Shown piece after piece: positions 1 to 64,000 of a stretch of 64,000 nt of DNA. Numbering within the stretch: position 1 is the stretch's first letter; every line of letters begins with the position of its first letter. Both the position numbers and the translations under genes were made by a program. Origin of the DNA: Anaerolineae bacterium (lineage in GTDB: Bacteria > Chloroflexota > Anaerolineae > Promineifilales > Promineifilaceae); assembly GCA_023954475.1 (NCBI GenBank), contig JAMLHW010000001.1, positions 186,001 through 250,000 of the forward strand, read 5' to 3'. The notes under the pieces were generated by a model. That model worked only from the letters and a program-made list of their open reading frames with translations, searched no databases and was not told the DNA's origin.

Positions 1-1
1 C

Positions 2-172
2 GGCGTGCAAACGACCACATTTGGTTCCGGCGGCAGTTATTACGCCATCCAGGGCGTGCGCCTGAACAGTGGGCAATCTTGGTACATGATCGAAACTGAT
101 CCGGGATCGGGCAATGCGCCGGTCTGGGTCAAGGACAGCGATGTAGCCAAGTCGGGTGACTGTAACGTTTAG
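2..172 (+). CDS. C-terminal end of an exported or surface protein (5' end outside window)
   Basis: An open frame runs from base 2 to a TAG at 170-172 and gives 56 residues of a C terminus. The visible part is rich in Gly, Ser and Tyr and ends in WVKDSDVAKSGDC-N-V. The pattern of a Trp-Tyr strand followed by a short turn and a terminal Cys resembles the end of a bacterial SH3-like domain (compare 'WVKAS...V..SGDC' endings in SH3_3 proteins), which are usually cell-wall or envelope modules. The upstream part is missing, so the main function cannot be told. A degenerate GC hairpin follows immediately. Confidence 0.6.
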   Translation, partial: GVQTTTFGSGGSYYAIQGVRLNSGQSWYMIETDPGSGNAPVWVKDSDVAKSGDCNV

Positions 173-178
173 CGTAAA

Positions 179-202
179 AGGGGTGGCCATCTGGTCGCCC
201 CT
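179..202. repeat. degenerate REP-type hairpin behind first gene
   Basis: AGGGGTGGCC and GGTCGCCCCT form an imperfect inverted repeat seven bases after the stop of the first gene. The right arm matches the arm of the REP elements at 8786 and 9106 (AGGGGCGACC / GGTCGCCCCT), so this is probably a decayed copy. It may serve as a transcript 3' end. Confidence 0.45.
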
Positions 203-219
203 GAGACGACGGTCAAACG

Positions 220-1398
220 GTGTTGGGTTCGCTGCGTTTGCACTGCCTTGGACTGCTTGTGATGCTGCTGCTCGTTACGGCAGCATGTCAGTCGGAGCAG
301 GAGTTGCTGCAAGGCCCTTCGGCCGAACCCGTGACAGCGATTGCGCTTGAACCCATCGCTACCGGATTAAAACGACCGGTTGCCGCCGCACATGTGGGCG
401 GTGACCGGTTTTTTGTTGCCGAGAAAGACGGTCTCGTGCGCATTGTCGCCGGCGGCGTGGTTTTACCGGAACCGCTGCTCGATTTGCGTGACCGCATCGC
501 TACCGACGGTAGTGAGCGTGGCTTGCTCGGTTTGGCGGCACACCCCGATTTTGCGTCCAATGGTCGGCTCTATGTCGTTTTTACCAATCTGGACGGCGAT
601 ACGGAGATTGTGAGATTTGTGGTTTCGGCCGAAAATCCTGACTACGCCGATCCGGACAGCGCCCGACTGATTCTCTTTGTCGAGCAGCCGTTTGGCAATC
701 ACAACGGCGGCCAACTGCTGTTTGGTCCGGACGGCTATCTCTACATCGGCCTCGGTGACGGTGGCGCAGTAGGCGACCCGTTCCACAATGCGCAAGACCC
801 AGGCACGCTGCTCGGCGCGATTCTGCGCCTCGATGTAGACGAACAGGAACCTTACACCATTCCGCCGGACAATCCTTTTGTCGCTGAGCGCCGTGCGCGT
901 GGGGAAGTGTGGGCCATTGGATTGCGCAATCCGTGGTCGTTTGGTTTTGACCGGGTGACCGGTGACTTGTACATCGGCGATGTCGGTCAGGAAGGGCCGG
1001 AAGAGATCAACGCGCAATCGGCCGAACAGAGCGGTGTCAACTACGGCTGGCCGATTCTGGAAGGGTCGCGTTGCTACGAGGCTGAGCGGTGTCGTTCACG
1101 CGGTCTGCAGCCGCCCATTTTCGAATACCCGCACAGCGACGGGTGCGCCGTTGTCGGTGGGCGCGTCTATCGCGGCACACAATTCCCCGCGCTGACCGGC
1201 AACTATTTCTTTGCCGACTACTGCCTGGGAAGAATCTGGACACTGCGCACCGATCCTGTTACGATGAAGTGGCAGCGTACACTGGTCTACGAACTGACGT
1301 CGCCGTTGTCGAATTTCGTCGAGAGCGCCGACGGTGAACTGTTTGTTCTCGACTATGGCGACGGTATACTCTACCAAATTCAGGCGGCGCAACCGTAA
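220..1398 (+). CDS. PQQ-dependent glucose/sorbosone dehydrogenase family lipoprotein
   Basis: 392 aa with a GTG start. A hydrophobic leader ends in the lipobox LVTAAC (Cys about 23), so it is expected to be a lipoprotein on the outer face of the membrane. The body is a six-bladed beta-propeller of the GSDH family: GLLGLAAHPDF (about 105-115), NHNGGQLLFGPDGYLYIG (about 160), GLRNPWSFGFD (about 235) and GDVGQE are the usual blade motifs. Relatives such as YliI oxidise aldose sugars with PQQ, donating electrons to the respiratory chain. The length is normal for the family. Substrate and PQQ use are family inference. Two hairpins follow the stop. Confidence 0.88.
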   Translation: MLGSLRLHCLGLLVMLLLVTAACQSEQELLQGPSAEPVTAIALEPIATGLKRPVAAAHVGGDRFFVAEKDGLVRIVAGGVVLPEPLLDLRDRIATDGSERGLLGLAAHPDFASNGRLYVVFTNLDGDTEIVRFVVSAENPDYADPDSARLILFVEQPFGNHNGGQLLFGPDGYLYIGLGDGGAVGDPFHNAQDPGTLLGAILRLDVDEQEPYTIPPDNPFVAERRARGEVWAIGLRNPWSFGFDRVTGDLYIGDVGQEGPEEINAQSAEQSGVNYGWPILEGSRCYEAERCRSRGLQPPIFEYPHSDGCAVVGGRVYRGTQFPALTGNYFFADYCLGRIWTLRTDPVTMKWQRTLVYELTSPLSNFVESADGELFVLDYGDGILYQIQAAQP

Positions 1399-1399
1399 A

Positions 1400-1438
1400 A
1401 CGGGTTGCGTTAACCCGTTCTGCAGACAAGCTGTCTGC
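1400..1438. repeat. double hairpin (REP-like), possible terminator
   Basis: Two perfect 7-bp inverted repeats lie side by side: ACGGGTT/AACCCGT at 1400-1418 and GCAGACA/TGTCTGC at 1422-1438. The two-stem layout resembles the units of the 17.6 kb array. It starts at the stop codon of the dehydrogenase gene and ends just before the next ATG, so it may limit read-through. Confidence 0.5.
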
Positions 1439-1449
1439 GCTACCAAACT

Positions 1450-1974
1450 ATGAGTGATTCAGATCGGCCGATTTTTCGCGAAGTACAGTATATCCGCAGC
1501 GTCTGGTGGATTATGTTGCTCGTCTATGCCATTGCTGCGTTGATGTGGTGGGGGTTTATCGAACAAATCATTCTCGGCCAGCCGTGGGGTAGTAATCCCG
1601 GTCCGGACTGGATGATATGGTTGTTCTGGATTTTTATCGGCATTGGTTTTCCGGTGATCTTCAACCTGATTCGCTTAACGGTTGCTGTGTGGCCGGATAG
1701 AGTCGTAGCACAATATCGGCCGATACATACACGCGTCATTCCCTATACCGAAATTGAATCGATCACCGCCCACAATTATAAACCGGTACGCGATTATGGC
1801 GGCTGGGGCATAAAAGGCTGGTCGGGCAAGCGCATTGCCTACAATGTGAAAGGCAAGAGCGGCGTCGAGCTGATGCTGACCGATGACCGATCGGTCATGT
1901 TGGGATCGCAGGATGCAAACCGGCTGGCGTTTGCGATCGAGGAACAGTGGCACCACTCACGCGCCGGAGGTTGA
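1450..1974 (+). CDS. small membrane protein with a PH-like C-terminal half (DUF6141-like)
   Basis: 174 aa. Two membrane segments are visible at about 17-40 (WWIMLLVYAIAALMWWG) and 53-75 (WMIWLFWIFIGIGFPVIF). The C-terminal half has beta-strand rich sequence (YRPIHTRVIPYTEIESI...GKSGVELMLTDDRSVMLGSQ) that reads like a bacterial PH-type domain, where the same 'I.Y.eI..i...y.p...ygGWGI' layout occurs. The family name is my recognition by pattern only. Function is unknown. It lies 75 bp before the SdpI-like gene on the same strand, so the two may be co-expressed. Confidence 0.6.
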   Translation: MSDSDRPIFREVQYIRSVWWIMLLVYAIAALMWWGFIEQIILGQPWGSNPGPDWMIWLFWIFIGIGFPVIFNLIRLTVAVWPDRVVAQYRPIHTRVIPYTEIESITAHNYKPVRDYGGWGIKGWSGKRIAYNVKGKSGVELMLTDDRSVMLGSQDANRLAFAIEEQWHHSRAGG

Positions 1975-2048
1975 GTCTACCGAAGCTCCTTCGCGGCGGC
2001 TGTGTCGTTAAAGTTGTTGCTTTTCGGCCGAATTGAAAGCAAAGACGC

Positions 2049-2402
2049 ATGACCGGATTCATCATCTTCTTCGTCCTCATTGGCTTGCTACTGGTAGCGG
2101 TTGCCATTCCCCTGATACGCGGCAAGATCAAGCCCAACAGTTGGTACGGTTTCCGCGTCCGCGCCACACTCGATAACCCGGATGTATGGTATCCGGTCAA
2201 CGCCTATGCCGGTAAACGATTGTTGGCGCTGGGCGTTGTGAGTATCGTCTTCTCCGTACTGATTCCCCTTATCTGGCCGTCGATCACGCTCGATGCCTAC
2301 GCCGTTGCCGTAACGGTCATCTGGATTGGCGGCATGTTGCTCATTCTGATCGTCGGCATGCGCTATGCCAATGCCCTGTCTGCGAAAACAGATAAGCGGT
2401 AA
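2049..2402 (+). CDS. SdpI family membrane protein
   Basis: 117 aa with three hydrophobic segments (about 3-22, 60-78, 84-104). The stretch KIKPNSWYGFRVRATLDNPD followed by W-Y-N-A-G-K is the signature of the SdpI/YhfL family. In Bacillus, SdpI confers immunity to the SdpC toxin and signals its presence; most other members have no known toxin partner. No SdpC-like gene is seen here, so an immunity role is not supported. A TTCGGCCGAA palindrome (2023-2032) lies 16 bp upstream of the ATG in the intergenic gap. Confidence 0.8.
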   Translation: MTGFIIFFVLIGLLLVAVAIPLIRGKIKPNSWYGFRVRATLDNPDVWYPVNAYAGKRLLALGVVSIVFSVLIPLIWPSITLDAYAVAVTVIWIGGMLLILIVGMRYANALSAKTDKR

Positions 2403-2570
2403 CATTTTAGACTCTGATTGGTAGTTTCACAGTTCCAACTGCCTCCCCGTCACGTCAATGCTATACTAGCGGTCAAATTCGGCCGAAATGTCTGACCGGG
2501 TTAAGCTAGACATCAAGTTCAGACATATGACGACACTATCAATAAAACAAACTCAACCAATTGCAAAAGA

Positions 2571-3965
2571 ATGCTTATGTGCAAACGCACGCTTACCTAC
2601 ATCCTCTTGTTTATCTCAATCATCATGCTTGCGGCATGTGCTTCACCTGAGGCTGCGTCAACCCCGACCCTGCCGCCACCGCCGACCATCGTCGTCGCAG
2701 GCGAAGCGGCCCTTGCCCCGCCCCCGACACCGGAAACAGCCCCCGTAGCGACGCCGACAATTGACTACAACACACTCGCCGGTCGCTATCCATTGCCGCT
2801 CAAAGTCGAATACGCTGACGAACAGACCTATCTCGTCCTCGAACCGGACGGCACCGGGCGCATTGAAGACGAATCCTTCGACATCGACCAAACTGCCGTT
2901 GCGGCGCAAGGCACGTGGATTCCCGAGGGGGATGGCGTTGCGTTCACCATCACCGAACTGCTTGGCCAACCGGCAACACCTGACACCATCAAATTTGAAC
3001 TAGTCGAAGGCGAAGTGCGCGTGACCGAATACGCGGCCGAAGGCTCGCTATACAATGTCGAAATGGCACAGGTCAGTATCGGCGCCGGTCAACGCCATCC
3101 GCTTGTCAACGAACTGCACGCACGACTTGCAGCCATTGACTATCTCAATTTCACCGATCCCGGCGACGACCTGTACACTGAAGCGACGCGCCAGGCTGTT
3201 GTTGAATTCCAGCGCTCTATGGGAATTGAACCGGACGGCGTAGTCGATGCCACCACATGGGTGTTGCTCGGCAATCCGCCGGAACCGTTGCCAACCCCCG
3301 AACCACCCGTTGTCGTCGCACCGCCCGAAACTGCTGGCGGCATTCCCGATTTGAGTGCCTTGCCGACACATACAGCAGACGGCAATCCCATTCTGTACTT
3401 TACGTTTGATGATGGGCCGTCTTTGCCGTATACCGGCCAGGTCGTCGAGTTGATGGATCGCTACAACGGCAACGCAACCTTTTTTGCACTCGGTCAAAAC
3501 GTGTCGGCGCTGCCGGACTCGGTGCGTACCGCGACGCAAAGCGGTCATTACATTGCCAACCACACATGGGATCACGCCTCACTGGAAGAGATGACGCCGG
3601 AACAGTTTATGGATGAAGTGCAGCGCACGGAAGATGCCATTATCAATGCAGCAGGTGATTTGTTCGCGCTGGATAAAGACGTCCGCTATTTGCGCCCACC
3701 TTACGGCGCGACTGATGCGAATACGCGTAACTACGCCGCTTCTCTGGGCTATGCGGTTGTCCTCTGGACAATTGATACGCAGGATTGGCGCTTGCCCGGC
3801 ACGGATATCATTGCCCAGCACATTCTCAATAGCGTTTATCCCGGCGCGATCATTCTGATGCACGACGGCGGAGGTGATCGCAGCCAATCAGTAGCAGCTT
3901 TGGAGACGGTGTTACCGCAATTAAGTGCACAGGGATATGTCTTTCGTAATATTTTTGGCTCGTAA
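2571..3965 (+). CDS. lipoprotein polysaccharide deacetylase with peptidoglycan-binding domain
   Basis: 464 aa. The leader ends in a lipobox (IMLAAC), followed by a Thr/Pro-rich linker. A middle region (about 165-225) containing LVNELHARLAAIDYL and AVVEFQRSMGIEPDGVVD is a PG_binding_1 domain. The C-terminal NodB domain (about 265-464) shows TFDDGPS (metal-binding and catalytic Asp pair), HTWDH (metal His pair), RPPYG, DTQDW and ILMHDGG, which are the five canonical motifs, so it should be active. It probably de-N-acetylates peptidoglycan or another envelope glycan. A second ATG two codons in (2577) is an equally possible start. The hairpin element at 3975 follows the stop. Confidence 0.9.
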   Translation: MLMCKRTLTYILLFISIIMLAACASPEAASTPTLPPPPTIVVAGEAALAPPPTPETAPVATPTIDYNTLAGRYPLPLKVEYADEQTYLVLEPDGTGRIEDESFDIDQTAVAAQGTWIPEGDGVAFTITELLGQPATPDTIKFELVEGEVRVTEYAAEGSLYNVEMAQVSIGAGQRHPLVNELHARLAAIDYLNFTDPGDDLYTEATRQAVVEFQRSMGIEPDGVVDATTWVLLGNPPEPLPTPEPPVVVAPPETAGGIPDLSALPTHTADGNPILYFTFDDGPSLPYTGQVVELMDRYNGNATFFALGQNVSALPDSVRTATQSGHYIANHTWDHASLEEMTPEQFMDEVQRTEDAIINAAGDLFALDKDVRYLRPPYGATDANTRNYAASLGYAVVLWTIDTQDWRLPGTDIIAQHILNSVYPGAIILMHDGGGDRSQSVAALETVLPQLSAQGYVFRNIFGS

Positions 3966-3974
3966 GGATTGCTC

Positions 3975-4040
3975 TGTAACAAAAGAAGCCTAGCTTTTTC
4001 GTCTGGTGCAAACGCTAGGCTTCTGAAACCTTCCGTTACA
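3975..4040. repeat. 66-bp hairpin element, copy 1 (MITE/REP-like)
   Basis: Bounded by TGTAAC and GTTACA inverted ends, with an internal perfect 11-bp stem AGAAGCCTAGC/GCTAGGCTTCT. A second copy in the opposite orientation lies at 44988-45069 with 16 extra bases in the loop. No coding capacity. Confidence 0.75.
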
Positions 4041-4070
4041 GTGTACTGATTAGCCGTATAGTGAAGTTCA

Positions 4071-4496
4071 ATGCGACGAAACCCAGCCCGCATTCGCGCC
4101 ATGAACGCCCGTCTGGGGCGTGCCATGGAAATCTGGATCGGAACGGTCCGTGCCGACGGTCGTCCGCACATGACGCCGGTGTGGTTTATCTGGCTGGACG
4201 AAGAAATGCGCCTGTTCATCGCCATCAGCTCGTTTTCTGTCAAGTGGGTCAATTTGATTGGCAATCAAAATGTCGTCGCTGCGCTGCCGGATCCGACCAA
4301 TGTGCTCATCATCGAGGGTGAAGGACACGTCTCCAATCGCGCCACACAAGACATATTGGGCGACTATTTTTATCACAAATACGAATGGGATTTTCGTTAT
4401 GACACGGATGACGATTACCGCCTGATCGAAATTACGCCGCACAAGATTCTGGCGTGGGGTGACGGGTTTGACAGTGACGGTAATCGCATACTATGA
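4071..4496 (+). CDS. pyridoxamine 5'-phosphate oxidase-like flavin/F420-binding protein
   Basis: 141 aa. The N-terminal RAMEIWIGTVRADGRPHMTPVWF is the typical first strand pair of the split-barrel PNPOx-like fold (pattern 'a.lgTv..dGrPh..PvWf'). It is followed by IAISSFSVKWVNL and VVAALPDPTNVLIIEGEG. Proteins of this size bind FMN or F420 and are reductases or oxidases of mostly unknown substrates. It was probably co-transcribed with the SUI1 gene 58 bp downstream. The exact cofactor cannot be read from the sequence. Confidence 0.82.
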   Translation: MRRNPARIRAMNARLGRAMEIWIGTVRADGRPHMTPVWFIWLDEEMRLFIAISSFSVKWVNLIGNQNVVAALPDPTNVLIIEGEGHVSNRATQDILGDYFYHKYEWDFRYDTDDDYRLIEITPHKILAWGDGFDSDGNRIL

Positions 4497-4554
4497 AACT
4501 CCAGAAGGCGGGTTTCTCGGAGAGACCTGGCTTCTCAAGCTCAGTGAGGTCACA

Positions 4555-4887
4555 ATGCGTCGCCGCAACAACAAAATCGTCTATTCAACAGAGTCTGGTC
4601 GCATCAAGCAGCAGCCACCGCCGCGCAAGAAAAGCTTGCCGTCGGAAAAGCAGATGGCGGAACTGATGCGTGAGCGCAAAGGGCGTGGCGGCAAAACGGT
4701 GACCGTAATTGCCGGCTTACAGTTGAGTGATGATGATTTGAAAGCACTGGCGAAACAACTCAAACAACAATGTGGCTCCGGTGGCGCGGTCAAAGAGGGC
4801 AACATTGAGATTCAGGGTGATCATCGCGAAAAAATTGCTGCCGAATTACAGAAGATGGGTATGAAGACCAAATTCGTTGGGGGATAA
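4555..4887 (+). CDS. SUI1/eIF1-like translation factor (YciH family)
   Basis: 110 aa from ATG 4555, preceded by GTGAGGT; a longer in-frame start at 4459 overlaps the previous gene and adds a non-conserved stretch, so I prefer 4555. MRRRNNKIVYSTESGRI is the classic YciH N terminus. The SUI1 core follows from about residue 40: RKGRGGKTVTVIAGLQL, DLKALAKQLKQQCGSGGAVK, IEIQGDHREKIAAELQKMG. In E. coli YciH influences initiation fidelity; the bacterial role is otherwise poorly defined. The next gene begins 3 bp after the stop. Confidence 0.9.
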   Translation: MRRRNNKIVYSTESGRIKQQPPPRKKSLPSEKQMAELMRERKGRGGKTVTVIAGLQLSDDDLKALAKQLKQQCGSGGAVKEGNIEIQGDHREKIAAELQKMGMKTKFVGG

Positions 4888-4890
4888 TCA

Positions 4891-7800
4891 ATGCGTACCT
4901 GTAAGCATTTCATTTTGATGCTCACATTCATCGTTCTAGTTCTCGCCGCGTGTGACGATGGGAGTGTTGCGCCCGATGCAATAGCAACATCCTCAGCAGC
5001 GACCGCAGCGGTGACGCAGCCGACGGCAGAAGCGACTGCAACGCTCGCATCCGGCGGCAACGTTTCGGCCGATTCCATTCTCATCAGCGAACTCCTCGTC
5101 GGTATGCCCCGCGACAACAACGCCGAGTTTATCGAACTGTACAACCCCGGCGAACAGCCGGTTACATTGCAGGATTACGAATTAGTATACAAACTAAAGG
5201 AAGACGGCGACGAAGAAATCGTTTACTTCTGGTGGGATTCGGCCGATATTCCTGCACAAGGCCACTTGCTGCTCGTGCGCAGCGGTGCCGACTTGGGTCT
5301 GCCCGGTGATGGCACATTTAACACGCCCTTGTTCGACAAAGGTGGCCTGATTCTCTACGATGCTGACGGCAAAGTCATCGACACCGTGGGTTGGGGCGAT
5401 GCGCCATCCGGTTTTGTGCAGGGAGCACCGGCAGCCAAACCGGCACAAGGCGACAGTCTGGAGCGGCTGCCCGGCGGCGCAGACGGCCACACGACGACCG
5501 GTGACAACAGCGCCGATTTCGTCGCCATCAATCCGCCCAATCCGCAAAACAGCGGCAGTGCACCGACACCGGCCATTGCCAATGGCCTGATCTTCACCTT
5601 TGCTGCAGCGGAAACGGTCGAACCGGGCGACACATTCACGTACCAATTGACGATTGCCAACGACAGCGGAGCAGACGTGACCGGCGTGACGGTGGTTGCG
5701 CCGGTTGATGAGCGTTTTGCCGTCGTTTCTGTGCCGGATGGCGCTGCAGTTGTCGATGGCGTGCTGACATGGCCCATTGGCGATTTGGCTGCCGCAGTCA
5801 ATATTGACGGCATCGTCGAGCTGCAAGCACCGTATGATTATGTCGATGTGCTTGTACGTGGTCATTATGCGGAATCGGCCGAAACGGGACGCACCTACGG
5901 TGTCGTGCAGCCCATCAGCGTCAGCGGTGGTGCCTTGCCCATCGGCGTCGTGCGCACCCTGCCTGTGCCCAATGTGGTCACTATCGAAGGCGTCGCCACG
6001 ATGTACACGGATGGCTTTTTTGCTGGCACAACGGGCACCAAATTCTACATTGAGGACGAAACCGGCGGCGTGCAGGTGTATGTGCCCGGCGGTAAAGGCG
6101 GCGTCAACGTTGCAATCGGCGACCGGGTGCGTGTCACCGGCGCAACCGAAATCTATCGCGATTCGCTCGAAGTTGTCCCGGCTGATTTCAGCACCGACAT
6201 CGAAATCCTTGAAAGCGCCGGCGAAATCGTGCCAGTCATTATTTCTGCCGCCGCCGCCGATGATGCGCTAGTAGGCCGTTTGGCGCAGGTTGAAGGCGTC
6301 GCCACGCGTATTGAGGAGTTTACTTTTTCGTATGAGATCGATTTGACCGACGACGAAGGGCATACAACATTGGTTTACATTGAAAAGGATACGGGCGTCA
6401 CGGCCGAAACGCTGGAACTGGGCGAGCGGTATCGCGTTATCGGTATCAGCGAACTGTACGATGGCGCGCACCAACTCAAGCCGCGTATTCAAAGCGACTT
6501 GCGTCAGGTGTTCCCGCCTATGTTGCGCGTAACTCCTGATGCCCCGTCCAGCATTCCCGGCGAGCCATTCACTGTGACGGTGACGGCGCACAATCACACC
6601 AGAGACCCGATGACCAATATGATTGTGACGGCGGCATTGCCGCAAGGTGGTCTCGTGACCCGTATTGGCGATGGGGGTACGCTTTCGGCCGATAATAGTG
6701 CCATCGTCTGGGCCATCGAGCAACTTCCCGGCAACGACGGCAGTGCTACCGTCGCGTTCACCGTGTCGCCTATCCCGACCAGCGAGACAGTTTCTGTTTC
6801 GGCGATTGCGGCGACGGCTGATCAATGGCCAGATCCGGCGCTGTCCGATCGGGTGGTGACCTTCATCGGTGATGGCGTACCGGTGTGGGCGCTGCAGGGC
6901 GCGGGCGACCGGTCGCCTTATGTGGCACGCTCAGTGACAACAGAAGGTGTTGTGACCGGCGTTTTCCCGGAGTTGGGCGGATTCTGGATTCAGGAAGTGG
7001 CATCGGACGACGATCCGGCCACGTCGTCAGGCATGTACGTGCTGACGGAGGATGAGGAAGCACCGGTCAAGCCGGGTGATCTCGTGCGGTTGAATGGTCT
7101 GGTGCGCGAAATATCGGGGCAAACGACGTTGGCTATCGCTGCGCCGGTTGATTCGGCCGAAAACATCGCCGTTCTCAGCAGTGACAACCCGCTACCCGAT
7201 CCTGTTCCCTATGATCCGCCGTTGGAGACCGACGCCGCCAACGCGTACAAAGAGGCGTTGGAAGGGATGCTGGTCGTTGCTGAAGGGCCGCTCGTTACCG
7301 TCGCGCCGACGACCCAATACGGCGAAACGGCGCTCGTCGCCAGCCGTTGGGGCGTTGATTCGGTGCGGCGCGGTGCGGAAAGCGGCTTGCTGATCTTTGT
7401 CGATGACGGCAGTTCGGCCGAACATGCCGACCAGGCTTCGCAGCCGTTTGTACTGGCAAAAGGGGATGTCGCTGCGGATTTTGTCGGGCCGCTGGCCTAC
7501 ACTTTTGACAATTACAAAATTGAACCGATCAAACTGCCCTCGATTATCGAATCCTACACGACGCAGTCGGCGCTGCCGGCCATTGCCCCTTTAGGCGTCG
7601 ATCAGTTCAGTATTGCGACGTTTAACGTGGAGAATTTGTTCGATACAGTCGATCCCCATCCTGACGATCCGCCGCAACCGACATCGGCCGAATACGAAGC
7701 CCGTCTGCGCAAAGTCGCCGATACACTGGTCGCGCTTGCCGCGCCGACCGTCATCGGGTTGCAGGAAGTCGAGAATATCGGCGTTCTCGAAGCCATCGCC

Positions 7801-8442
7801 GCCCAGCCGCAGTTGGCCGAGTTTGGCTATGAAGCCGTGTTGATTGAAGGTGATGACTCGCGTGGCATTGATGTCGGCTATCTGGTGCGCGGCGATCAGG
7901 CGACAATCGAAAGCGTCGAATCGTTTCCCGCAACTGAAGGGCTGACGACACGTCATCCGTTGTTGTTGCAAGTGCGTCTCACCGTTGATGATACAGCTCA
8001 AACCGTATACATTATAAACAATCATTTTCTCTCTTTGTCCGCCGGTGAAGAAGCGACGGAGCCACGGCGTGCCGCGCAGGCAGCCTGGAATGTTGCGATC
8101 ATGAACCGCGTGCTTGAACGCGATCCCGACGCCAACTTCGTCGTGCTGGGCGACCTGAATTCATTTGTGGACACACTGCCGTTGCAAACGCTGACCGACG
8201 CCGGATTGGTGCATGTTTACGATTTCTTTGCCGACCCGGACGATATTCCTTACACGTACATTTTCGAGGGTATGACGCAGACATTGGATCACATTCTGGT
8301 GTCGCCTGGGATGTTTGCGCAGTTGACAGCGGTTGAAACGTTGCCGATCAATGCCGATTATCCGCTGCCGCTGCCGGATGATGCGACACCGCGCCGCTCG
8401 TCAGATCACGATCCGTTGATCGCGATCTTTACGGTGAAATAA
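4891..8442 (+). CDS. large lipoprotein: lamin-tail, DUF11, OB-fold and endonuclease/exonuclease/phosphatase domains
   Basis: 1183 aa. Leader with lipobox VLAAC (Cys 21). Domains in order: lamin-tail domain (about 63-205; ISELLVGMPRDNNAEFIELY, LLVRSG, TVGWGDAPSGF); DUF11-type adhesive repeats (about 233-325 and 545-650); two OB-fold/YhcR-like modules (about 350-540, 670-880; TIEGVATMYTDGFFAG, EGVVTGVFPELGGFWIQE); and a C-terminal EEP nuclease (about 907-1183) with TFNVENLFD, GLQEVEN, INNHFLS, VLGDLNSF, LDHILVS and SSDHDPL. All catalytic Asp/Glu/His motifs of EEP enzymes are present. It is probably a surface-anchored extracellular nuclease that degrades DNA for phosphate or nutrients. Eight TCGGCCGA cores lie inside the gene. 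Confidence 0.9.
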   Translation: MRTCKHFILMLTFIVLVLAACDDGSVAPDAIATSSAATAAVTQPTAEATATLASGGNVSADSILISELLVGMPRDNNAEFIELYNPGEQPVTLQDYELVYKLKEDGDEEIVYFWWDSADIPAQGHLLLVRSGADLGLPGDGTFNTPLFDKGGLILYDADGKVIDTVGWGDAPSGFVQGAPAAKPAQGDSLERLPGGADGHTTTGDNSADFVAINPPNPQNSGSAPTPAIANGLIFTFAAAETVEPGDTFTYQLTIANDSGADVTGVTVVAPVDERFAVVSVPDGAAVVDGVLTWPIGDLAAAVNIDGIVELQAPYDYVDVLVRGHYAESAETGRTYGVVQPISVSGGALPIGVVRTLPVPNVVTIEGVATMYTDGFFAGTTGTKFYIEDETGGVQVYVPGGKGGVNVAIGDRVRVTGATEIYRDSLEVVPADFSTDIEILESAGEIVPVIISAAAADDALVGRLAQVEGVATRIEEFTFSYEIDLTDDEGHTTLVYIEKDTGVTAETLELGERYRVIGISELYDGAHQLKPRIQSDLRQVFPPMLRVTPDAPSSIPGEPFTVTVTAHNHTRDPMTNMIVTAALPQGGLVTRIGDGGTLSADNSAIVWAIEQLPGNDGSATVAFTVSPIPTSETVSVSAIAATADQWPDPALSDRVVTFIGDGVPVWALQGAGDRSPYVARSVTTEGVVTGVFPELGGFWIQEVASDDDPATSSGMYVLTEDEEAPVKPGDLVRLNGLVREISGQTTLAIAAPVDSAENIAVLSSDNPLPDPVPYDPPLETDAANAYKEALEGMLVVAEGPLVTVAPTTQYGETALVASRWGVDSVRRGAESGLLIFVDDGSSAEHADQASQPFVLAKGDVAADFVGPLAYTFDNYKIEPIKLPSIIESYTTQSALPAIAPLGVDQFSIATFNVENLFDTVDPHPDDPPQPTSAEYEARLRKVADTLVALAAPTVIGLQEVENIGVLEAIAAQPQLAEFGYEAVLIEGDDSRGIDVGYLVRGDQATIESVESFPATEGLTTRHPLLLQVRLTVDDTAQTVYIINNHFLSLSAGEEATEPRRAAQAAWNVAIMNRVLERDPDANFVVLGDLNSFVDTLPLQTLTDAGLVHVYDFFADPDDIPYTYIFEGMTQTLDHILVSPGMFAQLTAVETLPINADYPLPLPDDATPRRSSDHDPLIAIFTVK

Positions 8443-8479
8443 CGCTGTGCAGGAGCGACTCAGGAGCCGCCAACCAATA

Positions 8480-9100
8480 ATGACGACAAAATACGATGCA
8501 CGCACGCATCACCGCCGGTCGATCCGATTGAAAGGGTGGAACTATGCGTCAGAAGGCGCGTATTTCGTGACCGTTTGTGCTTATCGTGGACAATCCGTCT
8601 TTGGAATGATTAATGATGATAAGTTATCGCTTTCGCTAATCGGACATTTTGTCGATTTGTGTTGGCAGACGATTCCAAGCCATTTTCCACATGTACAATT
8701 GGATATGTTCATCGTGATGCCCAATCACTTCCACGGCATTTTGTGGATTGTGGATGACCGTTTTGCTGCTATGCAAGAACCCGACGTAGGGGCGACCCAT
8801 GGGTCGCCCCTGCCGGATGAACAACTACCAACCGGCCCTCAACGGGGATCTTTGGGTTCAATAATCGGGCATTTCAAATCATCGGTGACGCGACGCCTCA
8901 AGAAACTGCCGCCACCGTTCGAAATGCCGGGGCACCCGATTTGGCAACGCGATTTCTACGATCAAATTATCCGCAACGAACGTCATCTCAATGCCGTGCG
9001 CGAATATATAGACAATAATCCATTGAAATGGGCAGAGGATAAAATGCATCCGGATGCCACTCTCAATCAGTTCAACCGTGCGTGGCGATCACAGGAATGA
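8480..9100 (+). CDS. REP-associated tyrosine transposase (RAYT, Y1_Tnp)
   Basis: 206 aa from ATG 8480, with AGGAG upstream; an upstream GTG at 8447 would add 11 residues. The HUH motif is MPNHFHGILW (about 79-88), and the downstream helix with the catalytic Tyr is DFYDQIIRNERHLNAVREYI, followed by NNPLKW, all typical of RAYTs of the IS200/IS605-like superfamily. These single-strand nickases are thought to move REP hairpins. The gene carries a REP hairpin inside its own reading frame (8786-8813, read as V-G-A-T-H-G-S-P-L) and another just after it. It contains no TCGGCCGA core, unlike its neighbours. Confidence 0.9.
   Translation: MTTKYDARTHHRRSIRLKGWNYASEGAYFVTVCAYRGQSVFGMINDDKLSLSLIGHFVDLCWQTIPSHFPHVQLDMFIVMPNHFHGILWIVDDRFAAMQEPDVGATHGSPLPDEQLPTGPQRGSLGSIIGHFKSSVTRRLKKLPPPFEMPGHPIWQRDFYDQIIRNERHLNAVREYIDNNPLKWAEDKMHPDATLNQFNRAWRSQE
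8786..8813. repeat. REP hairpin inside the RAYT gene
   Basis: AGGGGCGACCC / GGGTCGCCCCT around a central AT, an 11-bp perfect stem. It is identical over its stem to the copy at 9106-9134. It is read in frame as part of the transposase. Confidence 0.85.
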
Positions 9101-9105
9101 TCAAT

Positions 9106-9134
9106 CGTAGGGGCGACCCATGGGTCGCCCCTAC
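9106..9134. repeat. REP hairpin downstream of the RAYT gene
   Basis: GTAGGGGCGACCC / GGGTCGCCCCTAC, a 13-bp perfect stem starting 5 bp after the transposase stop. It is the likely substrate of the RAYT and may also end its transcript. Confidence 0.85.
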
Positions 9135-9148
9135 ACCAGTATGAAGCT

Positions 9149-11401
9149 ATGGGACGAGCCAAAATTGGATTGATTGTAGTCGCGCTGTGGCTGCTGGTGG
9201 CGTGTGCGCAGGAAAGTGGGTTGGATTCGGCCGAATCCACACCCACACCTACATCCATACCAACAGAACCACTGGCCGCGCCCATTATCGTCACCGAGCC
9301 GGCACCGGCCACAGCAACCCCAGTCATTGTCTTACCCACAAACACGCCTGCGCTACCGACACCGACGCCGACACCGAGCCTGTTTGAGACGGTGGAAATC
9401 GGCCGAACCATAGGCGGCGCACCGATTGAGGCCGAGCGGATTGGGCACGGATCGTTTCGCGTCGTCATTGCCGCGACTGATCAACCTCCCGTTCAGGCAC
9501 TCCTCGACCACTTTCGCACGATGCCCGGCGCTGTGCCGGAAAACGTTACACTCTGGATTGTGCATAACAGCGATCCCAACGGCATTGGAGGCGTGTTCAC
9601 CAATGCCGACAGTAATTTCGACGGCTGCTTTGACAACAGCGGCGGCGAACGCTTCCCATTCAATACGGTGGAAGCGCGCGCGCTGCGCGACGTGACGCAG
9701 TCGGCGAGTGCGGTCATCCTGCTGGATTCGGCCGAAAACAACCGCATCCTGCTCGACACATGCCGCCAATCAGCGCCGGCGCAGCAACTGGGCACGCTGG
9801 CGAGCGGTATACTCAATCGTCCGTTGCAGCCGCTGCGCAACACGCCCGGCCACTTTGTCGACTATCTCAGCAGCGAAGGTGTTGCGGCAATTGCGATTGA
9901 GGGCGGTGTGGACGCTGCCTCGCTGCCGGCGCTGGCCGAACAGGTGATGGCGGCTGCGGACGAGATTGTAGCGGCCGACACGCTGCAGCTCGGTGCTGCG
10001 ACAACCTGGCTGAACGACGGCAACACGGGCAATTGGCGCTTTGCAGACGGCAATTTCATCCATCCGCTGGCGCTGCAAGTCGTCGGCGATACGGCATATT
10101 TGCTCGACGCCGGGCGCATCCTGCAAATCGATCTGCTTGCGCCTGCGGCGCCGACTGTTTTGATCGAAACGGGCGCGGCGATAGACGGTTGGCAGGTGCA
10201 GGAGTTGATCGATCTGGCAGCGGATGAAACGGCGCTCTACGCATTGGATCGCGCCGGTGATGTGTATCGGTATGATTTTTCGGCCGAAACGTGGACACTC
10301 GACCGCTTCGACCGGGATGTGCGCGACATTTCCGCCCATTACTACGTCGCCCTCGATGCCGGAGACGACGGACGCACATTGGCTGAAACCAGCTACAAAT
10401 TCGCACTCAACTACGGCGGCGCAGAAGAACGGTTGTGGTCGCTGCCGGACGGGCGCGAGATCGATATTGCGGCCGATCAAGGCGCGACGTATGCCTTGCT
10501 CGCAGCCATGGACACGCCGGTTGGCGATTTGCGCAAATACCGCGATACGGCCACGGTCACACAATTCAACCCCAATTTCGCGCCGGTCAATCCGCGCCAA
10601 CTCGTCGCGGCAGGCAACTCAGTGACCGTGCTCGACCAAGCGGGGAGACGCTTGCTGCAATACGACGCCACAACCGGCCGACTCAAACAGCGCATCCAGT
10701 TTGCTGACCGCACGCCGATTTCTGCGTTCTGGACCGACGGCACGCGCCTGATTCTGGCGGGACGCGACATGCTCTACTTTGTCGATGAACCGCAGCGCGC
10801 TGCCGAGATTTCCGGTGGGGATGTGTTGATCGGGCCGCAGCCGCACGATTTGGCGACCTGGCTCGACCGGCAGCCGAAAATTCTGCCGCTGGGTATCAAT
10901 CTGGCGGAGCGCGATTTCCAGATGCCGGGTGCGCCGCGCCATTATCGCCTCGGCATTCACGCCGGGTTTGACCTCTACTTTGCTGCCGGAACCCAGATTC
11001 AGGCGGCGGCCGACGGCGTCGTGATTCGCGCCGATCACGATTATGTGGCACCCGATCCAACGGCGTTTGATGCGTGGCGCGGGCAGTCGTTTGACCTCGG
11101 TTACACATCGGCCGAAGCGGAAGATTTTTATCGCGGTCGGCAGGTATGGGTGCAGCACGACGACGGCACCATTGGCCGCTACGTCCATCTGAGCAGCATC
11201 GATCCGTTTGTCTACGAAGGCGAACGCGTCACGCAGGGGCAAATCATCGCCCGCGTCGGCAATTCCGGTTCACCGGCCAGCCGCAACAGCGAAACGGAAG
11301 ACGCGCACCTGCATTTCGAATTGTGGTCGGGCGATCACTATCTGGGACAATGGATTCGGCCGATTGAGACACGGGCGTGGGGACAACAGGTTTTGCGCTA
11401 A
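9149..11401 (+). CDS. lipoprotein with degenerate M14-like domain and C-terminal M23 peptidase
   Basis: 750 aa. Lipobox LLVAC, then a TPTP-rich linker. Residues about 75-265 resemble a zinc carboxypeptidase M14 domain (IGRTIGGAPIEAERIG, then N-S-D-P-N-G and EARALRDV), but the HxxE zinc pair is absent, so this part is probably inactive. A middle region (about 280-560) has repeating strand motifs like a small beta-propeller. The C-terminal M23 domain (about 590-745) keeps HAGFD, QVWVQHDDGTIGRYVHLS and HLHFELW, the metal and catalytic residues, so it should cleave peptide bridges in peptidoglycan. A cell-wall remodelling role is likely. A hairpin at 11408 ends the unit. Confidence 0.82.
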   Translation: MGRAKIGLIVVALWLLVACAQESGLDSAESTPTPTSIPTEPLAAPIIVTEPAPATATPVIVLPTNTPALPTPTPTPSLFETVEIGRTIGGAPIEAERIGHGSFRVVIAATDQPPVQALLDHFRTMPGAVPENVTLWIVHNSDPNGIGGVFTNADSNFDGCFDNSGGERFPFNTVEARALRDVTQSASAVILLDSAENNRILLDTCRQSAPAQQLGTLASGILNRPLQPLRNTPGHFVDYLSSEGVAAIAIEGGVDAASLPALAEQVMAAADEIVAADTLQLGAATTWLNDGNTGNWRFADGNFIHPLALQVVGDTAYLLDAGRILQIDLLAPAAPTVLIETGAAIDGWQVQELIDLAADETALYALDRAGDVYRYDFSAETWTLDRFDRDVRDISAHYYVALDAGDDGRTLAETSYKFALNYGGAEERLWSLPDGREIDIAADQGATYALLAAMDTPVGDLRKYRDTATVTQFNPNFAPVNPRQLVAAGNSVTVLDQAGRRLLQYDATTGRLKQRIQFADRTPISAFWTDGTRLILAGRDMLYFVDEPQRAAEISGGDVLIGPQPHDLATWLDRQPKILPLGINLAERDFQMPGAPRHYRLGIHAGFDLYFAAGTQIQAAADGVVIRADHDYVAPDPTAFDAWRGQSFDLGYTSAEAEDFYRGRQVWVQHDDGTIGRYVHLSSIDPFVYEGERVTQGQIIARVGNSGSPASRNSETEDAHLHFELWSGDHYLGQWIRPIETRAWGQQVLR

Positions 11402-11407
11402 AATCTA

Positions 11408-11440
11408 AGAAACCGGGTTTTTGTCAAAAACCCGGTTTCT
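11408..11440. terminator. AGAAACCGGG-type palindrome, likely bidirectional terminator (copy 1)
   Basis: AGAAACCGGGTTTTT / AAAAACCCGGTTTCT, a 15-bp perfect stem around GTC. It is a member of a family also found at 12960, 16410 and 37971. The A/T-rich inner arm gives U-runs on either strand. It sits between the M23 lipoprotein gene and the HIT gene. Confidence 0.7.
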
Positions 11441-11461
11441 GCGACATACAAGGAGAAACAG

Positions 11462-11815
11462 ATGACAACTCTATTTGCCAAAATCGTACGCGGGGAAATT
11501 CCGTCCGACACTGTCTATCAGGACGAGCAGGTGACGGCGTTTCGCGACATCAACCCGGCGGCACCGACGCACATTTTGATCGTGCCCAATCGCGTCATTC
11601 CGACCGTCAACGATCTCACAACGGACGATGAGCAGTTGGTCGGGCACATGGTGTTGGTGGCCAAGCTGTTGGCCGAGCAGGAAGAAATCGCCGAAGACGG
11701 TTTTCGCCTGATCATCAACTGCAACAAGAACGGGGGGCAGGTAGTCTATCATCTGCATCTGCATCTGCTTGGCGGGCGGCCGCTGGGGCCGATGGTGGTT
11801 CGGCCGAAAGCATAA
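11462..11815 (+). CDS. HIT family nucleotide hydrolase (HinT-like)
   Basis: 117 aa, standard length. [40 protein letters not shown] and the active-site triad [13 protein letters not shown] identify an HinT-type purine nucleoside phosphoramidase. The cytosolic protein hydrolyses AMP-lysine or AMP-NH2 type substrates; the physiological role is unsettled. Its last residues, V-R-P-K-A, are encoded by a TTCGGCCGAA palindrome (11799-11808) three bases from the stop. Confidence 0.95.
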
Positions 11816-11837
11816 AGCCCAAACAGGTTAATACCGC

Positions 11838-11866
11838 TTGACAATAATACCGCGTCACGGTAACAT
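11838..11866 (+). promoter_or_regulatory. higBA promoter giving a leaderless mRNA, with operator repeats
   Basis: TTGACA at 11838-11843, 17 bp, TAACAT at 11861-11866, then exactly six bases to the ATG of the toxin gene, so the start of transcription falls on the A of ATG. An inverted repeat TACCG-CGTCA-CGGTA (11848-11862) overlaps the -10, and TAATACCGC occurs twice (11829-11837, 11845-11853). These are plausible binding sites for the HigA repressor. Confidence 0.5.
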
Positions 11867-11872
11867 GAGAAC

Positions 11873-12154
11873 ATGATCAAATCCTTTAAGTCCAATGAGA
11901 CTGAAAAGGTATTCAGGCGCACTTTTTCGCGAAAGTTGCCAAATACTATCCAGAAAACTGCGTATCGCCGCCTTGCGTATCTGCATTCGGCAACTGAGCT
12001 AAAAGACTTGCTCATCCCGCCGGCCAACCGCCTTGAGAAATTGCACGGAGACCGGCAGGGTCAATACAGCATTCGCATCAATGATCAATGGCGAATTTGC
12101 TTTGTCTGGCAAGACGGCGACGCATATGATGTCGAGATAGTCGACTATCATTGA
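11873..12154 (+). CDS. higB: HigB-type toxin (RelE superfamily mRNA interferase)
   Basis: 93 aa. Motifs typical of HigB are MIKSFKSNETEKVF at the N terminus, RRLAYLHSATELKDL, PPANRLEKL, GQYSIRINDQWRICF and the terminal VEIVDYH. HigB cleaves mRNA on the ribosome and is neutralised by the downstream HigA. The toxin is the first gene, as is usual for higBA. The last codon region overlaps the possible TTG start of higA. The gene appears to be transcribed without a leader. It is a divergent homologue of the toxin at 41986-42279. Confidence 0.92.
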   Translation: MIKSFKSNETEKVFRRTFSRKLPNTIQKTAYRRLAYLHSATELKDLLIPPANRLEKLHGDRQGQYSIRINDQWRICFVWQDGDAYDVEIVDYH

Positions 12155-12165
12155 GAATAAACAAC

Positions 12166-12489
12166 ATGAGCAATAATAAAATCCCTCCGGTTCATCCCGG
12201 CGAAGTGTTGCTGGAAGAGTTCTTGAACCCACTCGGCATCAGCCAGTATCGTCTTGCAAAAGAGATGAATGTATATCCGCGCAAGATCAACGAAATCGTA
12301 CACGGTAAACGGGCCGTTACGGCCGATACCGCACTGCGTTTAAGTCGCTATTTCGGTACAACGGCTGAATTGTGGATGAATTTGCAGGCATTGTATGATC
12401 TGGAAACGACACGCGATGAGATTGAGGAGACGGTCGCGCGAGAAATTGTTCCTCTGGTCAGGGAGCCAGGCGCGATAACGCTGGCGTAA
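12166..12489 (+). CDS. higA: HigA-type antitoxin (XRE helix-turn-helix)
   Basis: 107 aa from ATG 12166; a TTG at 12151 would overlap higB. PPVHPGEVLLEEFLNPLGIS is the HigA signature, followed by an HTH (YRLAKEMNVYPRKINEIVHG) and RYFGTTAELWMNLQALYDLE. It should bind HigB and repress the operon through the repeats near 11850. Normal length for the family. Confidence 0.92.
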   Translation: MSNNKIPPVHPGEVLLEEFLNPLGISQYRLAKEMNVYPRKINEIVHGKRAVTADTALRLSRYFGTTAELWMNLQALYDLETTRDEIEETVAREIVPLVREPGAITLA

Positions 12490-12592
12490 CCTCGAATTAC
12501 ACCGCACCTTGCCCGGTATGCGTTGGACTTTGTCCCGTCTGCTGATTACAATAACAAACATGGTGTGAGACGCAGCACCAGCGGAGGGTATC

Positions 12593-12946
12593 ATGTCCAT
12601 CACAGTCGCTTTTGCCCCGGAAACCGGCATCACTGCCGAGCAATTCATCGCTTCCTGGAACGCATCGTCCAACAGTGAGTCGATTGGTTCGGCCGAAATT
12701 GCCGCTACACAGCGCGAAACATACCTCGATCCCGCGAGCACCATGCTGATCGCATCGGTGCTGACATCGATTGGCGCGACCGTTTTCAGTGCGGCGCTCT
12801 ACGATTTCCTGAAAGAAAAGTTTGGCCAGCCGGAGCAGCCGCCAGCGGTCAATGTCAATATCGTCGCGCCGGAAGACATGGTCATCCACCAGATTCCGCA
12901 AGCCGACGGCAGCGTGACATTTGTCGTCACCGCCAAAGAGGATTAG
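12593..12946 (+). CDS. small membrane protein of unknown function upstream of the CHAT gene
   Basis: 117 aa. It has a polar N terminus, one clear membrane segment at about 51-72 (MLIASVLTSIGATVFSAALY), then a short basic stretch and a beta-rich tail (VNVNIVAPEDMVIHQI, GSVTFVVTA). I do not recognise the family. It is on the same strand as the CHAT-NB-ARC gene and ends 85 bp before that gene's start, with a hairpin between. This order suggests a membrane partner or effector of the sensor, but this is inference only. S-A-E at about 33-35 is encoded by a TTCGGCCGAA palindrome. Confidence 0.6.
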   Translation: MSITVAFAPETGITAEQFIASWNASSNSESIGSAEIAATQRETYLDPASTMLIASVLTSIGATVFSAALYDFLKEKFGQPEQPPAVNVNIVAPEDMVIHQIPQADGSVTFVVTAKED

Positions 12947-12959
12947 TCGCCAGATCAGC

Positions 12960-12992
12960 AGAAACCGAGTTTTTTCAAAAAACTCGGTTTCT
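12960..12992. terminator. AGAAACCGAG-type palindrome (copy 2)
   Basis: AGAAACCGAGTTTTTT / AAAAAACTCGGTTTCT, a near-perfect 16-bp stem with one central base. It is identical to copy 4 (37971). It lies between the small membrane protein gene and the CHAT gene. Confidence 0.7.
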
Positions 12993-13031
12993 CGGTCAGC
13001 GCAGTTTCTCGGCCAAGCACCGGAGCACACC

Positions 13032-16000
13032 ATGCACATCTTGATTCGCCAGACAGACGAAGCCACCGCATCACCTTTTCAGGCAGAAATCAGCTTTAAC
13101 CACGGCACGCGCCATCCGATCACGATCACTGACCCGTTCAATGCTGAACAGGAAGCGGAACTGGAATGGTATTTTGAGACCTGGCTGGAATTGCCGTTTA
13201 TCAATACGGTACGCGCCCGTAAAGCAGCCGAATCGATCACCACGTACGGGACGGCATTGTTCGAGCAGGTTTTTGACCACAAAAAGGTGTACGCACAATA
13301 CGATCGCGCCAAAGCAAAAGGCGTCAGCCAGTTTGAGGTAGAGATTGCGGGAACGCCGGCCTTTCATGCGCTGCATTGGGAAGCGCTGCAAGACCCTGAC
13401 AGACCACCGCTGGCCGTCGATGCAACCATATTGCGCAAATTGATCGACCCGGCGACCGAAGAGATTCAGCCGCAAGAGCAGGTGACGCTCAACATCTTGA
13501 TGGTTGTGGCACGACCGGGCGGACGGCGCGATGTCGGCTACCGCACGATCGCGCGACCTTTGGTGGAAGCGCTGCGGGACGGGAAAATCAGAGCGCAGAT
13601 TGACATTGTTCGGCCCGGTACATACGAGGCATTGACGCGCCATCTCGAAGCAACACGACAAGAACATGGCGATGGCTTCTACCAGATCGTGCATTTAGAT
13701 TTGCACGGTTCATTGTTGACTCATGAGCAATACGTGGCCTATCAGGCGAGCAAAGCGGCGGCGGGCAGCGGCGCATTTGACGAAATGCTCAGTCCCATGC
13801 GCTACGGAGAGCGCAGCGAGTTTGTGCCAGATGTCGAGGCGTTTGAGGGACAGCGTGGCTTTCTATCGTTTGTCGGTGCCAAAGAAGGCTGGTCCGATCT
13901 GGTGATAGACACGGAGATTGCGGCGTTGTTGCAGCGCTACCAGATACCGATTGCGGTGCTCAATGCGTGTCAATCGGGCAAGCAGGTGGGCGCAGCCGAA
14001 ACGAGTCTGGGGGCGCGGCTGGTTGCAGCCGGTGTGCAGCAAGTGGTGGCGATGGGCTACTCGGTGACGGTGACAGCCGCCGAGCGCTTGATGACAACCG
14101 TTTATCAACAGTTGCTGGGTGGGCAACCATTGCCTCGTGCGCTGCAGCAGGGGCGGTGGGAGTTACACAAGCGCAAAAAGCGCCGCGCGTATTTCAACGA
14201 GGAAATTCCGCTGGAAGATTGGATGTTGCCGGTCGTATATCAGAATCAGTCAGTTTCTTTGACATTGCGCGATTTCCGCTCGCTGGATGAGGAAAATGCG
14301 TTTTATTTAGGCCGCAGGGCACAATACCGCGCACCGCGACCGGAGTTCGGTTTTGTCGGGCGCGATGTCGATATTCTGGAGATCGAACGGCGGCTGTTGC
14401 GCGACGCACGCAGCAATCTGCTGCTGCTGCGCGGTATGGGCGGCGTGGGCAAGACGACGCTGCTGCGCCACCTGATGGAATGGTGGCAGACAACCGGCTT
14501 TGTCACCCGCGTCGTCTATTTTGGCTATGATGAGAAGGCGTGGACGACGGAGCAGATCATTGACGGCATTGGGCGCGTGCTGCTGGGCGACGCGCACTAC
14601 AACCGCGAGCTGCAGCCGTTAATGCCGGACGCGCGGCAGCAGAAGCTGGTCGACAAGCTGCGTGCCGAGCGCCATTTGCTGGTGCTGGACAATCTGGAGT
14701 CGATTACGGGGACCAATCTGGCGGTGCTCAATACGCTGGACGCGCAAGAGCAGGCGCGGCTGCGCGACTTTGTGCAGGCGCTGGTCGGCGGCAGGACGCT
14801 GGTGCTGCTGGGGTCGCGTGGTGGCGAGGCATGGTTGTTGGGTAGTCAGGTTGACAACCTGACCTACAGGCTGCCGGGGCTGGATGCGGAGGCGGCGTCG
14901 ACGCTGGCGGAGCGCATTTTGGAGCGCTACGACAAGACGGCGTACCACAGCGACGACGCCTTCCGCGAGTTGCTGAAGCTGCTCGACGGCTATCCGCTGG
15001 CGCTGGAGGTGGTGCTGGCCAATTTGCAGCGGCAGACGCCGGCGGATGTGTTGGCGGCTTTGCAGAAAGCGGACGTCGCCATTGATCCCAACGCGGAGGG
15101 GGGTGACAAGACGACGAGTATTGTGCAGTGCATCGAGTATTCGCACAGCAATTTGTCGCCGGCGGCGCAGGAATTACTGCTCTGTTTGGCGCCGTTTACG
15201 GGCGTCGTGAATACGAGTTTATTGGGCAGCTACGTCGCAGCGTTGCAGCAACAGCCGGAACTGGCCCATCTCGACCACAGCTTGTGGCAGGAGGTGCTGC
15301 AGGAGGCGGTCAATTGGGGGCTGATGACGCCGCACGAGATTGGCGGTGGCTATTTGCGCTTGCAGCCGGTGTTTCCGTACTTCTTGAAAACGCGGTTGGG
15401 GGGCGAAGGCGGAGGGCGGAAGGATGAAGGCGGAAGGCAGGTGGCAATTGAGGCGGCGTTTCGGGCGCACTACGATGGCATTGGTGGTGCGCTGGCGCAG
15501 ATGATCAAGTCGAAGGAAGCGCAGGAGCGACAAGTAGGGCAGGCGCTAATCGATGTGGAGTACGAGAATTTGTTGACGGCTGTTCGCATTGCTTTGATAT
15601 CATCAAGCGAATTCTACCAAGCTTTTTCTGCATTGTACGAGTATCTATTGCTTAATCAAGATCGAACACGTCTAGACTTATGTGAAATGGTGATGTCAGC
15701 ACAGAGTAACTATTCAAATGAGCAGATTGAAGGTGAAATCGGTCAAGATTTCTATCTAGTGCTTGCCCGTCAGTCGCGATCCTATCTGGAACTAAAGCGC
15801 TATGATGACTCTAAAAATGGGTACGAGGCAGCATTAGCGTTGGTAAAACAATTTAAGCAGATGCAGCCAGAGCTTCAGGCTAACTGGGAAGCAATTATGT
15901 ACCACCAGTTGGGGAGCGTGGCCCAGGAGCAGCGGCAGTGGGATGCGGCCGAAGCGTATTACCAACAAGCGCTGACGATTGATCGCGAGTTCAACAACCG

Positions 16001-16400
16001 TCACGGTATGGCACAGACCTTGCACCAGTTGGGGATTGTGGCCGAGGCGCAGCGGCAGTGGGATTCGGCCGAAGCGTATTACCAACAAGCGCTGACGATT
16101 AAGCGCGAGTTCAACGACCGCTACAGCATGGGCAGCACATTGAACCAACTCGGTATGGTTCACGAATTACAGGAACATTGGGAACAATCGGCCGACTACT
16201 ATTTGCAAGCCATTGCCATTGCTGTCGAATTTAATGATGATTACCGCATCAAAACACGCACGGAGAATCTGGCTAACGTGTGGCAAGCGGTGCAAGCGCA
16301 GTCTAGTCCGGCTGCCGATAGTATCGTGCAGCGCCTGGCGGCGCTATTAAACGAATCATCGGAACAGGTCGTGCAACGGCTGCGCGAAGCGTCAAGCTGA
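13032..16400 (+). CDS. CHAT protease - NB-ARC ATPase - TPR protein (STAND-type immune or signalling sensor)
   Basis: 1122 aa from ATG 13032; an in-frame start at 12921 would run through the hairpin and is unlikely. CHAT caspase-like domain (about 100-420) with HLDLHG (catalytic His near 224) and VLNACQSGKQ (catalytic Cys near 311). NB-ARC domain: LRGMGGVGKTTLLRH (P-loop near 467), LLVLDNLES (Walker B near 548), LLGSRGG, GYPLALEVVL. A winged-helix region follows. C-terminal TPRs (about 950-1085) include two nearly identical 40-residue units. This architecture is known from bacterial defence STANDs, where ligand sensing by the repeats triggers oligomerisation and proteolysis. The trigger is unknown. 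A G-rich insert (15405-15441) and an AT-richer stretch (about 15570-15890) suggest domain shuffling. Confidence 0.88.
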   Translation: MHILIRQTDEATASPFQAEISFNHGTRHPITITDPFNAEQEAELEWYFETWLELPFINTVRARKAAESITTYGTALFEQVFDHKKVYAQYDRAKAKGVSQFEVEIAGTPAFHALHWEALQDPDRPPLAVDATILRKLIDPATEEIQPQEQVTLNILMVVARPGGRRDVGYRTIARPLVEALRDGKIRAQIDIVRPGTYEALTRHLEATRQEHGDGFYQIVHLDLHGSLLTHEQYVAYQASKAAAGSGAFDEMLSPMRYGERSEFVPDVEAFEGQRGFLSFVGAKEGWSDLVIDTEIAALLQRYQIPIAVLNACQSGKQVGAAETSLGARLVAAGVQQVVAMGYSVTVTAAERLMTTVYQQLLGGQPLPRALQQGRWELHKRKKRRAYFNEEIPLEDWMLPVVYQNQSVSLTLRDFRSLDEENAFYLGRRAQYRAPRPEFGFVGRDVDILEIERRLLRDARSNLLLLRGMGGVGKTTLLRHLMEWWQTTGFVTRVVYFGYDEKAWTTEQIIDGIGRVLLGDAHYNRELQPLMPDARQQKLVDKLRAERHLLVLDNLESITGTNLAVLNTLDAQEQARLRDFVQALVGGRTLVLLGSRGGEAWLLGSQVDNLTYRLPGLDAEAASTLAERILERYDKTAYHSDDAFRELLKLLDGYPLALEVVLANLQRQTPADVLAALQKADVAIDPNAEGGDKTTSIVQCIEYSHSNLSPAAQELLLCLAPFTGVVNTSLLGSYVAALQQQPELAHLDHSLWQEVLQEAVNWGLMTPHEIGGGYLRLQPVFPYFLKTRLGGEGGGRKDEGGRQVAIEAAFRAHYDGIGGALAQMIKSKEAQERQVGQALIDVEYENLLTAVRIALISSSEFYQAFSALYEYLLLNQDRTRLDLCEMVMSAQSNYSNEQIEGEIGQDFYLVLARQSRSYLELKRYDDSKNGYEAALALVKQFKQMQPELQANWEAIMYHQLGSVAQEQRQWDAAEAYYQQALTIDREFNNRHGMAQTLHQLGIVAEAQRQWDSAEAYYQQALTIKREFNDRYSMGSTLNQLGMVHELQEHWEQSADYYLQAIAIAVEFNDDYRIKTRTENLANVWQAVQAQSSPAADSIVQRLAALLNESSEQVVQRLREASS
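15901..16137 (+). repeat. two near-identical TPR-coding units inside the CHAT gene
   Basis: Two 120-bp units (about 15901-16017 and 16021-16137) share long identical runs such as GCGTATTACCAACAAGCGCT and differ at a few codons. One unit carries the palindrome TTCGGCCGAA at 16064, while the other has TGCGGCCGAA at the matching place. This is recent internal duplication in the sensor part. Confidence 0.75.
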
Positions 16401-16409
16401 AAAAACGCC

Positions 16410-16458
16410 AGAAACCGGGTTTTTTGGAAAAACCCGGTTTCTCAAAAACCCGGTTTCT
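16410..16458. terminator. AGAAACCGGG-type palindrome with an extra half unit (copy 3)
   Basis: AGAAACCGGGTTTTTT-GG-AAAAACCCGGTTTCT followed by a second AAAAACCCGGTTTCT. It lies between the converging CHAT gene and the YheT-like gene, where a two-way terminator is needed. Confidence 0.7.
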
Positions 16459-16471
16459 CAATAGCTTAATC

Positions 16472-17479
16472 TCACACCAAAAGCGTCGCCAAAAAACGGG
16501 CCGCCTGCCGCTCCGCCCAAAACACGCCGCGCCACGGCGCGCTCCCCGCAACAAAGCCGAGGTGCCCGCCCCGCGTCGTAAAGCCGGGCACCAGCCAGGG
16601 CTGGTCGTGAACCAGTTGAAACGGCACATCGAGCGCCATCAACGGGTCGTCCAACGCCCGCAGCAGCAGCGTCGGCACGCGAATAGCGGGCAAATAGCGG
16701 ATGCAGGACGACCGGTCATAATAATCGCGTGCATCCTCGAATCCCCACAAAGGCGCCGTGCAGGCATCGTCAAACGCCGTCACCGTCTGCGCCGCTGCGA
16801 CTTGCTCCAAATCGACCACCGCGCCGATTAAGTCGGCTTTGGCCAGCGCCTTCGCCCGCAGTTCCTTGAGAAAGCGCTGCGCGTAGCGGCGTCCCGATCC
16901 GTTGCTGAAGACGTCGATGCCAGCTGCGATGTCAAACGGATTGGAAACGGCGACGGCGGCGGCGATGCGTCCGCTCGCCCGTTCTCCCTGTTCCCCCAGA
17001 TATTTGAGCAGTACGTTGCCGCCCAGCGAAAAGCCGACGACGCCGAACGCGACGGCCGGATACCGCGCGTGCAACCGGTCGAGCACCAGCGTCACATCGT
17101 CTGTAAACCCGATGTGATACGATCGGCCGAGCCGGTTCATCTCGCCTCCGCACGAACGAAAATTCAGCCCGACGGAGCGGATGCCATACTGTGCCAGGTG
17201 TTTGACCGTTTCGCAGATGTAGCCGCGCCGGGCGTGGCCTTCCAGCCCGTGCAGCAACAGCACAATGGGTGCGGCTGTGCCCAGGTCGCGCCACGTTTTA
17301 CCCGGCACGTCGGCATAGTCGAGCAGGACGAAATCGCCGTCCGGCGTTTCCATGCGCTCGCGCCGAAAGGCGACGCCTTTTTCGGAGCGCAGATAGTAGG
17401 CGGCGATGGTCTGTGCGTGGGGGTTGCTGAGGCCCCGCATCGGCCGAAAGGGTTCTGTTGCGAATGTGTGCTTAACCAT
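16472..17479 (-). CDS. YheT family alpha/beta hydrolase
   Basis: 335 aa. The N terminus FRPMRGLSNPHAQTI is the diagnostic YheT/embryogenesis-associated motif. The alpha/beta core has LLLHGLEG (oxyanion), RSCGGEMN, the nucleophile elbow GFSLGGN (Ser near 150), ALDDPL (acid) and GGHLGF (His), so it should be an active hydrolase. Members act on esters such as monoglycerides or short-chain esters; the natural substrate is unknown. It converges with the CHAT gene. Normal length. Confidence 0.92.
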   Translation of the reverse strand: MVKHTFATEPFRPMRGLSNPHAQTIAAYYLRSEKGVAFRRERMETPDGDFVLLDYADVPGKTWRDLGTAAPIVLLLHGLEGHARRGYICETVKHLAQYGIRSVGLNFRSCGGEMNRLGRSYHIGFTDDVTLVLDRLHARYPAVAFGVVGFSLGGNVLLKYLGEQGERASGRIAAAVAVSNPFDIAAGIDVFSNGSGRRYAQRFLKELRAKALAKADLIGAVVDLEQVAAAQTVTAFDDACTAPLWGFEDARDYYDRSSCIRYLPAIRVPTLLLRALDDPLMALDVPFQLVHDQPWLVPGFTTRGGHLGFVAGSAPWRGVFWAERQAARFLATLLV

Positions 17480-17557
17480 GGTGTTGCGCTTGACCGGTTT
17501 ATCGTAACAAAAGTTGGCGGCGGATGCATCCGGCTTTCATCACATCTCTATGTCGAC

Positions 17558-17574
17558 TTCACACAGCCTTCACA
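17558..17574 (+). promoter_or_regulatory. possible response-regulator box (11-bp spaced TTCACA repeats)
   Basis: TTCACA at 17558-17563 and again at 17569-17574, exactly 11 bp apart, with a possible -10 TAAACT at 17584-17589. Tandem hexamers one helical turn apart are the usual targets of OmpR/PhoB-type regulators. One such regulator gene lies downstream in the same direction (18788). The assignment is inference. Confidence 0.3.
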
Positions 17575-17647
17575 ATTGGGGCCTAAACTGGAGACAACTT
17601 GAACGATTGATCACGCAATGATCTTTAACAGGAAATGTAACCAGACT

Positions 17648-18050
17648 GTCGGATTAACAATCCGACTTACAGAAGGCACCACACCGTAGGGCGGATAGGT
17701 TATCCGCCTGTCGGATTAACAATCCGACGTACAGGAAACGCCATAGCGTAGGGCGGATAGATTATCCGCCTGTCGGATTAACAATCCGACGTACAGGAAA
17801 CGCCATAGCGTAGGGCGGATAGGTTATCCGCCTGTCGGATTAACAATCCGACGTACAGGAGGCACCACACCGTAGGGCGGATAGGTTATCCGCCTGTCGG
17901 ATTAACAATCCGACTACAGAAGGCACCACACCGTAGGGCGGATAGGTTATCCGCCTGTCGGATTGACAATCCGACGTACAGGAGACGCCATAGCGTAGAG
18001 CGGATAGGTTATTCGCCTATCAGAATTAACAATCCAATTTACAGGAGTTT
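17648..18050. repeat. seven-unit tandem array of 62-bp double-hairpin repeats
   Basis: GTCGGATTaacAATCCGAC begins at 17648, 17710, 17772, 17834, 17896 and 17957, with a decayed seventh near 18019, so the period is 61-62 bp. Each unit also carries a second stem, GGCGGATA/TATCCGCC, and a purine-rich TACAGGA(G/A). Two alternating sub-variants (GGCACCACACC and ACGCCATAGC) are visible. The last unit ends in CAGGAG directly before the ATG at 18054 and so supplies its ribosome-binding site. There are no variable spacers, so it is not a CRISPR. A single related stem lies at 44413. Confidence 0.92.
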
Positions 18051-18053
18051 GAC

Positions 18054-18644
18054 ATGAAAAAACGACTATTTCTTATCACTTCACTTGTGCTGCTGACCAT
18101 TGCCGTCAGCGGGTTTGCCTTTGCCCAGAACGGAACCGGTTTCGTCGATGCCGATCAGGACGGGGTCTGTGATTTGCAGGGCACCGGTGAATGCGACGGC
18201 AGCGGTCTGGCACTTCAGGCCGGACGCAACGCACTCATGCGGCGCAACGCTTACCAGAGCGGCACGACCGATGACTTTGTGCCGGGAGCGCAACTGCGAC
18301 AAAACCAATACGCCAGCGGATTGGGTTACGGCTATCAATTCGGCGACCTTGATGGGGATGGTGTGTGCGACAATTTTATCGACGAAGATGGTGACGGTGT
18401 CTGTGACCATGCCGGGACAGGCATGGGAGCCATGAACGGCACAGGGCAGGGTTTCGGACGCGGCAACGGACAGGGCATGGGAGCCTGTGACGAATTTGTC
18501 GATGCCGACGGCGACGGCGTGTGTGACAATGCCGGCATGGGTCTGGGTCTGGGTGCGGGCGGCAACGGCCAAAACCAGGGGCAAGGGGCAGGTCGGCGCG
18601 GCTTCCAGAGCCAGCAGAACAGCGGCATGGGCAATGGCCGGTAA
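18054..18644 (+). CDS. secreted Asp/Gly-rich protein with EF-hand-like D-x-D-G-V-C-D repeats
   Basis: 196 aa. Signal peptide MKKRLFLITSLVLLTIAVSG ending near AFAQ. Four calcium-loop-like motifs are present: FVDADQDGVCD, GDLDGDGVCDN, FIDEDGDGVCDH and FVDADGDGVCDN. These resemble dockerin or thrombospondin type-3 loops, each with one Cys. Between them are Gly/Gln/Asn-rich linkers. It probably binds Ca2+ outside the cell. It precedes a two-component system by about 140 bp on the same strand. The histidine kinase sensor loop has a similar G-Q-G-Q-G-A-G-G-R stretch, which is a curious parallel. No enzymatic domain is visible. Confidence 0.8.
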   Translation: MKKRLFLITSLVLLTIAVSGFAFAQNGTGFVDADQDGVCDLQGTGECDGSGLALQAGRNALMRRNAYQSGTTDDFVPGAQLRQNQYASGLGYGYQFGDLDGDGVCDNFIDEDGDGVCDHAGTGMGAMNGTGQGFGRGNGQGMGACDEFVDADGDGVCDNAGMGLGLGAGGNGQNQGQGAGRRGFQSQQNSGMGNGR

Positions 18645-18787
18645 AACCAGCCCGCCCATCGAGACGCGCACACCGCTGGAAGAAAAAGGTGTTCGGCCGA
18701 AAGGTCGAGCACCTTTGCGCGTCTGCGTGGTATTATTTGGTCATTGAGCTTGCAGATTGACACGGAATAGCGGGAAAGAAGGGATTT

Positions 18788-19477
18788 ATGAGTCAACTAA
18801 TTCTCGTAGCGGACGATGAACGCAAATTGCTCTCGGTAGTGCAGGGGTATCTGGAGCAGGCCGGTTTTCGCGTGGCGACGGCGGCAACCGGACGCGAGGC
18901 GCTGATGGTGGCGCGTGAACAGCAGCCCGATTTGATCGTCCTCGATCTGATGATGCCGGAGATGGACGGCTATGAATTCATGCGCCAGTATCGCCGCTTC
19001 GGCACCGCGCCCATCATCGTCTTGACCGCTCTGGACGACGATATGGACAAAGTGGTCGGCCTGGAAATGGGCGCCGACGATTACATGACCAAGCCGTTTA
19101 GTCCGCGCGAAATGGTGGCGCGGGTGCGGGCGGTGCTGCGGCGTTCCGGGCCGCAGCCGGTGGAAACCGACATTTTGCGCCTGGGCGATCTGGTGCTGGA
19201 CCGGAATGCGCACGAGATTATCGGCCGAAATGAGCGCATCGAACTCACCCCGATGGAATTTGGCCTGCTGGACACATTAATGAGCAATCCCGGTCGCGCC
19301 TTTACGCGTTACGAACTGCTCGAACGCGCCCAGGGCTTTGCCTACGACGGCTACGAGCGCACGGTCGATGTGCATATCAAAAACCTGCGCAAGAAAATTG
19401 AACCGGATGCCGCGCACCCGACGTATATTTTGACGGTGTACAGCGTCGGCTACCGCTTTAATCCCGACCTGAAATGA
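18788..19477 (+). CDS. OmpR/PhoB-family response regulator
   Basis: 229 aa. Receiver domain with ILVADDE (acidic pair), LIVLDLMMPEMDGYEF (phospho-Asp near 53), VLTALDD and KPFSPREMVARVRAVLRR; winged-helix DNA-binding domain from about 130 (LRLGDLVLDRNAHEI, LTPMEFGLLDTLM, AFTRYELL, RTVDVHIKNLRKKIE, VYSVGYRF). Its frame overlaps the kinase gene by 4 bp, so the two are translationally coupled. It probably controls the secreted repeat protein upstream and perhaps itself. Confidence 0.96.
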   Translation: MSQLILVADDERKLLSVVQGYLEQAGFRVATAATGREALMVAREQQPDLIVLDLMMPEMDGYEFMRQYRRFGTAPIIVLTALDDDMDKVVGLEMGADDYMTKPFSPREMVARVRAVLRRSGPQPVETDILRLGDLVLDRNAHEIIGRNERIELTPMEFGLLDTLMSNPGRAFTRYELLERAQGFAYDGYERTVDVHIKNLRKKIEPDAAHPTYILTVYSVGYRFNPDLK

Positions 19478-20844
19478 AATCGCTCTCACTGGCCGCCAAA
19501 CTGGCTATCGCTTTTGTCGCCGTTGCGCTGGTGAGCGTGGCCCTGGTCGCCGTGCTGGCCAATCGGGTGACGGCGCAAGGCTTTGCGCGCTATCTTTCGG
19601 CCGAACAACAGGCCGAATACACGGCGCTGCGTGCCGACTTGGAGCAATTTTATGCCCGTCGCGGCAGTTGGGACGGCGTTGCGGCGGTGTTCGGCACGGC
19701 TGCGCCGGGTCGCGGACAGGGGCAAGGACAGGGACAGGGTGCCGGCGGCCGATTTTTGACCTTGTTTGATGCCGCAGGCAGCACACAATACACAACGATT
19801 GGTCAGGGACAACATCAAACAGCATGGGAGCCGGACATCATCATACCCCTTGAGGTGGCCGGCCGGCGGGTGGGGACGCTGGAAGTGGCGTTTGCCGGGC
19901 CGGGCAGTCAGGCCGGACAACAGTTTTTGGATACGGTCAACGCGGCGATTCGCTGGGCGGGTGTCCTGGCTGTTGCGGTCGCGTTGGTGCTGGCGATTGT
20001 GTTGGCGCGTTATTTGACGCGTCCGCTGCGCCAATTGAGCGAGGCCGCGCAGCAGCTTGCGGCAGGGGATCTGGCGCAGCAGGTGCCGGTCAGGTCAGCC
20101 GATGAACTGGGTGAGCTGGCAGCCAATTTCAATCAGATGGCCCGTGCGTTGGATTCGGCCGAAAAACAACGCCGGCAACTGCTCGCCGACACGGCTCATG
20201 ATTTGCGTACACCGATCAGCGTCATTCAAAGCCATCTGGAAGCGATGCTCGACGGCGTTTTTCCGGCCACGCCGGAGAATCTGGGCGTGATTCACGAAGA
20301 AACGGTCTTGCTCAGTCGGCTCGTCAACGATGTGCGCACGTTGTCGCTGGCGGAAGCGGGCCAACTGCCGCTTGACTTGCAACCGCTTGATCTGGGAGCG
20401 GCGGCGGAACAGGCTGTGGCAGCGTTTCAGCCGCTGGCGGAAGCGGACGGGATTGTGTTGACGTTGCAGCGGGAGCCGGTCGGCTTGGTTTCGGCCGATG
20501 CAGCGCGCATGCAGCAGGTGTTTGCCAATTTGCTCGCCAACGGGCTGCGCCATGCGCCGCAAGGTACAAGCGAGATGCCTGCTGTTGCCGTACATGTGTG
20601 GCAGCAACATGATGCTGTTCATGTTGCAATCAGTGATAATGGGCCGGGATTATCGGCCGAACAACAACAACATGTCTTTGACCGGTTCTGGCGCTCTGAC
20701 CATGCCCGCAATCGCAGTAACGGCGGTTCCGGTCTGGGGCTGGCTATCGTTCACGGCGTCATCATCGCCCACGGCGGCGACATCACGGTTGCCAGTGAGT
20801 TGGGACACGGCGCGCGCTTTTCGTTTTTCCTCCCCGTCGCATAA
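19474..20844 (+). CDS. sensor histidine kinase (HAMP-HisKA-HATPase)
   Basis: 456 aa. Membrane segment at about 8-28, an extracytoplasmic sensor of about 130 residues with a G-Q-G-Q-G run, and a second membrane segment at about 160-180. HAMP follows (RYLTRPLRQLSEAAQQLAAG), then HisKA (DTAHDLRTPISVIQ, phospho-His near 240) and HATPase with N-box NLLANGLRHAP, DNGPGLS and GGSGLGLAIV. All catalytic boxes are intact. It is BaeS-like in layout and pairs with the response regulator, with which it overlaps by 4 bp. The ligand is unknown; Ca2+ or envelope stress would fit the neighbouring gene. Confidence 0.95.
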   Translation: MKSLSLAAKLAIAFVAVALVSVALVAVLANRVTAQGFARYLSAEQQAEYTALRADLEQFYARRGSWDGVAAVFGTAAPGRGQGQGQGQGAGGRFLTLFDAAGSTQYTTIGQGQHQTAWEPDIIIPLEVAGRRVGTLEVAFAGPGSQAGQQFLDTVNAAIRWAGVLAVAVALVLAIVLARYLTRPLRQLSEAAQQLAAGDLAQQVPVRSADELGELAANFNQMARALDSAEKQRRQLLADTAHDLRTPISVIQSHLEAMLDGVFPATPENLGVIHEETVLLSRLVNDVRTLSLAEAGQLPLDLQPLDLGAAAEQAVAAFQPLAEADGIVLTLQREPVGLVSADAARMQQVFANLLANGLRHAPQGTSEMPAVAVHVWQQHDAVHVAISDNGPGLSAEQQQHVFDRFWRSDHARNRSNGGSGLGLAIVHGVIIAHGGDITVASELGHGARFSFFLPVA

Positions 20845-21057
20845 GCGTACGCCGCTTGATCCTCGTCAAACTGCACAATTTGCGACGTTTACACTTTGTT
20901 TATATTTCCCCGCGCCATTTTTATGCGCGCAACGGCTCTCCTTTGTTACTATGGCGTTAATGTGGACACAGGGTCGCCATTGCAGCGCACATTCTCGCTA
21001 TCGGCCCTGTTTGTCCATCTCATGATCCCAACTTATTTCAGACAAAGGAGAAGCAGA

Positions 21058-22392
21058 ATGTCAAACCAGCGTTTATGGAAAGTCTTTTTACTATTGGTCG
21101 TTGCAGCCTTGTTCCTGGCAGGGTGCGGCAGTAGTGATACAGAAGAAACAGCGACCGACACGGATACCGCCGCTGAAACGACGACGGATGAAGGTTCGGC
21201 CGAAGTTGCTGATGCACCTGCCGCAGAAAGTGATGACACAATGATGGAAGAAGCCTGTACCGATGTCATCACCCTCGGTGCCGCCGTCAGCGAGACGGGC
21301 AAATACGCCCGCGAAGGTAAAGACACCCGTCAGGGGTACAACACCTGGCTCAACTGGGTGAACAACGAGTATGGTGGCATCAAAGTCGGCGACAACTGCT
21401 ACAAAGTCGAAATCGTCTACTACGATGACGAAGGCGATCCCGACACCGCTGCCAGCCTGGTCGAGCGTCTCATAACCGAAGACGAAGTCGATTATCTGCT
21501 TGGCCCTTACTCCAGCGGCCTGACCATGTCCACCAGCGCCATCGCGGAGAAATACGGCGTCATCATGATTGAGGGCAACGGTGCGTCGGAAGATATTTTC
21601 TCGCGTGGCTTCCAAAATATCTTTGCTGTCTTGACGCCAGCCGGAAACTATACCGAATCTGCACTCAAGGCATTGGCCGATCAAGGTGCCAAAACAGTTG
21701 TCATCGCATATGAAGATACGGCATTTCCCACCTCGGTGGGCGCGGGAGCTGAGAAATGGGCAAAAGAATACGGCATGGATGTGCTGGCCGTAGAAACCTA
21801 TCCGATTGATGTGGCCGATGTCACGGCGATCATGACCAAATTCCGCGATTTGAATCCCGATGTCTTCGTTGGTGGGGGCCACTACAACGATGCGCTGCTC
21901 TTCGTGCGTGCCTCGCAGGAACTTGGCTTTAACCCTGGCGCCATGGTTATCACCGTTGGCCCCAGCAATCCTGAATTCCCGACGGAAGTCGGCGATGCCG
22001 CCAATTACATTATTGGTCCCACGCAATGGGAGCGCACGATGTCCTGGGAAGATGAGTACTTTGGCACACCGGAAGAATATGCGGTGCGCTACGAGGGCGA
22101 ATGGGGTGAACCGCCGAGCTATCAAGCGGCCGAATCGACTGCAACAGCCCTTGCCCTGCAATTGGCTATCGAAGCCGCCGGTACGACTGATATGGATGCT
22201 GTGAGACAAGCGTTGTTCGACCTCGATGTCATGACTTTCTACGGTCCGATCAACTTTGACGAGACCGGTAAGAACGCCGGTAAGCCCATGGGTGCGATTC
22301 AGATTCAGGACGGTGTCATCAATGTGGTTGCACCGACGGAAGCAGCAGTCACCGATCTCCAATATCCCATGCCTGCCTGGGAAGAGCGTTAA
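21058..22392 (+). CDS. livK: branched-chain amino-acid type ABC transporter substrate-binding lipoprotein
   Basis: 444 aa from ATG 21058, preceded by AAAGGAG; an upstream in-frame start at 20896 adds a non-conserved extension. Lipobox LFLAGC, then an acidic Thr/Glu-rich linker. The periplasmic-binding-type I body has VITLGAAVSETGKYAREGKD, DDEGDPDTAASLVERLI, LLGPYSS and YKVEIVYYDDE, typical of LivK/amide-binding proteins. It supplies substrate to the LivHMGF genes that follow after a 310-bp gap. The real ligand could be branched-chain amino acids, urea or short amides. A site TTTACA-5-TTTATA (20888-20904) lies upstream. Confidence 0.92.
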   Translation: MSNQRLWKVFLLLVVAALFLAGCGSSDTEETATDTDTAAETTTDEGSAEVADAPAAESDDTMMEEACTDVITLGAAVSETGKYAREGKDTRQGYNTWLNWVNNEYGGIKVGDNCYKVEIVYYDDEGDPDTAASLVERLITEDEVDYLLGPYSSGLTMSTSAIAEKYGVIMIEGNGASEDIFSRGFQNIFAVLTPAGNYTESALKALADQGAKTVVIAYEDTAFPTSVGAGAEKWAKEYGMDVLAVETYPIDVADVTAIMTKFRDLNPDVFVGGGHYNDALLFVRASQELGFNPGAMVITVGPSNPEFPTEVGDAANYIIGPTQWERTMSWEDEYFGTPEEYAVRYEGEWGEPPSYQAAESTATALALQLAIEAAGTTDMDAVRQALFDLDVMTFYGPINFDETGKNAGKPMGAIQIQDGVINVVAPTEAAVTDLQYPMPAWEER

Positions 22393-22702
22393 TCGCTATT
22401 GAAAGATTTATTTCCGCGACCTGTTTGAAAAGTGATTGAAACAGGGCCGGAGCGTGGTTATCACGTTTCACTTGCCACCCTCCGGCTCTGCCTTCTCTAC
22501 CATCTGCACCCAACAAACCACAGGTTTTCTCGTCAACGGCCTATCTGTGTCGATTCTATACGGTTTGCTAGGGCAGTAGCAGGACAGAGAGCCGACATCA
22601 TCAAGAAGTAGGTACTTCCAGAATAACCCGATTGATAATGTCTCGAATGCGTAACGCCTGATCAATTCAACGTAGTTTCCGCCTTTTGCACTGGAGCACA
22701 AC
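22393..22702. other. 310-bp gap between livK and livH with one hairpin
   Basis: No gene is supported here. GCCGGAG (22446-22452) pairs with CTCCGGC (22480-22486), extended by GTGG/CCAC. This hairpin, without a clear T-run, could stabilise or partly terminate the livK transcript, which is often made in excess over the permease genes. The rest shows no recognisable signal other than the livH ribosome-binding site (GGAG, 22692-22695). Confidence 0.45.
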
Positions 22703-23593
22703 ATGGAACAATTAACACAAGCAACTATCAACGGCGTGATGCTTGGTGGCTATTATGCCGTTATGGTACTCGGATTCTCGATTATCTGGGGTGTCATGGG
22801 GGTAATCAATCTGGCTCACGGCGAATTCATCATGATTGGAGCCTACTTAACCTGGATCATGAACAAGCAGTTTGGATGGGAGCCTCTGACTGCCATCATC
22901 GTGGTTGTTCCAGTCATGTTTGTGTTGGGCTACATTTTGCAACGGATTCTGATCAACCGCATCATCGACCGGCCTTACTTGATTTCATTGTTGGTCACTT
23001 TTTCGCTGGCAATCATCATTGCCAATGCGACCAAGTTGATCTTCACAGCGACACCGCGCACGGTAAACACAGTGTATAGTGGCTTTTGGCGTATCGGTGA
23101 GACCAGCATTACGGTTCCCAAGACCAGGGCGATCGTCCTGATTGCAGCCTTGATCATCATGGGGCTTCTCTGGCTGTTTTTGCAGCGCACGCGATTGGGT
23201 AAGAGCATTCGCGCGGCAGCACAGAATCGGGAAGCGGCACGTATAGTTGGTATTGAGATCGCTGCCGTGTATGCGCTGACATTTGCTATTTGTATCGCAT
23301 TGACCGGCGCAGCTGGTGTTTTGATTAGTCCAACAACACCGATCTATCCGTTCATGGGTGGTCCTTTAACACTGAAAGCATTCGCTATTACGGCGATGTC
23401 CGGTTTGGGCAGCATTCCCGGTGCGTTGGCGGGTGGCGTTGTTCTGGGGCTGGTTGAGACGTTGATCGCCACTTTTGTGCCTGGTGTCGGCACGAATCTG
23501 GGGATTGTCTCCTCGTTTGTCATTCTGGTCGTCGTATTGGTTGTCCGTCCGCAAGGATTGTTTGGCGGGCTAAAAGCAGCGGAGGCACACTAA
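22703..23593 (+). CDS. livH: branched-chain amino-acid ABC transporter permease LivH
   Basis: 296 aa, normal length, about eight membrane segments. Motifs GVIMGVINLAHGEFIMIGAY (written here as GVMGVINLAHGEFIMIGAY), RTRLGKSIRAAAQNREAARI (EAA loop) and AITAMSGLGSIPGALAGGVV are typical of LivH. It forms the channel with LivM. The stop is followed 2 bp later by the livM start, so the genes are coupled. Confidence 0.95.
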   Translation: MEQLTQATINGVMLGGYYAVMVLGFSIIWGVMGVINLAHGEFIMIGAYLTWIMNKQFGWEPLTAIIVVVPVMFVLGYILQRILINRIIDRPYLISLLVTFSLAIIIANATKLIFTATPRTVNTVYSGFWRIGETSITVPKTRAIVLIAALIIMGLLWLFLQRTRLGKSIRAAAQNREAARIVGIEIAAVYALTFAICIALTGAAGVLISPTTPIYPFMGGPLTLKAFAITAMSGLGSIPGALAGGVVLGLVETLIATFVPGVGTNLGIVSSFVILVVVLVVRPQGLFGGLKAAEAH

Positions 23594-23595
23594 TT

Positions 23596-24630
23596 ATGTT
23601 GGCTACATGGAGACGATATAAACTGACGCGCTGGCTGGCGCTAGTGCTGTTGATCGTGCTGATTTTGTTGCCGCTGCCGCAATTTCTTGCGCCGGAACGC
23701 AAGCTTGTGACGAATTCGCTTTTGTTTTCGTTTACCCAATTGTTTATGCTAATCTGGATGGCGAGCAACTGGAACGCATTTAGCGGTTTTACCGGTTATG
23801 TCGATTTTGGTCATGCAGTGTTTTTTGGTCTGGGCGCTTATGGAACCGGTGTGTTAATGGTCAAGTTGGGTGTGCCGTTTCCAATAGCTGTCCTGGGAGG
23901 TGCTATTGTTGCGGCCATCTTTGCCTTTTTGATCGGCTCGGCAACATTGCGTCTGAAAGGCCCGTATTTTTCGATTGCTATGTTGGGCACGTTTGTCGCG
24001 ATGCGTGAAATTGTGCGCATTATCAAGCCTATTACTGGCGGCGGATCGGGTTTGACGCTGCCGCCGTACTTGAATCGGCCGTTATTCTATTATGTGACGT
24101 TGATCGGCATGGCAATCGTCGTTTTGCTGATTTGGCTAATGCGGCGCACACAGTTTGGCGCATCGTTGATTGCCATTCGTGAAGATGAAGTCGGTGCCGA
24201 GATGCGCGGTATCAATACGACACGGCACAAGATCACGATTTTTTGTCTGGCGTGTTTTTCTACCGGTATTGTCGGTGGGCTATGGGCATATCAAAATACG
24301 TTCATTGACCCGGACATAGTATTTTTCGAGTCACGGACGATTGAATTGGTAATGATGACGATTCTAGGCGGGTTGGGTACGGTGGCCGGCCCGGTAGTCG
24401 GTGCGACAGTATTGTACTGGCTGCGCGACATAATCTGGGCAAATTTCCTCGATTACCACCTGATCGTGCAAGGTATCATGCTGATATTGATTGTACTCTT
24501 CGTGCCGGAAGGTATTATGGGCATTATCGGCGATCCGGATTCGACGAGTCTCGGCCGATTGTGGAAGAAGCATTTTGGTCAGGGAGAGGAAACGGAACAA
24601 CCCACTACGACGACGGAGGTGCAATCATGA
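23596..24630 (+). CDS. livM: branched-chain amino-acid ABC transporter permease LivM
   Basis: 344 aa. The permease signatures are NWNAFSGFTGYVDFGHAVFF, LKGPYFSIAMLGTFVAMREI, RRTQFGASLIAIREDEVGAE and MMTILGGLGTVAGPVVGA. About nine membrane segments. The stop overlaps the livG start (ATGA at 24627-24630). No unusual feature. Confidence 0.95.
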   Translation: MLATWRRYKLTRWLALVLLIVLILLPLPQFLAPERKLVTNSLLFSFTQLFMLIWMASNWNAFSGFTGYVDFGHAVFFGLGAYGTGVLMVKLGVPFPIAVLGGAIVAAIFAFLIGSATLRLKGPYFSIAMLGTFVAMREIVRIIKPITGGGSGLTLPPYLNRPLFYYVTLIGMAIVVLLIWLMRRTQFGASLIAIREDEVGAEMRGINTTRHKITIFCLACFSTGIVGGLWAYQNTFIDPDIVFFESRTIELVMMTILGGLGTVAGPVVGATVLYWLRDIIWANFLDYHLIVQGIMLILIVLFVPEGIMGIIGDPDSTSLGRLWKKHFGQGEETEQPTTTTEVQS

Positions 24631-25439
24631 CAGTAGCATTGCATTCGGCCGAATCTCCTTCTCCCGCACGTACCGATCAACCGCTGCTCGAAGGGCGCGG
24701 CGTCAGCAAATTCTTTGGTGGCCTGGCAGCCCTGACCGATGTCGACTTTCAGGTGTATCGCGGCGAAGTGATGGGTTTGATCGGCCCCAACGGCAGCGGC
24801 AAGACGACGTTGTTTGACTGTCTGAGCTGTGTACAGCGGGTCAGCCAGGGCGAAATCCATTTCAAAGGAACCGACATCACAAAATTCAAGCCGTATCAGG
24901 TGGCGCACCTGGGTCTGGCTCGCACCTTTCAGGTCATCCGCGTCTATCGCAAGCTGACGGTACTGGAAAACATGTTGCTGAGTCTGCAATGGGGCAATCT
25001 GACGATGCGCAACAAGTTTCGGCCGAATTCGGCCGAAACCGAAGCCCGTGCGCGGCAACTGATCGACTTCCTGCTCCTCAAACGCGTAACCGACGAAAAA
25101 GCGGGCAACCTCTCCGGCGGCCAACAACGTCTGCTCGAAATCGGCATGGCTCTCATGCCCGATCCCGATTTGCTTCTGCTTGATGAAGCTACATCCGGCG
25201 TCAACCCGACTCTGATAGAAGAGATCAAGAGCCGTATTCGCATTCTCAACGAAGAGCAAGGCAAGACATTTCTACTGATCGAGCATAATGTTCAATTCAT
25301 CAGCGATTTGTGCAGCCGTGTCTTTGTACTCAACTATGGCGAAAAACTGGCCGAAGGCACACCGGATGAAATCATGAACAATCAGGAAGTCATTGAAGCT
25401 TACTTTGGTGCAGAGGCAGGTGATGACGATGGATTCTAA
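24627..25439 (+). CDS. livG: ABC transporter ATP-binding protein LivG
   Basis: 270 aa from ATG 24627 with GGAGGT upstream; a longer frame from 24561 overlaps livM and is rejected. Walker A GPNGSGKTTLF, Q-loop region LGLARTFQVIRVYRKLTVLE, signature LSGGQQRLLEIGMAL, Walker B LLLLDEATSGVNP, switch His LLIEHNV. One oddity: residues F-R-P-N-S-A-E-T are encoded by two abutting TTCGGCCGAA palindromes (25018-25037), in the variable region between Walker A and signature. Confidence 0.96.
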   Translation: MTVALHSAESPSPARTDQPLLEGRGVSKFFGGLAALTDVDFQVYRGEVMGLIGPNGSGKTTLFDCLSCVQRVSQGEIHFKGTDITKFKPYQVAHLGLARTFQVIRVYRKLTVLENMLLSLQWGNLTMRNKFRPNSAETEARARQLIDFLLLKRVTDEKAGNLSGGQQRLLEIGMALMPDPDLLLLDEATSGVNPTLIEEIKSRIRILNEEQGKTFLLIEHNVQFISDLCSRVFVLNYGEKLAEGTPDEIMNNQEVIEAYFGAEAGDDDGF

Positions 25440-26166
25440 TAACGGACGCCCTCTTCTGGAAATACAAGATGTCTATTCCGGCTACCGCACCGATTTCGAC
25501 ATTCTCAAAGGGGTCAACATTCACGTCAAGCCCGGCGAAATTGTCTGCGTCATTGGTCCCAACGGCGCCGGTAAATCGACCGTATTCAAGGCGCTCTACG
25601 GTTTTATTACAGTGCGTCAGGGTCGCGTGCTGTTTGACGACCGCGACATTACCAATATTCGGCCACAAGATGCACTCAAATCGGGCATCACCATTGTCCC
25701 ACAATTGCGCAGTGTCTTTCCGCAAATGACTGTGAAAGAGAACCTCGAAATGGGCATGTATCTCGAACGAGATAAAAAACGGATTAATCGTCAAATCGAC
25801 TACATTTTCGACTTATTCCCGCGTTTAGCAGAGCGCGCCAAACAGAAAGTGGGTACAATGAGTGGCGGTGAACAACGCATGCTCGAAATCGGCCGAGCGT
25901 TAATGTGGGAACCCAAACTGGTATTGATGGATGAACCATCCGCCGGTTTGGCCCCGCTTATCACCAAGTCGATTTTCCGGGGCATCAAACAGCTCAACCA
26001 GCAAATCGGTTTGACCGTGTTGATGATTGAGCAAAACGCCCGGCAGGGTCTGGAGATCAGCGACCGCGGTTATGTGCTTGAACTCGGCCGAAACAGCTAC
26101 GAAGGCACCGGCCAGGAACTGCTCCACAACAGCGAAGTGCGGCGCGCGTTTTTAGGAGGCCACTGA
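25423..26166 (+). CDS. livF: ABC transporter ATP-binding protein LivF
   Basis: 247 aa from ATG 25423; ATG 25429 is equally possible. The start lies inside the end of livG. Walker A GPNGAGKSTVF, GSVFPQMTVKENLEMG-type Q-loop region (RSVFPQMTVKENLEMGMY), signature MSGGEQRMLEIGRAL, Walker B LVLMDEPSAGLAP, MIEQNAR. Completes the importer with LivK, H, M and G. Confidence 0.96.
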   Translation: MTMDSNNGRPLLEIQDVYSGYRTDFDILKGVNIHVKPGEIVCVIGPNGAGKSTVFKALYGFITVRQGRVLFDDRDITNIRPQDALKSGITIVPQLRSVFPQMTVKENLEMGMYLERDKKRINRQIDYIFDLFPRLAERAKQKVGTMSGGEQRMLEIGRALMWEPKLVLMDEPSAGLAPLITKSIFRGIKQLNQQIGLTVLMIEQNARQGLEISDRGYVLELGRNSYEGTGQELLHNSEVRRAFLGGH

Positions 26167-26211
26167 GCAACAACTGGTAGCTCATAGCTAACAGCTAAAC
26201 AGAGGGACACA

Positions 26212-26661
26212 ATGAAGCATTTACTCGTCAAAGATTGGATGGAAACAGACGTTATTTCCGCTTCTCCCAAATTGGGGATGCTGAAAGCGCACAAACTCAT
26301 GCGCGAACATAAAATTCGCCGTCTACCGGTGATAAAATCGGATGGCACGTTGATCGGCATTGTCACACGCAGCGATATCCGTCGCGCTGAACCATCTGAA
26401 GCGACCACGCTCAATGTATGGGAAATGAACTACTTGCTCGCTGAACTGAAGCTCAGTGACATCATGACCAAAAACCCGATCACGATTCATGCGGAGGACA
26501 CGATCAAAACGGCTGCCATTCGTCTGCATGAGAACAAGATTGGCGCTTTGCCCGTGGTCGATGGCGACAATCACCTCGTCGGCATTATTACAGAGTCTGA
26601 CATCTTCCGCGTTTTGATCAATTGGTTTAACCAGGAAACCGGCGAAACCGATACCGAATAG
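26212..26661 (+). CDS. two-CBS-domain protein
   Basis: 149 aa made of two CBS motifs: VKDWMETDVISASPKLGMLK with HKIRRLPVIKSDGTLIGIVT, and LSDIMTKNPITIHAEDTIKT with NKIGALPVVDGDNHLVGIIT. CBS pairs bind adenosine nucleotides and act as energy or second-messenger sensors. It lies 45 bp after livF on the same strand, so it may tune the transporter, but no direct link is shown. Confidence 0.93.
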   Translation: MKHLLVKDWMETDVISASPKLGMLKAHKLMREHKIRRLPVIKSDGTLIGIVTRSDIRRAEPSEATTLNVWEMNYLLAELKLSDIMTKNPITIHAEDTIKTAAIRLHENKIGALPVVDGDNHLVGIITESDIFRVLINWFNQETGETDTE

Positions 26662-26736
26662 AATAGTTCAACTTGCAATTTCACTTGATCAGGTTATTAG
26701 TTATTGCGTAACCGGTAACTGATAACCATCTCCTTT

Positions 26737-27981
26737 ATGCGACACCCGCGCATATTCTACGGCTGGGTCATTGTCGCAGTCAGTGCCCTCACTCTTTTCG
26801 TCGCCTTTGGCGTCCGCCTCACGTTTCCCGTCTTTTTTGTTGCGCTCATTGATGAGTTTGGTTGGTCACGCGCCGATACGTCGCTGATCTTCTCGACCAG
26901 CATGATCGTGTTTGCGTTGTTTTCAACGTTGGCCGGTCTGGCGCTGGATCGCTGGGGACCGCGCATTGCGTTTGGCGTGGGCATGGCCATTCTGGCGATT
27001 GGCCTGGTGCTGTGTAGTCTGATCGAGACGCTGCCGCAACTGGCCGTAGCCTATGGTGTGGTGGCAGGTGGTGGCCTGACAATTCTGGGGCTGGGCACGC
27101 AGGCGGGCTTGATTGCGCGTTGGTTCCGGCGGCGGTTGGGCATCGCCATCGGCATTGCGTTTGCGGGAACGGGGATTGGGGGCCTGATCATGGCACCGAC
27201 GGTTGAAGCCATTATCGGCCGAACAGATTGGCGCGATGCCTACCTCGTCCTGGCTGCGCTCGCGGCGGTCATGATCATTCCCATCATCGTCTTTCTACGT
27301 CTTTCTCCCGCACAAAAAGGGCTGTTTCCTGACGGTGATGCAGAACCGCCTCAAGTCGGGGGAACCGGCAAGTCCCGTTGGGACGGTGACGCCTGGCCGT
27401 TGCGTCGCGTGCTGCGTACGGCATCGTTCTGGCTGGTCATTGTGTCGGCGTTAGGTGCAATTGGGCCGGTGCGCCTGCTGACGGTGCATCAACTGGCGAT
27501 CATGGATGACGCCGGTGTGCCGACTGCGACGGGCGCTTTGATCATCGGCCTGGGTGGTTTGACGGTGGCGATGGCGTTTGTACTGTCGGGTTGGTTGAGT
27601 GACAAAATCGGCCGAATTGCTGTTTTCACGGCCGGCGGCATTTGCTTGCTTGGTGCGTATGTGCTGATGGGAACGTTATCGGCCGAAAGTGCAACGATTC
27701 AGTTGATCGCCTACGCCATTTTGCTTGGCTTGGCCGAAGGGTCGCGCTCGTCGCTGGTCACATCGGTCGCCGCCGATCTATTTCCCGGCAACACAATCGG
27801 CGCGATCAACGGCATGGTCGGCTCCGGCTTTGCGATTGGGGCGGCGTTTTTACCGTGGTACGGTGGCGTTGTTTACGATAATTCGGGATCGTATCGCACG
27901 GCGTTCATCATTGCCTGTGGCATTGTCGTGATATCGATAACTGGATTATGGCTGGCGCGGCGACTGGCACCAGAGCCGTAA
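26737..27981 (+). CDS. major facilitator superfamily transporter
   Basis: 414 aa with about 12 membrane segments. RIFYGWVIVAVSALTLFVAF at the N terminus, DEFGWSRADTSLIFS, LDRWGPRIAFG (motif A-like) and WLSDKIGRIAVF place it in the oxalate/formate antiporter-like and monocarboxylate-type branch of MFS. The substrate cannot be inferred. It converges with glnN; a hairpin terminator lies between. Confidence 0.9.
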   Translation: MRHPRIFYGWVIVAVSALTLFVAFGVRLTFPVFFVALIDEFGWSRADTSLIFSTSMIVFALFSTLAGLALDRWGPRIAFGVGMAILAIGLVLCSLIETLPQLAVAYGVVAGGGLTILGLGTQAGLIARWFRRRLGIAIGIAFAGTGIGGLIMAPTVEAIIGRTDWRDAYLVLAALAAVMIIPIIVFLRLSPAQKGLFPDGDAEPPQVGGTGKSRWDGDAWPLRRVLRTASFWLVIVSALGAIGPVRLLTVHQLAIMDDAGVPTATGALIIGLGGLTVAMAFVLSGWLSDKIGRIAVFTAGGICLLGAYVLMGTLSAESATIQLIAYAILLGLAEGSRSSLVTSVAADLFPGNTIGAINGMVGSGFAIGAAFLPWYGGVVYDNSGSYRTAFIIACGIVVISITGLWLARRLAPEP

Positions 27982-28000
27982 CACCGGCCGTCTGCGAACA

Positions 28001-28034
28001 AAAAGCGGCCAGTCCTCAACAAAGGACTGACCGC
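28001..28034 (-). terminator. terminator behind glnN
   Basis: GCGGTCAGTCCT / AGGACTGGCCGC on the minus strand (one mismatch), loop TTGTTG, followed by TTTTTG. It ends glnN transcripts and also lies at the end of the converging MFS gene. Confidence 0.7.
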
Positions 28035-28061
28035 AGTAAGCTAATCGCTGATAGCTAAAAG

Positions 28062-30239
28062 CTACTTAATGTACAGCATCTCCTGGTAATTGGGCAGCGG
28101 CCACATATCGTCAGCGACCAGCGCTTCCAGTGAGTCGGTAGCCCGACGCACCGCGCCCATCAGTGGACGCAATGTGCCGCAGGCGTATTGTGCTTCAGCG
28201 AGCAGGTCAGCATCGCCGTGATCGTGCTCAAGTGCAGCAGATAATGCTTCGATGGCGGCGCGCAAATCCGTGGCCAGACCGAGTACCATTTCCAATTCGG
28301 CCGAATCGCCATCCATACCGGCCGCTTTCACAGCCGCCACGGCATTTGCCAATTCGGTGACATAGCGCATGGCGGTCGGATAGATCATCGTTCGGCCGAT
28401 TTTCACCATCAACCGCGCTTCTACATCAATCGCCATCACGTATTGTTCCAGCTTGACATCGCGGCGGCTCAATGTTTCACGCTCTGACAACACACCGTAT
28501 TTGCTGAACAGATCGATAACTTCCGGCGTGCCAAATACGGGCAGTGCGTCAGCAGCCGTGCGCAGATTGGGCAGGCCGCGCTCGAATTCAGCTTCCCTGT
28601 GCCAGGCTTCAGAATAGCCGTCTCCGTTGAAGATGATACGACCATGCTCGTTGATGATTTCGCGCAGCAGCGTTTTAACGGCTGTGCTGAAATCGGTATC
28701 GGCCGATTCCAGCGCGGTGGCAATATAGTCCAGCGACTCGGCCAGGATCGTGTTCCAGACCATCAGCGGCCCGGCAATCGACTGCCCCGAACCGACGGCA
28801 CGAAACTCAAACTTGTTGCCGGTGAACGCTACCGGGCTGGTGCGATTGCGGTCTCCCGAATGCATCGGCAGCGGTGGCAGTACATCAACGCCCAGATTCA
28901 GGATACCCCTGTCTTTCGATGTTTTAGCATCCCCCAATGTCCGGATCTGCTCAAAGACATCGGTTAACTGTTCGCCGAGGAATATCGACATGATTGCCGG
29001 TGGTGCTTCGTTTGCTCCCAGACGATGGTCGTTGCTCGCCGACGCGACCGCAGCGCGCAGCAATGGCGCGTATAAATCCACTGCCCGAATCACAGCCGCG
29101 CAGAAGACGAGAAAACGGACATTATCGTGTGGATTGTCACCCGGGTCGAGCAGGTTACCGACACCGGGCCCACCCAACGAGAAGTTCAAATGCTTACCGG
29201 ATCCATTGACACCGGCGAACGGTTTTTCGTGCAAAATAACCGTCATGCCGTACTTTTCGGCAACGCGCTTGAGCGTGACCATCATCAATTGCTGATGGTC
29301 GGTGGCGACGTTGCCGTTCTCGTAAATCGGCGCGATTTCGTACTGACCCGGCGCGACCTCATTGTGGCGCGTTTTGACCGGCACGCCCAGCTTAAACAGT
29401 TCACGCTCTGCTTCGAGCATAAAGCCGAGCACGCGTTCGGGGATTGCACCAAAATAATGGTCATCAAACTGTTGTCCCTTGGCCGGAGGTGCGCCAAACA
29501 AAGTGCGTCCGGCAGTCATCAGATCTGGACGAGCGTAAAAAAAGTTCTGATCAACGAGGAAGTATTCCTGCTCGGCTCCGGCTGTGGAGCTAATCACATC
29601 GACTTCTTCGCCAAACAGTTTCAGGACACGCTTGGCGTGTTTGTTCAATGCCTGTTGTGAACGCAGCAGCGGTGTTTTCTTGTCCAGCGCTTCGCCTGTC
29701 CACGACACAAATGCGGTCGGAATGCAGAGCGTCGTGCCGTTCGGGTTTTCCATGATGTAGGCCGGGCTGGTGACATCCCATGCGGTATAGCCGCGTGCCT
29801 CAAAAGTCGGCCGAATGCCACCTGTCGGGAAACTGGACCCGTCTGGCTCACCCTGAATCAACTGTTCGCCGGTAAATTCTGCCAGCGCTTTGCCGTCACC
29901 GTTGGGGCTGAGAAAGCTGTCGTGCTTTTCAGCGGTGAGGCCGGTCAGCGGGAAGAAAACGTGGGCGTAATGGGTAGCTCCCTTTTCAATCGCCCAATCT
30001 TTCATGGCGACGGCGACCACATCGGCGACGCCCGAATCGAGTTGTTCACCTTTCTGGATGGTGCGCATCAGCGATTTGTAGACGCTTTTGGGCAGGCGCT
30101 TTTTCATCGTCGCAGCGTCAAAGACGTTGGCGTTGAAAAGCTCTGCCGTCGGCGTCTCGAAAAAGCTCATCTGCGGGGCTAACGGTTTGTAATTGACGAC
30201 GGCGGCGGTTGCCTTTAGTCGTGCTTCATTTCCACTCAT
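28062..30239 (-). CDS. glnN: glutamine synthetase type III
   Basis: 725 aa, the usual length of GSIII (about 700-730), with AAGGAG upstream of the ATG. Motifs: [17 protein letters not shown] at the N terminus, [60 protein letters not shown] and [19 protein letters not shown]. It makes glutamine from glutamate, ammonium and ATP. It lies in an ammonium-assimilation block with amt and gltBD, so it is probably the main GS of this organism or one of several. It is followed by a terminator. Confidence 0.96.
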
Positions 30240-30433
30240 TGGTCGTTTCTCCTTAATTCAACTTGGGGTATCATAGAGTTCGGCTGCGGATTGTCGGCTG
30301 CGCCTGGGAAACGTGTGGCCGGTAATCTGCGGTCTCTTTTTGTGGGAGACAGGAAGATTTGGTCATTGGGAGTTGCCGGCGAACTGCATAATTTCGCTCG
30401 TTTCATCAATCTTCGTGTCTTCCGATCTCTTTG

Positions 30434-31375
30434 CTAGATTCCCCTTCGCACAAAGTTCCTGGTGATTGATGTCTTGACGTTCTCCAGTGTGGTACCGAGG
30501 TAAAGGTTATAGCGATTTTCGTCGACGCGTTTTTCGGCAGCAATGTAGAGGCCGTCCGGTGCTGTGTAGACAGGCAGTGTGATGCTGCTGATAGTGATCT
30601 CGGCCGATTCTGATCCCAAATACGCCTGTAACTCAGCCCATGTCTCCGCAAAGATGCGGTCGATACGCAAATCGTAGGACGCGTTAAGCCGTTTGTCGTC
30701 GATCAGCGCTGCGGCAACGATGTCGCGCAATGCCAGAATGCCGAGCGCAGCATCGTAAGGTGCTGCGCGGCGGGCGCTGGCAGCATAAGTGTAGACAGTG
30801 GCCTGATTGGTTTTAGTTTCGGCCGAAAAGAAAACCGGTGCCCAGAAATCCGTCTGCCCCTCAATCCGTTTCTTCAAATAGAAAAGCGGGCGAATCATCT
30901 CCAGCGTTGTCGTATCAACACCACGTACGTGCAACTTGTCATCCTGACTGCCGTTACCGAGAATACCAATTGTGTTCAGATAATCAGTCAGATATTCACG
31001 CACCTTAGCCAATTCAACGTGGCGGAACTGCGGCCCGCCCGGAGTCGTTGCAAACACTTCGTGGCCGATAGTGTAAACCGGAAAATGATAACCGGCACTG
31101 CGGGCGACAAAAACGTAGCTCGGAAAACGTGCCGTACTGATCAAACTGGGAAGCAAATGTCCCAGCTTGGCGGCAACCAGTTCCGGTTTGTCCCCTTCCA
31201 CACGGAATCCGCATGGCTCAGCATAGTACAATTTGCTCTGTCCTAGAAATTCGACATGCATCGGCACCTTAAAAGTCGTTCCGGCATCAATCGTCGCCGT
31301 CACAATTTCAGTCAAAGCCGTGTAAGGTACTGTTGTTGCGCCGTCGCCTGTATTTTTCTCAAGTGTGATCTTCAT
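30434..31375 (-). CDS. protein of unknown function between glnN and amt
   Basis: 313 aa from ATG 31375, with AGGGA six bases upstream; a TTG at 31399 would give a longer form. No signal peptide, membrane segment or known motif was found. The sequence is mixed alpha/beta with segments such as VPMHVEFLGQSKLYYAEPCG, FPSYVFVARSAGYHFPVY and LGTTLENVKTSITRNFVRRG. It is on the same strand as amt (upstream) and glnN (downstream), so a nitrogen-related role is a reasonable guess and nothing more. A REP-like hairpin at 31403 separates it from amt. Confidence 0.75.
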   Translation of the reverse strand: MKITLEKNTGDGATTVPYTALTEIVTATIDAGTTFKVPMHVEFLGQSKLYYAEPCGFRVEGDKPELVAAKLGHLLPSLISTARFPSYVFVARSAGYHFPVYTIGHEVFATTPGGPQFRHVELAKVREYLTDYLNTIGILGNGSQDDKLHVRGVDTTTLEMIRPLFYLKKRIEGQTDFWAPVFFSAETKTNQATVYTYAASARRAAPYDAALGILALRDIVAAALIDDKRLNASYDLRIDRIFAETWAELQAYLGSESAEITISSITLPVYTAPDGLYIAAEKRVDENRYNLYLGTTLENVKTSITRNFVRRGI

Positions 31376-31402
31376 GTTGATCCCTGTTTGCGTTGACAAG
31401 TG

Positions 31403-31428
31403 TAGGGGCTTGACGCATCAAGCCCCAC
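31403..31428. repeat. REP-type hairpin
   Basis: GGGGCTTGA (31405-31413) and TCAAGCCCC (31418-31426), a 9-bp perfect stem preceded by GTA. The GTAGGGGC head matches the REP family at 8786 and 9106. It lies 9 bp behind the amt stop and may act as an end-of-transcript hairpin. Confidence 0.65.
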
Positions 31429-31436
31429 CCATGTCG

Positions 31437-32840
31437 TTAATCACCAACTTGCGGTATGATGTCGCTTGCTGCCGGGCCGAATTCGGGATAGCTGGTCGTG
31501 AAATGCTCGGAAATATCCAGTCCTTCCAGCTCTTCTTTTGGCGACACGCGAATGCCGATTGTGCGTTTCATGATGTAAAACAAAATACCCATAGTGACAA
31601 ACGCCCACGCTGCCACAGAGATAGTGCCGACTGCCTGGACGCCAAATTGTGCCAACCCGCCGCCGTAAAACAGGCCATTGATTGAACCCATGTCGGTAAA
31701 TTCACCGACCGCAGCAGATGCAAATAAACCGACGGCCAGTGTGCCCCATACACCATTGAGGCCGTGGACGGCAACCGCGCCGACCGGATCGTCAACTTTA
31801 AAGACACGTTCGACCAGGCTGATGCCGAAAATCAGGACCGGCCCGGCGATCAAACCGATGGCGATAGCCCCAACCGGGGTCACGCTCGCTGTGCCGGCTG
31901 TGATGGCGACCAGACCGGCAAGAGCGCCATTGAGTGCCATTTCTGTTGACGGATGGCCTTCCTTAACCCAGTAGACGATCAAAGCTGAAACTGTGCCGGC
32001 TGCGGCAGACAAGGTTGTTGTAACAGCAATGTAAGCGATGCCGGGGTTCATGCCCGAGAGCGTGCTGCCGGAGTTAAACCCGAACCAGCCCATCCACAGA
32101 ATAAACACACCCAGAGCGGCCAACGTCAAGCTATGGCCGGGAATGGCATTGCTGGAGCCGTCTTTGTTGAATTTGCCGATACGCGGACCCAGAATCCACG
32201 CTGCGGCGAGGGCTGCGAATCCACCAACTGCATGAACAATGGTCGATCCGGCGAAATCGATAAAGCCTAGTTCGGACAACCAGCCGCCACCCCACATCCA
32301 GTGACCTGAAATCGGGTAAATGAATGCGGTCATGATCACGCTGTAAACGAGATAGGATTTGAATTTAAGTCGTTCTGCAACAGCGCCGGAGACGATTGTG
32401 GCAGCTGCGGCGGCAAACATGAGCTGGAACAGAAAATCTACCCAATCGTACGCGGCATCCGGCGTAATGGCGATGTCCGACAGGAAGAAGTTGCTTGTAC
32501 CGATGAAACCACCGGCCGAATCGCCATACATCAGGCCAAATCCGATGGCGAAAAAGACGATTGTGCCGACGGCGAAGTCGAGCAGGTTTTTCATGAGCAG
32601 ATTAGCAGCGTTTTTGGAACGGCTGAAGCCACTTTCGACCATGGCAAATCCAGCCTGCATCCAGAAAACGAGAAATGCGCCGATAAACAACCAAATTACA
32701 TCCAGTTGAATGACAATTTCGCCAGTGGAGGGGCCATCCTCCTGCGCGAAGGCTTTACCGCCCGTGATGGCTAACAATATGAGGAAACCGGCGACGACGA
32801 CGGACAGTCTTTTGACCAGTGTGAAAGATAAACGCTTCAT
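31437..32840 (-). CDS. amt: ammonium transporter Amt
   Basis: 467 aa from ATG 32840, with AAGGAG upstream; the in-frame extension to 32984 runs through a terminator hairpin and is rejected. The N terminus is a signal-peptide-like segment (SVVVAGFLILLAITGGKAFA), as in Amt proteins with cleaved leaders. The pore signatures are FWMQAGFAMVESGFSRSKNA, FAATAATIVSGAVAERL-like (AAAAATIVSGAVAERLKF), HAVGGFAALAAAWILGPR, WFGFNSGSTL and VAVHGLNGVWGTLAVGLF. It moves NH4+/NH3 for GS-GOGAT. No PII gene follows. A leader terminator suggests attenuation control. Confidence 0.95.
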   Translation of the reverse strand: MKRLSFTLVKRLSVVVAGFLILLAITGGKAFAQEDGPSTGEIVIQLDVIWLFIGAFLVFWMQAGFAMVESGFSRSKNAANLLMKNLLDFAVGTIVFFAIGFGLMYGDSAGGFIGTSNFFLSDIAITPDAAYDWVDFLFQLMFAAAAATIVSGAVAERLKFKSYLVYSVIMTAFIYPISGHWMWGGGWLSELGFIDFAGSTIVHAVGGFAALAAAWILGPRIGKFNKDGSSNAIPGHSLTLAALGVFILWMGWFGFNSGSTLSGMNPGIAYIAVTTTLSAAAGTVSALIVYWVKEGHPSTEMALNGALAGLVAITAGTASVTPVGAIAIGLIAGPVLIFGISLVERVFKVDDPVGAVAVHGLNGVWGTLAVGLFASAAVGEFTDMGSINGLFYGGGLAQFGVQAVGTISVAAWAFVTMGILFYIMKRTIGIRVSPKEELEGLDISEHFTTSYPEFGPAASDIIPQVGD

Positions 32841-32876
32841 TCTAACTCCTTTCGCTTTCTCTTTGATACGCCAAAC

Positions 32877-32920
32877 AAAAAGGACGCTTACGCTGACGGA
32901 AATCGTCGGCGTAAGCGTCC
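32877..32920 (-). terminator. strong intrinsic terminator in the amt leader (possible attenuator)
   Basis: On the minus strand a 12-bp perfect stem GGACGCTTACGC/GCGTAAGCGTCC plus GACG/CGTC above one mismatch, loop ATTTC, followed at once by TTTTT. It lies about 35 bases upstream of the amt ATG and downstream of the likely amt promoter. A small hairpin (GGAGCA/TGCTCC, 32931-32946) precedes it. There is no upstream minus-strand gene to terminate, so regulated read-through is likely. Confidence 0.7.
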
Positions 32921-32966
32921 TGGCTTCTGCGGAGCACGTTTGCTCCCGGTTTATTTGACTGTCGTC

Positions 32967-32995
32967 ATTGTAAGACGGGCACAATCATACCACAA
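32967..32995 (-). promoter_or_regulatory. putative amt promoter
   Basis: Minus strand TTGTGG (32995-32990), 17 bp, TACAAT (32972-32967). Transcription would begin near 32960 and give a leader of about 120 bases that contains the terminator hairpin. The -35 match is weak. Confidence 0.4.
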
Positions 32996-33302
32996 TACTT
33001 GATACTGCAACAAACTGATCGGTCATATGTTGTGCAAAGTAGCTATAGAGAAACCGTTTGTGAATTGTTACACTAATGATGCGGCCCTGCCAGCGTTGGT
33101 TCGCGCCGCTGTCAGAACTGATGATTGTATTATCTTCCTGGTCACGCTTTACGCATGCATTGCTTCGGCCGAATCTGTTGAACCCGCGTTTCGGCCGAAT
33201 TCCCCTGTCTCATCGAACTGATAGCATCAATACCCTTGGGTAATCCGTCGGTGTGAGGCGTCACTATGTCGCGCACCACATCAGCCCAGAGAGGAGAAGG
33301 TT

Positions 33303-37967
<4,665 letters not shown>

Positions 37968-37970
37968 CCG

Positions 37971-38003
37971 AGAAACCGAGTTTTTTCAAAAAACTCGGTT
38001 TCT
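37971..38003. terminator. AGAAACCGAG-type palindrome between gltB and gltD (copy 4)
   Basis: AGAAACCGAGTTTTTT / AAAAAACTCGGTTTCT, starting 3 bp after the gltB stop. It is identical to copy 2. Being inside a gene pair whose products act together, it probably lowers gltD transcription or stabilises the gltB message rather than ending it fully. Confidence 0.7.
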
Positions 38004-38022
38004 ATGGAGACGGGGGAAGAAA

Positions 38023-39510
38023 ATGCAAAGCAAAGCCACGGGATTTATGCACTACGGACGGGAAGCACCAGCCGCGCGTCCCGCATTGGAACGGATAAAC
38101 GATTGGGATGAACTGTACATCCCGCTGACCGAAACGAAGCTGCGCGAGCAGGGTGCGCGCTGCATGGATTGCGGCATTCCGTTCTGTCACACCGGCCAGA
38201 TTCTCAACCGCATGACGACCGGCTGCCCGATCAACAACTTGATTCCGGAGTGGAACGACCTCGTCTATCGCGGCCTGTGGCGCGAAGCGTACGAGCGACT
38301 GAGCAAGACCAATAACTTCCCCGAATTCACCGGTCGCGCCTGCCCGGCGCCGTGCGAAGGATCGTGCGTGCTCGGCATCAACGAGTCGCCGGTGACGATC
38401 AAGAGCATCGAAAACGCCATCATCGAAAAAGCATTCGCCGAAGGGTGGGTGACGCCTAATTTCCCCGATTCGCGCACAGGTAAGAAAGTCGCCATTATCG
38501 GCTCCGGTCCGGCGGGATTGGCGTGTGCCGACCAGCTCAACCGCGTCGGCCATTCCGTCACCGTCTATGAACGCGCGGACCGCATCGGCGGCTTACTGAT
38601 TTATGGCATTCCCAACATGAAGCTCGACAAACAGGTGGTGCAGCGCCGTCTCGACGTGCTCGCAGCGGCGGGTATCACGTTTGTCACCAACTGTACCGTC
38701 GGCATGGACATAACGGCACAGGCATTGCGCGAGCAGTACGACGCCGTCGTGCTGGCGACCGGCGCGACGAAGCCGCGCGATCTGCCGATTCCGGGCCGTG
38801 AACTGAACGGTATCCATTTTGCGATGGAATTTCTGCAAGCGAACACGAAAAGCCTGCTCGATTCGGGATTGACGGACGGCAAGTACATCAGCGCGCAGGA
38901 CAAGCACGTCATCGTCATCGGTGGTGGCGATACGGGGACAGACTGCGTTGGCACCTCCTTGCGCCACGGCGCGACGTCGATCACGCAGTTCGAGATCATG
39001 CCGCAGCCGCCGCTGGCGCGTGCCGCCGACAATCCGTGGCCGGAATGGCCGCGCGTCTATCTGCTGGATTACGGTCAGAAGGAAGTCAAGGAGAAATTCG
39101 GCCGAGATCCGCGCCGTTACTGCACGATGACGAAGCATTTCACAGGGGATGCCAACGGCCATGTGACCAGTCTGACGACGGTCGATGTGGAGTGGGTGCC
39201 GGCCAATGGCCGCGGGCCGCAGTTGCGTGAGGTGCCGGGGTCGGAGCGGGAGTTTTCGGCCGAACTCGTCCTGCTGGCGATGGGTTTTCTTGGACCGGAG
39301 CAGCCGCTGATCGAGCAATTGGCGCTGGCAACCGATGCGCGCTCAAATATCAAAGCCGCACCGGGCGAGTATGCGACCAGCGTCGAAGGCGTATTTGCGG
39401 CTGGCGATGCGCGCCGGGGACAGAGCCTGGTTGTGTGGGCGATTCACGAAGGGCGTGGGGCTGCTCGATCGGCCGATGCCTGGCTCATGGGCGAAACCGA
39501 TTTGCCGTAG
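38023..39510 (+). CDS. gltD: glutamate synthase small subunit
   Basis: 495 aa with a GGGGGAAG ribosome site. N-terminal iron-sulfur domain [22 protein letters not shown] and [13 protein letters not shown] site [24 protein letters not shown] site [21 protein letters not shown]-terminal [19 protein letters not shown]. It passes electrons from NADPH to GltB. The normal partner of the gene upstream. Converges with the pentapeptide gene; no clear terminator is seen in the 47-bp gap. Confidence 0.97.
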
Positions 39511-39557
39511 AGTGCAGATTCTTCTTTATGCGATCAAAAATGCTCGGCGACCAAAAT

Positions 39558-40238
39558 CTAGCTAGATTCTCTAACTGCACCTGCAGTGTCTGGATCGAAA
39601 CTATTGGGCCACGTGGTCGTATCGTCGTACAATGCACCTTGAAGATTAGATTTGCCCAAGTCAGCAGATGCCATGCGAGAACCATACTCTTCCGGGTAAA
39701 AGGACGTAAGAAAGCGAAGAACTCCAGCAAATATCGCTCCCCGCAGGTCTGCTTCTCCAAAATCTGTCTGAGCTAAATTTGCATCTCTAAAATCGACTTT
39801 CTGCAAATCTGCGCCTTTTAGATTTGCCCCTTGCAGTTGAGCGTTAAACAAGTTCGCACCCCTCAAAATTGCATGGCTCAGGTCCGTATCTCGCAGATCG
39901 GCATTGTCTAGGGCAGCTTTTGCAAGGTTACTATTGCTTAGGTTGGCATTGCGCATATCGGCATTCGAAAATCCTTTGTCAGATAGATCTCGACCAGATA
40001 AGTCACAATCTCGCAAACTTGGACGACCATTTTTCGACCAATCCAATGCCAACCTATATTGTTCATCCCGCGAATTCTCAAATGCAACCTTGAGTTGCTG
40101 TTCATGTTGCAATTGCTGTTGAGTCAATTGTTGTTGATGTTGTTCTTTTTGTTGGCGCAATTGGACATATGCGATCAATGAGGTTACCAAAATGCCTAGT
40201 ATTACACCCAACAAACCATAAATTACTTCTACGGACAT
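39558..40238 (-). CDS. membrane-anchored pentapeptide-repeat protein
   Basis: 226 aa. An N-terminal membrane anchor (VIYGLLGVILGILVTSLIAY) is followed by a Gln-rich coiled-coil (about 28-50, QQKEQHQQQLTQQQLQHEQQ), then about 17 pentapeptides of A(D/N)Lxx type (for example FSNADMRNANLSNSNLAKAA). The repeats fold into a right-handed quadrilateral helix; the function of most such proteins is unknown. The gene has lower GC than its neighbours and carries no TCGGCCGA core, which may point to recent arrival. Confidence 0.85.
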   Translation of the reverse strand: MSVEVIYGLLGVILGILVTSLIAYVQLRQQKEQHQQQLTQQQLQHEQQLKVAFENSRDEQYRLALDWSKNGRPSLRDCDLSGRDLSDKGFSNADMRNANLSNSNLAKAALDNADLRDTDLSHAILRGANLFNAQLQGANLKGADLQKVDFRDANLAQTDFGEADLRGAIFAGVLRFLTSFYPEEYGSRMASADLGKSNLQGALYDDTTTWPNSFDPDTAGAVRESS

Positions 40239-40301
40239 ATTCGAAACCCTGTGAAACTATCTGACAAAAGTATAGAAGCAGATGGAAAAATAGCTTTTGC
40301 T

Positions 40302-40340
40302 CTGGCTGATACAAATCCCACCGCAGCTGCAAATTCATGC
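40302..40340 (-). pseudogene. fragment of a higA-like antitoxin gene
   Basis: About 35 bases that read M-N-L-Q-L-R-W-D-L-Y-Q on the minus strand and match the same segment of the intact antitoxin at 41647-41958 with few changes. No complete gene surrounds it. It is a remnant at the edge of the toxin-antitoxin cluster. Confidence 0.6.
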
Positions 40341-40373
40341 GGCAGATTTCGCTCAGAAGTGTTGTGATACTAT

Positions 40374-40562
40374 TTCGGCCGAAATCCCTTACTCAGCCGC
40401 ACGTCGAATCTTCTCTCGCACCCGTGCGATCACATCAGGTGTCAAGTCCGCTTCCGGTTCGGCCGATTCCCGCTCGTCCAAAAACGCTGCGGCAGCCTGT
40501 GGCAAGGGTTTTCCCAAGCGACTGAGTAACGCATCATACCGCGCACGTTGTTCGCGCATACT
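40374..40562. repeat. direct repeat A1 flanking the relE-type module
   Basis: About 189 bp, homologous to 41276-41464 in the same orientation at a constant offset of 902 bp. 41 bases are identical from 40436. Begins with TTCGGCCGAA (TTCGACCGAA in the partner). Confidence 0.85.
40389..40559 (-). CDS. small charged protein (56 aa) in the toxin-antitoxin cluster
   Basis: From ATG 40559, 13 bases after the stop of the antitoxin gene, so probably the third gene of that operon. Sequence starts MREQRARYDALLSRLGKPL and contains ERESAEPEADLTPDVI. It is helical, acidic and has no known domain. It is a paralogue of the 68-aa product at 41291-41497. A longer frame to 40874 overlaps the antitoxin gene in another frame and is rejected. 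Confidence 0.55.
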   Translation of the reverse strand: MREQRARYDALLSRLGKPLPQAAAAFLDERESAEPEADLTPDVIARVREKIRRAAE

Positions 40563-40572
40563 ATCGGCCGAA

Positions 40573-40893
40573 TCACCCACCCTCAACCACTGGCTGAACG
40601 ACATCCCAAACCGCGTCTGGATGTTTGGCGGCAACTTGTAAAAGCACGCTGGCCGGGCCACGCGGACTGCGCCGTCCCTGCTCCCAGTTTTGCACTGTTT
40701 TGATGCTAATGCCAAGCATGGCGGCGAATTCCGATTGTGACAACGCATATTGTTCACGGATGCGTTTGACATCGGGTGGTTCGATGACTGCTGTACGGGA
40801 AGCCTCTTTCTCGCCGCGCAGAATTGCGCCGCCCTCACGCACGCTTTCCAGCAGTTCAGCGAACATCTTATCATTCATGTATTCTTCGCTCAT
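40573..40893 (-). CDS. XRE-family antitoxin (NadS/HigA-2 type)
   Basis: 106 aa. The start ATG overlaps the toxin stop (ATGA), a common arrangement. An HTH is visible at about 38-75 (IREQYALSQSEFAAMLGISI, KTVQNWEQGRRSPRGPA), followed by a short tail. N-terminal MSEEYMNDKMFAELLESVRE is typical of NadS-like antitoxins that follow RelE-type toxins. Expected to bind the toxin and repress the promoter at 41224-41253. Confidence 0.88.
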   Translation of the reverse strand: MSEEYMNDKMFAELLESVREGGAILRGEKEASRTAVIEPPDVKRIREQYALSQSEFAAMLGISIKTVQNWEQGRRSPRGPASVLLQVAAKHPDAVWDVVQPVVEGG

Positions 40894-41207
40894 CGGTATT
40901 CTTCCTCAATAACCTGCCTCAACACTTTCAACTGAGCGTGTGACAAGTTGCTCTGCACATTCTTGGGATACATCGCCAGCATCAATATCTGATCCTGCGC
41001 AACTGCCCAGTAGTAAATCACTCTGACACCACCGCGTTTTCCTTGCTTACGGAAGCCCCAGCGCACTTTGCGCAGACCACCTCCTCCAGGAATAAGCGAC
41101 CCCATTTCAGGCCGGATACTCAACATTGCCTGTAACTGTCGATATTCTTCATCGGTGAATAGTCGTGCGACTTGCCGAGTAAACAACGATGTTTCCAGAA
41201 AGATCAT
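40890..41207 (-). CDS. RelE-type toxin (HigB-2 like)
   Basis: 105 aa from ATG 41207, with GGGAGGGG just upstream; a TTG four codons earlier is less likely. Motifs FLETSLFTRQVARLFTDEEY, PEMGSLIPGGGGLRKVRW, GKRGGVRVIYYW and ILMLAMYPKNVQSNLS are those of the RelE/HigB-2 group of ribosome-dependent RNases. The antitoxin is encoded downstream and overlaps. Confidence 0.88.
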   Translation of the reverse strand: MIFLETSLFTRQVARLFTDEEYRQLQAMLSIRPEMGSLIPGGGGLRKVRWGFRKQGKRGGVRVIYYWAVAQDQILMLAMYPKNVQSNLSHAQLKVLRQVIEEEYR

Positions 41208-41223
41208 TTCCCCTCCCAAATCA

Positions 41224-41253
41224 ATTGTACGCCATTGGCGTATGTTATGTCAA
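41224..41253 (-). promoter_or_regulatory. promoter and operator of the relE-type module
   Basis: Minus strand TTGACA (41253-41248), 18 bp, TACAAT (41229-41224). A perfect inverted repeat TACGCCA-T-TGGCGTA (41228-41242) lies between the two boxes and overlaps the -10. This is a textbook position for autorepression by the XRE antitoxin. Confidence 0.6.
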
Positions 41254-41275
41254 CATGCAAGGCATGTGCTCACAT

Positions 41276-41464
41276 TTCGACCGAAATGCCTCACTCAGTC
41301 GCATCCCATATCTTCTCCTGTACTTGCTTGATCACAGCAGGTGTCAAGTCCGCTTCCGGTTCGGCCGATTCCCGCTCGGCCAGAAACGCTTCCGCAGCCT
41401 CCGGCGCGGGTTCTCCCAGTCGACTTAGTAACGCATCATACCGCGCACGTTGTTCGCGCACACT
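41276..41464. repeat. direct repeat A2 flanking the relE-type module
   Basis: Partner of 40374-40562 (see there). The leading palindrome has decayed to TTCGACCGAA. Confidence 0.85.
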
Positions 41465-41497
41465 TTCAATTAGATCTGCAATCAATTCATCATCCAT
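41291..41497 (-). CDS. small charged protein (68 aa)
   Basis: From ATG 41497 with GAGGTGG upstream. Begins MDDELIADLIESVREQRARY and continues like the 56-aa product at 40389. Strongly helical and acidic, no known domain. It starts 11 bases after the 39-aa gene, so the two are probably translated from one message. It could be a small antitoxin-like or adaptor protein; not recognised. Confidence 0.55.
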   Translation of the reverse strand: MDDELIADLIESVREQRARYDALLSRLGEPAPEAAEAFLAERESAEPEADLTPAVIKQVQEKIWDATE

Positions 41498-41508
41498 CTT
41501 GAACCACC

Positions 41509-41628
41509 TCAAGAATAGCGACGCCCCTCGGCAATGAATTCGACGATCTCATCCGTCGTGATGCCAAGATCGATTCCTTCAATAGCGAGCGGCGAATCGG
41601 CCGATGATTCGACTTCTACCGTGTCCAT
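41509..41628 (-). CDS. very small protein (39 aa) in the toxin-antitoxin cluster
   Basis: ATG at 41628, stop at 41509. Sequence MDTVEVESSADSPLAIEGID then LGITTDEIVEFIAEGRRYS. Acidic N terminus with a possible helix at the end. Not recognised. The stop is followed within 11 bases by the 68-aa gene, whose ribosome site overlaps the end of this frame. Too short to be certain that it is translated. Confidence 0.4.
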   Translation of the reverse strand: MDTVEVESSADSPLAIEGIDLGITTDEIVEFIAEGRRYS

Positions 41629-41646
41629 ACCTGTTTACTCCACACT

Positions 41647-41958
41647 TCAATCGGCCGAAAAAACATATTCATCAATCGTCGCCAACGCCTCCGCTTCAGA
41701 CCGCTGCGCCTGATACAAATCCCAGCGCAACTGCAAATTCATCCAAAATCCGGCTGACATGCCGAAGAACTTCGCCAAACGCAGCGCTGTTGCGGGCGTT
41801 ACACCACGACGCCGGTTGACGATCTCATTGACGCGCTGATACGGCACGTGGATAGCGTTCGCCAATTCGCGCTGGGTTAAGTCCATCGGCTTCAGGAATT
41901 CCTCCAGAAGCATTTCGCCCGGATGGGTTGGTTCGCGATGTGTTGGCACTCTAACCAT
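41647..41958 (-). CDS. higA: HigA-type antitoxin
   Basis: 103 aa. REPTHPGEMLLEEFLKPMDL is the HigA signature; HTH LTQRELANAIHVPYQRVNEI; then RRGVTPATALRLAKFFGMSA and WMNLQLRWDLYQ. It is the partner of the toxin 27 bp upstream. The last residues V-F-S-A-D are encoded by a TCGGCCGA core at the stop. Its 3' end is duplicated at 42343-42400. Confidence 0.92.
   Translation of the reverse strand: MVRVPTHREPTHPGEMLLEEFLKPMDLTQRELANAIHVPYQRVNEIVNRRRGVTPATALRLAKFFGMSAGFWMNLQLRWDLYQAQRSEAEALATIDEYVFSAD
41651..41708. repeat. direct repeat B1 (3' end of higA)
   Basis: 58 bp, repeated at 42343-42400 in the same direction with two mismatches. Together the copies flank the higBA module. Confidence 0.85.
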
Positions 41959-41985
41959 TTTGCACCTCTTGGTGAGTAAACCTAC

Positions 41986-42279
41986 TCAATGATAATCGGT
42001 GATTTCGACCTCGTCTGGACCAGATGACGTCCAAATAAAGCAAATACGATATTGTTGATTGATTCGGATGCTATGCTGGCCGGGTCGATTTCCAGTCAGC
42101 GCCTCCAATCGATTGCCAGGCGGAATTCGCATGTCATCCAGAAATTCGGCCGAATCAAGCTGTTCCAGTTTACGTGTTGCAACAGCCCAAATCTGTTGCG
42201 GACATGTTCGGCGGGCTTCGCGTGAATTGACACCATTGAAAACATCTTCGGTGCCTTGATCAGCAAACGACTGGATCAT
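41986..42279 (-). CDS. higB: HigB-type toxin
   Basis: 97 aa. MIQSFADQGTEDVFNG, PPGNRLEALTGNRPGQHSIR and the terminal VEITDYH mark a HigB. It is the first gene of the module. A perfect promoter-to-ATG spacing (see 42286) indicates a leaderless transcript. Homologous to the toxin at 11873 over the whole length. Confidence 0.92.
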   Translation of the reverse strand: MIQSFADQGTEDVFNGVNSREARRTCPQQIWAVATRKLEQLDSAEFLDDMRIPPGNRLEALTGNRPGQHSIRINQQYRICFIWTSSGPDEVEITDYH

Positions 42280-42285
42280 AATAAC

Positions 42286-42314
42286 ATGATAGCACGGAAC
42301 TCATGCTATTTCAA
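42286..42314 (-). promoter_or_regulatory. higBA promoter giving a leaderless mRNA, with operator
   Basis: Minus strand TTGAAA (42314-42309), 17 bp, TATCAT (42291-42286), then six bases to the ATG at 42279. A perfect 11-bp inverted repeat TTTCAAACACA/TGTGTTTGAAA (42309-42334) covers the -35, and ATAGCA/TGCTAT (42289-42309) spans the spacer. The arrangement matches the one at 11838. Confidence 0.55.
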
Positions 42315-42342
42315 ACACAAGAGTGTGTTTGAAACGCGTCTT

Positions 42343-42400
42343 TCGGCCGAAAAAACATACTCATCAATCGTCGCCAACGCCTCCGCTTCCGACCGCTGCG
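42343..42400 (-). pseudogene. duplicated 3' end of higA (direct repeat B2)
   Basis: 58 bp matching 41651-41708 (two mismatches), encoding the last 17 or so residues of HigA (R-S-E-A-E-A-L-A-T-I-D-E-Y-V-F-S-A) without its start. A scar of duplication or insertion of the higBA module. Confidence 0.8.
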
Positions 42401-42417
42401 CAATAAGGCTAACCCGG

Positions 42418-43692
42418 TTAATCGGTACGATTCCCCACCACCCGATCGGCCGTTGCCACAATCGCATCACAGGTTGCCTGCAGACTGGCGTCAAAATCCA
42501 CCTGCCGTGCCAACGCCCGACAGCGCTCGCGCACATCGGCCGAATCCAGAAGGTGTGCCAGCTTACCGGCAATGAGATCGACTTTGAACTTTTGCGGCGG
42601 CAGAGACGCACCAATTCCCAGACGTTCCAATCTATGCGCATTATCCGGCTGGTCGTGGCCCAATGGCATCACCAGATGCGGAATCCCGGCTGCAACCGCT
42701 TGCGCCAACGTGCCTATGCCGCCGTGATAGATCAGCGCAGCCGCGTGGGGAAGCAACTGGCTGAACGGCACATAGCGCACTGCCAGCATGTCCTGCGGCA
42801 AATCAGGCGGCAACTGCTCCGGATATTGGGTGACGAGAACTGCACGCCGGCCAAGCCGTTGGGTTGCGCCAATTGCGGCCTCGAAAAACGCCGAGCCATG
42901 CTGCATCGAACTTCCCGGCGTGAAAACGAGCGGGGGCTCGCCGGCGGCAAGGAATGTGGTCAATTCGGCCGATAATGCACCGCCCTCACCGCGATCATAG
43001 CGAACAAAGCCGGTTAATGTAAATTGTGGTGGCCAATCGGGTTGCGGTGGTGCAAACCAGCCAGGAAACAGACCGATGCTTTGCAGCGGCGCGTGGACAC
43101 TGTTACTCATGAATCCTTTTTGCGGTGGCAAGCCGATAGCTGTGCGGCGTGGATTGACATAGGGTGCCACCGTGCGGTCGATGACGGCCACGTCGAGAAA
43201 GCGAAAGTACGCCTTGACAAGAGGCGGTGGCATCCAGCCCGGCAGTTTGATGCCGCCGAGCACCGGCGGATCATAGGCCGACCGCAACAACGACGGCTGC
43301 AAATGCACCGTGATCCAGGGCGTCCCCAGCTTTTCGTAAGCCATCCGCGCCCCGAGTAGCAGGCCGGACGACGCGACTAACGTACCGTCTGGATCGTAGC
43401 CGGCAATGATGTCGTACAGAGGTTGAATGAAACCGCCAATTGCAAATTCAGCGACGACCTGAAAGCTTTTGGTCGGATGCCAGAGATCGGGATTGGCGGT
43501 GACTTGCTCATACAATTCGGCCGAACCGAGTGGAATGAAATCGAGGCCATGCCCTTCAACCAACTGCTGAAAATGACCGTTTGTGATGACTGTGACGCGT
43601 TCTCCGCGATCTTGCAGTGCGAGAGCAATGGCAAGCACCGGGTGGACGTCTCCGGCACTGCCGATGGTGGGGAGCAGAATGTGGCGTTTCAT
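42418..43692 (-). CDS. UGT/MGT-type glycosyltransferase
   Basis: 424 aa from ATG 43692; the longer frame to 43821 adds a non-conserved stretch. N terminus MKRHILLPTIGSAGDVHPVL is the donor/acceptor loop of GT1/GT28-type enzymes. C-terminal donor-binding region: ALIYHGGIGTLAQAVAAGIP and HLVMPLGHDQPDNAHRLERL. It should transfer a sugar from a nucleotide sugar to a sterol, polyketide or lipid acceptor. No partner genes point to the acceptor. Three TCGGCCGA cores inside. Confidence 0.9.
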   Translation of the reverse strand: MKRHILLPTIGSAGDVHPVLAIALALQDRGERVTVITNGHFQQLVEGHGLDFIPLGSAELYEQVTANPDLWHPTKSFQVVAEFAIGGFIQPLYDIIAGYDPDGTLVASSGLLLGARMAYEKLGTPWITVHLQPSLLRSAYDPPVLGGIKLPGWMPPPLVKAYFRFLDVAVIDRTVAPYVNPRRTAIGLPPQKGFMSNSVHAPLQSIGLFPGWFAPPQPDWPPQFTLTGFVRYDRGEGGALSAELTTFLAAGEPPLVFTPGSSMQHGSAFFEAAIGATQRLGRRAVLVTQYPEQLPPDLPQDMLAVRYVPFSQLLPHAAALIYHGGIGTLAQAVAAGIPHLVMPLGHDQPDNAHRLERLGIGASLPPQKFKVDLIAGKLAHLLDSADVRERCRALARQVDFDASLQATCDAIVATADRVVGNRTD

Positions 43693-43838
43693 TTTTTGAT
43701 CATAGCAATTTTGGTGACAATTGACACTTGCCAATGATCGGTTTCGGCCGAACAATAGAATTGAATCAAGCGCGAAACATACGCGGCAACGCAATATGTC
43801 GGTAGAGGCGTACACAGCCACCGCATCCTGTTTAAATT

Positions 43839-44414
43839 ATGACGACTTATGACACACTCAGCCGCTGGTACGATTGGTTAGCCGCCAGTGAACGACAACA
43901 CACGGATGCCGGACTCTCCATGCTTGCCGTTCAATTAGGTGAGCGCGTGCTGGAAATCGGCTGCGGCACAGGCCGTGCGGCAGCGCAGATGGCCGCAATG
44001 GGTGGGCAGGTAACGGCGATTGATTTGTCTTGGGGCATGTTGCAAGTAGCCGGAAAAAGGGCTGCCGAGGCCGGCTTAACGGTTGGGGATGGGTACCGGT
44101 TGCCTTTCCGCAGTGAGCAATTTGACGCCGTTTTTATGAGCTTTACCCTGGAGTTATTCGCATCGCCGGCAGCCGTGTTGGCAGAATGCCGACGTGTGCT
44201 GCGTGTCGCCGGCAGATTGGGTGTTGTCAGTTTGCAGCGGCGCGACAAGTGGCCGGTGCGCGTCTACGATTGGGTGCATCACCGTTGGCCGGTATGGATT
44301 GATTGTCGGCCGATTCAAGTGTGTGCGGTGGTGGAGCAGGCGGGATTTCGTGTGATGGATTCGGCCGAAACAACCATGTGGGGCCTGCCGGTCACCCAAT
44401 TGGTCGCCACGTAA
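43839..44414 (+). CDS. class I SAM-dependent methyltransferase
   Basis: 191 aa. Motif I VLEIGCGTGRAAAQMAA, acidic loop AIDLSWGMLQVAG, motif IV-like FDAVFMSFTLELF and CRRVLRVAGRLGVVSL are those of small UbiE/MenG-like methyltransferases. Substrate unknown. It diverges from the glycosyltransferase. The stop overlaps a hairpin at 44413. Confidence 0.9.
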   Translation: MTTYDTLSRWYDWLAASERQHTDAGLSMLAVQLGERVLEIGCGTGRAAAQMAAMGGQVTAIDLSWGMLQVAGKRAAEAGLTVGDGYRLPFRSEQFDAVFMSFTLELFASPAAVLAECRRVLRVAGRLGVVSLQRRDKWPVRVYDWVHHRWPVWIDCRPIQVCAVVEQAGFRVMDSAETTMWGLPVTQLVAT

Positions 44415-44435
44415 GTCGGATTGTCAATCCGACTT
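44413..44435. repeat. dispersed single stem of the 62-bp array family
   Basis: AAGTCGGATT-GTC-AATCCGACTT, a 10-bp perfect stem. The core GTCGGATT/AATCCGAC is the same as in the array at 17648. It lies between the converging methyltransferase and phosphodiesterase genes. Confidence 0.75.
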
Positions 44436-44440
44436 GCCAA

Positions 44441-44941
44441 TCACCATTTTGCAATCGTGACAAACTCAGCAATGTCCGTTTCCAGATCGAGGATGCACAT
44501 CGACCGATCTTGATAACGCGTGCCGCCCAGCGCGCCCGGGTTGATAATGCGCGTGCGCTTGACCAACTCGTCACGCCGTCGGTGCGTATGGCCGGTAAAT
44601 ACATAGCGATACTGCTTCGATCGTGCCAACTCTTCAACCTTACCGCGCAAATGGCCGTGTGTTGCCGCCACGCTGACGCCGCCAATGTTGCCAGTGTAGA
44701 CCAAATCCGCACTGTTACGAACATTCTGCATGGCGAGTGCCAGTTCGATTTCGCCGTGACTATCATCGACATTGCCGTACACATAGCTCACGTCGAAACC
44801 GGCAAAATGGCGCACCATATTTACTGCAGCCAGATCGCCGCAGTGAATAATCCGTTTGATGCCGTTTTCGCGGCACAGATCAAGCGCACGTTTCAAGTTA
44901 CCGGCGTGGCCGTGACTGTCAGACAAAATACCGATGCGCAT
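44441..44941 (-). CDS. YfcE/MJ0936 family metallophosphoesterase
   Basis: 166 aa. Metal-binding motifs in order: ILSDSHGHAGNL (DxH), IIHCGDLA, VYGNVDD (GNxD), AATHGHLRG and VFTGHTHRRR (GHTH). Members hydrolyse phosphodiesters in vitro. Complete and probably active. The hairpin element copy 2 lies upstream. Confidence 0.93.
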   Translation of the reverse strand: MRIGILSDSHGHAGNLKRALDLCRENGIKRIIHCGDLAAVNMVRHFAGFDVSYVYGNVDDSHGEIELALAMQNVRNSADLVYTGNIGGVSVAATHGHLRGKVEELARSKQYRYVFTGHTHRRRDELVKRTRIINPGALGGTRYQDRSMCILDLETDIAEFVTIAKW

Positions 44942-44987
44942 ATTCGTTCACAATATGAATAAATGCATTGTTGCAAATTAACTATAC

Positions 44988-45069
44988 TGTAACGGAAGTT
45001 TTCAGAAGCCTAGCTTTTGCTATAAGCAGAGTTTGCGCCAGACGAAAAAGCTAGGCTTCTTTTGTTGCA
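44988..45069. repeat. 82-bp hairpin element, copy 2
   Basis: Inverted relative to copy 1 (3975-4040), with ends TGTAAC and GTTGCA, the same 11-bp AGAAGCCTAGC/GCTAGGCTTCT stem and 16 additional loop bases (TTTTGCTATAAGCAGA). Located behind the saccharopine-dehydrogenase-like gene, as copy 1 is behind the deacetylase gene. Confidence 0.75.
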
Positions 45070-45075
45070 TAGTAA

Positions 45076-46254
45076 CTACTGTTGCTGCGACAGGTTTTCA
45101 ACTTGAATTCCTGTGTTCATCAGACGGCGTAACAGCGGTTCGCGAAAGGCGAGTACGGGTGTCAAAACACCGACTTGATCGGGCAATTGATCGCGGTCGT
45201 GGATGAGGCATAATGCTGCTTCAGACAGCATTTTAGCAGTTTCATCGTAACCGGGATCGCCACCGCTAATGACGATTTTACTCGTAGCCGATCGGCTTCG
45301 GCCGAAAAATGTGACTTTGAATCGGCTTTTTGCCCGCTTAGACTCGTCTGGCCCTTCACCTGCGGGTCGAATTTTCAGCAGCAAATCACGCGTTGGTTTG
45401 GTCTGCGCCATCAGCACTGCCGCCCCAATGCCAACACCACCAGCGACAAGCGTGGGCAGCCGTTTGACGCGCAGGTAATGTCCATACTGGAAGTTGGGGC
45501 CATATTCCGGCAGGATGCGTGCCGTTCGCTTGACGATATGCGGATCAATAGTCGGCAATGGCACGGCCCAACCGTTGATGCGCTTGCTGCGATGCAATCT
45601 GGTTTTGACTGATCGCACTTTGCGACCAGGGTCTACCGGTTTGTTTTGGCGCTTCAATTTGACTCTTGCAGCATTAAAAGCCATTGCTTCAATGGCTGTC
45701 TGGAGCGTTCCACCGGAGAAAGTGCCGCTGCCGCTTAGAAACCCTTCGACAACAATGGGTTCATCATCCGACAATGCACGTGCTGCCAGCCACGCGCCAT
45801 AGTCATGGGGAATGCTATCAAAGCCACAACAATTCACAATGCGAACGTTTTTCTGTCGTGCCGCTTCATCATATTGGTTGACTATGTCGTTGACGAAATT
45901 GGGTTCGCCGGTGCTGTCGACATAATCAGTTCCGGCCGCGACACAGGCTTTGACGAGCGGTTCGCCGTAGCGGTTAAACGGGCCGACAGTTGTCAACACA
46001 ACGCGGGTTTGTTGCGCCATGGATAGCAGCGAGTCGTAGTCATCCGTATCGGCCGAAATCAGTTCCATTTCTGCCAGTGCCGGATCAATTGCGGCCAGCC
46101 GCTCGCGCACCGCTTCCAATTTCGGCCGATTGCGTCCCGCCAGCGCCCATGTAAACGGCTCAGTAGCCTGTTTGCGTGCCAGATATTCAGCCGTCAATCC
46201 GCCCGTAAAACCGGTCGCGCCAAACAAAACAATATCGAAACGCCGATCATCCAT
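45076..46254 (-). CDS. saccharopine dehydrogenase-like oxidoreductase (trans-acting enoyl reductase family)
   Basis: 392 aa from ATG 46254; GTG 46263 is an alternative. Rossmann motif DIVLFGATGFTGGLTAEYLA at the N terminus, then LTTVGPFNRYGEPLVKACVA and YVDSTGEPNFVNDIV, CCGFDSIPHDYGAWLA. Close relatives include mycobacterial enzymes of glycolipid synthesis and the eukaryotic SCCPDH; substrates are not generally known. The start overlaps the end of the S9 peptidase gene upstream, so the two are one transcription unit. Confidence 0.9.
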   Translation of the reverse strand: MDDRRFDIVLFGATGFTGGLTAEYLARKQATEPFTWALAGRNRPKLEAVRERLAAIDPALAEMELISADTDDYDSLLSMAQQTRVVLTTVGPFNRYGEPLVKACVAAGTDYVDSTGEPNFVNDIVNQYDEAARQKNVRIVNCCGFDSIPHDYGAWLAARALSDDEPIVVEGFLSGSGTFSGGTLQTAIEAMAFNAARVKLKRQNKPVDPGRKVRSVKTRLHRSKRINGWAVPLPTIDPHIVKRTARILPEYGPNFQYGHYLRVKRLPTLVAGGVGIGAAVLMAQTKPTRDLLLKIRPAGEGPDESKRAKSRFKVTFFGRSRSATSKIVISGGDPGYDETAKMLSEAALCLIHDRDQLPDQVGVLTPVLAFREPLLRRLMNTGIQVENLSQQQ

Positions 46255-48274
46255 CACTTGCACCCTCTACCGGCTCCTTCAAATACCGGTCAAACCAGTG
46301 CAGCATATGCTCCAGACGCGCAACGCGCCGGTCAGTGCGTCCGGTGCGCGACAATTCGTGGGTTTCACTGGGGAACAAAAGCAATTCGGTAGGAACGCCA
46401 CGCGATCTCAGGGCGACATACACTTGCTCCGATTGCTCCGGACGTGTGCGGTAATCGTCCTCACTGTGCATGATCAATGTCGGCGTGTTGATATTGCCGA
46501 CGCCGCTCATCGGTGAATCATGCCAGTGCTTCTCGAAATCCTCCCACGGATTGCCGTTGCCGATGAGGTGGTTCCAGTACCAGTTCATGTCGGAACCGCC
46601 ATACATGCTCAAGCTGTTGCTGACCATGCGTTGTGCGATAGCGGCTTTGAAGCGATCGGTTCGGCCGATGACGGTCACGGTCATATACCCGCCATAGCTG
46701 CCGCCCATCACGCCCATGCGGTCGGCGGCGACATAGGGCAAGGCTGCGACTGTGTCAAACCATGCGGTCAAATCATCGTAATCGACGGTGCTCCACCGCC
46801 CGAAAATTGCCCCGGCAAATGCTTCACCGTAACCCTGACTGCCACGCGGATTGCAGTAGGCGATGACATAGCCGTGTGCTGCCAGATAGTTGTACTGGTG
46901 CATAAACCAGTTACCGAGCTGCGTCTGCGGGCCACCGTGAATGTCGATAATGGTGGGATAGGAATGCGCCGGATCGAAGTCAGGCGGCGTCATGATCCAG
47001 CCTTGAATGGCCGTGCCGTCGGCCGATTTGATCCACTGTTCTGTCACAGTTCCGAGCGGCGCGTCAGCCAGCCAGTTGTTGAGACGGGTCAACTGGATAT
47101 TGGCACCGCTGTCGAGATGTTGCACCCAGATGTTGCCGGGATCATAGGTTTGGCCGCAGAAATAGGCGAGGCGGGTGTGAGCGGCATCGAAATTGAATCG
47201 GCCGACAATGCATTCGCCTACCACAGTCGAGAATGTTTCCGAAGCGACATTCAGGGCCATCAGCGGTTGGTCACCGAACCGGGAAATCTGAAAATAGATC
47301 GTACTGCTGTCCGGCGACCAGACCGGCGTTGTAAGAGGTGTCGCACCGGCCACATCACCACCTGTGCGATTGGCAATATCCAGATCGGCAGCGACTGTCA
47401 CATTGCGGGCGATACCGCCGCCGGCCGGAACGAGATACAAACTGCTGTTTTGCCACGGCGACAAACGATGACGCCGTCCCACATAACTGATCCAGTTGCC
47501 GTCCGGCGAAAAATCGTGCAGGAATTTTGTTCCGACATGGTTGGTGGGCAGCAGTGTCATCTCGCCGCCGTCTGCCGGAACCGTGTACAGTTCGACGGCG
47601 TCCGGATTCATATCGGGATCATCGCTGCGATTTGAGATGAAAAGGATGGTCGTGCCGTCCGGCGACCAGACCGGGTCTTGTTCATCATAATCGCCGTCCG
47701 TGAGTTGCATCGTCTCGCCGCTAGCCACATTGATGCGCCAGATATGATTCTTTTCCTGCGGCAAATAGCCAACGCCGTTGGCTTTGTAGAAGCCGCGTTT
47801 GATATGGCGGACGACGACGCCCAGTTCTTGTTTTTGCTTGTCTTCCTGGCGTTCCAGGACATCGGCATCGGCTTTGCGGAATCCGTACACCAGGCTGCCG
47901 CCGTCGGGCGACCAGGCAAATGAGCTGATATTGCCTTTCAATTCGGCCAGCAAACGGGCTTCGCCACCGTGAAAGGGCAACAAATACAGTTGCGGCTGTT
48001 TGCCGTCTTTGCGGTTGCTGAGAAAGGCGATTGTATGGCCGTCGGGCGACCAGCGCGGTGCGGTGTCAACCCAATCGCCATACGTGAAACGGCGCGGCGC
48101 GCTCTCGCCATCGGCCGAAACGACCCACAAATCCTGATATTTCTTTTCGGTTTTGCGTTCGATGCGTTCGACGCTGTAGATGACGTGTTTGCCGTCAGGG
48201 GAAAGCTGGTTATCAGTAATGCGTTCGAATTGGTACAGGGTTTCGGCCGAAAACCCATTCTGTTCTGTAGTCAT
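46247..48274 (-). CDS. S9 family prolyl oligopeptidase-like peptidase
   Basis: 675 aa with a GGAG ribosome site. N-terminal half is a beta-propeller of WD40-like/TolB repeats (LSPDGKHVIYSVE, WSPDGHTIAFLSNR, WSPDGTTILFISNR). C-terminal alpha/beta hydrolase with the nucleophile in MGGSYGGYMT (near 527), Asp in HSEDDYRTRPEQSE (near 607) and His in ETHELSRTG (near 638). No signal peptide, so probably a cytosolic acylaminoacyl or dipeptidyl peptidase. The triad is complete. Confidence 0.93.
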   Translation of the reverse strand: MTTEQNGFSAETLYQFERITDNQLSPDGKHVIYSVERIERKTEKKYQDLWVVSADGESAPRRFTYGDWVDTAPRWSPDGHTIAFLSNRKDGKQPQLYLLPFHGGEARLLAELKGNISSFAWSPDGGSLVYGFRKADADVLERQEDKQKQELGVVVRHIKRGFYKANGVGYLPQEKNHIWRINVASGETMQLTDGDYDEQDPVWSPDGTTILFISNRSDDPDMNPDAVELYTVPADGGEMTLLPTNHVGTKFLHDFSPDGNWISYVGRRHRLSPWQNSSLYLVPAGGGIARNVTVAADLDIANRTGGDVAGATPLTTPVWSPDSSTIYFQISRFGDQPLMALNVASETFSTVVGECIVGRFNFDAAHTRLAYFCGQTYDPGNIWVQHLDSGANIQLTRLNNWLADAPLGTVTEQWIKSADGTAIQGWIMTPPDFDPAHSYPTIIDIHGGPQTQLGNWFMHQYNYLAAHGYVIAYCNPRGSQGYGEAFAGAIFGRWSTVDYDDLTAWFDTVAALPYVAADRMGVMGGSYGGYMTVTVIGRTDRFKAAIAQRMVSNSLSMYGGSDMNWYWNHLIGNGNPWEDFEKHWHDSPMSGVGNINTPTLIMHSEDDYRTRPEQSEQVYVALRSRGVPTELLLFPSETHELSRTGRTDRRVARLEHMLHWFDRYLKEPVEGASDG

Positions 48275-48402
48275 GACATGCTCCAGGTGTTAAGTCAAGC
48301 GATCTTAACCCGTTCACACGGCACATACCACTAGAGCTTCATTTGTATGTTCAACAACCGGCTTTTTCCAGAATTTACCGGCTAAAATGGCCGTTGTGGT
48401 CG

Positions 48403-49893
48403 CTATTCGTCGCTTTCCAGCAAAAAAAACGGTGCATGGATGATGTCGTTGCGACGCTGGAGTTCAAAATCGAGGCCGTCCGGCCATTCAAATTCGCCTT
48501 CTGCGCCGCCGTCCACATGCAGGACGACGAACAGGGTGTCGGTGAGGGCGTCTGGATCAACTTCGATGACGACATCGTGGTGCAGACCCGGTTCAACGCG
48601 AGCCATGCCGAGTACATCGGTACCGGGTCGCCCGTCATCATCAGGGCGAATCGTCACCCACATCGGCACTTCGCCGACGGCGGTATCGACTGTGACGGTG
48701 TTTTCGGCCGATAACGCCTGATTGTACACAATCACATAATTGCCCGGATTTGTCCCGAACTGGAAAAATGCAACCTGATCGCGGTAGCGTACCGGCAGGT
48801 CAAAAGCCGGATAGTTGAACTCACCGATTTCGTCCGAATCCGTGTGCACCTGCGCAAACATCGTGCGCCCATCATCAAACCCCTCGACAATCTCGACAGG
48901 CACATGTTCATTGAGACCGTCTTCCAGATGCGCATAGCCGATAATGTTGCCGATTTCGCCATCGTCATCTGTCGCCAGAATCGACACCCAGCCCGGACCG
49001 TTACTGATGACGCGGTCAACCAGCACCGTGTTGTCAGCGGTGATCGGTTGATCGAGAATCACGACATCGAGTGGCAGGATAACCTTGAACGCCGTCGTAA
49101 CCGGTTCACCGGCTACACTGTAATGCGGATCAGTGTCGTCCCCGTCAAAACGGCCCCGTCGATCCGCGTCGCGATGCAGTACGGCTACCAGATTGGGCAG
49201 CGCTTCGCGCCAGCGTAACGGCACCGTGACGCCGGTCGTTCCCTTTGCCACCCAGGCTTCGCCGACCGGCGCATCCCAGTCGATTGCGCCGTCCTCGCTG
49301 TTGTAAACGACGATCCAGGCGTCATCGGGTGTGGTGACGCTGTCAATGGTGATGATGCCGTCCTGCAGGACGATTTGGTCGTCGGAGATACTGATTTCCG
49401 GCACGGACACGTTCATCGTGACCTCGAATTCGGCCGAAACCGACTCTCCGTCCAGTTCAACCGGCACAACCGCATCCAATGCGAACACATCCTTGTCACC
49501 AGTGAACAGCGCTGCAGTCAACACATTGGCGGCTGCCAACGGATCGATCTCCACAACGACCTGTTCGTTATCGCCTGCTGCCACGGCTGTTGCACCTAAC
49601 ACAACATCATCGCGTAGGACAGCCACCCAGCCGGACGACGGCATGTAGAGTTGATCGACGCGCACGACACCATCATCGCCAATGACCTGCCCGGAAATAG
49701 AAATAGCGGGCTGTGGTTCCGGTGGTGGCGTTGGGGCTGCCGTTGCTTCAGGCGTCGGCGTTAGCACGGCAGTTGCTGTGGCGGTAGGCGTTTCAATTGT
49801 GGGGGTTTCTACAGCTTCTTCGGGGGCGCTGTTGCACGCAACCAGTAAAACCAACACCACAATGAGCAGAAGCAAATATCGTATTCGCAACAA
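48403..49893 (-). CDS. lipoprotein with repeated DUF7282-type domains
   Basis: 496 aa. Lipobox LLVAC, then a TPTATATA-type linker. Four tandem repeats of about 105 residues share a pattern like 'd..v..dG.i.vD.v..p..gWvvI...dd....'; examples are VVRVDQLYMPSSGWVAVL, IITIDSVTTPDDAWIVVY, VLVDRVISNGPGWVSILATD and TVTVDTAVGEVPMWVTIRPD. I associate this with DUF7282, found in haloarchaea and Chloroflexota; the function is unknown. It is the last gene of a minus-strand group with two cytochrome genes. Confidence 0.75.
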   Translation of the reverse strand: MLRIRYLLLLIVVLVLLVACNSAPEEAVETPTIETPTATATAVLTPTPEATAAPTPPPEPQPAISISGQVIGDDGVVRVDQLYMPSSGWVAVLRDDVVLGATAVAAGDNEQVVVEIDPLAAANVLTAALFTGDKDVFALDAVVPVELDGESVSAEFEVTMNVSVPEISISDDQIVLQDGIITIDSVTTPDDAWIVVYNSEDGAIDWDAPVGEAWVAKGTTGVTVPLRWREALPNLVAVLHRDADRRGRFDGDDTDPHYSVAGEPVTTAFKVILPLDVVILDQPITADNTVLVDRVISNGPGWVSILATDDDGEIGNIIGYAHLEDGLNEHVPVEIVEGFDDGRTMFAQVHTDSDEIGEFNYPAFDLPVRYRDQVAFFQFGTNPGNYVIVYNQALSAENTVTVDTAVGEVPMWVTIRPDDDGRPGTDVLGMARVEPGLHHDVVIEVDPDALTDTLFVVLHVDGGAEGEFEWPDGLDFELQRRNDIIHAPFFLLESDE

Positions 49894-50069
49894 AATTACC
49901 TCGCGCTACGGCTACGTTCTCACCGTAAATCGAGTGTCATTGTAAACGGTTGCCGTGGAACGGCAAAGCGTGTCGCAGCAACACTGTTCGGATTTTCACG
50001 AAAGAGCGAACAGGGGTAAAAGCCACATTTTAGCGGGGACGTGACTGTCACTTGTCAATTCTGTCTCAT

Positions 50070-52313
50070 TTATCCGGCGATTTTGACCAACGCCTGCAGC
50101 GCTTGCCAATGAATGCGTGCCAACCAATCCGGCCAGTTTGAACCTGGCAAGACGACAGGGAAACCGGGCTCGGCTGCCGGTTCATCAAAGCGGTTGCCCC
50201 AGCCGGAGCCGTCCCAAACGATGTCACCAACCGGAATGCCCATATCGGCAACCGACGGATCGGGATCGTAGCCGTTATTCTCGTATGTGTTGTTGAAAAT
50301 GTGATTGTTTTCGGGATTGGGGCCGACATCGATTTCGTTTTGATCGTAGGCGGTAGCCAGGCTGAACACGGCAACGCCTGCCGTCTTGTTGTTGCGAATG
50401 GTGTTGCCGGTCACCGTGGCACCGTCGCTGCCAAGCAGCAAAACGCCGACACCGGGCGGCACAAGTGCAGCCGCCATACCTTCATCGGCGTAGTTTTCGC
50501 CGTTGTTGTTCTCGATCAAATTGTCGCGAATCAGCGAATTGCGGGACACTTTGGACGTCAACTGCGGCAGCACGACGACAAAGACACCCAGGCTATTGTC
50601 GTGTGAGTAATTGTTGTATGCTTCGCCATTGATGGTGTTTTCCAGTTCGATGCCGATAACGCTGCCAAATGTTTCGCTGTCGCGAATGACGACATTTTCG
50701 CATTGCCCGGCGTATATGGCGGCGTCGTTGACATTGCTGGCTGTGATGCGCTCGATGAGTACATCGGTGCTTTTCACCGGGTAAACGCCGTATGTGCCCG
50801 TATTTTCCGTAATCAAATCGTAAAAATGGACGCCGGTTGCGCCCTCGACCAAGACGCCGTTGTCGGTGTAGTTGCGGACGTGGAGCTTGCCGATACTGAA
50901 ATTGTTGCCGGACGCTGTGACCGCTTCGGTTAGTTGATCCTGACCATCAAAAATTGGGTAGTTGCCGGCGTCGTTGGGGAGACCTTCGAATGTTATGTTG
51001 CTGACGTCGATGAAGACGTGTTCGTTGTAAATGCCGTATGGGATCAGAATGGTGTCACCGGGTCGGGCCTGGTCGACGACGGATTGCACCGTTTCGCCTG
51101 CCTGTACGGTCAGGGTTTGGGGTGTGTGTTCGGCCGAATTTACACCCGTTCCCACCGCGCTGTTGAACTGCGCCGCTACGTCCCGCTGTGCATTGTTGAG
51201 CCGTGCCACCACCGGCAAGCCCGACAGCGCCGTTTCCGGCACGTCAGGCATGCTGCTTTCATCCGTCAACGCATAGAGAAAGGCGAGCATGTCCGCTTTT
51301 TCCTGCTCTGACATCTCAAACCCGGCTACGAACGCATCGACATTTTCCGCACTGTGCACGCGTCCACCGCCGTCAGCATAAAATTCCAGCACCTCTTCCA
51401 GTGTTGCCATCGAGCCGTTGTGCATGTAGGGGCCGGTCAGCGCAATGTTGCGCAGTGTGGGTACGTTGAACGCGCCGAATGCGCCATCGTCTGCCACGCC
51501 GGCACGACCGGGATCGTCGCTGTCTACGCCGATGATACGGAATGTATCGAGGGCAAAAGTGGGATTGGAATGGCATTCAAAGCAGCGGGTCGCACCGGAG
51601 CGGAAAAGACCCAGGCCACGCCGCTGCTGCTGTGTCAGGGCGTCAAATTCACCGGCAGCATAGCGATCGAATGGACTGTCGTTGCTGACGAGGCTGCGTT
51701 GAAAGGCGGCCAGCGCCCGCTCGACATTGTCGACTGTAACGGCGTCATCGCCAAACGCAGCCGTAAACAAGTCGACGTAGGCCGGAATTGCCATCAACTC
51801 GTCGGCGAGTGTGTCGAGATCGGTAGCCATTTCGTCGGGATGGGTGAGCGGTACGAGTGCCTGCGCTTCGAGCGATGTCTCGCGTCCGTCCCAGAATAGC
51901 ACCTGGTTGTAGCCGACATTCCACAAAGTGGGCACGTTGCGACTCTCGCCAAGGCGCGGGTTGCTTACCGGTTCGCCGTTGCTGAAGCCGAGGTCAGGAT
52001 GGTGGCAAGTTGCGCAGGATGTGTCGTTTTCGGCCGAAAGAACCGGATCAAAAAATAACTGTCGTCCCAATTCCACCTTTTCCGGCGTCGTCGGGTTGTC
52101 TGCCGGCTCATTCAGTGACGGAAATTCGCGCTGCAGCCCACTGTAGGATGGCAGTACAGAGCGCGCTCCGGCGCCCGCTTCCGCATCCGGCACGGCAGGG
52201 TCGGCTGCGACCGGCATGACAGCCGCTACCACGGCGCTGACCAGCAGTAAACTGAGAATAATGATGACGATGATGCCGGCTGTTTTAATGATCTTGCGCA
52301 TGGGATTCCTCAC
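50070..52313 (-). CDS. fusion of di-haem cytochrome c peroxidase (MauG-like) and right-handed beta-helix domain
   Basis: 747 aa. N-terminal signal/anchor (IIVIIILSLLLVSAVVAAVM). Residues about 60-350 are a MauG/CCP-type di-haem domain: CATCHH (near 101), CFECHS (near 244), NVPTLWNVGYNQVLFWDGR and GPYMHNGSMATLEEVLEFYA. From about 395 to 720 a NosD-like beta-helix follows, starting TVQAGETVQSVVDQARPGDT, with repeating N-N-x-x-x-G-V turns. Separate parallel-beta-helix and di-haem cytochrome proteins occur side by side in other bacteria; here they are one chain. Extracytoplasmic electron transfer or peroxidase activity towards a polysaccharide-like target is possible. The gene after the small cytochrome. 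Confidence 0.88.
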   Translation of the reverse strand: MRNPMRKIIKTAGIIVIIILSLLLVSAVVAAVMPVAADPAVPDAEAGAGARSVLPSYSGLQREFPSLNEPADNPTTPEKVELGRQLFFDPVLSAENDTSCATCHHPDLGFSNGEPVSNPRLGESRNVPTLWNVGYNQVLFWDGRETSLEAQALVPLTHPDEMATDLDTLADELMAIPAYVDLFTAAFGDDAVTVDNVERALAAFQRSLVSNDSPFDRYAAGEFDALTQQQRRGLGLFRSGATRCFECHSNPTFALDTFRIIGVDSDDPGRAGVADDGAFGAFNVPTLRNIALTGPYMHNGSMATLEEVLEFYADGGGRVHSAENVDAFVAGFEMSEQEKADMLAFLYALTDESSMPDVPETALSGLPVVARLNNAQRDVAAQFNSAVGTGVNSAEHTPQTLTVQAGETVQSVVDQARPGDTILIPYGIYNEHVFIDVSNITFEGLPNDAGNYPIFDGQDQLTEAVTASGNNFSIGKLHVRNYTDNGVLVEGATGVHFYDLITENTGTYGVYPVKSTDVLIERITASNVNDAAIYAGQCENVVIRDSETFGSVIGIELENTINGEAYNNYSHDNSLGVFVVVLPQLTSKVSRNSLIRDNLIENNNGENYADEGMAAALVPPGVGVLLLGSDGATVTGNTIRNNKTAGVAVFSLATAYDQNEIDVGPNPENNHIFNNTYENNGYDPDPSVADMGIPVGDIVWDGSGWGNRFDEPAAEPGFPVVLPGSNWPDWLARIHWQALQALVKIAG

Positions 52314-52382
52314 TCATCAACCGACCACGACGACAATACAGGCGATTTGTCGGCGGTGATAAAACTTGGCAATTGGCCTGTT

Positions 52383-52775
52383 TTACTCTTCCAGCGTCAG
52401 CAGATAGGCGACGACGGCGTCGAGTTCTTCGCCGGTCAGCTTTTTGCCGAAATCGTTGAGCATAATGTCCTCGAATCCGTCAACGACATAGTCACCGGGA
52501 TTGAGGATGGAGTTGTAGATGTAGCTGCGGGCATCGGTGTTGGGGACGCGTGTGGCAGCACGCTCCGGGACGCCGCGTAGTGAGGGGCCGCGTATGGTGT
52601 CATTGGGAGTCGTGGCATGACAGATGGTACATTCGGCCGAAAATACCTCTTGTCCGAGTGCCGCAACGGGTTCCAGTGTGGGGGTCGCCGGAGGGGCAGA
52701 ATCAGCCGCAGTGCCACCGCATGCTACCAACAACGCGGCAAGCATCAGGGCAAGGATTATGTTGGCTGGTCTCAT
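52383..52775 (-). CDS. small mono-haem cytochrome c lipoprotein
   Basis: 130 aa from ATG 52775. Lipobox LLVACGG, a short linker, one haem motif CTICHA, and a C-terminal Met ligand region around DIMLNDFGKKLTGEELDAVV; YLLTLEE at the end is typical of cytochrome c class I. Probably the electron partner of the di-haem protein encoded 70 bp downstream. Confidence 0.88.
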   Translation of the reverse strand: MRPANIILALMLAALLVACGGTAADSAPPATPTLEPVAALGQEVFSAECTICHATTPNDTIRGPSLRGVPERAATRVPNTDARSYIYNSILNPGDYVVDGFEDIMLNDFGKKLTGEELDAVVAYLLTLEE

Positions 52776-52803
52776 GCAGGAATATAGGCGGGATTCGGCC
52801 GAA

Positions 52804-53049
52804 TTACGGGCCAAATCGATCCAGAACCGGAGCGTAAAATGCTGTACAACCGCCGGGACGCGAGCATCCTTCCAATGGCAACGCCAACTCGTTGTCCAGG
52901 CGAGGATCGTCGAGCGCGTAGGCGCCTTCCGCTGCCTTACAGCGCGGACACGCATCGGCCGGGATCAAAATGCGTACTTTTGTCGCCAGTCCGTTGCGAA
53001 TCTTCTCCAAACTTGCTTGATGTTCTGCCTGTGAAACCACGTGTGCCAT
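52804..53049 (-). CDS. small Cys-rich protein
   Basis: 81 aa with GGGAGA at the start. Four cysteines in a C-x2-C (ACPRCKAAEG) and C-x5-C (GCSRPGGCTAF) arrangement suggest a zinc-ribbon-like site. No known family recognised. It precedes the cytochrome gene by 28 bp, with a palindrome in the gap, and may belong to that operon. Confidence 0.6.
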   Translation of the reverse strand: MAHVVSQAEHQASLEKIRNGLATKVRILIPADACPRCKAAEGAYALDDPRLDNELALPLEGCSRPGGCTAFYAPVLDRFGP

Positions 53050-53152
53050 TCTCCCATGTGCGCCATTGTGTCATCATTTTTGATGTCCGAATTCTACGTC
53101 TGTGAGGTAAAGAATGCAACACGGTTGATTGCGCCGTTTGCCTGTGACTGGC

Positions 53153-53158
53153 TATACT
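53153..53158 (+). promoter_or_regulatory. -10 box next to the maf start (leaderless)
   Basis: TATACT with TTGCGC 18 bp upstream, seven bases before ATG 53166. No Shine-Dalgarno sequence lies in the gap. Confidence 0.35.
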
Positions 53159-53165
53159 CCGTTCC

Positions 53166-53819
53166 ATGACACGACTTATTCTGGCTTCGGCTTCGCCACG
53201 TCGGCGACAGTTGATTCAATTGTTTGGTTTACCGATTGAGATAGTTGTTGCTGCTGTGGATGAAAACGCTGTCGCAGTACCGGATTCGGCCGAAAATGCC
53301 CGTCAAACCGCGCTGCTCAAAGCCCGTGCCGTCGCTGCTGACGTAGACGGAGATGGCGTCATCATCGGCTCTGATACCAATGTGGCAGTCGACGGCGCCA
53401 TTCTCGGCAAGCCACGTGATGATGACGAGGCACGCGCCATGTTGCGGCAGTTGCGTGGACGCGTACATCAGGTTCATACCGGCATTGCGCTTATCAATAC
53501 CGCTACCGGCACGATACTGACTGATGTCGCCACCGTCGACGTACCCATGCGACCTTACGCCGATGCTGAGATTGAAGCATACATTGCCACCGGCGATCCG
53601 CGCGACAAAGCCGGTGCGTACGCCATTCAGCACCCTGAGTTTCAACCTGTGGTAGCGTTAAGCGGTTGTTATGCCGGTGTGATGGGGTTGCCGTTGTGCC
53701 ATTTGGCGCGGGCGCTGCGGCAACTGGGCGTGACCTGGCCGACGGACATCGCCACAGCGTGTCAGGTTGCCAACGACTTCGATTGTTCTGTCTACGACGC
53801 AATTTTGAGCGGTGAATGA
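53166..53819 (+). CDS. maf: Maf-like nucleoside triphosphate pyrophosphatase
   Basis: 217 aa. LILASASPRRRQLIQLFGLP is the Maf signature; also TALLKARAVA, IIGSDTNVAVDG, ILGKPRDDDEARAMLRQLRG and DKAGAYAIQ. It hydrolyses dTTP/UTP or modified nucleotides. A -10 TATACT (53153-53158) lies seven bases before the ATG with no ribosome site, so the message is probably leaderless. The S-A-E at about 41 is encoded by a palindrome. Confidence 0.95.
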   Translation: MTRLILASASPRRRQLIQLFGLPIEIVVAAVDENAVAVPDSAENARQTALLKARAVAADVDGDGVIIGSDTNVAVDGAILGKPRDDDEARAMLRQLRGRVHQVHTGIALINTATGTILTDVATVDVPMRPYADAEIEAYIATGDPRDKAGAYAIQHPEFQPVVALSGCYAGVMGLPLCHLARALRQLGVTWPTDIATACQVANDFDCSVYDAILSGE

Positions 53820-53928
53820 ACGCTTCGAATCACAGACAGGATTGCTGCAACCCCACCTTTATAATGGCGTATGGTATGCAGAGTGCGCGGGCTAACGCTC
53901 AATTCAGCCACTCTGTCGGGTAAGCACG

Positions 53929-55389
53929 ATGCAGTTGACTGACTATTTATTTTCCTTGCCGTTTCGTATCGTCGGCAGCTTGCTGTTAGCTGCCGTGTTG
54001 TTGACCACCGGTGTCCAGGCGCTTCACGCTCAGGGAGAGGTTACTTTTGGCGAAACCACGTTTGTCAATAACTTCCCGGACAGCCTGATGTTCAGCAGTA
54101 CGGCCACCAGTACGGACGGTGATATTGTTAAGGCTGAGTTGGTGTACGGCGTGCGCCGAAATCTCGGTTCTGAAAGCCGCACGCGTGTTGCCGTTCCGGT
54201 TGAACCGGGCGCGACGGTTGATCTGACGTATTTTCTGGATACAGACGGCACGACAAGCGCACCCAGTACACCGTATTTTTTTCACTGGCGTGTCATGACT
54301 GAAGACGGTGTTGTTCACGAATCGGCCGAACAGCTTGTCCGCTATGACGATTCTCGCTTTGATTGGGATGTTTTTGCCGGTGACAAGGTGGAAGTGTGGA
54401 CGCATGACCGCAACCTGTCGCTGGGCGAAGATGCGCTGGCAATCGCCGAAGAAGCGCTGCGCCGCCAGCAACCGTTGTTTGGCGAGGAATTGGCTTTCCC
54501 GATTCGCATCATCGTGTATAACGATAAGGATGAGTTTGCCGCATGGCATGCTGTGCGCGATGATGCTGTCGGTGGGCAGGCGTTTAGCGACATGGGTATT
54601 ACCACCCAAATCGTCGACGGCTTTGGCTCACATCGCAGTTGGCTCGAAGATGTCGTGCCGCACGAAATATCGCACCTCTATTATTATCAGGTATCTGAAA
54701 ATCCAAGCTCACCGACGCCGCATTGGCTCAACGAGGGCGTCGCACAATACAATGAGTTCCACGAACATGACGGATCTGTGCGCGCGGTGCGTCGTGCAGC
54801 GGAAGACGGTGATTTATTGTTGTTGACTGCACTGGAAGATGGTTTTGGGGGCGACGAGCAGCGTTTCCGCTTTTCCTACGATGTGGCCGTCAGTGCTATC
54901 GTCTATCTGGTGGAAACGTATGGTGAAACGGGCATGGCGGCACTGTTGCGAGCGTACCAGAGCGGCTTTGTGACTGATGACGCGTTTGCACAAGCGTTGG
55001 GATTACCGTTTGATCAATTCCAGCGCGATTGGATCAGTTGGTTGGGCGTTTCGCCGGAGCAATACCCGACGCCGACGCCGTGGCCGTTCCCGACGCCGTT
55101 CCCGTCACCGACGCCAATGGTGTTTGCAACGGCGACACCGAATAGCGATGGGGATATGGATTCGGCCGAAATCACGCCAACCAACACACCCGTCGCCATT
55201 GCTGAAGCCGCTACTGCGACACCGACACCATCACCGATGCCGTTAGCAACACCGTCACCGACGCGACAATCCTCAGGGCAGGAAGCGGTGGGAATCGATT
55301 TGTGTGGTTCGCTGGGCTTAATTGCGCCGTTGCTGATCGTGGGTGCGATTCCCGTCTGGCGGCGCAAACGCAAAAACATGACTGCTTGA
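53929..55389 (+). CDS. exported gluzincin metallopeptidase (peptidase MA-like) with C-terminal anchor
   Basis: 486 aa. Signal peptide (SLLLAAVLLTTGVQALHAQ). An N-terminal beta domain (about 35-130). A peptidase MA-like core with VVPHEISHLYYYQV (zinc HEISH near 244) and HWLNEGVAQYNE (third ligand Glu). Pro/Thr-rich stalk (about 385-450), then a membrane segment LGLIAPLLIVGAIPVWRRKR. A surface-anchored protease. The active-site residues are complete. Confidence 0.9.
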   Translation: MQLTDYLFSLPFRIVGSLLLAAVLLTTGVQALHAQGEVTFGETTFVNNFPDSLMFSSTATSTDGDIVKAELVYGVRRNLGSESRTRVAVPVEPGATVDLTYFLDTDGTTSAPSTPYFFHWRVMTEDGVVHESAEQLVRYDDSRFDWDVFAGDKVEVWTHDRNLSLGEDALAIAEEALRRQQPLFGEELAFPIRIIVYNDKDEFAAWHAVRDDAVGGQAFSDMGITTQIVDGFGSHRSWLEDVVPHEISHLYYYQVSENPSSPTPHWLNEGVAQYNEFHEHDGSVRAVRRAAEDGDLLLLTALEDGFGGDEQRFRFSYDVAVSAIVYLVETYGETGMAALLRAYQSGFVTDDAFAQALGLPFDQFQRDWISWLGVSPEQYPTPTPWPFPTPFPSPTPMVFATATPNSDGDMDSAEITPTNTPVAIAEAATATPTPSPMPLATPSPTRQSSGQEAVGIDLCGSLGLIAPLLIVGAIPVWRRKRKNMTA

Positions 55390-55474
55390 GGCTACAAGGC
55401 GTTGAGATTGCCTTGGGATGCGTAACTCGACAGTGTCCGCAATCCATCCAAGACCGCTTTTCAGAACAGCGCGG

Positions 55475-56116
55475 TTACACCAGATCGTCGGCAAACCATT
55501 CCCGTTCCAATTCATCCACCAGTCGATTGTAGCCTTCAAATCGCTCTTGCGCTGCGCGACGTGCCGACTCCGTATGCATGCTGGCAACGGTTTTCTCACG
55601 CCATTCCATACTGCGCCAGCGTGCAATTAATTCCAGTGTATCGCGTTGTTTGCTTGAGGTCAGATCGTTGCCCATCCAGTGAATAGCTGCCGTCAGACCG
55701 ATTTTCGTCAGCTTGTCTGCATCCCACAACACTTGTGATTCCAGATTTTCCAGTGGCCCATTCTCGCGCCACAAACCCATGTGATCTTCGATGGCACGGG
55801 CAACTGCTTCGATTTTATCTTGTGGAAAATTCGTTTGTGGCAGGAAGTCGCGGGCAAACTTGGCCCCTTCAATAGGGTGCTCTTCCTTGGCATCTTTGGC
55901 AATGTCGTGCAACCAGGCTGCCGCTTCAACAATCTCAGCGTCGGCGCCGGTCAGCGCAGCCAGTTTGAGTGACGCATTGACGACGGCAGTGATGTGTTCC
56001 CAGCGGTAGTTGAATGGTGGCGATTTTGATTTGGTGCGCGCCCTGGCCTCAGCGTAAGCAGCAGCATACATCGCTTCGCGCACTGCTTTGCGCCATGATT
56101 TCTTTTTGGTTGCCAT
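55475..56116 (-). CDS. HD-domain phosphohydrolase
   Basis: 213 aa. His/Asp motifs in the order expected for HD enzymes: RWEH, AAWLHDIAKD, EDHMGLWRE and VLWDADKLTKIG. No signal peptide. Such proteins hydrolyse nucleotides or phosphodiesters; the substrate is unknown. A basic N-terminal stretch (MATKKKSWRKAVREAM) is unusual for the family and may bind nucleic acid. Confidence 0.88.
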   Translation of the reverse strand: MATKKKSWRKAVREAMYAAAYAEARARTKSKSPPFNYRWEHITAVVNASLKLAALTGADAEIVEAAAWLHDIAKDAKEEHPIEGAKFARDFLPQTNFPQDKIEAVARAIEDHMGLWRENGPLENLESQVLWDADKLTKIGLTAAIHWMGNDLTSSKQRDTLELIARWRSMEWREKTVASMHTESARRAAQERFEGYNRLVDELEREWFADDLV

Positions 56117-56212
56117 TTAATGCCTCTCCGAATCAATTGAATCGACGATGTTTTCCAGCACAAGATTGAAGGAGATGATAATAGATAAGTCGGTTTTCTT
56201 GCCTGGCAATTT

Positions 56213-58477
56213 CTATCTTTCCCACGGAAACGGCGTCACGTCCATGCCGTAGAAAAGCTCGTAAATTCGACGTGTCACCGGCGCTGCCACAGCCGAGCCG
56301 TCGCCGGCATTCTCAATCAACACCGTCACGGCAATCTCCGGGCCGGATACAGTGCGTCCGTCTGGTGTTGTCGTCGCTTCAGTCGGTGCGTAGCTGGTAA
56401 ACCACGCGTGCGGTGCGCCGTCCGGGTCTGGAACCTGTGCCGTGCCGGTCTTGCCTGCTGTGGGGACGCTAAATCCACGAAACGCTTCCTGTGCTGTACC
56501 GAAAGCGCCGTCGGTCACGTCGTTCATGCCGGTTTGGACAGCGGCGAGATGTTCGGCCGATAATGGCAGCGTTCCCTTGACAACCGGTTGGATGACTTCT
56601 TCCGGCACACCACCGGTACCGTCAATGCGGTCGATTAAAGTTGGTTGGTAAATTGTACCGCCGTTTGCCACTGCCGCCGTCACCATTGCCATTTGCAGCG
56701 GTGTTGCCAGGACAAATCCCTGCCCAATTGCCATGTTAACGGCATCACCCGGCGACCAGCCTTCGCCCAAATTGTTCAGCTTCCATTCCGGATCGGGTAT
56801 GAGGCCGGGCTCTTCCGGAATGCCTTGCACGCCGGTTGGTTGACCGAGGCCAAACGCCTTGGCGGTCGAGGGCAGCCAGTCGGGATCGACTTCGTCGAGA
56901 TGAAAACCGACATCGTAGAAGAACGGATTGCAAGAACGTGTCAATGCCTGGGTCAAGGTGATGTTGCCGTGCCCGCTGAGCAGCCAATCGTACTTGATCA
57001 GGTCGGGACCGAGGCCCGTCCATGAGCCGCTGCATGTGTAGCGTGTGTCCGGCGTGTACAATCCGTGGAGTAGGCCACTCGACATGGTGATGATTTTGAA
57101 TGACGAGCCGGGCGGATAAGCACCTTGCGCCGCACGGTTGAGTAAGGGACGTGTCGGATCGTTGAGCACTGTGGTGAGTTCGTCGGAATTCGGCCGAATT
57201 TCGTTGAACAATGTTGGATCATAGGTGGGATAGGTTGCCATCGCCCGTACAGCACCCGTATTAACATCCATCACGACAATTGCGCCCCGTTCAGCGAGAG
57301 GGTGGGTCGCCAAAGCCTGTTCCAATGCCTCTTGCACCGCCAGTTGAAACTCAGTCTCAAACGAGGCGTGGACATTGCGTGCGGGTCGTGCTTCTACTTC
57401 CTGAATTACGCCCAGATTGGTACCGGCAGGTGAGAGGACGCGCAAAATACCGCCGGACGTTCCGTGCAGATAATCTTCCGCCCATGCTTCAATACCGGTC
57501 AGACCAATGCGGTCGTCGAGTTGGTAGCCTTGCAGCATATACGCATCGATGGCATCACTCGGAATCGGGCCGGTGTAGCCGACGATGTGCGGGGCAACGC
57601 CTACCGTCTTTTCGACGGCAGGTTGATCCGATTCGGCCGATTCTTCTACAATCGTTTCTGGCAAATAAGTGCGTCCATTGCCGCCCGGCACTTCCAGCCC
57701 GAAGCCGAAGTAAGGAGATAATGTCTGAAAGTTCGTCTCGATCACTGACTTGGGAACGACACCAAGTGTGGTGCGCCAATTGGGCGGATTATCGATGTAG
57801 CGCGCGCGGATAGCCGCCTCGCTCTGGCCTAAAATCGGACTGAGAGCGGCCAGGAAGCCGGCTTCGTCGTCCAGTTGTTCCGGGATCACTTCGATCCGAA
57901 TCGCTTCCTGTTGTGTTGCCAGCAAACGGTCATTTTTGTCGTAAATGCCGGCACGCTGCACAGGGTAGATTTCTAAAGAGAGGCGGTTACCGCCACTCAA
58001 TTCCGGCAGGATCAATCCTTCGTTCCAGTTGATGCCCCAACGACCGTTTTCATACCCCAGTTCCATGGCGTTGTTGCGGTTGATCGTGCCAACGACGCTC
58101 GATTCGAGCAGGGTGCGGAATGCAATTTCGGCCGAATTACCCGATTGCTCGGCTGCTAATGGTTGTGCACGCATTGAAACGATCCGCGCTTCTTCCAGTG
58201 CATCGGTGTAGGTGGCGACAAAAGTGTCGAAATCGACCAGCGCCCGGCTGCGCTGTGACAACTGGTCATACATCATGGCGTAGTCGCCTTGTTCCCACGC
58301 ACGCAAAAAGGTGACGCCGACCGTCTCTGATCCGGGCGGTGCGGGCAACTGCGTGGACGTCGGCGCGACAATTGGCGTTTGTGACAGGGCTTCGGCCGAA
58401 TCCTGCGCGTCTGGCCCACTACACGCGATCAATAGAAAGACAATACTCAAAAGGGGAAACAGGCGTCGGTACATCAT
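56213..58477 (-). CDS. class B penicillin-binding protein lipoprotein (transpeptidase)
   Basis: 754 aa. Lipobox FLLIACSG. NTF2-like/MecA_N domain (about 50-150), PBP dimer domain (about 155-340), transpeptidase (about 390-745) with PPGSSFKI (active Ser near 456), SCN motif RSCNPFFYDV (near 515) and KTGTAQVP (near 677). It cross-links peptidoglycan from the outer face of the membrane. MecA-type N domains occur in low-affinity PBPs, so reduced beta-lactam sensitivity is possible but cannot be read from the sequence. It carries five TCGGCCGA cores. Confidence 0.93.
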   Translation of the reverse strand: MMYRRLFPLLSIVFLLIACSGPDAQDSAEALSQTPIVAPTSTQLPAPPGSETVGVTFLRAWEQGDYAMMYDQLSQRSRALVDFDTFVATYTDALEEARIVSMRAQPLAAEQSGNSAEIAFRTLLESSVVGTINRNNAMELGYENGRWGINWNEGLILPELSGGNRLSLEIYPVQRAGIYDKNDRLLATQQEAIRIEVIPEQLDDEAGFLAALSPILGQSEAAIRARYIDNPPNWRTTLGVVPKSVIETNFQTLSPYFGFGLEVPGGNGRTYLPETIVEESAESDQPAVEKTVGVAPHIVGYTGPIPSDAIDAYMLQGYQLDDRIGLTGIEAWAEDYLHGTSGGILRVLSPAGTNLGVIQEVEARPARNVHASFETEFQLAVQEALEQALATHPLAERGAIVVMDVNTGAVRAMATYPTYDPTLFNEIRPNSDELTTVLNDPTRPLLNRAAQGAYPPGSSFKIITMSSGLLHGLYTPDTRYTCSGSWTGLGPDLIKYDWLLSGHGNITLTQALTRSCNPFFYDVGFHLDEVDPDWLPSTAKAFGLGQPTGVQGIPEEPGLIPDPEWKLNNLGEGWSPGDAVNMAIGQGFVLATPLQMAMVTAAVANGGTIYQPTLIDRIDGTGGVPEEVIQPVVKGTLPLSAEHLAAVQTGMNDVTDGAFGTAQEAFRGFSVPTAGKTGTAQVPDPDGAPHAWFTSYAPTEATTTPDGRTVSGPEIAVTVLIENAGDGSAVAAPVTRRIYELFYGMDVTPFPWER

Positions 58478-58818
58478 TGACGCGATTATAGCGATTTTGC
58501 CGAAGCAAGCGCAACGCCCTGGAATCCGGCGGTGGTATTTGCTCAGAAAAACCTGTGTCGGTGATGGGCGGGATAGATTTCTGTCTGCCAGATGCCGGGC
58601 ATCGCCGTGCTATCCCGCCTCTGCATGTCTAGACAGTTACCTGCTGTGGGTTGGAGCGCGACCATCTTGGTCGCTTCATCACCGGCGAGCAGGATGCATG
58701 CACTCCTGACACCCTCAAAATCATAAAACCAGGATATTGGAGATAGGTTGCCTCGTACCCTCTACGCTTTCAATGGTTTGTGTCTCCGCAAAACAGTTTT
58801 TAACAAACGCTTGCAGCC
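58478..58818. other. 341-bp gap with nested hairpin
   Basis: No gene supported. GGCGGGATAG (58567-58576) pairs perfectly with CTATCCCGCC (58610-58619), enclosing a second stem GATGC/GCATC (58591-58603). A further short stem GCGACCA/TGGTCGC lies at 58658-58674. The large stem looks like another REP-type element. Confidence 0.55.
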
Positions 58819-59244
58819 TTAGAGCGGCCAGTCGCGCAAGATGCGGGCCGTTTCGTCAGAGTGACCCATTTCGTCGCGCACCATATCTTCAAGCTGTACT
58901 GCCAGCCCTTTATCACCAAAGGCATCGGCTTGTTGGGCGCGCAGCGTATAGTTTTTACCCGCCTGAATCTCCGCTGCCAACACCTTCTCCAGCATTTCGT
59001 GGTTGGTCTTAGCCGCGGGAACAGGATGTGCCACTGTGACGGGTTCGCCGCCGAGCGCAACTATTTTATTGGCGAGGAATTGGGCATGTGCCTGCTCGTC
59101 AACGACTTCAGCAAGGAAAAATTGTACCAATTGTGGACGATACGGGCCTGTAGCTTTAGCCGCATAGGTGATGTACTGAATGATCGCGCTGAGTTCACCG
59201 GCAAGATCGTCGTTCAAATTGTCGATTAACGTTTGTTTGTCCAT
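58819..59244 (-). CDS. ferritin-like (bacterioferritin/DPS-type) protein
   Basis: 141 aa four-helix bundle. Di-iron ligand motifs: GELSAIIQYITYAA, EVVDEQAHAQFLANKIVALG (ExxH) and LEDMVRDEMGHSDETARIL (ExxH). Shorter than bacterioferritin (158) and without the haem-binding Met. It probably handles iron or peroxide. Family members in Chloroflexota are often annotated only as ferritin-like. Confidence 0.9.
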   Translation of the reverse strand: MDKQTLIDNLNDDLAGELSAIIQYITYAAKATGPYRPQLVQFFLAEVVDEQAHAQFLANKIVALGGEPVTVAHPVPAAKTNHEMLEKVLAAEIQAGKNYTLRAQQADAFGDKGLAVQLEDMVRDEMGHSDETARILRDWPL

Positions 59245-59449
59245 TTCTGGCTCCCTTTGTCAGTTTTCTCATTTATTGGAAATGAGGTATTGTGTTATTT
59301 GCAGTATACGGCTGTAGGCAACGGCACACAATGACAAATATCATTGTTTGCGTATACATTCTATCATGGTCTCGGTTGCATTTGCTACCGTACTGCTTTG
59401 AAAACCGGTACAATCGCCGTAACACATCCTATCGTTCAGAGAGTGAGCC

Positions 59450-61072
59450 ATGACCCGACTGAGCAGCCAAATCAATGTCAATTCGGCCGAATTCAAGGCC
59501 AACTACGACTATAATAAACAACTCGCCGATCGCTTACATGAGCGCCAACAACACGCCGCTTCCGAACGTCCGCAGCGCACCATCGACCGGCAGCGACAAC
59601 GCGACAAATTGCTCGTCCGTGAACGCATCGGCATGATTCTGGACGACGAAAGCCCCTTTCTAGAACTGTCGCCGTTAGCTGCGTGGGAGATGTACGACGG
59701 CGAAGCGCCCAGTGCCGGTATCGTGACGGGCATCGGCCGAATCCAGGGTTTGGAATGCATGATCATCGCCAACGACCCCACGGTCAAAGGCGGCACGTAC
59801 TTCCCTGAAACCGTCAAGAAACACGTTCGCGCCCAGACCATCGCTGAAGAAAACCATCTGCCCTGCATCTATCTGGTCGATTCCGGCGGTGCTTTTCTGC
59901 ATCTGCAAGCGGATGTGTTTCCGGACCGGGAGCATTTCGGCCGAATCTTTTACAACATGGCGCGCATGAGCGGCAAAGGCATTACGCAAATTGCGGCGGT
60001 GCTCGGCTCGTGTACAGCCGGTGGCGCTTACATTCCGGCAATGGCTGACGAAACGATCATTGTCAAAGGGAATGGCACGATCTTTCTGGCGGGCCCGCCG
60101 CTGGTTGAAGCTGCGACGGGTGCTGTGGTTTCGGCCGAAGAATTAGGCGGTGCCGACGTGCATACGCGCCTCAGCGGCGTCGCCGACCATTTTGCCGTCG
60201 ATGAGCCAGCCGCACTGGAGCACGTGCGCGAAATTGCCGGCCATCTCAACCGCCGCAAACACAACCCGCTGGTCATGCAACAACCGGAAGATCCCGCCTA
60301 CGATCCCGACGAATTGTATGGCGTCATTCCGGCCGATGCGCGTCACAGTTACGATGTCCGCGAAATCATCGCCCGTCTTGTCGACGGCTCGCGTTTCAGC
60401 GAATTCAAGGCGCGTTATGGGACAACTATCGTCTGTGGTTTTGCCCATCTGATGGGGATGCCGGTTGGTATCGTCGCCAACAATGGTTTGTTGTTCAGCG
60501 AATCGTCCGTCAAGGCGACCCACTTTATCCAGTTGTGCGGTCAGCGAGGCACGCCACTGCTCTTCATGCAGAACATTGCCGGTTTTATGGTCGGCAAGGA
60601 TTACGAGAACGGCGGTATCGCTAAAGACGGCGCCAAGATGGTGATGGCGGTGAGCAATGTCAATGTGCCGCGCATCACCTTGCTGCACGGCGTCAGCCAC
60701 GGTGCGGGTAATTACGGCATGAGTGGCCGCGCCTACGATCCGCGTTTCTTGTTTTCGTGGCCGAATAGCCGCATCAGTGTGATGAGCGGCGAGGCGGCGG
60801 CGGGAACGCTGTGGACAGTGGGACAAAAGCGTGTACTGGCAAAATTGGGCGACGATGCGACGCCGGGGCAAATTGCTTCGGCCGAAGCGCAGTTCAAGCA
60901 GCCGGTGCTCGACAAATATGCCCACGAATCCGATCCGTATTATGCGACGGCACGGTTGTGGGATGATGGCATTCTCGATCCAGTGCAGACGCGGGTGGCG
61001 CTGGCGCTGGCGTTTGCGACGACGCTCAATGCGCCGTTCCCCACCGACCGCTTCGGCACTTTCCGCATGTAG
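59450..61072 (+). CDS. acyl-CoA carboxylase carboxyltransferase beta subunit (methylcrotonyl-CoA type)
   Basis: 540 aa. MCC beta-type motifs: [93 protein letters not shown] and [20 protein letters not shown]. It transfers the carboxyl group from biotin to the acyl-CoA, in leucine degradation if the substrate is methylcrotonyl-CoA. The biotin carboxylase subunit is not in the window, so the substrate is not confirmed; geranyl-CoA or another acyl-CoA is possible. Normal length. Confidence 0.92.
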
Positions 61073-61168
61073 TCTGGTGAACTTTCGGCCGAAGGCGCAT
61101 AGCCAGGGTTGTATTGGCAGCACCTGAATAACCTTTCAGCCATACTAAAATTATTGTACAATCAATTT

Positions 61169-61798
61169 ATGCTACGTGATTCTGCAGTCAACGAACCGGT
61201 ATGGGAAATTGCCACGCTGTTTCCGCCACAAAATCAGTGGTCAATTGACGACTACCTGGAACTGGATGCACGCACCAACCATTTGATCGAATATTCGTGC
61301 GGCAATATTGAAATACTCCCATTGCCATCAATACGCCATCAATGGATAACCGGACTTCTCTATCGTCTGTTGTTTAGTTTTGTTGCGCAACGACGATTAG
61401 GCGTCGTTTTTATTGCTCCGACCAAGGTTGCTTTGTGGGAAAGTAAGGTGCGTGAACCGGACGTGTTCTTTGTCTCCAATGACAATGTGCAGTTCAGTAC
61501 CGAACAGTGGTTTGAGAAAATCGACCTGGCCATAGAAGTTGTCAGTCCGGATGATCCGGCCCGTGACCTGGAGAAGAAACGACGCGAGTATGCGCAGGCA
61601 GGCATCCCCGAATATTGGATCGTCGATCCGCGCAGTGACGAGATTCTAGTCTTGACGCTCGGTGAGAAATGGTATGATGTCCACGGCGTGTTCGGTGCAG
61701 GTGAGACGGCGACCTCTGTATTGTTGGATGGATTTGCTGTGGCGGTAGACGATGTGTTTGCCGAGCCGCCACACATTTCGGCCGAAACCGATCAATAA
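61169..61798 (+). CDS. Uma2 family (DUF820) putative restriction-endonuclease-fold protein
   Basis: 209 aa from ATG 61169; the frame from 61109 includes extra, non-conserved residues. PD-(D/E)xK-type core: VREPDVFFVSND, KIDLAIEVVSPDDPARDLEKK and YAQAGIPEYWIVDPRSDEIL. Very common in cyanobacteria and Chloroflexota, function unknown. A TACAAT lies six bases upstream of the ATG and no ribosome site is visible, so the message may be leaderless. Confidence 0.92.
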   Translation: MLRDSAVNEPVWEIATLFPPQNQWSIDDYLELDARTNHLIEYSCGNIEILPLPSIRHQWITGLLYRLLFSFVAQRRLGVVFIAPTKVALWESKVREPDVFFVSNDNVQFSTEQWFEKIDLAIEVVSPDDPARDLEKKRREYAQAGIPEYWIVDPRSDEILVLTLGEKWYDVHGVFGAGETATSVLLDGFAVAVDDVFAEPPHISAETDQ

Positions 61799-61814
61799 TT
61801 TCCCCACACAACCA

Positions 61815-62207
61815 TTAACCGCCGTCGGGCATAAGCGCCACCGCTTCAATCTCTACCAACGCCCCCAGCGGCAGCGCCGTCACAGCCACAGCCGACCGTG
61901 CCGGTGGATTGATTGTGAAATAACGACCGTACACAGCATTCACCGTTGCATAATCGTCCATTGTTGTCAGAAAAACAGTCGTTTTGATTACGTGATCCAG
62001 GCCACTGCCGGCCGCATCCAAAATAGCACTGAGATTTTTCAATACGCGCTCAGCTTGTGCGGCGACATCACCGTCGATCATCTTGCCGATGGTTGGATCG
62101 ATGGCAATTTGACCGGCGGTGTAGAGCAGGTTGCCAACCCGCACGGCTTGTGAATAGGGGCCGACAGCGGCGGGTGCGTTGGTAGTGGCAATGATTTGTT
62201 TTTGCAT
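61815..62207 (-). CDS. RidA family enamine/imine deaminase
   Basis: 130 aa. AAVGPYSQAVRVGNLLYTAG, VLKNLSAILDAAGSGLDHVI, KTTVFLTTMDDYATVNAVYG and RSAVAVTALPLGALVEIEAV are the RidA/YjgF motifs, with the substrate-binding Arg and Glu present. It hydrolyses reactive enamines from pyridoxal enzymes. Confidence 0.95.
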   Translation of the reverse strand: MQKQIIATTNAPAAVGPYSQAVRVGNLLYTAGQIAIDPTIGKMIDGDVAAQAERVLKNLSAILDAAGSGLDHVIKTTVFLTTMDDYATVNAVYGRYFTINPPARSAVAVTALPLGALVEIEAVALMPDGG

Positions 62208-62265
62208 GGAAGTTACCTCGGTAAATAGATGGATGGTTGGTTGATCGTCGATTCAACTAACCAAC

Positions 62266-63561
62266 CTAATCATACAAGAAGCGCAGCGCGTCTCCAATTT
62301 GAGCCTGCCAGAATCCCCAACTGTGACCTGCTGGAAGCTCGGCGTACTCAAAATCGTACCCTTTTTCGCGGAGGAAAGCGGCCAGACGGCGATTGAGTTC
62401 AAGGAGATCGTTTTCGGCCGAATTCCCTCCCACCGCCGTTTCATAGCGTCCCACCGCCAAATGCAGCTTCAGCGGCAGCGCCTCCGCCAAAGATAACTCA
62501 GTGATGATTGCGCCGTTATTCAAGCCAAACATGCCCGACTGCGTCGCCACGAGACCAAACAAATCGGGCCGACTTGTCGCCAGATGCAGCGCCGCCAATC
62601 CGCCTTCGGCCGAACCAAGCGTGCCCGTGCGTGCCGGGTCGGGATCGGTGTCGAAGCGATTGCGCACCGCCGGCAGCAATTCTTCGGCGATAAAATTGGT
62701 GTATGCGTCGTCGCGGTCATATTCATTCGGCCGATCGATAGGCGGCACAAAGACGACCAGCAGAGGCGGTATGTCGCGTTCCGCAATCAGCCGGTCGAGA
62801 ATGGCGGGCATATCGACGATGTTCATGTAATCGGTGCCATCGTGCACATAGAGCGACGGCAGTTTGGCACCTACCAGTTGTCCCGCCGGTTCATAAACAA
62901 AATAGGTGCGTGTTCGGCCGAGATACGCACTGTCGATAATGAAATCGCTGATTGTACCGGCCGGATAAACGGCATCAGTGGGAGCGAGTTCGGGCGGCGC
63001 GGCGTAATCGGGCATCTTCAACTCAGAGTGCAAGCCGTCACTGCCCAGAATCGTATGGGGATTTAGCGGATCGAGTTGCGCCACGCCATCGACAATGAGG
63101 CGATAATCGAGGCGGGCGTCAGACTCGTATTCGGCCGCCAGCCACCACAAACTGCTGCCGACCAACCGGGTAAAGTCGTCCGTTTCGCCCGGCGACCAAT
63201 TATTCATGTCGCCGGTGAGCTGCACCCGGTTGGCGTCGCCGCGATAGAGAAACACAGCTTGTTTGCCGGCTGTCAGCGGCGCTTCCGGCAGCGTCGTCAC
63301 GTAGTTGTTGACCAGAAACGGACGATCGGCGATGCGAGCTGCTTCGGCCGATTGCAAAAAGGTAGTAAACGCTGCCAACGCATTGTTCGTATCCACAGTA
63401 CCGGTACCGGCAATGGCTGCTTCTGTCACAAGTGGCGTCACACCCAGATCGATGTCGTCAACCGGTTGGCAGGCAGACACAAGGCATACGGTAAGCACCA
63501 GCAGCACCAACATCGCCCAAATGCGAACCAGTCTTGTCTTTCTGTTCAACATGCCCCGCAT
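62266..63561 (-). CDS. lipoprotein with starch-binding-like domain and enterochelin-esterase-like domain lacking the nucleophile Ser
   Basis: 431 aa from ATG 63561 (ATG 63552 or TTG 63588 are possible). Lipobox CLVSAC. Residues about 65-160 form a CBM48/E-set-like domain (QAVFLYRGDANRVQLTGDMN). Residues about 200-431 are a PF00756-type esterase: SLYVHDGTDYMNIVDMPAIL, VVFVPPIDRPNEY, then LGSAEGGLAALHLATSRPDL and AGHSWGFW. In the family the elbow reads G-x-S-x-G-G; here it is G-S-A-E-G-G, so the nucleophile position is Ala. These codons are a TTCGGCCGAA palindrome (62605-62614). The enzyme is probably inactive or altered. Confidence 0.85.
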   Translation of the reverse strand: MRGMLNRKTRLVRIWAMLVLLVLTVCLVSACQPVDDIDLGVTPLVTEAAIAGTGTVDTNNALAAFTTFLQSAEAARIADRPFLVNNYVTTLPEAPLTAGKQAVFLYRGDANRVQLTGDMNNWSPGETDDFTRLVGSSLWWLAAEYESDARLDYRLIVDGVAQLDPLNPHTILGSDGLHSELKMPDYAAPPELAPTDAVYPAGTISDFIIDSAYLGRTRTYFVYEPAGQLVGAKLPSLYVHDGTDYMNIVDMPAILDRLIAERDIPPLLVVFVPPIDRPNEYDRDDAYTNFIAEELLPAVRNRFDTDPDPARTGTLGSAEGGLAALHLATSRPDLFGLVATQSGMFGLNNGAIITELSLAEALPLKLHLAVGRYETAVGGNSAENDLLELNRRLAAFLREKGYDFEYAELPAGHSWGFWQAQIGDALRFLYD

Positions 63562-63608
63562 TGTACTGAAACCATGCGCCGTCTCCAATTGTGCTACAAT
63601 CGGTTCTC

Positions 63609-64000
63609 ATGAAGGTGTATTTGGACAGCATTGGCTGTCGCCTCAACCAGAGCGAAATCGAAACGATGGCCCGGCAATTGTTGGCGGCCGGCCATGAGAT
63701 CGTGGCGGATGCGGATTCGGCCGATACCGTGATCCTCAACACCTGTGCCGTCACCCGCGAAGCGACACGCGACACACGCAACAAGACGCGCCGTTTTCAC
63801 CGTGCCAATCCCAACGCCGCAATCATTCTCACCGGCTGTCACGCCACACTCGCACCTGACAACCTGATCGCCCTAGACGGCGTCAAAGCGATTGTACCCA
63901 ACAACGAGAAGCAGCAGCTTGTCCAACGCATCGATCCGCGTGCCGTGCTCTCGCTGCCCGTCTACGACCGCGAACCGATCATCCGTGAATTTATGGCAGG
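63609..64000 (+). CDS. start of a tRNA methylthiotransferase (MtaB/MiaB family), cut by window end
   Basis: The first 130 codons are present from ATG 63609. KVYLDSIGCRLNQSEIETMA, ILNTCAVTREATRDTRNKTR and IILTGCHATLAP supply the three N-terminal cysteines of the UPF0004 domain that hold the auxiliary 4Fe-4S cluster. The 'GCRLNQ' version and TGC motif favour the MtaB (t6A-modifying) branch. The radical-SAM and TRAM domains would lie beyond the window. TACAAT with TG extension (63595-63600) lies eight bases before the ATG. Confidence 0.88.
   Translation, partial: MKVYLDSIGCRLNQSEIETMARQLLAAGHEIVADADSADTVILNTCAVTREATRDTRNKTRRFHRANPNAAIILTGCHATLAPDNLIALDGVKAIVPNNEKQQLVQRIDPRAVLSLPVYDREPIIREFMA

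Follow-up and report, generated by a model that had tools for sequence, protein, structure and literature searches.

A lipoprotein of the PF00756 esterase family, encoded in the window (the whole 64,000-nucleotide stretch of DNA that was analysed), carries alanine at the tip of its nucleophile elbow, and the codons of this elbow coincide with one copy of a palindrome that is found in great excess throughout the genome. Among relatives of the protein the nucleophile was lost repeatedly and independently. The site had probably ceased to matter before the palindrome settled there. This explanation as a whole, a pseudoenzyme with a HIP-like octamer on its freed elbow, is favoured with reasonable but limited confidence.

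The esterase-like lipoprotein and its nucleophile elbow

The gene was assigned to 62266-63552 on the minus strand by its open reading frame and a Pfam match. The longest form of the reading frame (62266-63588) begins at a TTG codon at 63588; the likely start is at 63552, and residues were numbered over 428 aa, counted from Met13 of the longest form. The PF00756 (Putative esterase) assignment of a sequence-only reading was borne out, with E 1.4e-28 and 100.8 bits (cut-off 22) over profile positions 1-250 of 251. The best NCBIfam model was enterochelin esterase (NF007758, equivalog), matched with 89.2 bits, which is below its curated cut-off of 222. A signal peptide (63469-63552, minus strand) with the lipobox V-S-A-C was recognised by reading the sequence, and Cys28 is likely lipidated; the AlphaFold model has a helix at residues 5-24 and low confidence at 23-50. 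Model strands and the Fes alignment delimit an N-terminal beta domain (residues 93-179; 63016-63276, minus strand), like the N-terminal domain of Fes and the CBM48-like domain of CE1 esterases. The alpha/beta-hydrolase domain (residues 198-428; 62269-62961, minus strand) was located by Pfam, model and fold matches. The divergent neighbour at 63609-63998 (plus strand) is the start of a gene for an MtaB-like methylthiotransferase. Four neighbours of the esterase gene were checked, and none was recognised as a gene for carbohydrate degradation.

Sequence, alignment and model agree on the nucleophile elbow G-S-A-E-G-G (residues 313-318; 62599-62616, minus strand). Its codons on the minus strand are GG[T TCG GCC GAA] GGC GGA, where brackets mark the palindrome TTCGGCCGAA at 62605-62614; the octamer TCGGCCGA within it occupies 62606-62613. 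As the sequence-only reading had claimed, the palindrome encodes S-A-E exactly at this place. The elbow was aligned by HMMER with G-Q-S-F-G-G of the solved homologue Fes (2b20), so the Ser-to-Ala change sits at the nucleophile column. The codon GCC of Ala315 (62608-62610, minus strand) stands at the position that is Ser in 80 of 87 aligned elbows. The claim that the nucleophile position had become Ala held in the 2b20 alignment, in the orthologue alignment and at the model turn at 315.

The window protein and 16 relatives served as input for an AlphaFold2 model (mean pLDDT 87.8, pTM 0.83). It has a strand at residues 309-314 and a helix at 316-327; residue 315 is therefore the predicted turn and Ser314 the last strand residue. 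In the model, Ala315 is at the elbow tip. Ser314 was considered as an alternative nucleophile and ruled out, being placed in the strand and not at the tip; the arrangement named in advance as speaking against the Ala assignment, with the preceding Ser at the tip, was not what structure prediction gave. With Ala at the modelled tip, the protein almost certainly cannot act as a serine hydrolase. Among the features of an active serine esterase, the elbow Ser of G-x-S-x-G-G is absent. Present are His410 of G-H-S-W-G (62323-62325, minus strand), the catalytic His conserved with relatives, and Glu371 of G-R-Y-E-T (62440-62442, minus strand), the likely catalytic acid, which is invariant in the 11-sequence alignment and was given this role by its position after strand 362-368.

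For model residues 80-428, the best fold match among the PDB matches listed was Fes 3mga (Z 37.0, rmsd 2.5, 336 residues aligned, 24% identity), and CBM48-CE1 esterases followed. The window protein shares with Fes (2b20, 3c87, 3mga) the two-domain layout, the fold, the G-x-x-x-G-G elbow and the positions of His and acid. It differs in having Ala in G-S-A-E-G-G where Fes has Ser in G-Q-S-F-G-G, in its lipoprotein signal and in scoring under the NCBIfam Fes cut-off. The combination of an N-terminal beta domain with a CE1 hydrolase is shared with the CBM48-CE1 feruloyl and acetyl-xylan esterases (7b5v, 6rzo, 6ne9).

Exchange of Ser for Ala in esterases normally serves to trap ligand. According to their PDB titles, 1gkl is an S954A mutant with ferulate, 7xrv an S150A mutant with methylferulate, and 6gi1 is PfeE S157A in the presence of enterobactin. 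The Ala of the window protein corresponds to the engineered inactive form of the CE1 mutants 1gkl and 7xrv, but is natural. By analogy with these ligand-containing structures, ligand binding without turnover is plausible for the window protein. On this view the protein is anchored by lipid, has the two-domain alpha/beta-hydrolase build of the Fes/CE1 type and, with its catalytic Ser gone, most likely binds without hydrolysing (a pseudoenzyme). It retains the fold, the His, the acid and the pocket motifs, the pocket being judged from sequence conservation only.

Loss of the nucleophile among relatives

Close orthologues (L002-L012; 39-48% identity) were found in 11 genomes of the same family. 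A fragment of the MtaB gene also lies upstream of the esterase in L081 (= L005), where it is divergent as in the window, and in L082 (= L006), which supports the orthology of these two; it lies farther off in L091 (= L009). The elbow is GASMGG in L002, L003, L006, L007 and L009, GASLGG in L008 and L010, GSSLGG in L004, GSALGG in L005, GSDLGG in L011 and GQGSGG in L012. Ser is kept in eight of the 11, which sets aside the case, foreseen by the sequence-only reading, of orthologues that all carry Ala without the palindrome. The octamer is absent from the elbows of all 11. The nucleophile was lost without the palindrome in L005 (Ala), L011 (Asp) and L012 (Gly), so the palindrome is not needed for the loss; L010, from the palindrome-rich genome G007, keeps Ser and has its four octamers elsewhere in the gene. 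One of two possibilities offered earlier was inactivation by spread of the palindrome; this comparison does not support a need for the palindrome. A different change was seen in L004 (genome G044), where the elbow Ser is kept, the catalytic His410 is replaced by Gln (GQSLGL) and both active-site Trp are lost.

For a wider scan, one genome per species was used and 80 loci were obtained, eleven of which repeat species; with duplicates removed, the comparison covered 87 aligned elbows. His loss is under-counted here because the search pattern contained the catalytic His. A tree of the 87 sequences was calculated by a quick method with SH-aLRT support only, and label changes of the nucleophile state were counted. 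The state changes at least 7 times. Losses amount to 4 of 14 sequences in the Chloroflexota-dominated clade vs 3 of 73 outside it (Fisher p 0.012, rows treated as independent). The window protein groups with L008 and L010 (support only 85), and L005 with L004 (99). The orthologous group in these Chloroflexota has dropped the nucleophile repeatedly, and with such repeated loss the elbow codons would be free to change.

Of 57 columns that do not vary among Ser-bearing relatives, 5-6 are altered in the non-Ser proteins (window protein, L005, L011 and L012). This is near the leave-one-out range of the Ser-bearing relatives (0-9.5%) and argues for continued constraint on the remainder of the protein. 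In the window protein 5 of the 57 are altered, S315A among them; the others are mild (T>S, G>S, L>M, Y>F). The Fes-like lipoprotein family would have given up catalysis repeatedly while fold and pocket were kept, as far as conserved residues reveal the pocket.

Residue 316 is Glu in the window protein and in none of the 86 relatives. Other elbows have F, Y, L, M, N, A, S or D there, mostly hydrophobic or aromatic residues, and the other nucleophile-less relatives have L, S or Y.

Asp was observed at the nucleophile position of two PF00756-type relatives, L011 (genome G047; GSDLGG) and L100 (GADLAA). Asp is the nucleophile of dehalogenase-like alpha/beta hydrolases, and the chemistry of the family may therefore vary.

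A HIP-like octamer across the genome and its relatives

The decamer TTCGGCCGAA occurs 52 times in the window (0.10 expected) and 3,215 times in the genome, vs 17 for the reversed control. The excess belongs properly to the octamer TCGGCCGA, flanked by A/T at either end. In 864 kb of the source genome (G000), 1,321 copies were counted (1,529 per Mb). A or T flanks both ends of 88% of them, and the octamer accounts for 81% of all CGGCCG. The total for G000 is 7,668 copies in 5.12 Mb (~1,500 per Mb) vs 125 for the reversed control. This is 24.6-fold above an order-2 Markov expectation, which the octamer itself inflates. One-off variants are rarer than expected (O/E 0.3-0.6); the outer position deviates in 188 cases vs 89, 56 and 58 for inner ones, a weak bias, the outer variants also being the most expected. 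Density hardly differs between coding (1,517 per Mb) and remaining sequence (1,651 per Mb), and no regular spacing was found (near random, CV 1.01).

Counted by the octamer, the esterase gene holds five copies; counted by TTCGGCCGAA, two. The second decamer (62413-62422), also noticed in the sequence-only reading, was found in the same gene; its octamer (62414-62421) encodes S-A-E (residues 378-380) in a variable loop. The other octamers encode D-R-P-N (273-276) at 62727-62734, L-G-R (211-213) at 62914-62921 and S-A-E (68-70), at a variable place, at 63344-63351. Insertion of the palindrome at the elbow was ruled out, since the elbow aligns with relatives free of gaps.

For comparison of proteins, octamers of G000 were set against homologues from 1.2 Mb of G032, and frame 0 was taken from reciprocal best pairs. 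The octamer was read as S-A-E/D in 221 cases, x-G-R in 107 and x-R-P-x in 72. Fully covered Ser/Ala codons in frame 0 are identical in 34%, where 47% is expected from these residues at other places (p 2e-7); the octamer therefore prefers variable protein columns. In conserved surroundings, octamers differ at fewer residues (1.35 of 3 vs 2.28).

Among 300 other genomes sampled from the phylum (G007 not among them), the next count was far lower, 655 in 6.2 Mb. The octamer is shared with genus g3 and weakly with g22; by their record titles, the relatives are Chloroflexota / Ardenticatenaceae. Counts within the family are 9,414 in G007 (about 1,200 per Mb), 1,326 in G008, 771-2,070 in genus g22 and 646 in G032, where the octamer is at expectation in 1.2 Mb (64% GC). 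Density was observed to be high in G000 and G007 and intermediate in G008 and g22, the genomes concerned being G000, G007, G008 and G047-G051. The top octamer of G007 is identical, with the same A/T flanks. In orthologous genes of G000 and G007 (mean protein identity 44%), 16 of 103 aligned octamers occupy matching positions, where by our own estimate density predicts a fraction of one; octamer sites therefore persist. The elbow site is not common to L010 of G007.

HIP1 of cyanobacteria is GCGATCGC; alternate HIPs also occur, and density is generally 1000-2000 per Mb (Elhai 2015, PMC4390886). The class comprises GC-rich palindromes whose density, from several hundred to about 2,500 per Mb, greatly exceeds expectation, with one-base deviations biased to the first and last base and a sequence-specific methyltransferase in the genome (PMC4390886). 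In density and over-representation TCGGCCGA belongs with this class. It is likewise a GC-rich 8-bp palindrome in coding and non-coding DNA; the skew of its deviations to outer bases is weak, as given above. It is not HIP1 proper, having A/T flanks and occurring in Chloroflexota, in contrast to GCGATCGC in cyanobacteria. Neither a HIP in Chloroflexota nor the decamer TTCGGCCGAA was found in the open-licence literature. HIP1 has so far been a puzzle of cyanobacteria; here a different octamer in a separate phylum equals it in density, sharpness and deep conservation of position. As relatives have high, middle and low copy numbers, the proposed causes (methylation-directed repair, selection, drive) become comparable, and the esterase shows the reach of such a motif into proteins.

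PF00145 and PF01555 searches gave one C5 methyltransferase (PF00145) and several N4/N6 ones in G000. By BLAST of G000 against G007/g22 methyltransferases only distant C5 matches were obtained (about 24-31% identity), and none was specifically common to G000 and G007. From these searches no enzyme could be named as the cognate methyltransferase. The sole C5 enzyme of G000 (PF00145; L043:4569-9128, G000:C20) looks less like an orphan than like a member of a possible defence operon: after it come a protein that has two GHKL-ATPase domains and one that resembles response regulators.

Origin of the S-A-E elbow

Few positions of an enzyme normally tolerate change as poorly as the elbow nucleophile. 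An octamer at such a position argues that constraint had relaxed there, and Glu316, unlike the residues of relatives, argues for a subsequent rewriting of the site by the motif. A HIP1-like process would create and keep TCGGCCGA, about one per 650 bp, where proteins tolerate it, and at the freed elbow one copy would have taken hold, fixing S-A-E there. We infer relaxation first, together with a lack of hydrolase activity and retained ligand binding. By our own rough estimate, thousands of frame-0 sites make one match to a catalytic residue unsurprising by number alone. The second possibility of the sequence-only reading, a change tolerated in a binding pseudoenzyme, fits better than inactivation by the palindrome; it needs amending at residue 316, since Glu there is unique among 87 elbows and palindrome formation probably rewrote at least this residue.

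Glu316 also counts against relaxation, as residue 316 did not become Glu in L005, L011 and L012, and active rewriting would account for it. The palindrome drive might have inactivated a working enzyme, with Ser to Ala and Leu/Met to Glu arising together and being fixed as the enzyme was dispensable. S-A-E is the exact frame-0 reading of the palindrome, octamer codons diverge from homologues more strongly than these residues do at other places, and one-off intermediates show no enrichment, as might be expected of an octamer made in few steps. As Ser is kept by the nearest tree neighbours L008 and L010 (support only 85), the loss is young enough to have come at the same time as gain of the palindrome. 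However, the clade contains three further cases of nucleophile loss without the palindrome, octamers favour variable columns, and the orthologue in palindrome-rich G007 keeps Ser with its octamers elsewhere. Inactivation by the drive is judged unlikely, though a serious contender, and the palindrome is less likely as cause of the Ser loss than tolerance at a relaxed site. That formation of TCGGCCGA itself overcame protein selection and made a working esterase a pseudoenzyme is doubtful; if true, not even the catalytic centre of an enzyme is safe from being overwritten by a genome-wide palindrome drive.

Continued enzyme activity, by another residue or a His-activated water in place of Ser or by different chemistry in the same pocket, would suit the retained His, acid and surrounding Trp/Gly and the dehalogenase-like nucleophile type of the Asp elbows in L011 and L100. 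It is improbable given an Ala that offers no nucleophile, a Ser314 in the strand and not in the turn, and the Ser-to-Ala mutants of related esterases solved with ligand (6gi1 in the presence of enterobactin). An ordinary change or a miscalled base at the elbow is very improbable indeed: the data are from a single draft genome in 26 contigs, but the window lies within a 739,965-base contig, and the elbow site is a perfect copy of a motif found 7,668 times, which a base error would not make.

Elsewhere in the window, a palindrome copy at 60130-60139 in a carboxyltransferase gene encodes S-A-E of V-V-S-A-E-E-L-G-G and seems to fit normal protein sequence.
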